Below are positions 1 to 32,338 of a stretch of 32,338 nt of DNA, in pieces. Position 1 is the stretch's first letter; every line of letters begins with the position of its first letter. The translations under genes were made by a program, and so were the position numbers. The DNA is from Planctomycetota bacterium (lineage in GTDB: Bacteria > Planctomycetota > Phycisphaerae > WQYP01): positions 1-32,338 of the forward strand of contig JAJZJL010000049.1 of assembly GCA_021810145.1 (NCBI GenBank), in the 5' to 3' direction. Under the pieces are notes generated by a model that was not told the DNA's origin, did not search any database, and worked only from the letters and a program-made list of their open reading frames with translations.

Positions 1-479
1 TCGGCTCTCGACCGCTCAATGATCACTGGTTATTGGTTCCCAGATCGCCGGGAGTCATTGTTAATTGCTTTTCCCCGTATCCGCGCAGTCCGCTTAGAGA
101 GTTTACCCCGTGCGCGCCGGGGCGGTCCACGTCGTCCTGCCAGGAAGCAAATCCGATTCGCTATCGCAACTACCCGCCGCACCCAAAAATCGGTTTGCCC
201 GTTGCCCGTTGTTCGTTGCTCGTTGCTCGTTGCTCCCCGGCGCGCCAGGGTAAACTTCTGATCGTTGATTGTGGCTCATGGGTCATTTTCTCAGGGTGTT
301 CGCAAGCAATCGCATCCACGTTGCGGAAGCGGCTACAGGCTCCACATTCCACAGTGCATCCGGACGGCCGCAATGTCTTAAACGCCGTGCGGTTCAGCAA
401 TTTGACATGCCATTCCATTGCGATTAACCTTCAGAACGTCGCATGTAAACGTGTTGTTTATTCAATGGAGTACTCGGAA
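1..479. other. Gene-free leader region with short repeats
   Basis: I see no convincing gene here. A long reading frame runs through it into the DUF481 gene, but its N-terminal part is not protein-like and the signal peptide starts at 480. The stretch holds a 7-nt tandem repeat (201-235) and, near position 20-70, a copy of a degenerate motif (a GGGAGT-like sequence next to TGATCA/CATTG words) that recurs at about 3240, 3980, 9610 and 9790. Confidence 0.6.
201..235. repeat. Heptamer tandem repeat (GTTGCTC-type)
   Basis: Five consecutive 7-nt units: GTTGCCC, GTTGTTC, then GTTGCTC three times. It resembles the heptameric short tandem repeats known from some bacterial intergenic regions. A second, longer heptamer array of different sequence lies at 11944-12041. 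Confidence 0.75.
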
Positions 480-1532
480 ATGTTAAATCTTCGGCGGATG
501 GCGTTGGCAACAGCGTTGGTGGCGGGTTTTGCGGCCATTGGCGGCGCGCGGGCCGGAACGGTGATATTGAAAAATGGGGATCACATCACCGGGACCATTA
601 CGCGCGTGGGATCGGTGCATGTAACGGTAAAAACCGCTTATGCCGGTGTATTGTCCATTCCGATTTCAGATATCAAAACCTTATCAAGCAATACGCCGGT
701 GGTGCTGGCCCCGGCCAAAGCCCCCGCGCAAATGGCCACGTTGGCACCATCGCCCAGTGGGTCCGGATGGGCTGTTACGCCGGTGAATATGCCGGTGCCA
801 CCTGCGCCGAAGCCTCCGGCCAAGCCACCGCAGGCGGTTTCCTGGTTTGGCCCGAACTGGCAAAATGAATTGGACCTTGGTGCCCTGAATGCCGCCGGTA
901 ATTCCAACAGCACGCAGTTTACCGGCGCATTGGATTTTCATTACCACTTGAAACCCAACGAAATCAATATCAGCCTCACCGGCGGCTACGGCATGACCAA
1001 CGATGTTCAGTCGCTGGGATTTTTTCAGACCGATGAAATCTGGCGCCGGGCGCTAGATGAATTCAAACCCAAGTGGGCTAAAAAGCTGTTCCTGTTTGCC
1101 GAGAACAACAATCGTTATGATGCGATTCTCGGCATTTCCATTCGGTCGAATAACGCGGTCGGTCTGGGTTATTACATTTTTGACACCAAAAAAATGGAAC
1201 TCGATGTCCGTGGCGGCCCTGGTTATACGTATGAACGCTATTTCCATGGCCAGTCGGTCAGTTACGTCAACGGTACCGCCGGGTTGCACTTCCGTTACCA
1301 GATTGATAACCGCACTCAATTTACGCAGAAACTGCAATATATTACGTCACTGGAAAACGCGTACAATTATCAGGCCAGCGCCACCAGCGCCATCAGTTTT
1401 GATTTGCCGGAGGTTGCCCGTGGTTTTGGCCTGCGGGCAAGCTTCACGGATAATTATGACAACACTGCCGGTGAATTGGGCCGCAAGCGCAATGATACGT
1501 TGATCATCGGTTCGATGTTTTACAAGTTCTAA
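480..1532 (+). CDS. DUF481 (YdiY-like) outer-membrane protein
   Basis: Predicted 350-residue exported protein. The first 25 residues form a Sec signal peptide ending in GGARA. Next comes a short segment (about 26-70, beginning GTVILKNGDHITGTI) typical of proteins that carry a small beta domain before DUF481, then a Pro/Ala-rich linker (about 75-120). The remainder is a DUF481 beta-barrel with WQNELDLGALNAAGNSNST near its start and an aromatic C-terminus (MFYKF), as expected for an outer-membrane protein. DUF481 proteins are related to the salt-induced YdiY protein; their function is unknown. The start at 480 is chosen because GGAG lies 9 nt upstream and the signal peptide begins there; another ATG at 465 is possible. 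The gene converges on the next one and overlaps its stop by 4 nt. Confidence 0.85.
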   Translation: MLNLRRMALATALVAGFAAIGGARAGTVILKNGDHITGTITRVGSVHVTVKTAYAGVLSIPISDIKTLSSNTPVVLAPAKAPAQMATLAPSPSGSGWAVTPVNMPVPPAPKPPAKPPQAVSWFGPNWQNELDLGALNAAGNSNSTQFTGALDFHYHLKPNEINISLTGGYGMTNDVQSLGFFQTDEIWRRALDEFKPKWAKKLFLFAENNNRYDAILGISIRSNNAVGLGYYIFDTKKMELDVRGGPGYTYERYFHGQSVSYVNGTAGLHFRYQIDNRTQFTQKLQYITSLENAYNYQASATSAISFDLPEVARGFGLRASFTDNYDNTAGELGRKRNDTLIIGSMFYKF

Positions 1533-2896
1533 CCCGGCGGACTTTGTTCCGTCGGCGGCGCAGGAGCTTCCGCCGCAGCGCTGGCGACGGACCAGGGATA
1601 CCCTGCCGTCATGATGCCCAGAACCAGAATCATTCCGGCGAAAAGTACCGGATCATACGTGCGGCTGTAGTTGGAGGCGTGTGGACCGAATATTTTTACC
1701 ATATCCGATGTCAGCATCATCAGCACGGCGGCAATGCCCAGGAAAATGTTCATGCGCAACCGTGTGGCCGGTTTGGCCGCTGAATCACTGGCAATAAGCC
1801 CGGCCGCCATAAGCGTGAAAATCAGGGTAACGTAGTGCGGCACCCAGGCCCACGCCTCCGCCCAAAGCAAAAAAGCCGCCACGGCGCCAATTTCAAATAC
1901 ATAGCGGCGACATTTAAGTGTCGGCAAGATGCGGCGCATCCACACCAGGCCAATGATGCCGATGATTACCAGCACAATTCTTACAATCCGCTGTGCCACG
2001 GGTACCGACACGTTCAACACGTTGACATAATATCTTTTCGCTACGCCATGATGGTATGTGATAAATGCGCTGCGATGCGCCAGCAGGCGAATAAGGAAAC
2101 TCGGCAGAGATTCTCCCGATACAATCGTCACCGATCCGTTGACCAGATATGGCTCAATCATGGCGTGAAGATATTGCTGATTCCAACTGATGGCCTGGTG
2201 CAGTCCAAAACATATTGCCAGCGGCACATACAGCCAGAAAACAATGCCGCCAAGCATGGACAAAGCCGGCAGCCAGCGTTTGCGCCACAGCAGATAGACC
2301 AGAAAAATCAGCGGCGAAACTTTAATGGCGACCGCCATGGCAATAAGCAATCCGCCGAGAATATCGCTCCATAATTTCTCGCGTTGAACAAAAAACAACC
2401 CCGCCGCCAGGGGCGTCAGCATCAGCAGATTCATCTGCCCTTCCTGCATATCTCCCACCACGGGCCACAGCCAGATCAGCAGAATCAGCACCATGGGCAG
2501 CGGGTCAATTTTTCCGCCGCCGCGCCGGACAATGCCCATGGTGGAGTAAAAAATAATCGCCAGCATGACCGTTTTGCACAATACCCATGTAAATTGTGCC
2601 GCCGGAAATGACAGCCACGAAAGGGGTGCCAGAAGCACAAACGTAAACGGCGGCATCGGCCAGAGGTTGCCGCTGATCGTGGCATGCTGGTGCAAAAACT
2701 GCGGCAGCATCCGCAGCCAGCGGTTGAAGTCATTGATGTCCAATGGGTGCGGCAGAACCAGATCTTTCGCCTGCCGATGCCACGCCTGAATGGCAATCAC
2801 CAGGGAAGCAATGGCTACGACGCTCCATGCGATGATGGTTGTCCAGAGCCTTTGTGCCTGAGCTTTCGCCTCTGCCGAATTGAGTTTTTTCATCAC
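1529..2896 (-). CDS. Glycosyltransferase family 87 (DUF2029) membrane protein
   Basis: A 455-residue polytopic membrane protein with roughly ten hydrophobic segments. Family features of GT-C type GT87/DUF2029 enzymes are visible: an acidic NDF near residue 55 after the first membrane segment, GQMNLLML near residue 155, and a following segment with KVSPLIFLVYLLWRKRW. Known members move mannose or arabinose from polyprenyl-phosphate sugars to the outside of the inner membrane; the substrate here is unknown. The frame opens with GTG at 2896 followed directly by ATG at 2893, and neither has a clear ribosome-binding site, so the exact start is uncertain. The C-terminus is Pro/Ala-rich and its TAG shares 4 nt with the TAA of the convergent DUF481 gene. 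Confidence 0.85.
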   Translation of the reverse strand: MMKKLNSAEAKAQAQRLWTTIIAWSVVAIASLVIAIQAWHRQAKDLVLPHPLDINDFNRWLRMLPQFLHQHATISGNLWPMPPFTFVLLAPLSWLSFPAAQFTWVLCKTVMLAIIFYSTMGIVRRGGGKIDPLPMVLILLIWLWPVVGDMQEGQMNLLMLTPLAAGLFFVQREKLWSDILGGLLIAMAVAIKVSPLIFLVYLLWRKRWLPALSMLGGIVFWLYVPLAICFGLHQAISWNQQYLHAMIEPYLVNGSVTIVSGESLPSFLIRLLAHRSAFITYHHGVAKRYYVNVLNVSVPVAQRIVRIVLVIIGIIGLVWMRRILPTLKCRRYVFEIGAVAAFLLWAEAWAWVPHYVTLIFTLMAAGLIASDSAAKPATRLRMNIFLGIAAVLMMLTSDMVKIFGPHASNYSRTYDPVLFAGMILVLGIMTAGYPWSVASAAAEAPAPPTEQSPPG

Positions 2897-3121
2897 GGTA
2901 TACTGCCGATGTTAAACACTTCCAGCGCCAGCGGTGTCAATCGCATGGCCCACCGTCCAGTCAGGGCGGGGCGGTGGGCGTCGTTTTGACTGCTGTGTTG
3001 GCGCGCCACCGAATCGCCAAGCATATTACCATGAATTTCACCATTTGCCTCCCGGTCCCTGCACTGCGGCGCGTGGGCCTGTGCCGCTGCGCGGTTCCCC
3101 GCTGCCACAATGATCTGCTCA

Positions 3122-3467
3122 CGGCACAACGCGATCTGGTTCCGACCACGCAGCCGCGCGGTGGAAACCCGCGGCCGTCCGCGCACGATCTAAAATGCAG
3201 CACCCCGGCACCGCCGGAGCGTACCTGGTATACCCAGCAACCGGGAGTTATTGCTCATTGATCATTTCTCACTGAACCTTGACAGTTGTCCTCGCCAACA
3301 CCCACGTCTCACCCCCGTATCTGCGCCGCGACGGCCTGCCAAAATGAGCTTTCCGAGACTTAATGGCTCGGAATTAATTGCGGAGTATTGGCAGGAATCA
3401 AATTCGAAAATGGAGTCAAAAAATCAGCCGCTGGTTCAGGCAATCCACAAAATTTGACAATAGCTCC
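3122..3467. repeat. Direct repeat, copy A
   Basis: Starts with CGGCACAACGCGATCTGG and ends with TTGACAATAGCTCC. It matches 3864-4211 along its whole length with scattered substitutions and small indels, by eye around nine bases in ten. Indels shift the reading frame between copies, so the repeat is probably not coding. It contains one of the recurrent GGGAGTTATTGCTCATTGATC motifs. Confidence 0.8.
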
Positions 3468-3540
3468 GATCTCAGCCTACGAATTTTGGGTATGGGGACA
3501 GGTAGCACGAGGCGATCCACAGATTTCTCAGATTGCGCGG

Positions 3541-3611
3541 AGTCGTAAACCACGGGGGTAGCCACAGAGATCACAGAGATCACAGAGGACACCGAGATTA
3601 TTACCGCAAAG
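3541..3611. repeat. Inner repeat (CACAGAGATCACAGAG-type), copy 1
   Basis: Begins AGTCGTAAACCACGGGGG and ends ATTATTACCGCAAAG. It recurs at 3781-3841 with one internal GATCACAGA-like unit fewer, so the copies differ in tandem-unit number. Confidence 0.7.
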
Positions 3612-3650
3612 GCATCATTCAACGGGACCCACGGCACGAAGTTACCTCCA

Positions 3651-3733
3651 GTGCGGCGAAGCCGCAGCCAAACGTCACATAGCCGCCGGGCTTGCCGGCG
3701 GTAACCGTCCGCCAAGGGCGCGGTGTGCCGAGC
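3651..3733 (-). repeat. 83-bp dispersed repeat, inverted copy
   Basis: The reverse complement of this segment matches 17691-17773 over about 83 nt with roughly a dozen mismatches. Both copies can be read as a related peptide containing RRLCDVWLRLRR, so the element may derive from coding DNA. It includes a GC-rich hairpin (3683-3701) with a GCTTG loop. Confidence 0.7.
3683..3701. repeat. REP-like hairpin
   Basis: Stem CCGCCGG / CCGGCGG around loop GCTTG. It shares the GGCTTGCC core with the hairpins at 26788-26805 and 27487-27500 that flank the RAYT transposase, and with the reverse-oriented hairpin at 12089-12104. Confidence 0.45.
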
Positions 3734-3780
3734 TCGGAATTCTTCGTAGTTCGCGAAGAAATTGACGGATTGTGGCGCAG

Positions 3781-3841
3781 AGTCGTAAACCTCGGGGGTA
3801 GCCACAGAGATCACAGAGGACACCGAGATTATTACCGCAAA
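3781..3841. repeat. Inner repeat, copy 2
   Basis: Second copy of the segment at 3541-3611, same orientation, shorter by about one 9-10-nt unit inside the CACAGAG part. Confidence 0.7.
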
Positions 3842-3863
3842 GCAATTGGTTTCCGCATCATTG

Positions 3864-4211
3864 CGGCACAACGCGATCTGGTTCCGACCACGCAGCCGCG
3901 CGGTGGAAACCCGCGGCCGTTCGCGCACGGTCTAAAATGCAGCATCGCTGCACCGCCGGAGCGTACATGGTATACCCAGCAACCGGGAGTTATTGCTCAT
4001 TGATCATTTCTCACTGATCATTGACAGTTGTCCTCGCCAACACCCACGCCCCACCCCGATATCCGCGCCGCGACGGCCTGCCAGAAAGGGCTTTCAGAGA
4101 CTTAAAGGCTCGGAATTAATTCCAGATGTATTGGCAGGAATCAGATTCGAAAATGGAGTCAAAAAATCAGCCGCCTGGTTCAGGCAATCCACAACATTTG
4201 ACAATAGCTCC
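3864..4211. repeat. Direct repeat, copy B
   Basis: Second copy of the 3122-3467 segment in the same orientation, beginning CGGCACAACGCG and ending TTGACAATAGCTCC. About 400 bp of other repeat material separate the copies. Confidence 0.8.
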
Positions 4212-4495
4212 TGCGCGGGCGCTGCGCACCGTGGTGCTCTCGAGAGAACGCCAGCGGGACTTCTCTCCATACGAATCAAGATGTCTCCTAATATTCATTC
4301 GGATCGGATGCGTAACGAATGCCGATAACGCTGCTAACAAAAACCGTCCACATTCCGCTGGGCCACTATACACCGCATTGAATTGGTTTAGTTTGCCTCG
4401 CCATGGCCAATATTCAACATACCACCTATTTCTATTGCAAGCGAGTATCCACTAACACTGGCACCCATGCAACTTGTTGTTGCGCCGCCACCATA

Positions 4496-5770
4496 TCACC
4501 TTTTCCTGTCTCTTTGCCGCGGGTGGACAAATCCCTTCTTAAATCGCCGCTTGGCGCTGTCCCATGCCCCGGCCAACGGCGTGACCGAAGCGAGGATTGT
4601 TGCTCGGGCATATTTAGCGCGGGGACTTTTGTACCAACTGCTGGCACCACCACCCACCCAGCTAAGGAATGGCTCGACCACCCGCCGCTGCGGCGCAGCA
4701 GCGCCAAGGGAGGGCTGCAGCAGGAGCGGCCCTTGCTCCAGGCGCCGTAATGCGGCGGCGAGCGCTGCGGAGCTAACCTTGACCGCCCGGACCCCATCGC
4801 GGGAAAGGCCGGCAGTTTGGGAGAGAAAAGCAGGTTCCGTAGCCTTGCGGACGTTCCGGACCACGAGGTAAAGGGCGCCCTTCGCCGCAAAACCGCCGTT
4901 GCGCTCGTGCGTCACCTCGCCCCACTGATAGGTACCCACTCCGCACCTGCCTCTTCCGCTACGCGGCGGGCTCAGCCCAGCCACAAACCACTCGGTTTGA
5001 TCCGGCCTCCCCGTTTCCCCCAACCCGACGATAAAGCGCCGGAAGGCATGGTAGCCAAGCTCGGTAGAACCTTGGCAGCCAAGGAGCGTCAGTTCGCGAG
5101 GACCCACAAATCTGAATATCGTTTTTCGCACGACCTTGTTGTAACCGAACCGAATCACGAATCTCTTTTTCCGTTTTTCTTGCACCAAATACGAGTGATA
5201 ATAGGCCCCGCCACCCGGGGTCCAAAGGACCGGGTGCTTTCCACCGACTATTGGAAGGAGGGCTGTCAGATGGCTGCTCCCGGTGGAGCAGAAATAGAGC
5301 AAGCCGCGGCCAGAAAGGTCGAGTAGCATCATAAAACGGGGACCATCCCGATAGGTAATGAAGGAAACAAAACTCAGTCTTTCGTCGGTGCGTCCGGCCG
5401 CCTTTGAGCCAACGTGTGTTACTGCGGGGCAGGCATAGAACCAGCCTTGTACCGAAAAATTCCTCGGCCCGGTTGAGCTCGGAAACTGGTAACTCGTCCC
5501 GGAGGTATTGCCACTAAGCAGACCCAATAGTACATATCGGAACTCTGATGGGATGCCCGCAGCCTGCGTGTGCCCTCCCCAAGCTTGGGACAGATAGTTC
5601 ATCCAATGCCCTGGGGAAAATGCAAGCGGTTCCATTTCCGATGGTTGGCGTTTATCGGTGCCTGCAGCACCGTACGTGGAACCCAAACGGGGCAGTAAAA
5701 GACACGCCAGAATAGCGGTCACGGCCAGCGCGGCCACGGTATTGGTGGCAAACCTCATCTTATTCAACAT
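4496..5770 (-). CDS. Exported protein of unknown function (paralogue 2, RHS-tip cassette)
   Basis: A 424-residue protein with an N-terminal hydrophobic segment (about residues 11-28), so probably exported or membrane-anchored. I do not recognise the family. It is clearly a paralogue of the protein at 6881-8299: shared landmarks are GPRNFSVQGW near residue 101, RGLLYFCSTG and VLWTPGGGA near 155-188, YHAFRRFIVGL in the middle, and PFLSWVGGGA followed by a basic tail near the end. The alternating hydrophobic pattern of the first shared block recalls a LamG/concanavalin-like jelly roll, but this is only a guess. The start has GAGGA about 8 nt upstream. It lies 44 nt downstream of the RHS tip gene at 5815-6573, and the same pairing recurs in the second cassette, so the two genes are probably linked in function. 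Confidence 0.7.
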   Translation of the reverse strand: MLNKMRFATNTVAALAVTAILACLLLPRLGSTYGAAGTDKRQPSEMEPLAFSPGHWMNYLSQAWGGHTQAAGIPSEFRYVLLGLLSGNTSGTSYQFPSSTGPRNFSVQGWFYACPAVTHVGSKAAGRTDERLSFVSFITYRDGPRFMMLLDLSGRGLLYFCSTGSSHLTALLPIVGGKHPVLWTPGGGAYYHSYLVQEKRKKRFVIRFGYNKVVRKTIFRFVGPRELTLLGCQGSTELGYHAFRRFIVGLGETGRPDQTEWFVAGLSPPRSGRGRCGVGTYQWGEVTHERNGGFAAKGALYLVVRNVRKATEPAFLSQTAGLSRDGVRAVKVSSAALAAALRRLEQGPLLLQPSLGAAAPQRRVVEPFLSWVGGGASSWYKSPRAKYARATILASVTPLAGAWDSAKRRFKKGFVHPRQRDRKR

Positions 5771-5814
5771 CGCACATCCTCATAAAATAGGCTCGGCCAC
5801 CTCATCGGCAGAAG

Positions 5815-6573
5815 TTAAAGGCCAAAGGTCCCGGTGACCATGTAGTTTTGCCCACCCGGCCCTGGCTGGACCGTTACTCCAATCGAGTCGCTCTTCCCGA
5901 CGCTCAGCTGAGCCCCGCCGGAGTATTGTTGGATTAACGGATTGTAGGTGGCAAAAAACTTCACCAGCGGACCCTGCCCAACGGGGAAGCTGACCTGGCA
6001 CTTGACTTGCACCCCGCCATTTGGCGATTTGGGATTCTTCGTGATCTTGCCCGAGCCGGTAGCAGTAACACCAACGCTTACGGAAGATCCCCCACCCGTA
6101 TTAACCTTGGCGGTCCGGGTCACGCTGCCGGTGTAGTTTCCGCCGGTGCTGGCTGTCCCGGTGGCTCCGACGCTGACAGTGGTTCCCGGTATTCCAGTCG
6201 GGATCGGACCGGATTTTCCGGTAGCCGTTACACTCCCCGAGCCCGGCGCGCTACCCGGGGCGGTCGCGGGCACGCCCTTTCCAATAACGCCCCCTGCAAG
6301 CCCCCACGGATCCACATTCCCCACCGGATTGCTCATCACAAACTGGTACGTGTTGGCACCGTTGATGTTGAGCGGGAGCGAGCGATGCTCGATGCACTTA
6401 CGCTCCTCATCAGCCCCGCGAAATCCCGTGCCGACACCTCGGCTGAGCGCCGCAGCGCCGGGGTTGAGTGGGAGCGAGCGCAGCTCGCCGCAGTTATGCT
6501 CCGCATCGCCCCCGCATAATCCCGTGCCGCGGGGCTTGAATTCCGAAATTGCTTCAGCTATTGCGACCATCAT
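5815..6573 (-). CDS. Orphan RHS C-terminal end with unique tip (cassette 2)
   Basis: A 252-residue frame. Residues about 5-70 come from a 96-bp in-frame repeat. Then NTYQFVMSNPVGNVDPWGL marks the end of an RHS-repeat core, followed by a Gly/Thr/Ser-rich linker of about 100 residues ending VQVKCQV. The last 58 residues are unique (SFPVGQGPLVKFFATYNP... to GTFGL) and look like amphipathic beta strands; no nuclease or other toxin motif is visible. A full RHS protein would have a core of many hundred residues, so this is a detached end, either a displaced tip or a relic. TGA stands directly before the ATG pair and no good ribosome-binding site is visible, so expression as drawn is uncertain. Core remnant and linker are nearly identical in DNA to those at 8357-9211; only the tips differ. 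Confidence 0.6.
   Translation of the reverse strand: MMVAIAEAISEFKPRGTGLCGGDAEHNCGELRSLPLNPGAAALSRGVGTGFRGADEERKCIEHRSLPLNINGANTYQFVMSNPVGNVDPWGLAGGVIGKGVPATAPGSAPGSGSVTATGKSGPIPTGIPGTTVSVGATGTASTGGNYTGSVTRTAKVNTGGGSSVSVGVTATGSGKITKNPKSPNGGVQVKCQVSFPVGQGPLVKFFATYNPLIQQYSGGAQLSVGKSDSIGVTVQPGPGGQNYMVTGTFGL
6367..6540 (-). repeat. 96-bp in-frame tandem repeat (about 1.8 units)
   Basis: Units begin GTTGAG at 6367 and 6463 on the plus strand (spacing 96). They match the 99-bp units at 8903-9170 apart from a 3-nt deletion, which keeps the reading frame. The encoded repeat contains RSLPLN and, between units, PGAAALSR. Confidence 0.75.
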
Positions 6574-6880
6574 TCACACTCGAAAGATGCCAACTTGCTT
6601 GGTGGTTGAATTCTAACCCGTCTCCCCGGCAATAGAAAGCGGGTGAGCAGCGCGACGAGATCGCACACCGCGCCACAAGCACCGATTTTTCACCACAATG
6701 GCACGAAGCCACAAAGCGACCGAGAGGTTGGAACATCCCGATCACGGTTGGCTCACAACGGTCACCGGGATCAACGTTGGAAACGGAGGTACGCTGGGGA
6801 CGGATGCGCTGCGGGCAAACAATGACGCGAGCACCCAGGCCGCAGGGCGGCAAGTAGTTTGCTTGCCGGGCCGCCATGGC
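6574..6880. other. Intergenic region upstream of cassette 2
   Basis: No gene is seen. The first 110 bp (6574-6690) closely match 9212-9330, so the duplication of the two RHS cassettes extends past the start of the RHS fragment. The remainder is GC-rich without recognisable signals. Confidence 0.55.
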
Positions 6881-8299
6881 TCAGCGAACCGCGGGCGGGA
6901 TGAAGGTAAAGCCTTTTCGCAACCGTTGCTTGGCGGCATTCCACGCCTTGGCGAACGCTGCCATGGAAGCCAGCGTTGTGACACGGACGTACTTTGTGTT
7001 GGAACTCCGGTACCACCTTGCTACGGCGCTGCCGCCAACCCACCGCAAAAACGGCGGTATTACCCCGGCACGGTGCCCTGTCGAACTTTGCGGTTGGTTT
7101 TTTAGTTGTGCAACAACCATTGCGAGGCTCATTTTACGACCGTTTATCTTGATCAGTCGGCCACCGATCGACCCCAGCCCGATGGGTGAAGTGCGGAAGT
7201 AGGCCATATCTCGTTTAACCGGCGTCTGACGCAGGATAATGGCGTCCATCCCCGCGATTCCCCGGCCACGCGACGAGACTCCGCCATATTGGAGGGCCGC
7301 AATTTCCAGAGGCAACTTCACGCCCTGAGCCGGCGGTTGGTTGAACCGGGCCACAACCCAGGAGCAGCGGTGTGCCCCGCATCGCGTACCCGCCAAAAAA
7401 TTTCGGAAGGCGTTGTAATCCATCACGTTACAACGCCCAGCGGCGCTGGTGAGCATCGCACCCTCGTCAACTCTGCAATTCATAGCAGGGGGCCTCCCGG
7501 AATAGCCTACCCCCTCCTCGAGCTCGCCGCCGTGGGGGGTGGATCGTGCCACCATCACCAGGCGAGCTCCTCCCTCGTCCGTCCAGAGAATTGGCCCGCC
7601 CCCGAGCAGCGGAACGAGCACCGCCAATTTTCTGTTCCCCGCCGCGCAGAAGTAGAGCATCCCCCGATTGTACAAGTTGACCAGCATTACGAAGCGGTTT
7701 CCGCTCCGCCGGGCGAAGAAAGTTGTAGCTCTGTTGGAAAAAATTCCGGGCCGATCAGCATGTTTGCCACCTTTTCCCCCCTGTGCCATATGCTCAAGGG
7801 GCCCGAAGTGCATGTAGATCCAACCTTCCACCTGAAAATCCTTCGGGCCGTTACCGCCAGGAAATTGCAATTTACCAATAGCCCGCCTCGACGCGAGGTA
7901 ATCCACTACACCCCCAAAATTAGCGATAACTGGGGCCGAGCGAGCCGCTGTGCCGGACGTCCGGCGGGGGGGCAATCGGGAACTGGAAGCGGATGCATGC
8001 TCACGCCGCAACTTGCCGGTTTCGGAGTGAGAGGGAGAAGTTGTCGGCTGAACCGGAGCGCTGCGGGCCAATGCACCGCCGGCCAAGAACACGCTGGCGA
8101 ACAAGACGGCCAGTGAGTTTCTGTTTTTGGCGGAGCCCAGGCTAACCCTTGACCGTCTGGGCCTGCTGATCGCAGGGCAAACTTCCAGCCAGCGGAGCGT
8201 CGATTTCAGGCGATCGCCCAGCAACAAACGTCGTGGAAGCGGGGGAAGTGGCCCTCGCCGATCCGGCAGACATTGTTTTTTATCGCCTCCAAGCCTCAT
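6881..8299 (-). CDS. Exported protein of unknown function (paralogue 1, RHS-tip cassette)
   Basis: A 472-residue protein, paralogous to the one at 4496-5770 (GPKDFQVEGWIYM, RGMLYFCAAG, PILWTDEGGA, MDYNAFRNFLAG, PFLRWVGGSA, then a basic tail KQRLRKGF). It is much more diverged from its partner than the neighbouring RHS linkers are from each other. A hydrophobic segment (NSLAVLFASVFLAGGALA) comes only after about 60 Arg-rich residues, so it has either an unusually long cytoplasmic N-terminus or a later true start. The ATG at 8299 is preferred because AAAGGTGG precedes it; a GTG at 8308 is in frame. A LamG-like beta-sandwich in the first half is possible but unproven. It sits 57 nt downstream of the RHS tip gene at 8357-9211. 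Confidence 0.65.
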   Translation of the reverse strand: MRLGGDKKQCLPDRRGPLPPLPRRLLLGDRLKSTLRWLEVCPAISRPRRSRVSLGSAKNRNSLAVLFASVFLAGGALARSAPVQPTTSPSHSETGKLRREHASASSSRLPPRRTSGTAARSAPVIANFGGVVDYLASRRAIGKLQFPGGNGPKDFQVEGWIYMHFGPLEHMAQGGKGGKHADRPGIFSNRATTFFARRSGNRFVMLVNLYNRGMLYFCAAGNRKLAVLVPLLGGGPILWTDEGGARLVMVARSTPHGGELEEGVGYSGRPPAMNCRVDEGAMLTSAAGRCNVMDYNAFRNFLAGTRCGAHRCSWVVARFNQPPAQGVKLPLEIAALQYGGVSSRGRGIAGMDAIILRQTPVKRDMAYFRTSPIGLGSIGGRLIKINGRKMSLAMVVAQLKNQPQSSTGHRAGVIPPFLRWVGGSAVARWYRSSNTKYVRVTTLASMAAFAKAWNAAKQRLRKGFTFIPPAVR

Positions 8300-8356
8300 A
8301 AAATCCACCTTTCTTACCGTTCCCGCGTTCCCGCCTGGTTTCTACACTCTAGACGA

Positions 8357-9211
8357 TTAAAAATGAAACTTCCAAGTGCCCCAGCCGGTCCCACCATTCT
8401 GAGACGAGTAGCTCAAACCGAAGTTGTCATTGGAAGGGCCGATGGTTATCCCCCCCGTCCAATACGGCGGCGTGCTGCTGCCTATGTTATTGTAGCTTCC
8501 AGATGCCGTAATACCCGGCAGCGGTGTGACCTGGCACTTGACTTGCACCCCGCCATTTGGTGATTTGGGATTCTTCGTGATCTTGCCCGAGCCGGTAGCA
8601 GTAACACCAACGCTTACGGAAGATCCCCCACCCGTATTAACCTTGGCGGTCCCGGTCACGCTGCCGGTGTAGTTTCCGCCGGTGCTGGCTGTCCCGGTCG
8701 CTCCGACGCTGACAGTGGTTCCCGGTATTCCAGTCGGGATCGGACCGGATTTTCCGGTAGCCGTTACACTCCCCGAGCCCGGCGCGCTACCCGGGGCGGT
8801 CGCGGGCACGCCCTTTCCAATAACGCCCCCTGCAAGCCCCCACGGATCCACATTCCCCACCGGATTGCTCATCACAAACTGGTACGTGTTGGCACCGTTG
8901 ATGTTGAGCGGGAGCGATCGCAGCTCGCCGCAGATATGCTCCGCATCAGCCCCGCGAAATACCGTGCCGCGCCCAGCGCGGCTGAGCGCCGCAGCGCCGG
9001 GGTTGAGCGGGAGCGAGCGATGCTCGATGCACTTACGCTCCTCATCGACCCCGCGAAATCCCGTGCCGCGCCCAGCGCGGCTGAGCGCCGCAGCGCCGGG
9101 GTTGAGTGGGAGCGATCGCAGCTCGCCGCAGTTATGCTCCGCATCGCCCCCGCATAATCCCGTGCCGCCGTGCTTGGATTCCGAAGTTGTTTCAACTATT
9201 GCGACCATCAT
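8357..9211 (-). CDS. Orphan RHS C-terminal end with unique tip (cassette 1)
   Basis: A 284-residue frame built like the one at 5815-6573: about three 33-residue repeats (99 bp each), the RHS core terminus NTYQFVMSNPVGNVDPWGL, an almost identical Gly/Thr/Ser-rich linker to VQVKCQV, then a different tip of 56 residues (TPLPGITASGSYNNIG... to TWKFHF). The tip is Gly/Ser/Asn/Tyr-rich, looks beta-structured and ends in aromatic residues; no catalytic toxin motif is visible. In RHS polymorphic toxins a conserved core and linker followed by an exchangeable tip with its own downstream gene is the usual layout. Here most of the core is missing, and the partner gene encodes a large exported protein rather than a small cytosolic immunity protein. 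A TGA directly before the ATG pair closes the frame upstream. Confidence 0.6.
   Translation of the reverse strand: MMVAIVETTSESKHGGTGLCGGDAEHNCGELRSLPLNPGAAALSRAGRGTGFRGVDEERKCIEHRSLPLNPGAAALSRAGRGTVFRGADAEHICGELRSLPLNINGANTYQFVMSNPVGNVDPWGLAGGVIGKGVPATAPGSAPGSGSVTATGKSGPIPTGIPGTTVSVGATGTASTGGNYTGSVTGTAKVNTGGGSSVSVGVTATGSGKITKNPKSPNGGVQVKCQVTPLPGITASGSYNNIGSSTPPYWTGGITIGPSNDNFGLSYSSQNGGTGWGTWKFHF
8903..9170 (-). repeat. 99-bp in-frame tandem repeat (about 2.7 units)
   Basis: Units start with GTTGAG at 8903, 9002 and 9101 on the plus strand, an exact 99-bp spacing. Two unit variants alternate (one with GCAGCTCGCCGCAG, one with ATGCTCGATGCACTTACG). Unit number differs from the copy at 6367-6540, as expected for slippage or recombination. 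Confidence 0.8.
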
Positions 9212-9350
9212 TCACGCCCGAAAGATGCCAACTTGCTTGGTGCGTGAATTCTAACCCGTCGCACCGGTAATAGAAAGCGATCTCGGATCGCGGCGGAAAC
9301 GCACACCGCGCAACAAGCACCGATTTTTCACCATAAAGGCATGGAAACGG

Positions 9351-9448
9351 TATTGGTCAGTATTGGCAGTATGGCCAGTATTTGTCAGTATTTACAGTAT
9401 TGGTCAGTATTAGCAGTATTAGTCAGTATTGGTCAGGATATTCAGTAA
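9351..9448. repeat. CAGTATTGGT-type tandem array 1
   Basis: About ten imperfect units of 9-10 nt with consensus CAGTATTGGT or CAGTATTAG. There are no spacers of uniform length, so this is not a CRISPR array. Confidence 0.8.
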
Positions 9449-9527
9449 GCATCGTTGCTTGGAATCCTCCGTCCACCTCCGCTTCCTCCTTGTGAATAAA
9501 AGCGTCTTTAACCACAACGGCACGAGG

Positions 9528-9606
9528 ACAGTATGGGTCGGTATCGATCAGTATTAGCAGTATTGGTCAGTATTTACAGTATTGGCCAGTGTATTCAGTA
9601 TATTCA
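9528..9606. repeat. CAGTATTGGT-type tandem array 2
   Basis: Second array of the same 9-10-nt unit, ending in TATTCAGTATATTCAG. Confidence 0.8.
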
Positions 9607-9714
9607 GAACGTGCCCCGGGAGCTGGGATTACTGATCATTGATCATTGGTCATTGAGGTGCCCTCCGCTTCCTCCTTGTGAACAAAAACGTTTTTCACCA
9701 CAGCGATGCGATTA

Positions 9715-9779
9715 CAGTGATTGGTCAGTGTTTTCAGTATTAGTCAGTATTAGCAGTATTGGTCAGTATATTCAGTACC
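9715..9779. repeat. CAGTATTGGT-type tandem array 3
   Basis: Third array of the same unit, about six imperfect copies, again ending with TATATTCAGTA. Confidence 0.8.
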
Positions 9780-9838
9780 TGTCCCCAGGAGCTAGGATTA
9801 TTGTTCATTGCTCATTGATAACCGCTTTCAGGCTCCAA

Positions 9839-11650
9839 TCAGCCTATGTACTCTTTCAGTGTCTGCCGCATGGCTGACGCCGGCGTGTGGCCGTACACCC
9901 GGCCGCCAAGGTGATTGACAACATGAGCGATTTCGCTGCCCGCTTTGCCATTGAGCCAAATCGTCGTCAGATGATGCAGCCTGACACCCGGAACCTGCGG
10001 TGCCTCAATGGCACTTTCGCATGTAATGACCGCATCGCGGAAATAGCAGTAAACCCCCAGCCCCCATGCTTCGTGCTTTTTCACTGAATCCGCCACTTTG
10101 TAGGATGCGTACCCATCGGTTGTCCCGGCCATCCATGCCGCCTGATCGGGCGGATCGTACGGCATCTCGGATTGATACATGTACACTCGTCCGCCGTTAC
10201 CGTTCCATAGTGTCTGGTATTGCTCATGATGTTCGTTAAACAATCCATAACACGTCACATTGTCGCCATTCACCACCAGCCCGTGCCGGGTTGGATTTCT
10301 GCGCCAGCCGACACCTTTGCCGTGATCCGCCCGCCAGATCCAGATGTTGTCTGTTACCACATGGTGGCTGTTAATAATGATTCCGGTATCGTTGCGGCCG
10401 GCCGCCGGTCCGGCCGTGCGCACCGTTAAATCATAAAGACACGTCGGGTTGGCGGAATGATCGGCCGAACTGCCCGCCGGCCCCACTTCAAGCAGGTACT
10501 GCGAATGTATTTCTCCGGCGTCAATGATAAGTCCGGCGATGGTCACGCCGTCAACGTCCGCCACTGAAACGGCAGTCTGTCCCGCCGTCGCTTTCAGTGC
10601 GGGCACCGCCAACCCCAGAAGAATCGTGTTCGGCCGCGTCACACGGAGTGTTTTTTCCAGCCGGTACGTGCCGGGTGTAAATAGAATATGCTTGCCGCGC
10701 TCCAGGGCCGCATTCAGGCTTGCCGCGGAGTCTTTCCCGGGGTGGGCGATATGAAAGCGGCTGATGGGTATCCATTCTCCCGGCGTAGAGCCACGATCCC
10801 ATGATGGGCCGAGTGTGTCATGCTGCAGGGCGGGCACAAATACCGCAAAATCGCCCGAGGCATCAACGGCCAGATAGGGCTTTTCACGAATGACCGGTGT
10901 CCGCCTGATGACGGTATAGGCCGGATTCGGAAAGGTGTTTCCCGGCGCATTGCGGCAGCCCGCGAAAACCATGTTCCAGACCGCATTGCTCCACACCGAC
11001 CACTTGCTGTTGCGGGACAGCCATTGCTGCTGCGATGCCGGAACAACCTTGCCGTCCACAACCGAATCAGCCAGGAACCCGCCGCTGGCATAACCGGCTC
11101 CGCAATTGCATGATGTCCACACGTCAAACAAGTTCAAATCGCCCTTCACGTGCAGACGGCGTATCGGAGCGGCCTGCGAAACCGCAATACGCATCGCGCC
11201 GCCCGTGGCTGTTGGCCGAACGGTCATATTGCCGATGGATCGCCAGAAGTTATCCAGCGCGGCTCCGCCGCTCCACTGTGCATTGACATTGACACCGCCG
11301 TTAATCAGCACATCATCCGGATTCTGTCCCAACCCCGCTACTTCCGTGTAAAAACCGACATTAAAGTTGACCTGGTATCTTCCCGGTTTGAAAAGAAACG
11401 CGTATCCTCTGGATGCAAACTGATTCGTCTCCATTTTCCGGAAAATATCCCGGGTAATGTGATTGATTCCGTCAGCCGGCATTTGAGGATCAAACACATA
11501 TACATTCTCCCCGAATAACGTCCGGTTGGCCCGGGAGATCGACGCCGTACCCCCGCTGGCCGTGATTGTTGCGGCATCCGCCCCGGAAGCCATTGAAGAC
11601 GCCACCGCCGCTGCGACCACACCCTTGATAAAATCCCGCCGTTTCGGCAT
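9839..11650 (-). CDS. Tat-exported parallel beta-helix protein ('adenylyl cyclase'-annotated family)
   Basis: A 603-residue protein beginning MPKRRDFIKG, a twin-arginine signal, with an Ala-rich hydrophobic stretch and a likely cleavage site near GADAA (about residue 27). The body matches a family seen in actinobacteria and planctomycetes that databases often label adenylyl cyclase without support. Landmarks are GENVYVFDPQMP, LLFKPG-like FLFKPGRYQVN, SQQQWLSRNSKW, WNMVFAG, FTPGTYRL, NGNGGRVYMYQSEMPYDPP and HEAWGLGVYCYF. Two beta-helix halves, each opened by an F.PG.Y motif, recall GH55/pectate-lyase-like carbohydrate enzymes, so a role in polysaccharide binding or breakdown outside the cytoplasm is likely but unproven. 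The frame stays open 52 codons further upstream, but the Tat motif and a GGAG 7 nt before 11650 fix the start. Confidence 0.8.
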   Translation of the reverse strand: MPKRRDFIKGVVAAAVASSMASGADAATITASGGTASISRANRTLFGENVYVFDPQMPADGINHITRDIFRKMETNQFASRGYAFLFKPGRYQVNFNVGFYTEVAGLGQNPDDVLINGGVNVNAQWSGGAALDNFWRSIGNMTVRPTATGGAMRIAVSQAAPIRRLHVKGDLNLFDVWTSCNCGAGYASGGFLADSVVDGKVVPASQQQWLSRNSKWSVWSNAVWNMVFAGCRNAPGNTFPNPAYTVIRRTPVIREKPYLAVDASGDFAVFVPALQHDTLGPSWDRGSTPGEWIPISRFHIAHPGKDSAASLNAALERGKHILFTPGTYRLEKTLRVTRPNTILLGLAVPALKATAGQTAVSVADVDGVTIAGLIIDAGEIHSQYLLEVGPAGSSADHSANPTCLYDLTVRTAGPAAGRNDTGIIINSHHVVTDNIWIWRADHGKGVGWRRNPTRHGLVVNGDNVTCYGLFNEHHEQYQTLWNGNGGRVYMYQSEMPYDPPDQAAWMAGTTDGYASYKVADSVKKHEAWGLGVYCYFRDAVITCESAIEAPQVPGVRLHHLTTIWLNGKAGSEIAHVVNHLGGRVYGHTPASAMRQTLKEYIG

Positions 11651-11943
11651 CGCTGAACTCCATATGAACTCTACGGGGCCCTTCGGCCGACCGCACAGGC
11701 GATGTACCCTGCCATGAATGAGAAGTGTAGCCTCCGGTCGGCAATAATTGCAAATCAATGTCCAAAACCAACTCCCAGCAAGGGGGCCTCCCGCAGGACG
11801 CGACACCGCGCTCCCGGGTCGAATCTGGAAGTTAGAGGAGACGGAGAAAGATCACCAACCGCAAAAGGCGCAAAGGACTATTGAGATCAATATCTGTTCT
11901 TTGTGGTGGAAATCCATATTCCGAATGCTACGGACGCAGAACC

Positions 11944-12041
11944 TGGAATCTGGAATCTGGAACTTGGAATCTGGAACTTGGAATCTGGAACTTGGAATCT
12001 GGAACTTGGAATCTGGAACCTGGAATCTGGAATCTGGAAAA
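11944..12041. repeat. Heptamer tandem array (TGGAATC/TGGAACT)
   Basis: Fourteen contiguous 7-nt units. Most alternate TGGAATC and TGGAACT, giving a 14-nt higher-order period in the middle; the ends are TGGAATC-TGGAATC and the last unit is TGGAAAA. Because 7 is not a multiple of 3, every frame through it repeats with a 21-nt period, so open frames here mean nothing. Confidence 0.9.
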
Positions 12042-12088
12042 AATTGAAAGCGAAGGGCTTCGAGATGATTTGATCACTGATCAACGAT

Positions 12089-12104
12089 TCCCGGCAAGCC
12101 GGGA
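12089..12104. repeat. REP-like hairpin
   Basis: Perfect palindrome TCCCGGC-AA-GCCGGGA. Its centre GGCAAGCC is the reverse complement of the GGCTTGCC core seen in the hairpins near the RAYT transposase. It could also act as a terminator or operator in front of the regulator gene. Confidence 0.45.
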
Positions 12105-12144
12105 TCCTGTGCGGGTGTGGGGCGTGAAATGTGTGAAGATCGTT

Positions 12145-12150
12145 TATAAT
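12145..12150 (+). promoter_or_regulatory. Probable -10 box for the response regulator
   Basis: Perfect TATAAT 42 nt before the ATG at 12192. No good -35 hexamer is seen at 16-18 nt upstream, so the promoter may depend on an activator or a different sigma contact. Confidence 0.4.
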
Positions 12151-12191
12151 ATATCATTCACCTGGCGCGGTCGGACAAGGGTGTTTGGAAT

Positions 12192-13160
12192 ATGGCGAAA
12201 TCGGGGCAGTCAAAAAAGCGGAGCGATGCTTCCGCACGAAGCCAAGGGCGACATGCATCGGGCCGATCATCGCGCAAGCGCGAGAAGCGACCGTCTGTGT
12301 CGGCTGAGCATGCCGGATTGGGGTTTTTGCTGTGTAAAACCGCGCATCTCTTTTCCGGTTCGGGTTTGGCGGAATTTGATCAGCGGGACAGCTATATGGT
12401 TGAATCGCCGGCCAAAACCGCGCCGGCCGCATCGAAAGCGCGTATTTTGCTTGTGGATGCCCATCCCATTGTGCGAAGAGGCATGCGCCACCTCATTAGC
12501 GCCAGCGGCGATATGTCCGTTTGCGGGGAGGCGGCCAGCGGCGATGAGGCGATTGCAAAAATAAACGAACTGAAGCCTGATCTGGTTGTGCTGGATTTTT
12601 CGTTACCGGGCAAATCCGGCATTGACCTGCTGAAAGAAATCAAGGCCAGGCGTCCGCAGGTTCAGATTCTGGTGGTATCAAGATATGAAGAGAATATTTA
12701 CGCCCAGCGGGTGTTGCGTGCCGGAGCATTGGGTTACATCATGCAACGTGAGGCTACGGAAAATATCCTTTCAGCGATTCGCCGCGTTCTTGGCGGTCAG
12801 GTATATGTGAGTGATTCGGTTGCGGCCGGCGCGTTGCGGCACTTTGCCGCGGAGAGCCGGGCGGAGATGCGTCATTCGCATGAGGTATTAACCGATCGAG
12901 AACTGGAAATTTTCCGTTCCATCGGCGAGGGAAAGTCACTGCGCGATATTGCACGGATGCTGAAACTCAGCGTCCACACGGTGGCTGCCCATCGGGGACA
13001 TATAATCAGCAAGCTGGGGCTTTCCGGCAGTCGTGAGCTTTTGCGCATGGCCATGCAGCAGGCTTCGGAGCATTGGCAGGGCGGCCCGGGCAGCGCTGCG
13101 GATTTCAACGCATCGGAAGGCCCGGAACCAACGCGCCGGCGTAATGCGAAAAAGCGTTAG
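12192..13160 (+). CDS. LuxR/NarL-type response regulator with atypical receiver
   Basis: A 322-residue protein counted from ATG 12192. A basic N-terminal extension (1-68) precedes a receiver domain (about 84-205) and a LuxR-type helix-turn-helix (about 231-290, LTDRELEIFRSIGEG ... SVHTVAAHRGHIISKLGL). The phospho-acceptor Asp is present in VVLDFSLPG (D135) and so is the switch Ser (S163). However, the acidic pair is VDAH instead of VDDH (A90), and the conserved Lys after GY is Gln (GYIMQ, Q185). Phosphorylation may therefore be weak or absent. No sensor kinase lies nearby. The start could instead be ATG 12396, which begins just before the receiver; neither has a strong ribosome-binding site. 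The TATAAT at 12145 is compatible with both. Confidence 0.85.
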   Translation: MAKSGQSKKRSDASARSQGRHASGRSSRKREKRPSVSAEHAGLGFLLCKTAHLFSGSGLAEFDQRDSYMVESPAKTAPAASKARILLVDAHPIVRRGMRHLISASGDMSVCGEAASGDEAIAKINELKPDLVVLDFSLPGKSGIDLLKEIKARRPQVQILVVSRYEENIYAQRVLRAGALGYIMQREATENILSAIRRVLGGQVYVSDSVAAGALRHFAAESRAEMRHSHEVLTDRELEIFRSIGEGKSLRDIARMLKLSVHTVAAHRGHIISKLGLSGSRELLRMAMQQASEHWQGGPGSAADFNASEGPEPTRRRNAKKR

Positions 13161-13289
13161 CTGCAGGTTTGGAAGCATTGCGTTTCTGCGCGAAAGTCGT
13201 CGGTGGTTCCGAAGCGAATCGCCAATGGACGATTTTCCAGTGCCTGCGCATGGGGATCGTTTAAGCCGATTTATAGAAGGAAAGTGAAG

Positions 13290-13670
13290 ATGAAAACAAA
13301 CGCACGATCTGAAATGAAACGCATTCTTGACCACATCCGGCAGGCGCTGGGACAGGTTCCAACCGCAGTGGAGAAACTTGCCAGGGTGGATCCGGGTATG
13401 ATTCACGAACATCTGCGTTCTCAGGCCTACGCCATGCCAAGCCAATCGCCGGCTCTTGATGACGAGACCCGCACATTGATTTACCTGGCCGCGGCACTGG
13501 CGAGTTCGAGCCAGCCTTGCGTGCGGGCCACGCTGGATAAGGCCCATATACAGGGAATTCCGCGGGAAAAGATTCTGGAAACGGTTCGCATTGTCCGCTT
13601 TGCGGCGGCCTCCAAGGTGGTCAGCGACGCGGAAAGTGTTTTTGAAGCTCTGGAACAATTCGACCAATAA
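13290..13670 (+). CDS. Carboxymuconolactone decarboxylase/AhpD-like protein
   Basis: A 126-residue protein. Residues about 55-122 (ALDDETRTLIYLAAALASSSQPCVRATLDKA ... and a following ILETVRIVRFAAASKVV helix) fit the helical CMD/AhpD fold. The redox CxxC of AhpD is absent: only one Cys (C77) remains and the usual His after it is missing, so disulfide reductase activity is unlikely. The N-terminal 50 residues are less typical. The start at 13290 has GAAGG 9 nt upstream. It follows the response regulator by 129 nt on the same strand and might be co-transcribed. Substrate and role are unknown. Confidence 0.7.
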   Translation: MKTNARSEMKRILDHIRQALGQVPTAVEKLARVDPGMIHEHLRSQAYAMPSQSPALDDETRTLIYLAAALASSSQPCVRATLDKAHIQGIPREKILETVRIVRFAAASKVVSDAESVFEALEQFDQ

Positions 13671-13922
13671 TGCCGGCGGCGGGCAGTCATAACCGTTGGC
13701 GGCGTAAATGCCGCCTTGTGCGGAAGCCGGCGTCAGGTTCGGGCGCGCTCCGCGCCGATCCGGAAACACGCACAATAGCCAAAACAGCTACACGTATATA
13801 GTTGAAGTAATGATACCCGGAAGCGAACAATTCCTTACGGTGCATTGCGGCACTTCCCCGATTTATTTTGAAACGCATTGAGACGATGATGTCATACGGC
13901 ATTGATGCAGAGGATGTGCGTT
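13671..13922. other. Intergenic region with hairpin and weak promoter
   Basis: No gene is seen. The region has a GC stem-loop at 13698-13715 and a weak promoter-like pair further right (TTGAAA at 13868 and TCATAC at 13892, 18-nt spacer), which could drive the porin operon. Confidence 0.4.
13698..13715 (+). terminator. Possible terminator hairpin after the AhpD-like gene
   Basis: Stem GGCGGC / GCCGCC with loop GTAAAT, 27 nt after the stop codon. Only a short T-poor tail follows, so intrinsic termination is uncertain. Confidence 0.35.
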
Positions 13923-14171
13923 ATGAACATGCAAGCCAATTTTGAAAACTCCGGCCGAGGTCTTCCGATTGCCGGCAACAGCGCCGATCGCATGAGATTG
14001 CGGTCGCGGGTGGGTGTGGCTTTTTTTAACGGCGTGGTTTGTGAAATAATTCACAATGTAGGCATCCTCCGGTCGATTTTTTCCAAGTTGGTGAGTGGCG
14101 GAAAGTTTGAACTTGTTTACCCGATTGATAGTTGCGATGTGCGTACATCGCCCGGGTATGTGGCTTTTTAG
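13923..14171 (+). CDS. Possible small protein of unknown function
   Basis: An 82-residue frame starting MNMQANFENSG, with GAGGA 8 nt before the ATG and a stop 15 nt before the porin-like gene. I recognise no family. The middle (RVGVAFFNGVVCEIIHNVGILRSIFSKLV) is hydrophobic and could form one helix. The ribosome-binding site and tight spacing argue for translation, perhaps as a leader peptide of the operon; the lack of any known relative argues against. Confidence 0.3.
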   Translation: MNMQANFENSGRGLPIAGNSADRMRLRSRVGVAFFNGVVCEIIHNVGILRSIFSKLVSGGKFELVYPIDSCDVRTSPGYVAF

Positions 14172-14186
14172 GAAAGGAACCAGGCC

Positions 14187-15827
14187 ATGAAACGAGAACG
14201 AAGAGGTTGGAAGTTGGTGGTATTGGCGGCGGCGATGGCATTGATGCCCGTCGCGGTGACATGGGGTCAGGACGCGGCCGGGCCAACGGCGGCGGATTAC
14301 CAGAATCTGCAGGAGAAATATCAGCAGGTGCAGCGGCAATTGTCTGAGGTATCCAAGGATGTTGCCGCCATCAAAGACACACAGGCCGCGCTCAAGAAGC
14401 AGGAAGCGGAAATAAAGAAACAACAAAGGGAACTGAAAAGAAAGCAAGCCAAACTTAAGGCGGCGCAGGCGGAGGCGGCGGCAACAAGTCAGCAAGCCAC
14501 CGATCAAGCGGTTAAGCATTTGTACAATCAGGTGGTGGCAAACAGCCAGAAAGAGGCCGGCACCACCGAGGGCGGCGGCGGCGGCAATAACATTAATGCC
14601 ACCATTGAAAATCTTTTCGCCCCACCTACCGGTGAGCATTATTTTTCGCCCTTCAGCAAGCAAAACCCCGACCACATGCGACCGGATCAGCACATGCAGA
14701 TCGCGCAATGGGGAAACATGAAGTTGTATCTGGGATTCTGGACGGTCGGACGTTTTCAGGGACTTCAGCAGTACAACCTGGGCAAACCCACGGGCATGAA
14801 CCCCAATTTTCAGACGCCCTATGGCATGATGGACCTGTATGCCACGGTTCCGCATGAGTTCGACATGTTCGCTGATTTTTATATCGCCAGCCCGGAGCAC
14901 CCCAGCCAAACTTATGGCGATGAAGGCTGGCTGGTATTCAAACAGCTTCCCGGATTCAGCCGCAATAGTCCGATCAACCAGCTCATGGATTACATCAACG
15001 TCAAGGCCGGGGCATTCGACATCGACTTCGGCGATAACAACTACCATCGCTCGAAAGATGCCTGGGTACAGAATAACCCGTTGATCGGCAACCCGCTGGT
15101 GGATCCGAGCACGGAAGAAATCGGCGGCGAAGTATACAGTGTTAAAGGCCCCGTGTACTGGCTGTTCGGCGTTTCCAACGGCAGCACCACCGGCCACTTT
15201 GATTACGGTGCAGGCCCCTCGTTCCACGGCAAACTCTGGGGTTATCCCACCAAGGATCTGCGATTGTCGGGGTCGGTCTACTACGGGGACATGGGTGAAT
15301 CAGCGGATACCATCGACCTGTTTACGGCCGCACGCAGCGGCGAGGCCTATGCCAATCTTTTTGGAAATTCGGTCGATACGCAAGGTCAGATTGTCCCGCA
15401 GGCCGGCCACAATGTCTTTGCGGCCCAGGGCGATATTACCTATGAGAAATGGCCGTTTGAAAGCTACAGCTACGTCGGCTGGACGCAGGATAACCACGCC
15501 AACCGCACCGGCATCGGCACGCCGCGGGAGAGCTGGCTGTATGGCTCAAGCAATTTGGTCTATCACATCACTCCGTCTTTGTACCTCGCGGCGCAATACA
15601 GCTATGCCTTCGCCGGAGCGGTTAACGGGGTTGATACCAATGGATGGGTCGATCGCATCCAGGTTGGGGCCGGCTATTGGCTGACTCGCAGTCTGCTGGC
15701 CAAGGTCGAATATGTCCAGGAACAGTTTCGCAGTTTTGGATCCAACACCGGTCTGGTGAACAGCGCACAAGCGAACCTTGGGCCCGGATTCAACGGCGTT
15801 GTGATGGAAGTTTCGTTTGGTTTCTAA
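14187..15827 (+). CDS. Porin-like outer-membrane protein with N-terminal coiled coil
   Basis: A 546-residue protein with a Sec signal peptide (MKRERRGWKLVVLAAAMALM..., cleavage near VTWGQ, residue 28). A long Lys/Glu/Gln-rich coiled coil (about 36-110) is followed by a Gly-rich hinge (GGGGG near 130) and then a beta-rich region of about 400 residues that ends in VVMEVSFGF, an aromatic C-terminus typical of barrel insertion. The coiled coil could reach toward peptidoglycan or trimerise the barrel. Substrate is unknown. It is the first clear gene of a tight same-strand run with two YceI-domain genes (18- and 17-nt gaps). AGGAAAGG precedes the start. Confidence 0.75.
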   Translation: MKRERRGWKLVVLAAAMALMPVAVTWGQDAAGPTAADYQNLQEKYQQVQRQLSEVSKDVAAIKDTQAALKKQEAEIKKQQRELKRKQAKLKAAQAEAAATSQQATDQAVKHLYNQVVANSQKEAGTTEGGGGGNNINATIENLFAPPTGEHYFSPFSKQNPDHMRPDQHMQIAQWGNMKLYLGFWTVGRFQGLQQYNLGKPTGMNPNFQTPYGMMDLYATVPHEFDMFADFYIASPEHPSQTYGDEGWLVFKQLPGFSRNSPINQLMDYINVKAGAFDIDFGDNNYHRSKDAWVQNNPLIGNPLVDPSTEEIGGEVYSVKGPVYWLFGVSNGSTTGHFDYGAGPSFHGKLWGYPTKDLRLSGSVYYGDMGESADTIDLFTAARSGEAYANLFGNSVDTQGQIVPQAGHNVFAAQGDITYEKWPFESYSYVGWTQDNHANRTGIGTPRESWLYGSSNLVYHITPSLYLAAQYSYAFAGAVNGVDTNGWVDRIQVGAGYWLTRSLLAKVEYVQEQFRSFGSNTGLVNSAQANLGPGFNGVVMEVSFGF

Positions 15828-15845
15828 TGAAAAAGGAATTTAATT

Positions 15846-16535
15846 ATGTTTAGTCTTTTAACAAAAACAACCACTTCGCCGGACCGCCAAAGAGCGGTCC
15901 GGCGAGGGCCGGTAAATTGGATGTGTGCTTTACTGCCGTTGATTTTTCTGGCGGCATGTCCGGTGTACGCCGCGGCTGTTGTCGATGTGGCACAGTACGC
16001 TGCAGTGCCCGGCGGCACGCTGGTGATTCACGGCACATCAACCTTGCACGACTGGAGCGCGCAGACCAAGGGGCTTGCGGGTCGTGCCGTATTGGATGGC
16101 AGTTGGACCGGTCATGGCGCGCAGGCGATCGAATTAAAATCAATTCATCTGGTTATCGCCGTGAAATCGCTGAAAAGCAGCGAGGGCGGCGGCATGGACA
16201 GTACGATGTATGGAGCACTGCATCGCAGGAAACATGCGTTTATCACCTATCAGCTCACCACCGCAAAACTGCTTGCGCCGCCCGCGGGTAAAGATGCTCC
16301 GGCGGTTTTCAAAACCAAGGGTAATTTGAAGGTTGACGGTACAACGCGAAGCGTTCCGCTGGTACTGACCGTAACGCACTTGGCCAATGGTGATTTAAGC
16401 ATTGCAACGACCGTCAAACTCAAGATGACGGAATTTGGCGTTAAACCGCCGACGGCAATGTTTGGAATCATTCGCTCCGGAGATGCCATTACGGTCAATG
16501 CCACCTGGCTGCTGGCAGCCAAGGCCGGCGCGTAA
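15846..16535 (+). CDS. YceI-domain exported protein 1
   Basis: A 229-residue protein. After a basic N-terminus comes a signal segment CALLPLIFLAACPVYA (about 27-42); LAAC could be a lipobox, but cleavage after VYA is equally possible. The rest is a YceI-like lipocalin-type barrel with GTSTLHDWS, a helix-loop GMDSTMYGALHRRKHAFITYQL, GNLKVDGTTRSVPLVLTV and the family-typical end FGVKPPTAMFG. Known YceI proteins bind polyisoprenoid or amphiphilic molecules in the periplasm. It starts 18 nt after the porin-like gene with AAGGA upstream, so it is likely in the same operon. Confidence 0.85.
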   Translation: MFSLLTKTTTSPDRQRAVRRGPVNWMCALLPLIFLAACPVYAAAVVDVAQYAAVPGGTLVIHGTSTLHDWSAQTKGLAGRAVLDGSWTGHGAQAIELKSIHLVIAVKSLKSSEGGGMDSTMYGALHRRKHAFITYQLTTAKLLAPPAGKDAPAVFKTKGNLKVDGTTRSVPLVLTVTHLANGDLSIATTVKLKMTEFGVKPPTAMFGIIRSGDAITVNATWLLAAKAGA

Positions 16536-16552
16536 TTCGAGGACTTTTAATT

Positions 16553-17356
16553 ATGACTTGTGCCCGGGAACAACCAGTCGCTCGCAACGCAGGGGTCTTA
16601 GCTACCTCAATGCGTCGGTTGGTTCCGCCGATTTTGCTGGCGGCTCTGGCTCTGGCGAGCGGCGTTGTGTCAGCCGATCAATGCACACCCTCCGGCACCG
16701 GGCACAAGTTGGTTTCTCCATCTCCGGCAAAGCCTCCCGCGCCTCTGCGCTTTTCGCTTACCACGCAAAGCCGGTTACAACTCAAGGGCACGGCCACCAT
16801 TGGCAGTTGGTCCTGTAAGAGCAAACAGGTCTCGGGGATGCTGATACTTCCCACTGACCGAATGGCTCTGGCCGCGCTTTTTTACCACATTCGGTCGGCC
16901 CGCCCGCATGATCCGCCGATTCTGCGGCTGCCGGTGCGAAAACCGGTAATTGGAGAATTATCACTTCCGGTTAGATCCCTTGATGGCAACAGCTCGGGCA
17001 TGGATCATGACATGTGGCACGCGCTGAAGGCCAAAACGCATCCGGCAATTTCGTATTCTTTCTTACGTATTGTTCGCGCCAGGCCGTTCTGGAGCAGAAC
17101 TTCCCGGTCACCGGGGCTGAAATTACAGGTGCTTGGAAAACTGACTTTGGCCGGCGTTACGCGTGTATTGTCTACCGATATGTACGTGCAGAGACTTGCC
17201 GCCGGACTCTACAGTATTCACGCAACATCAATCGTGATGATGCGAAGCTTCGGCGTAAAACCGCCGACGGCATTTTTCGGTTTGATCCGCGGCCACAACC
17301 GTGTGCGCGTCATATTTGATTTATACCTCTCGGACCGGCAACCGCCGCGGCAATAG
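16553..17356 (+). CDS. YceI-domain exported protein 2
   Basis: A 267-residue paralogue of the preceding protein, less conserved. Its signal peptide is internal (MRRLVPPILLAALALASGVVSA, residues 20-41), so either the N-terminus is extended or the true start is the Met at residue 20; the ATG at 16553 does have GAGGA 9 nt upstream. YceI landmarks are GTATIGSWS, GMDHDMWHALKAKTHPAISYSF, GKLTLAGVTRVLS and FGVKPPTAFFG. Two cysteines (about residues 44 and 87) could form a disulfide. Two diverged YceI proteins beside a porin-like protein suggest a joint envelope function, possibly ligand capture in the periplasm. Confidence 0.8.
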   Translation: MTCAREQPVARNAGVLATSMRRLVPPILLAALALASGVVSADQCTPSGTGHKLVSPSPAKPPAPLRFSLTTQSRLQLKGTATIGSWSCKSKQVSGMLILPTDRMALAALFYHIRSARPHDPPILRLPVRKPVIGELSLPVRSLDGNSSGMDHDMWHALKAKTHPAISYSFLRIVRARPFWSRTSRSPGLKLQVLGKLTLAGVTRVLSTDMYVQRLAAGLYSIHATSIVMMRSFGVKPPTAFFGLIRGHNRVRVIFDLYLSDRQPPRQ

Positions 17357-17914
17357 CCCCGGTCTGACCCATCAAAGATGCAACCACAGCCCGAATGCCT
17401 TAGAGCCGGGGCAACGCGCCGGCTTATCTGCTGTGGGGTAAACCGCATGATTCGCGAAGTGCGCCTGATTACCACCCGTATGGGCCGCGACGATCCGCTG
17501 ATGGCATTCGCAGGCGGCGGCACCGAGGATCCCATTCTTGCAATGCAATTTGCACCGCCAGGGGGCCAACTGGCATCACCACTGATTACACGGATTTAAC
17601 GGATAACGTGCGAAACACGCGCTTTCACAAATCGTTCCCGCATCCGTGCCACAATCTGCCACATTCGTCACGATCTGCGAAGGATTACCGGCTCGGCACA
17701 CCGCGCTTTTGACGGACATTTACCGCTGGCAGAGCCGGCGGCTATGTGATGTCTGGTTGCGGCTTCGCCGCGCTGGGCCATCCGCGGCAACCGCGGTCCG
17801 CTCCATCACGCCCAAAATCCAATCCGACTCATCACGGCAGCTACCGGCCGCCGGGTACATCTGGCGTTGGCGTTGCTCCGGCGGTAACATTTCCGATTTA
17901 GAGGGATGCCGAAG
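17357..17914. other. Intergenic region with dispersed repeat
   Basis: I call no gene here. An imperfect long-loop inverted repeat (GCCCCGG at 17356, CCGGGGC at 17406) follows the YceI gene. The 83-bp dispersed repeat lies at 17691-17773. A 73-residue frame at 17378-17599 has no recognisable family or ribosome-binding site. Confidence 0.55.
17691..17773 (+). repeat. 83-bp dispersed repeat, direct copy
   Basis: Begins GCTCGGCACACCGCGC and ends GCGGCTTCGCCGCGC. It matches the reverse complement of 3651-3733 with roughly a dozen mismatches, about 14 kb away. Confidence 0.7.
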
Positions 17915-20242
17915 ATGCCTGATACCGCTGCCGTTTCACTTCCGGATTTGCTGGCTCTCATTGCCGAGCTTTGGGGATACCGCCAGTTGCGTCCGCTGCA
18001 GCAGCAGGCCATGGAAGCGGTGCTGGCCCGGCGCGATTCGGTTGTGGTTATGCCCACGGGCGGAGGCAAATCATTGTGTTATCAAGCCCCCGCGATTCAT
18101 CTGGCGCGATGTGGTCACGGACCAACGGTGGTGGTGTCACCTCTGATCGCGCTGATGAAGGATCAGGTGGATTCGCTGCGCACGGTGGGGGTGGCGGCGG
18201 CGCAGATGGATTCATCGATGAATGCCGAACAGCGCCGGCAAACGGCGGCACAGTTGCGCAACGGCCAATTGGACATGCTGTTTGTGTCGCCGGAAAAACT
18301 CTTGGCGCAGCAAAACGGCGGTGGATCATCCGATGGCGGGGCGTTTGTACAATTGCTGCGGGATTCGGGCGTGCAAACATTTGCCATTGACGAAGCGCAT
18401 TGTGTCAGCCACTGGGGGCATGATTTTCGTCCGGAATATCGGCGGCTTTCCAATCTTAAATCATTGTTTCCCGGCTGCTCGATTCACGCCTTTACCGCCA
18501 CCGCGACTGAACCCGTGCGGGCCGATATTGCCCAGCAGTTACAACTTGATAACCCGGTGCGGCTGGTGGGAAATTTTGACCGGCCCAATCTGATTTACCG
18601 CGTGCTGCCGCGGAAAGACATGATGGGGCAGGTTCAGGAAGTGCTGGACCGGCATAAAGATGAGGCGGGCATCATTTATTGTTTACGTCGCCGGGATGTT
18701 GATGATACGGTCGCCGCATTAAATGCGCGGCATAAGGGCGGCGGTCCGAAGGCCCTGGGATATCACGCCGGCATGACTCCGGAAATCCGCCGGAAAGTGC
18801 AGGAAGCATTTGCCCGGGAAGAATGTGATCTGATCGTGGCGACGATTGCTTTTGGCATGGGCATTGACCGCTCGAATATCCGGTTTGTGCTGCACACCGG
18901 AATGCCCAAATCCATTGAGGCGTATCAGCAGGAGACCGGGCGTGCCGGCCGGGATGGACTGGAGGCGGAATGCGTGCTGCTTTATTCCGGCCAGGATGTT
19001 ATGACCTGGAAATCACTGATTGAACATTCGGCGGCGGAGGCATCACTTTCCGGCACACCGGTAAGCCCGGATTATGTTCCCACGGCCCTGCGCCACCTTG
19101 ATGATCTGGATCGCTTTGCGCGCGGTGCGGTATGCCGGCATAAGGCGCTGGTGGAATATTTTGGTCAGCGTTATGTGCCGCCGATACTGGATTCACAATC
19201 CGAAGGCGAATGCAACTGCCAGGCGTGCGATCATTGTCTGGGCGATACCGAACCGGTGGCCGATGCGCTGGTGATCGCACAAAAAATACTTTCAGCGGTT
19301 GCCCGCACCGATCAGCGCTTTGGCGTGGGACATATTCTGTCGGTACTGCGGGGGGAAAACACGGAGAAAATCCGGCAACTCAAACATGATCAACTTTCTG
19401 TGCATGGCCTGCTGAAGAACCATTCCAAGGCGGATCTGAGAAATTTTGTGTATCAACTGGTCGGACAGGGCGTGCTGGTGCAGGAAAATCTGATTTTGCC
19501 GCAGGGCCGCAGCGCGCCGATTCTCAGATTAAATCATGCCTCGGTGGAAGTCATGAAGGGACGGCATGCGGTGCGGCTGATTCAACTGGTTCAGAAATCA
19601 ACCGAACAATCCGGTAAAACCCAGGCCAGGGAAATTTCCTGGCAGGGAGTGGATCACGGGTTGTTTGATGCACTGCGTGTGCTGCGGCGCGACATTGCCG
19701 CCCAGCGCGGCGTGGCACCGTATGTGATATTTTCTGACGCCACCCTGCGGGAATTAGCCCGGGTGCGTCCCACCACACGGGTTGCTCTGCGGCTGATTTA
19801 CGGTATCGGAGAAGCAAAAATCAAATCGCTTGCGGACCGGATTCTGCCGGTTATTGCGGACTACTGCCTCATTCACAATATTGCGACCGATGTGCCCGGA
19901 GATGGTTCCCCGCCTCCGGTCAGACCGGCAGTCAGCAGTCGGCCCAACGCCGCCAAGCAAAAGGCGTTTGAGTTATTTAAACTGGGCCGATCGATCAAAC
20001 AGGTTGCCGATGAACTGGACCGGGCGGAAAAAACCGTTGCGGATTATCTGGCGGAATATATCGTGCTTGAAAAGCCCGCCTCGGTTACCGCATGGGTGCC
20101 GCAGGCCACCTTCCGTCGCATCGAGCAAGCCATTGGCGAACATGGTGCCGATCGCTTGCGGCCCGTTTTTGTGGCCCTTAATGAAACGGTGAGCTATGAA
20201 TATATCCGGATAGTGGCGGCCTATCTGCAGGCGCAACGGTAA
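17915..20242 (+). CDS. recQ: ATP-dependent DNA helicase RecQ
   Basis: A 775-residue 3'-5' DNA helicase acting in recombination and replication-fork repair. Walker A MPTGGGKS is at 46-53, DEAH at 159-162, followed by the RecQ aromatic loop SHWGHDFRPEYR. Motif VI (QQETGRAGRDG) and the zinc site (CRHKALVEYFG ... CNCQACDHC) are present. Then come the RQC winged helix, an HRDC domain (DHGLFDALRVLRRDIAAQRG ... IYGIGEAKIKSLADRIL) and a C-terminal helix-turn-helix region (KQKAFELFKLGRSIKQVADEL). The length fits the longer RecQ subtype. Motif 0 reads LRPLQ rather than the more usual FRxGQ. An ATG at 17906 is in frame but touches the GAGGG ribosome-binding site; ATG 17915 has proper spacing. Confidence 0.95.
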   Translation: MPDTAAVSLPDLLALIAELWGYRQLRPLQQQAMEAVLARRDSVVVMPTGGGKSLCYQAPAIHLARCGHGPTVVVSPLIALMKDQVDSLRTVGVAAAQMDSSMNAEQRRQTAAQLRNGQLDMLFVSPEKLLAQQNGGGSSDGGAFVQLLRDSGVQTFAIDEAHCVSHWGHDFRPEYRRLSNLKSLFPGCSIHAFTATATEPVRADIAQQLQLDNPVRLVGNFDRPNLIYRVLPRKDMMGQVQEVLDRHKDEAGIIYCLRRRDVDDTVAALNARHKGGGPKALGYHAGMTPEIRRKVQEAFAREECDLIVATIAFGMGIDRSNIRFVLHTGMPKSIEAYQQETGRAGRDGLEAECVLLYSGQDVMTWKSLIEHSAAEASLSGTPVSPDYVPTALRHLDDLDRFARGAVCRHKALVEYFGQRYVPPILDSQSEGECNCQACDHCLGDTEPVADALVIAQKILSAVARTDQRFGVGHILSVLRGENTEKIRQLKHDQLSVHGLLKNHSKADLRNFVYQLVGQGVLVQENLILPQGRSAPILRLNHASVEVMKGRHAVRLIQLVQKSTEQSGKTQAREISWQGVDHGLFDALRVLRRDIAAQRGVAPYVIFSDATLRELARVRPTTRVALRLIYGIGEAKIKSLADRILPVIADYCLIHNIATDVPGDGSPPPVRPAVSSRPNAAKQKAFELFKLGRSIKQVADELDRAEKTVADYLAEYIVLEKPASVTAWVPQATFRRIEQAIGEHGADRLRPVFVALNETVSYEYIRIVAAYLQAQR

Positions 20243-20243
20243 A

Positions 20244-20264
20244 TCCCGGCATGCATTCCCGGGA
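20244..20264 (+). terminator. Possible terminator hairpin after recQ
   Basis: Inverted repeat TCCCGG / CCGGGA with a 9-nt loop starting just after the recQ stop codon. There is no T-run, so this is weak. Confidence 0.3.
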
Positions 20265-20412
20265 CGGCCGAGCAGTTATTTATGATCGGTGAAATCCCTA
20301 TCTGCAATTCAGCAAGTGCCTGATACCGAATCGCGCGGCGAAACTGTATGCTCTTGGTTGTACCGGCGGTTGGGCGTATGGCCCGGACCGTGATTTGATT
20401 AAGGAGTGTACC

Positions 20413-23163
20413 GTGACTGTTGCTGCTCATCAAAAGTCCAGCGTTGCCATCGCCGGCCATGTTCGCCGGCCATTACAACCGCTGTTAAACCCGCATAATA
20501 TTGCCGTCATCGGTGCAACGGAAGCCCCCGGATCCGTGGGGCGTACGCTGTTGTGGAATCTTATTTCATCGCCTTTTGGCGGCACGGTTTTTCCCGTTAA
20601 TCTCAAACGGCCAAGTGTGCTGGGCATCAAGGCGTATCCGACGATTCATGATGTGCCGGAGCATGTTGACCTGGCCATTATCTGCACGCCGGCGCAAAGC
20701 GTGCCGGATCTTGTTGAACAATGTGGAATTGCCGGTATTCCCGGCGCGATCATTATCTCCGCGGGTTTCAAGGAACTTGGTGCTCCCGGCGCCGCCCTGG
20801 AACAGCAGATTGCGGCCCATGCCCGCCAATATGCCATGCGCATTATCGGCCCGAATTGCCTGGGTGTGCAAAATCCGTTGATCGGGTTAAACGCATCTTT
20901 TGCGCACGGCATTGCCCGTCCCGGTTCGATCGCCTTTTTATCTCAATCCGGCGCTTTGTTGACGGCCATTCTGGATTGGTCGCTGCGGGAACAAATCGGT
21001 TTCAGTTCCTTTGTTTCCCTGGGATCCATGCTGGATGTGGGTTTCGGCGACCTGATTGATCATCTCGGCGATGATCCGCGCACACGCGCAATTCTGATTT
21101 ACATGGAAAGCATCGGCAATGCCCGCCAGTTCATTTCCGCCGCGCGGGAAGTGGCGCTGACCAAACCGATTATTGTCATCAAAGCCGGCCGCACGGCCGC
21201 CGCCGCCGCCGCGGCTGCCAGCCATACCGGTTCCATGACCGGTTCTGACGAAGTGCTGGACGCGGTATTCCGCCGCGTGGGCGTGCAGCGCGTTAATGAA
21301 ATCAGCGAATTGTTTGATCTCGCCGAAGTTCTGGCCAATCAATCCCGGCCCAAAGGCCGGAACCTGACGATTCTGACCAACGCCGGCGGCCCCGGTGTAC
21401 TGGCGACCGATGCGCTGATTCAAGGCGGCGGGCAACTGACCAAACTCTCCGAACCCGCGATGAAAGAACTCGACAGCCTTCTGCCGGCCCCATGGTCGCA
21501 CGGCAATCCGGTGGATATTCTCGGTGATGCCTCACCGGAGCGTTATGCCAAGTCCCTGGAAATTGCCGCCCGCGATACCAACGCCGACGGCATGCTGGTT
21601 ATTTTGACCCCGCAGGATATGACCGATGCCACCCGTTCGGCTGAGGCTTTGGTCATCGCCGCCAAGGCACAATCCAAGCCGGTTCTGGCAAGCTGGATGG
21701 GCGGCGCCATGGTGCGGGCCGGAGAAGAAATTCTCAATCGGGCCGGTATTCCGACCTTCGCTTATCCTGATGCCGCGGCCAGAGCTTTTAACTATCTCTG
21801 GCAATATGACCGCACATTGAAAGCCCTTTATCAGACGCCGCGATCATCCGGCGATCAATCCCTGGATTCCCATTCGCGCATCAGCATTGAGAGTATTTTT
21901 TCCGAAGCGCAGGCCGAACAGCGCACCACGTTAACCGAGCCGGAATCCAAGCGGTTGCTGGAAGCATACGGTATTCCAGTTACCCCCACGCATGTGGCAA
22001 CCACGGCACAGGAGGCGGTGGCCGCGGCGGAAAAAATCGGTTTTCCGGTGGTGGTCAAGGTTTTTTCAAAAACCATTTCGCATAAAACCGATGTTGGCGG
22101 CGTGATGCTGAACCTTACGTCCGCCGCGGTGGTTAAACAGGCCTTTGAAAAAATTCAGGCCTCCGTTACGGCCCGGGCGCGGGCCGACCAATTTCAGGGT
22201 GTTACCGTGCAACCCATGGTTCGCATAGCCGATGCGTATGAATTGATTCTCGGTTCATCCATTGATTCTCAGTTCGGACCGGTGCTTTTGTTTGGCCTTG
22301 GCGGACAAATGGTTGAATTGTTCCGCGATCGGGCCCTGGCCCTGCCGCCGCTGAATTCCACTTTGGCCCGGCAAATGATTAATCAGACCAAAATCAGCAA
22401 AGCCCTGGCCGGAATTCGTGGCCGCGCTGCGGTTGATATTACAGAACTGGAACGCATTCTCGTGCGATTCAGCACACTGGTGATTGAAAATCCGCGCATT
22501 AAGGAAATTGACATTAACCCGCTTCTGGCAGGCCCGGAAAAACTTGTCGCGCTGGACGCCCGTGTCATATTGTTCCCCGCGGATGTGCCTGATGCCGATT
22601 TGCCGCGCCCGGCCATTCGTGCTTATCCCACGCAATATGTCCATACCGTGATTACCGATGACGGCCAATCCATTCTCCTGCGTCCCATCATGCCGCAGGA
22701 TGAGCCGCTGATTATTCAATTCCACCATTCGTTGTCCAACGAATCCGTGCGGCATCGTTTCTGCAATATCATGAAGCTGGAAGATCGCATCTCCCATGAA
22801 CGGCTTGTCCGCGTGTGCATGAACGATTATGACAGGGAAATCGCCCTGGTGGCGCAGCATACGCGACACGACGGCACGCCGGAAATTGTCGGTGTGAGCC
22901 GATTATCCAAAATCCGCGGTACCTCCGAAGCCGAGGCCGCGGTCATTGTTGCCGATGTCTGGCAGAATCGGGGCATCGGTACGGCACTGCTGGAAGAGGC
23001 GATCAAAATTGCCCGTATGGAGGGCGTATCGCGCGTGTTTGCCTCCGCGTTGCCGGAGAATATGGAAATTCAACATCTGCTGGCCAACAAGCTGGGCTTC
23101 AAGGTTACATCGGATGTGCAATCTCCGACCATCCACTTTGAGCTCAATCTGGCCGGGGTATAA
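20413..23163 (+). CDS. ADP-forming acyl-CoA synthetase fused to GNAT acetyltransferase
   Basis: A 916-residue fusion. Residues about 20-130 are a CoA-binding Rossmann domain ([15 protein letters not shown]), then ligase-CoA domains with [11 protein letters not shown] (His near residue 271, the position phosphorylated in ADP-forming acetyl-CoA synthetases). An ATP-grasp domain (about 505-720) starts with [17 protein letters not shown] and includes [11 protein letters not shown]. The last 160 residues are a GNAT domain with acetyl-CoA motif [13 protein letters not shown]. The layout equals that of Pat/YfiQ protein lysine acetyltransferases, but in classical Pat the synthetase half is thought to be inactive, whereas here the catalytic His is kept. 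It may make acetyl-CoA, acetylate proteins, or both. The GTG start at 20413 has AAGGAG 7 nt upstream; an in-frame TTG lies at 20395. Confidence 0.9.
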
Positions 23164-23216
23164 AACCGGGACGCGGGCGTCAGGCGCGATCGCGGTGACG
23201 TGCGGTGGTGGTTGAG

Positions 23217-24326
23217 TCAGCGAATGGGTACTTCCTTGCCGGCATCGGATGAACGATAGACCCCATCGACGATTTTCTGCACGGCGGCACCTGCTTCACC
23301 GGGGGCCTCCAGCGGTTGATCCCGTAATACGCCATCAACGAAATTGCGCAATTTGAGCTTGAAGAGCGTGAAAAAATCCCCTTCCGGCAGAAAGGCCGGC
23401 GTGGTATTGGTCATGGTGCCGGCGCGATCGGTGAAAATCGCGGTTGGATCCCAGGTGGCACCGCCTTTTTCTCCGACCAGCGTGAAATTCCAGATGTCGC
23501 GCTCAATGTGTCCGGCAAAACATGCCTCAATCTGCATGACCGCGCCATTGGCGAAACGGATATGCCCAATGGCTAAGTCTTCCACATTGTAGGTTTTCCA
23601 GTCCCAGTCCGGCCACATGCTGACGACATCATTGGGTTTATTACCCATGTAGGTCCAGGTTTTTCCCGTGGCCGCCACCGGTTCAGGCGAACCCATGACA
23701 TAATGGGCCATCTCAATAACATGCACGCCGATATCAATCATCGGGCCGCCACCCTGCAATTGTTTTTGGCCAAACACGCCCCAATTCGGTATGCCGCGCC
23801 GACGCAAGGCCTGGCATTTAACAAACATGACATTGCCGAACTGCCCCTCATCACGGGCCCGGCGCAGCATTTGTGTCGCGGGATGAAAGCGATATTGAAA
23901 ACCCACCGCCAGTTGGCGTCTGGCCTTCACGGCGGCGTCAATCATGGACTGACATTCCTGCGGGGACATGGCCATGGGCTTTTCGGTAATAACATGAGCG
24001 CCCGCTTTTAATGATGCAATGGTAGCCGGGGCATGGACCGCATTGGGCGTGCATACGCTCACGGCGTCGGGCTTTATTTCCTTGAGCATCTGGTGGTAAT
24101 CGGCATACAGCGCGGAAATGCCGTATGTGTCTTTCATGATTTCCAGACGGTGCGGATTAATATCGGCACCGGCGACAATTTCAACATCCGGCATGGACTC
24201 AAACGCCCTGAGTTGTGTTTCGCTGATGCCGCCGCAGCCGATCATGGCCAGTTTCAGCCGGGGGCCTTTATAGTGCGATTTTTTTTCCCGGGCAAAAGAT
24301 TCCGTTGAAACGCCGGTGCTGGCCAT
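23217..24326 (-). CDS. Gfo/Idh/MocA-family NAD(P)-dependent oxidoreductase
   Basis: A 369-residue sugar-type dehydrogenase. An N-terminal Rossmann fold starts at LKLAMIGCGGIS (residues 25-35) after a 20-residue extension. The family catalytic EKP is at 115-117 (VITEKPMAMSP), and the C-terminal domain carries GGGPMIDIGVHVIEM with the likely catalytic D198 and H202. These enzymes oxidise or reduce sugars, inositols and amino sugars; the substrate cannot be read from the sequence. The ATG at 24326 is preferred (GAAGGA 7 nt upstream) over an in-frame TTG at 24350. Confidence 0.9.
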   Translation of the reverse strand: MASTGVSTESFAREKKSHYKGPRLKLAMIGCGGISETQLRAFESMPDVEIVAGADINPHRLEIMKDTYGISALYADYHQMLKEIKPDAVSVCTPNAVHAPATIASLKAGAHVITEKPMAMSPQECQSMIDAAVKARRQLAVGFQYRFHPATQMLRRARDEGQFGNVMFVKCQALRRRGIPNWGVFGQKQLQGGGPMIDIGVHVIEMAHYVMGSPEPVAATGKTWTYMGNKPNDVVSMWPDWDWKTYNVEDLAIGHIRFANGAVMQIEACFAGHIERDIWNFTLVGEKGGATWDPTAIFTDRAGTMTNTTPAFLPEGDFFTLFKLKLRNFVDGVLRDQPLEAPGEAGAAVQKIVDGVYRSSDAGKEVPIR

Positions 24327-24658
24327 GTGCTGATCCTTCTCAAAGTGCAACCCCTGCGGAGATCACTTCCATCAAAGGTATGTCATTATTGTGCTCGGCC
24401 ATGCGTTTCTTGGCAAGACTTCCGGTACTTTCACCCCATATTTGCGTTCCACGGCAAAACCGGTGCCAGAGCGGCATGATGGGAAGGCATCATGCCGCAA
24501 AATGCCGGAAACGGCACGCAACAAACCCGCCGGTTACCCGGGCCGCCGGCCGGTCGATCAATCGGCGAGGTTGACCAACAGGGCACCAGTGATTCGGACG
24601 ATTTTTCCGCGTGCCGCGCGGTGGATCGCCTCTGCACGGCACCCGTGGCGAAGCGTTA
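24327..24658. other. Intergenic region with perfect 11-bp stem-loop
   Basis: No gene is seen. The main feature is the hairpin at 24471-24498. The area from 24520 to 24560 is rich in CCGG palindromes. Confidence 0.55.
24471..24498. promoter_or_regulatory. Perfect 11-bp inverted repeat (hairpin)
   Basis: GCGGCATGATG, loop GGAAGG, CATCATGCCGC: an uninterrupted 11-bp stem. It lies between the E2 stop and the oxidoreductase start, both on the minus strand. With no U-run on either side it is more likely an operator or mRNA-stabilising stem than an intrinsic terminator. Confidence 0.5.
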
Positions 24659-25954
24659 TTACACCAGCATGGCCAGCGGATTTTCCAGAACGGTTTTAAG
24701 TTTGCTTAAAAATTCCGCACCCAGCGCGCCATCAATAACCCGATGATCCGCGGACAGGGAGATGGTCATTACCTGAGCCGGGACGACCTGCCCGTTTTTG
24801 ACGATGGGCCGGGCCTCCGTACCGCCAATGGCCAGGATGGCCGCTTCCGGCGGATTGATAATCGCCTGGAATTCACGTATGCCGTACATCCCCAGATTGC
24901 TGATGGTAATGGTGCTGCCGGTCATCTGATCGGCTTTGAGTTTGCGGCTGCGGGCCAGTTGGGCCAACTGCTTGATTTCTTCCGACATCTGCCGAATGCC
25001 CTTGTTTTGCGCATCGCGAATCACCGGTACCACCAGCCCGTCTTCAATTGCGACGGCAATTCCGAGATTCACGCTGCCATGCTGGATGATGGCGGTTTCG
25101 GTAAAGCTTGCATTCACGGCCGGTAACTGCGCCACGCTGCTGGCCACCGCCCGGGCAATAAAATCAGTTACGGTCAGCTTGGTCGGTGCCAGTTGTTCAT
25201 TGGCGGCTTTGCGCAATTGCAGCAGCGCATCCATTACCACATCAATGGAGACATAAAAATGCGGCACGGTCTGCTTGGCCTGCAACAGTCGCCGCGCGAT
25301 GGTCTGGCGCATATTGTTCAGCGGTATGGTCCTGGCTTCCAGCTTGGCGGCCACGGGTGCGGGGGCCGCGGGTAATGCTGATTTGGCCGCGGCTGACGTT
25401 GCAGGCCTGGCGGAAGCGGTCCCGGCGGCGAGCACATCACGTTTGATAATCCGGCCGTCCGGCCCGGTGCCTTGCAGTGATTGAATGTCAATGCCTTTAT
25501 CGGCGGCGATTTTTCGAGCCAGGGGCGAACTGCGCACCGGGCGGGAAGCATCGGCTGATGGTGCGGGTGCCGGTGCCGGAGCCGGAGCCGCGGCAGGTGC
25601 CGGAACGGGTGCGGGTGTCGCAGCGGGTGTCGCGGCTGCAGGGGCCTGCGGGGCGGCCGCGGCCGATGATGAAGATTTTCCGCCTGCGGCTTTGGCCACA
25701 GCCGCCACATCTTCCTCGGGCTTGGCCAGCACCACAATCAATCCGCCCACGGGGATTTTTTCCCCTTCCTTCGCCACAATCCGGGCCACGGTTCCCGGTT
25801 CAAAGGCTTCCAGTTCCTGCGTGGCTTTGTCCGTTTCAACTTCGGCAATCACGTCGCCGGGCTTGATTTTTGCATTTTCCTTCTTGAGCCATTTCACCAG
25901 TGTGCCATCGGTCATGGTGTCGGATAGTTTCGGCATGGTAATTTCAATTGGCAT
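24659..25954 (-). CDS. Dihydrolipoyl acyltransferase (E2 of a 2-oxo acid dehydrogenase complex)
   Basis: A 431-residue E2 subunit, probably of pyruvate dehydrogenase, which transfers the acyl group from lipoate to CoA. The N-terminal lipoyl domain (1-78) carries the lipoylated Lys in ETDKATQELEA (K43). An Ala/Pro linker (about 95-138) follows, then the E1/E3-binding domain (139-174, RSSPLARKIAADKGID ... GPDGRIIKRDV), a second Ala/Pro linker and the catalytic domain (about 206-431) with SADHRVIDGALGAEF (H404, D408). All key residues are present. No E1 or E3 gene is next to it, which is unusual since these are often clustered. AAAGGA lies 8 nt before the ATG. Confidence 0.92.
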   Translation of the reverse strand: MPIEITMPKLSDTMTDGTLVKWLKKENAKIKPGDVIAEVETDKATQELEAFEPGTVARIVAKEGEKIPVGGLIVVLAKPEEDVAAVAKAAGGKSSSSAAAAPQAPAAATPAATPAPVPAPAAAPAPAPAPAPSADASRPVRSSPLARKIAADKGIDIQSLQGTGPDGRIIKRDVLAAGTASARPATSAAAKSALPAAPAPVAAKLEARTIPLNNMRQTIARRLLQAKQTVPHFYVSIDVVMDALLQLRKAANEQLAPTKLTVTDFIARAVASSVAQLPAVNASFTETAIIQHGSVNLGIAVAIEDGLVVPVIRDAQNKGIRQMSEEIKQLAQLARSRKLKADQMTGSTITISNLGMYGIREFQAIINPPEAAILAIGGTEARPIVKNGQVVPAQVMTISLSADHRVIDGALGAEFLSKLKTVLENPLAMLV

Positions 25955-26105
25955 TTTCTAAATCCTTTATCACTATTGGCCCGGGCCATCCAAGCCGTCG
26001 TTCATCGATATAGTTTATGCTCCCCGGACCGATTCGTTAAGCGCCGCACCGATAAAACCGCTTCATCTATTTGCAGTCGCATCAGGCCGCCGAGTTGTCA
26101 CAGCG

Positions 26106-26654
26106 TTATTCCACGGTGTCGAGTTTTCCCGTTTCAGGATGAATCATCAGTCCATGCACCACAATTTCCCGGGGCAGCAGAGGGTGCTTACGAATTAAAT
26201 TAACGCTTTTATGCACGGCGTCTTCCACCCGGTCAAAGCCTTTGAGCCAGCTTTCCAGATCAATTCCCGCATTGCGCAGCGTGTCAATGACGTCATCGGA
26301 TATGCCGCGCTGCCGCACTTTTTTCAGCACCCGGTCGCTTTCCAGTCCGGTCATGCCGCAATCATGATGGCCAATAACCAGAATTTCCTCGGCACCCAAT
26401 TCATAAACCGCCACGAGCACACTGCGCATAATGGAACCAAACGGATGCGCTACCACCGCCCCGGCACTTTTAATAAGTTTGATATCACCATTGCGCAAGT
26501 TCATGGCCCGCGGCAGCAACTCCACAAGGCGGGTATCCATACAGGTAATAATAACAAGTTTTTTATTGGGAAATTTGTCGGTCTTGAACGCCTCATACGC
26601 TTTGGACGCCACAAATTCCCGGTTAAACGCCAAAATATCCGGAACCATCGACAT
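26106..26654 (-). CDS. Beta-class carbonic anhydrase
   Basis: A 182-residue enzyme interconverting CO2 and bicarbonate in the cytoplasm. Zinc ligands are C38 (in ITCMDTR), H96 and C99 (in GHHDCGM); the Asp-Arg dyad D40/R42 is present. The small size and spacing fit the short beta-CA subgroup. No signal peptide is present. AGGAG lies 6 nt before the ATG at 26654. Confidence 0.92.
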   Translation of the reverse strand: MSMVPDILAFNREFVASKAYEAFKTDKFPNKKLVIITCMDTRLVELLPRAMNLRNGDIKLIKSAGAVVAHPFGSIMRSVLVAVYELGAEEILVIGHHDCGMTGLESDRVLKKVRQRGISDDVIDTLRNAGIDLESWLKGFDRVEDAVHKSVNLIRKHPLLPREIVVHGLMIHPETGKLDTVE

Positions 26655-26787
26655 GTGATTCTCCTGCCCAGGTAAGCCATCAGCTTATGCGCTTACGCAT
26701 CCGCTGGCAAACGAGTTGATATATTGGCGAAAGTCTGCCCGCCGGCGGCTATTTTGCCATGTGCGCGCAACACACCCCACCACATGG

Positions 26788-26805
26788 CTCCGGGCTTGCC
26801 CGGAG
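26788..26805. repeat. REP-like hairpin downstream of the RAYT gene
   Basis: CTCCGGG, loop CTTG, CCCGGAG: a 7-bp perfect stem with 4-nt loop, 30 bp beyond the transposase stop codon. A second TCTCCGGG follows directly. It shares the CCGGGCTTGCCCGG core with 27487-27500 on the other side of the gene. Confidence 0.6.
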
Positions 26806-26835
26806 TCTCCGGGAAAATTCGCCGAACCATCCAAT

Positions 26836-27423
26836 TCATGCACGCGGCGGCGTGATCCAATCAAAGGGATCCGCGGCCATGCCACGGCGAATATTATGAT
26901 TGACAATGTAATTCCTGGCCGCCCGCACGGCCGGCCAGTCAAATAAAAACACCCGCCAAAAGCCTCCCGTCCACACGCGTTGGCCGGGGTCCCCATCGGC
27001 CAGGCCGATGCGGCTGCTGGACTTTCCTTTTGCCCGGCCAACAAATCGGCTGACCGGCTCCGCATTTGCCGCAAGCAGCAGGTGAACATGCTGCTTCTCC
27101 AGCGCGGCAGCGTACACAGTCCACGCTGCCGCTGGAACACCACCGGCAACGCCCACCTGTGGGCCGCCACCAATATTTTCCGCCACACTGGCCGCAAGCA
27201 AATTGATCTCAGCATCGCGCAAATACTTTGGCTGCCCCTTGGCCATGCTTATGGCGGCCTGGCGTGTGGCTTCATCACCGGCATTGATCTGGTGCCCGTC
27301 GCGCACAAGCTGCCCGTAAAAATCAAACAACGGCGACCAGTGGCCGCGCTGATCCCCCGGCAACCATGATAAATACGTCGTCCAGACCGTTATGAATGGC
27401 CAATGTCCTACCCCACGTTTCAA
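26836..27423 (-). CDS. REP-associated tyrosine transposase (RAYT, Y1 family)
   Basis: A 195-residue single-domain Y1/HUH transposase of the REP-associated (TnpA-REP) type. The N-terminus HWPFITVWTTYLSWLPGD is the typical family opening. The metal-binding HUH motif is in KQHVHLLL, and the catalytic Tyr is probably that of RNYIVNHNIRRG near the C-terminus. These enzymes nick at and mobilise or disperse REP hairpins. The frame has no ATG start: a TGA closes it upstream and the first usable codon is TTG at 27423 with GAGGGA about 6 nt before it. Matching CCGGGCTTGCCCGG hairpins lie on both sides, so the gene appears to sit in its own REP pair. All expected motifs are intact. Confidence 0.85.
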   Translation of the reverse strand: MKRGVGHWPFITVWTTYLSWLPGDQRGHWSPLFDFYGQLVRDGHQINAGDEATRQAAISMAKGQPKYLRDAEINLLAASVAENIGGGPQVGVAGGVPAAAWTVYAAALEKQHVHLLLAANAEPVSRFVGRAKGKSSSRIGLADGDPGQRVWTGGFWRVFLFDWPAVRAARNYIVNHNIRRGMAADPFDWITPPRA

Positions 27424-27486
27424 CAGATTCCCTCATGCCACCAATTGTAATTCCCCCATCCCACCCCCGCCACCAAACAAATACCC

Positions 27487-27500
27487 CCGGGCTTGCCCGG
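27487..27500. repeat. REP-like hairpin upstream of the RAYT gene
   Basis: CCGGG, loop CTTG, CCCGG, followed by AG. Same core as 26788-26805. Shortly after comes AACCCGGAGTTCC, which can also pair with the CTCCGGG-type arm. Confidence 0.6.
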
Positions 27501-27626
27501 AGCTCCCAACCCGGAGTTCCCCAACCCCACGGCGATTTTCGGTGTCAAGACTGCCAGCGTGTTGTTTGGTTATAATGTGGCCATGGTTTGCCCGGTGAAA
27601 TTGTTACAGGTTTTGAGATTGCCCGC

Positions 27627-27786
27627 ATGAAGAAACGTATCGTGATGATTGCAGGGCCTGACGGCGCAGGAAAAACAACCTTTGCAAGGGAGTTTCTCCC
27701 CAATGAGTTCGATTGTCCGCATTTCGGTGCTTCGTGATAGCCCCAGTAACGCACCGGGAATGCTTGAAGCAGGAGAAAACACATGA
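27627..27786 (+). pseudogene. Zeta-toxin-like kinase, internally deleted remnant
   Basis: The first 34 codons read as the start of a zeta-toxin-family P-loop kinase (MKKRIVMIAG, Walker A GPDGAGKT, then FAREFLPNEFDCPHF) and stop at TGA 27735. In another frame, from about 27727 to TGA 27784, the sequence reads DSPSNAPGMLEAGENT, which fits the usual C-terminal end of the same family (a DNSG.AP..LE.GE-like pattern). About 150-170 residues between are missing, so an internal deletion with a frame shift removed the gene's body. The stop overlaps the next ATG by 4 nt (ATGA), preserving the old operon junction. Confidence 0.65.
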
Positions 27787-27902
27787 ACAGGCCGATATCG
27801 GAAAATGACCCATTTATTGTCGGCACAATGGCGGCGATGCGTCGTGCGGCACGCCCCGAAGGCCGATCGCTCCAGACGAAGACTGCGGAGACCGACACAT
27901 GA
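27783..27902 (+). pseudogene. Truncated small partner of the zeta-like kinase
   Basis: A 39-codon frame MNRPISENDPFIVGTMAAMRRAA..., overlapping the kinase remnant by 4 nt. Small proteins with an A.RRAA-type helix commonly accompany zeta-like kinases; after RRAA the sequence no longer looks like them, so it is probably frameshifted or truncated. Function, if any, is unknown. Confidence 0.45.
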
Positions 27903-28044
27903 TCCTAGCCGCCTCCCCGTATCGTTATCCGTGATGACCGGTGACTTTGTATCCCAGCGTGGCGACCGGGTCGGCGTGGTTGGCTTTGGACTGGACGATG
28001 AACTGTTGAAATTGAAGGGCAACTAAATCAGGAATGGGACGTGA

Positions 28045-28893
28045 ATGCCTTGGACTTCGGAACACATTAAATGGCTGGTCGACACCGGCGAACGACTGAA
28101 GACCGCCGACGGCAAGGAGGTTGAGGTCTGGGAGTTCCGTCATTTGAAGGACGAGGCAGTGCTTTCGGCCTGGGCGAAACACTTCCGGAATCACTACTGT
28201 CTGGATACAGATATCGATTTCCTTCGGGGCGCACTTCCGCGACCGGATTATCTGACCAATATCAAGTTCCCTTGCAGCACATCCAAACTCGGCCGGGGAA
28301 TCAGAGCAGGAGATTTTGGGGAAATTCTGGTTTCCGATTACCTGCAATGGTGTCTCGGTTACTGGGTACCCAGGGTACGGTGGTCATCAAAGAGTGTTCG
28401 GGATGAATCGCCCAGGGGCAGCGATGTCATTGGATTCCAGTTTCATAAACAAAACGGCGAAGCCTCCACAGAGGACGTGTTGTTTGCCTTTGAATCCAAG
28501 ACAAAATTCTCCGCCTCTAAAATCAACCGCCTGCAAGATGCCATCAACGATTCCGCCAAGGATCACATTCGAATCGATGAATCGCTGAACTTCATCAAGC
28601 AAAAGCTCTTTGAGAAAAGGGAAATCGATCAGGCTCAAAGGATCGAGAGATTTCAAAGCCCTGTAGATAGGCCCTACAAGGAAACCTACGGCGCTGCGGC
28701 CATCATTTCAGAAGAATGTTTCGACGCCGAAGAATTGGCTTCGGCAGACTGCGGGAAAATTCCCAAGTCAGCAAAATCTAAGGAGGTCTTTCCTCATCCT
28801 AAGGGCGACAGCCTTGTCCTCTTGGTTATCAAGGGACTCGACATGATGAAACTTGTCCACGAGCTCTACAGGAGGGCTGCGGATGAGGCCTGA
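28045..28893 (+). CDS. hamA: Hachiman defence nuclease HamA (DUF1837)
   Basis: A 282-residue DUF1837 protein, the effector of the Hachiman anti-phage system. Published work on HamA describes a PD-(D/E)xK-type nuclease held in check by the HamB helicase and released on DNA damage. Here the candidate active site is E93 (in RAGDFGEILVSDYL), D127 (in RGSDVIGF) and E150-x-K152 (in FAFESKTK), so it appears catalytically intact. The C-terminal part (about 215-280) has GAAAIISEE and LVLLVIKGLDMMKLVHELYRRA, probably contacting HamB. The start has AGGA/GGGA just upstream. Its end overlaps hamB by 11 nt, implying translational coupling. Decayed toxin-like genes precede it and an IS630 transposase follows hamB. 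Confidence 0.9.
   Translation: MPWTSEHIKWLVDTGERLKTADGKEVEVWEFRHLKDEAVLSAWAKHFRNHYCLDTDIDFLRGALPRPDYLTNIKFPCSTSKLGRGIRAGDFGEILVSDYLQWCLGYWVPRVRWSSKSVRDESPRGSDVIGFQFHKQNGEASTEDVLFAFESKTKFSASKINRLQDAINDSAKDHIRIDESLNFIKQKLFEKREIDQAQRIERFQSPVDRPYKETYGAAAIISEECFDAEELASADCGKIPKSAKSKEVFPHPKGDSLVLLVIKGLDMMKLVHELYRRAADEA
28870..28875 (+). promoter_or_regulatory. Ribosome-binding site fixing the hamB start
   Basis: AGGAGG inside the last codons of hamA, 7 nt before ATG 28883. A TTG start at 28853 gives a longer frame but has no such site. Confidence 0.75.
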
Positions 28894-31800
28894 TAGAAAA
28901 TCCAATCGTCTTTTGGGTGTTACTCGATCAAAAGCAAAGATGATCGAGTACAATGTACCTGAAGAATATCAGGGGATAGATTTATCACTACATCCAAATA
29001 AGCTCTTCACCGTCTCGATTGGCCTGCTGGGTGACCTCGCCGCTGCAATCAACCGGGAGGAGTCAGATCGCGACCCCCTCCCGGAGCTGAAAACCAATCT
29101 GCTATTTTCCGCCCGCTTTTTCGACTCCTATCTCCAGTCAAAGCTGAACGAGACACTTGATCCATACCTCGTGCTTCTGGGCTCTGCTTCCTATTACCTG
29201 TGCGATCTGCCTGGGAGCTCATCGGTATTGGCGAAGCGCATCGATGGCGACTGCCCGGACCTAGATGGCGATGGTTTGGAGGACCTGTTGCTCTGGTTGC
29301 TGCAGGCCGATCTGGGACCCTATTCTGGTGGAGCTGAGGGGCCGTTCGGCGGATTAATCGACGGGATTTCAAAGTGGATTCTCCAGTTTTTTGAGGATGG
29401 GAGCGGCGAAGAAAATCTTCTCGATTTGACCACGAAGCTGCGGGACGCCGTCTATGAGTTCGGCACACCCAGGCAACTTCTGTTTGGTGATGTGATCGCG
29501 GCCGTTCTGAGGAAAAAGTTGGAGAATTCCGCCTGGAAGGCGTTACCATCATATTCCGGGCTGCCCCGCGGCAAATGGCTCCATGCGCTGCAAAAGGATT
29601 CGTTCATCAAGGAACTTTGGCCTGCGCAACACCTTTTGGGCCAAGCGGATGTTCTCAAAGGCGAGTCTGCCATCGTTCAGATGCCCACCAGCGCTGGCAA
29701 AACGAAGGCAACGGAGCTGATCCTTCGAAGCGCGTTCCTGGCTGGGCGCGTATCACTGGCCCTCATCATCGCCCCGTTCCGGGCGCTGTGCCGTGAGATC
29801 AAGGACAGCCTCGCCGAGGCCTTCCACAACGAAACCACCAAGGTGGATGAATTGTCCGATGCCCTACAGACCGACTTCGAGGTTGCCGAACTTCTGGGGC
29901 ACCAACAGATCCTGGTCGTAACCCCCGAGAAACTGCTCTACGTCCTTCGGCACGCTCCGGAACTGGCCGCCCAGGTTGGCCTGTTGGTTTTTGATGAAGG
30001 CCACCAGTTCGACAGCGGCACCCGAGGCATCACATACGAACTGCTTCTGACGTCACTACGCTCCATGATTCCCAAAGGAACCCAGAAGGTGCTGATCTCA
30101 GCGGTCATCAGCAACGCCGAGGCTGTCGGAGAATGGCTGAACGGGAACCCCAATGTCGTCGAAGGCACAACCCTGATTCCGACTTTCAGATCGGTCGGAT
30201 TTGCGAGCTGGCCCGATCAGTTGGGAAAGATCGAGTACGTCGACAGCCGTGACGCCGAACAAAGTGAGTTTTTCGTTCCGAGGGTGATCGAAAGGTCCAA
30301 ACTCGGAAGGAAGGGGCGGGAAAGGACGGATCGCTTTTTCCCTGAAAAAACGGACGGGCAGGCTATCGCACTTTACCTCGGTCTGAAATTGGTCCCGAAT
30401 GGCAGCATCGCTGTTTTCTGCGGGCGGAAGTCGACAGCGGCCAGCGTCTGTGAAAAGGCCGTCGATATTATCGAGCGAGATGCAAAGCTGGCCTTGCCGT
30501 CAAATTTTTCAGACGCCCAGGAAGTTGCGAGGCTAGCACATCTGCATACCGAGAATCTCGGCGATGGCGCTCCGGCGTCCCAGAGCGCGGCACACGGCAT
30601 TTTTTCCCATCATGGCAATACGCCTCATGGTATTCGGCTGGCGGTGGAGCATGCCATGCGTGACGGCCTTGTGCGATTCGTGGTTTGTACCTCGACTTTG
30701 GCGCAGGGCGTAAACCTTCCGATTCGATACCTCATCGTTACCAGTGTCTACCAGGGCCTGGAACGCATCAAGGTTCGAGATTTCCATAACCTCATCGGCC
30801 GAGCGGGCCGAGCCGGGATGCATACCGAAGGCAGCATCCTGTTTGCCGATCCGGTGATCTTTGACAACCGGAAGGCCCGTAACGGCAAATGGCGCTGGGA
30901 CCAGGTGAAAGAGCTTTTGGAACCGCGCAATTCTGAGCCATGCATCAGCAATCTTCTTTCGATCTTCGACCCCATCAGGAGCGATGACGAGAAAGATACC
31001 GTCACTATGGAGGCACTGGATTTTGCCAGGGTCTATATCGACGGTCCTGACGAAGTGGCCAAGCTGGCTGCGGGGATAGCCGCACGACATGGAGACAAAA
31101 AATTCTCCCGAGACGGTGTCGAGCGGCAAATCGCTTGGAGAGTCAGCCTAATCTGTGCAATCGAGAGCTTCCTGCTATCTCATTGGGATGAATCTGAAAA
31201 TGGTCTTTCGGAAGCGGATGTGGCCCGCCTGGCCGAAGGGACGCTGGCTTTCTTCCTGACTGATGATCAGAAAAAGGAGCATATCCGCGAGTTGTTTCAG
31301 CTTCTCGCTGGGAACATCTCTGCAAACATCACAGATCCGGCTCGCCGTAAAATCTATGGCCGGACGCTTTACGGCATTCAAGATGCCCAAGCCATTGAGG
31401 GATGGGTCCAAACCAATGCCGACAGTCTGCTTACGATTGTTGATGAAACAGACGCGCTCGATCTTGCCTGGCCATTGCTTACCCGGCATATCAACAGTGG
31501 CGTATTCAGCAAGTTCGATAAGCCGGAGGTGCTAAGGGAAACCGCCCATGGGTGGATCAGTGGAATGCCCTTCAGTGATCTCCTGAAAATCATCCGTAAG
31601 CGAAAAGCCAAGATGATATGGGGCACCCGCCGGAGGGAGTTCAAAATCGATCACGTCGTCGACCTCTGCGAAGGGACGCTGGCTTATGACGGAGCGCTCG
31701 TTGTAGGCGCTGTGTGCGAATTCATCGAAACCCTGGACCGAGATGACACTGGAGACCTGATCAATCACCTGCAGCTTTTTCAAAAGCGCCTGAAATATGG

Positions 31801-32005
31801 TCTGCCGACCAAAACCACCATTGCCCTTTACGAGCTTGGCTTTTCGGACCGCGTCATTGCTCAGGATATTGCCACATCCTTGAACCTGGATGCGACCCAG
31901 AAGAAGGATCTCGTGAAGGCGCTGAAAAAAGACCGGGACGGAGCCAGGGCGGTAATGGAGAAATACCCAAGCTATTTCCGGGAGAGGATGAATGAACTCC
32001 TGTAG
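28883..32005 (+). CDS. hamB: Hachiman defence helicase HamB
   Basis: A 1040-residue superfamily 2 helicase, partner of HamA. An N-terminal domain of about 240 residues precedes the motor. Walker A is MPTSAGKT (267-274), motif II DEGH (371-374), motif III lies in LISAVISN, and motif VI is NLIGRAGRAG (636-645), the pattern of Ski2-like helicases. The C-terminal 350 residues are mostly helical and end DGARAVMEKYPSYFRERMNELL. In studied Hachiman systems HamB monitors DNA and releases HamA nuclease when the genome is damaged; by homology this pair should do the same. Motifs look intact and the length is in the family's range. The start is at the AGGAGG-preceded ATG overlapping hamA. Confidence 0.9.
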   Translation: MRPDRKSNRLLGVTRSKAKMIEYNVPEEYQGIDLSLHPNKLFTVSIGLLGDLAAAINREESDRDPLPELKTNLLFSARFFDSYLQSKLNETLDPYLVLLGSASYYLCDLPGSSSVLAKRIDGDCPDLDGDGLEDLLLWLLQADLGPYSGGAEGPFGGLIDGISKWILQFFEDGSGEENLLDLTTKLRDAVYEFGTPRQLLFGDVIAAVLRKKLENSAWKALPSYSGLPRGKWLHALQKDSFIKELWPAQHLLGQADVLKGESAIVQMPTSAGKTKATELILRSAFLAGRVSLALIIAPFRALCREIKDSLAEAFHNETTKVDELSDALQTDFEVAELLGHQQILVVTPEKLLYVLRHAPELAAQVGLLVFDEGHQFDSGTRGITYELLLTSLRSMIPKGTQKVLISAVISNAEAVGEWLNGNPNVVEGTTLIPTFRSVGFASWPDQLGKIEYVDSRDAEQSEFFVPRVIERSKLGRKGRERTDRFFPEKTDGQAIALYLGLKLVPNGSIAVFCGRKSTAASVCEKAVDIIERDAKLALPSNFSDAQEVARLAHLHTENLGDGAPASQSAAHGIFSHHGNTPHGIRLAVEHAMRDGLVRFVVCTSTLAQGVNLPIRYLIVTSVYQGLERIKVRDFHNLIGRAGRAGMHTEGSILFADPVIFDNRKARNGKWRWDQVKELLEPRNSEPCISNLLSIFDPIRSDDEKDTVTMEALDFARVYIDGPDEVAKLAAGIAARHGDKKFSRDGVERQIAWRVSLICAIESFLLSHWDESENGLSEADVARLAEGTLAFFLTDDQKKEHIRELFQLLAGNISANITDPARRKIYGRTLYGIQDAQAIEGWVQTNADSLLTIVDETDALDLAWPLLTRHINSGVFSKFDKPEVLRETAHGWISGMPFSDLLKIIRKRKAKMIWGTRRREFKIDHVVDLCEGTLAYDGALVVGAVCEFIETLDRDDTGDLINHLQLFQKRLKYGLPTKTTIALYELGFSDRVIAQDIATSLNLDATQKKDLVKALKKDRDGARAVMEKYPSYFRERMNELL

Positions 32006-32083
32006 CGGGAAACGCAATCAACGCGGACCGAAACGGGGACGCATTTAGTATCGACATTTTCCGATGGATATGGTAGTGCTCTG

Positions 32084-32338
32084 TCACTTCATAATTTTAG
32101 GGTAGACACTGATTAGTTTTCTGCGGGCGTCGGCTATCTGCATGTGCCATTGGACGCCTTTTTGTTGCGCGTTGACATCGGACGACCACGCAGCGGTTTG
32201 CCGACGCAGGCTCTCCATGTCGCCAAAGCGTCTGCCGGCAACGCACTGCCGGGTAAGGGCACTGAGTTCGTTCTCCGCGATGTTCAGCCAACTGCCGTGC
32301 TTGGGTGTATGCCGAATCTCCATCCGCTGCACCAACCG
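32084..32338 (-). CDS. IS630-family transposase, C-terminal part (cut by window end)
   Basis: At least 83 residues of a DDE transposase, running off the right edge. RHTPKHGSWLNIAENELS is the conserved IS630 segment containing the third catalytic acid (the Glu after NIA). It is followed by GDMESLRRQTAAWSSDVNAQQ and the usual end KLISVYPKI. The rest of the gene and one end of the element lie outside. The gene ends 78 nt from hamB, convergent to it. Whether the element is complete cannot be seen. Confidence 0.85.
   Translation of the reverse strand, partial: RLVQRMEIRHTPKHGSWLNIAENELSALTRQCVAGRRFGDMESLRRQTAAWSSDVNAQQKGVQWHMQIADARRKLISVYPKIMK

Follow-up and report, generated by a model that had tools for sequence, protein, structure and literature searches.

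Tandem RHS C-terminal ends with large, predicted exported partners: a candidate lineage-restricted variant of RHS toxin-immunity cassettes in Planctomycetota

Two tandem cassettes and their RHS ends

The window analyzed here, a 32,338-nt stretch of DNA from a Planctomycetota bacterium (contig JAJZJL010000049.1; G000:C57 in our numbering), carries on its minus strand two tandem cassettes in the gene order T2-E2-T1-E1, each consisting of an orphan RHS C-terminal end (T) and a gene for a predicted exported protein (E) (Table 1). An earlier note, made from the sequence alone, had described this arrangement, and all four open reading frames were found at the coordinates it gave. The spacing it had reported, 44–57 nt, was also recovered: T1 and E1 are separated by 44 nt, and T2 and E2 by 48 or 57 nt depending on which E2 start is used, the ATG at 8299 having a better-placed ribosome site than the GTG at 8308. 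Upstream of T2, positions 9350–9777 hold AT-rich short tandem repeats with 10- and 19-nt units containing CAGTATT, and a Hachiman defense pair is encoded on the plus strand of the window (HamA, 28045–28893, PADLOC E=5e-109; HamB, 28853–32005, E=0).

Table 1. Features of the two cassettes (window coordinates) and sites of a second in-frame element
Feature	Position	Strand	Description
T2, orphan RHS C-terminal end, 284 aa	8357..9211	-	leader MMVAIxE, 2.7 copies of 99-nt repeat, RHS core remnant INGANTYQFVMSNPVGNVDPWG, 159-aa tip
T2 tip domain	8360..8836	-	glycine-rich, amphipathic beta, ends WKFHF
E2, predicted exported partner, 472 aa from ATG 8299 (475 aa from GTG 8308)	6881..8299	-	hydrophobic N-terminal segment ~63-77
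T1, orphan RHS C-terminal end, 252 aa	5815..6573	-	layout as T2, fewer repeats
T1 tip domain	5818..6300	-	residues 1-103 near-identical to T2; last ~58 divergent
E1, predicted exported partner, 424 aa	4496..5770	-	N-terminal signal with lipobox-like ILAC
99-nt (33-codon) in-frame tandem repeat within T2 ORF	8903..9168	-	
99-nt repeat within T1 ORF, 1.7 copies	6367..6531	-	
T2 conserved cassette head	9205..9254	-	GGTTAGAAT box at about -46, then ATGGTCGC start
T1 conserved cassette head	6567..6616	-	GGTTAGAAT box, then ATGGTCGC start
~55-nt element sites	L017:3716 and 6258; L021:184; L074:3305; L075:2763; L102:6052; L108:223		

A 300-nt block is 99% identical between T1 and T2 (5991–6290 versus 8527–8826) and is followed by abrupt divergence, as where a variable tip has been exchanged onto a constant part. 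This block had been read as a near-identical RHS linker leading to unrelated tips. The near identity stands, but the block is not a linker: it belongs to a tip domain that also occurs in two other genera (G018, G019). Likewise, the tips are unrelated by BLAST only in their last ~60 residues, and both T1 and T2 fall in a single tip class.

The first 70–100 residues of T1 and T2 are not of RHS origin and comprise a leader followed by the 99-nt in-frame repeats, which have 12 matches in this genome (in the window and on contigs C154, C95, C157 and C35), all inside RHS orphan ends and just before INGANTYQF. Because the repeat interrupts the RHS end, T1 and T2 match TIGR03696 only weakly (positions 52–76, E=0.006–0.008, under the curated cut-off). 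Homologous RHS ends in related genomes score 58–72 bits (cut-off 32.5), so that an RHS-associated core with the motif INGANTYQFVMSNPVGNVDPWG is found at the tip start, weak in T1 and T2 but strong in their homologues.

The leader motif M(V/I)A..E occurs in 50 of 80 orphan ends compared with 15 of 891 other ORFs, and many orphan ends have a GTTA-containing box ~38–49 nt upstream of the start. No export signal was visible in the leader of the orphan ends, and an orphan tip would therefore remain cytosolic unless it becomes attached to a full-length RHS gene, an event described in Salmonella (PMC3967940). C35 and C198 of the same genome encode full-length, putatively secreted RHS proteins with roughly 3,200 residues or more, and the fn3 and DUF1349 domains present in a full-length RHS protein encoded in this genome imply that the parent proteins are probably extracellular. 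A further in-frame element, about 55 nt long (LRQEPKSRLSxGxAxRE), lies at differing sites in RHS genes of several genomes and appears to resemble the Rickettsia protein-coding palindromic elements.

A predicted exported partner superfamily linked to RHS ends

E1 and E2 proved to be divergent paralogues, as had been proposed (33% identity over 333 aa, E=5e-33). Export was judged from hydropathy together with the lipobox pattern: each protein has one N-terminal hydrophobic segment (maximum KD12 of 2.9 for E1 and 2.5 for E2) and no later one, E1 carries the lipobox pattern ILAC with Cys23, and on this basis both are predicted to be exported. The members of the superfamily to which they belong also have no TM-like segment after the N-terminal one. 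Searches of Pfam and NCBIfam gave no match above cut-off for E1, E2 or their homologues, including to the described immunity families (SUKH, Imm, barstar), in agreement with the earlier assessment that the partners fall in no recognized family. The partners were not matched by the PADLOC defense models, their sequence searches against the PDB returned nothing usable, and a single-protein scan of genome contigs with E2 found no relative.

The conserved columns of the partners are mostly aromatic, glycine or proline and not catalytic, as for a binding protein. Structure prediction of single proteins, one of the checks suggested in the earlier note, gave weak models: the AlphaFold model of an A3-type partner (see below) reached a mean pLDDT of 52, with a better center, and that of E1 was unusable (pLDDT 35). 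The top PDB folds retrieved by Foldseek for the A3-type partner were RseB (E=4e-4) and LolB (E=6.5e-4), with TM of only 0.25–0.32 from a model of pLDDT 52, which is only a hint of a LolA/LolB/RseB-like half-barrel periplasmic fold.

The partner superfamily comprises 15 distinct members, E1, E2 and 13 more, all in one Planctomycetota family; identical copies were counted once (C35=G005, C154=G023, C185=G007, L102=G006:C50), and A4-type Sel1 fusions, although related to A3, were left out. In the genome under study, predicted exported proteins come directly after RHS ends on C154, C185 and C35, the last with two, and the relatives recovered by profile search are of A3 type (G002, G006, G024), E type (G018, G010, G019) and C type (L102, C185). 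Thirteen of the 15 members directly follow an RHS end, with gaps of 29–57 nt where the start is clear and of 109 nt in C185, and the order of RHS end and partner is kept in at least three genera (g1, g2 and g4). The two exceptions are a pair in G010, one member of which, with a fused tip-like tail, lies just before the other; that member starts 240 nt from a contig edge with no RHS end visible, and a tip-like remnant lies between the two genes. The C-terminal tail of the G010 partner gene at L066:4911–6209 (FTAGVSTQSHGWHLALTGGYNAQTGLSGFISLSTNRIR) looks like the trace of a deleted tip that once separated two partners.

In a sample of 392 genomes from the phylum, only the genome studied here was matched by the A3 profile; among 397 genomes of the class it matched six, all from one family. 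Searches with the E-type profile covered the class and the family, and the named matches are Planctomycetota/Phycisphaerales metagenome-assembled genomes. Weak A2 matches in G027, G145, G267 and G018:C5 involved genes without RHS ends and with unrelated-looking neighbors and were dismissed as chance; G314 gave a further weak match. Some partner genes are found again in other genomes (L041 versus L017, L168 versus L167, L042 versus L020), a recurrence that, with G023 filed under another genus, could reflect either recent transfer or mis-binned metagenome contigs.

Partner subfamilies correspond to tip classes. E partners occur with T-type tips, C partners with the L102/C185 tip, and A3 partners with proline-rich tips, several of which bear a CPxPP or PHG motif, so that three tip classes map to three partner subfamilies and the downstream gene is matched to the tip type (13 of 15 loci). 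Across 12 pairs, similarity between tips was correlated with similarity between partners (Mantel rho 0.36, p=0.004). In profile comparisons with hhalign, the E and C subfamilies together matched A3 through a common segment of about 110 columns (E=1.3e-5, probability 81%), and A3 matched the Sel1-fused N-domains (E=3e-18, probability 99%); E, C and A3 would form one superfamily, in which the link from E to A3 is made at the profile level only. The RHS linkage, the gene order retained across genera and the prediction of partner subfamily by tip class all favor the suggestion of the earlier note that RHS tips have a partner of a new kind here. The two outcomes it had named as telling against that suggestion, homologues mostly without RHS ends and no conserved order outside the window, did not materialize in the profile search and the analysis of RHS adjacency.

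Paired tips and the genes that follow other RHS ends

Neither T1 and T2 nor 83 of the 84 other tips of the lineage matched any Pfam family, and the tips are thus not recognizable toxins by sequence. Compared with 66 other lineage tips, the 13 tips paired with members of the superfamily are richer in glycine (0.20 versus 0.11) and poorer in charged residues (0.06 versus 0.17), end more often in F or W (9/13 versus 8/66, p=5e-5) and have stronger beta periodicity (p=2e-6), the p-values being optimistic because the contrasts were noticed before testing and related tips were counted separately. This composition and periodicity suggest membrane-active beta-strands. A PDB match of tip profile A6 (6u08, E=0.0012) spans profile positions 63–115 and was assigned to the RHS-core side, not to the tip.

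When 62 other post-RHS genes of the lineage and one RHS-adjoining SUKH gene were compared with Pfam, they yielded Sel1 (7), SUKH (2), barstar, which is the inhibitor of barnase, ankyrin, RraB, DUF3969 and WG repeats. SUKH and ankyrin proteins are listed among immunity proteins (PMC3482391), and Sel1E, a Sel1-repeat protein, is the tested immunity protein of VgrG4 (PMC7108748). An N-terminal hydrophobic segment is present in 44 of 71 post-RHS genes, compared with 57 of 238 other genes from the same loci (p=7e-9). The premise of the earlier note that RHS immunity proteins are small and cytosolic holds for most, all but a few being cytoplasmic in a 2012 survey, but that survey includes secreted, transmembrane and lipoprotein exceptions (PMC3482391), and immunity to the Rhs pore toxin Tse5 is provided by a membrane protein, Tsi5 (PMC9637101).

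A proposed envelope-directed toxin-immunity variant

The explanation we favor, and consider reasonably likely, is that the cassettes are RHS toxin-immunity pairs with large exported immunity proteins and tips that probably act at the envelope. Each cassette would be a stand-alone pair of the RHS polymorphic-toxin type, in which T1 and T2 would be orphans copied from the 3' end of the gene for a giant secreted RHS protein, with a core remnant and a swappable tip, and E1 and E2 the cognate immunity proteins, each with a soluble body behind a signal peptide or lipobox. That E1/E2-type partners are exported immunity proteins of RHS cassettes is the element of which we are most confident, and we regard it as probable. 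Antidotes are usually intracellular and these appear to be exported, which points to a toxin working at the cell envelope; conversely, the immunity proteins would be exported because the tips probably act there. If the partners confer immunity, an action of the tip on the membrane or in the periplasm is somewhat favored. The tip would thus act outside the cytoplasm, most likely through amphipathic beta-strands inserted into the outer or inner membrane, and E1 and E2 would bind it in the periplasm, ahead of membrane insertion; toxicity, neutralization and the membrane target are all inferred. A more specific version is tentative: the tips would behave like small outer-membrane proteins, their amphipathic beta-strands with aromatic ends inserting into the envelope, and a lineage-specific superfamily of large exported proteins would catch these strands in the periplasm in the manner of OMP- or lipoprotein-binding factors.

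The linkage and export evidence would be identical if E1 and E2 were exported immunity proteins but the tips attacked peptidoglycan or another periplasmic target enzymatically, without membrane insertion, and secreted immunity proteins are indeed known for L,D-peptidase toxins (PMC3482391); the glycine-rich, charge-poor, beta-amphipathic character of the tips, with no recognizable enzyme domain, makes this unlikely. More doubtful still is a role for E1 and E2 as accessory factors, either periplasmic chaperones or delivery adaptors for export or display of a beta-rich RHS tip. A dedicated chaperone would also account for one partner subfamily per tip class, and the weak LolB/RseB-like match suits a periplasmic carrier, but the partners are kept behind orphan ends in which no export signal is apparent, known cytosolic immunity families such as SUKH and barstar occur in the same position, and the tandem partner genes and Sel1 fusions look like stacked immunity genes. 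The other possibility raised in the earlier note, a surface-display or adhesion module with borrowed RHS ends, draws on the fn3 and DUF1349 domains of the full-length RHS protein and the probably extracellular nature of the parents. We consider it very improbable, since no adhesion domain was found in E1, E2 or their homologues, no export signal is apparent in the orphan ends, other RHS ends of the lineage are followed by SUKH, barstar, ankyrin, RraB and Sel1 proteins, and variable tips, matched partners and cassette structure fit toxin-immunity pairs better.

Read as toxin-immunity pairs, the cassettes share with described RHS polymorphic-toxin loci a constant RHS end with a swappable 3' tip, an immunity gene directly downstream and the storage of orphan tip-immunity pairs (PMC3482391; orphan Rhs ends, PMC3967940). 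They differ in that the partners are about 330–470 aa and predicted to be exported, the tips have no Pfam toxin match, and the orphan ends often have their own conserved start and leader, whereas the orphan end described previously lacks translation initiation signals (PMC3967940). In Tse5/Tsi5 of Pseudomonas aeruginosa, as proposed for the present cassettes, the Rhs tip acts on the membrane and the immunity protein is non-cytosolic, but Tsi5 is an inner-membrane protein with two TM segments (PMC9637101), and E1 and E2 are large, soluble, predicted exported proteins. CDI ionophore toxins likewise combine membrane-acting tips, an activity proposed for T1 and T2, with highly divergent cognate immunity proteins; these CdiI proteins are two-helix membrane hairpins of 72–100 residues (PMC11630599), and E1 and E2 are about five times larger and predicted to be exported. 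The Imm65 lipoprotein and the secreted L,D-peptidase immunity proteins (PMC3482391) are known exceptions in which immunity is exported or lipid-anchored, but E1, E2 and their homologues fall under all Pfam and NCBIfam cut-offs. As for Sel1E of VgrG4 (PMC7108748), Sel1 proteins follow several RHS ends here, some fused to an A3-like domain, although E1 and E2 have no Sel1 repeats.

The cassette type is therefore known, and what appears to be new is a lineage-restricted variant of RHS toxin-immunity cassettes in which the partners are exported. Most described immunity proteins of polymorphic toxins are cytoplasmic; if our reading is correct, these loci would add to the RHS toxins an envelope-acting branch, with often-exported post-RHS genes and a dedicated superfamily tied to glycine-rich beta tips, for which the 13 tip-partner pairs provide a defined set for tests of specificity.
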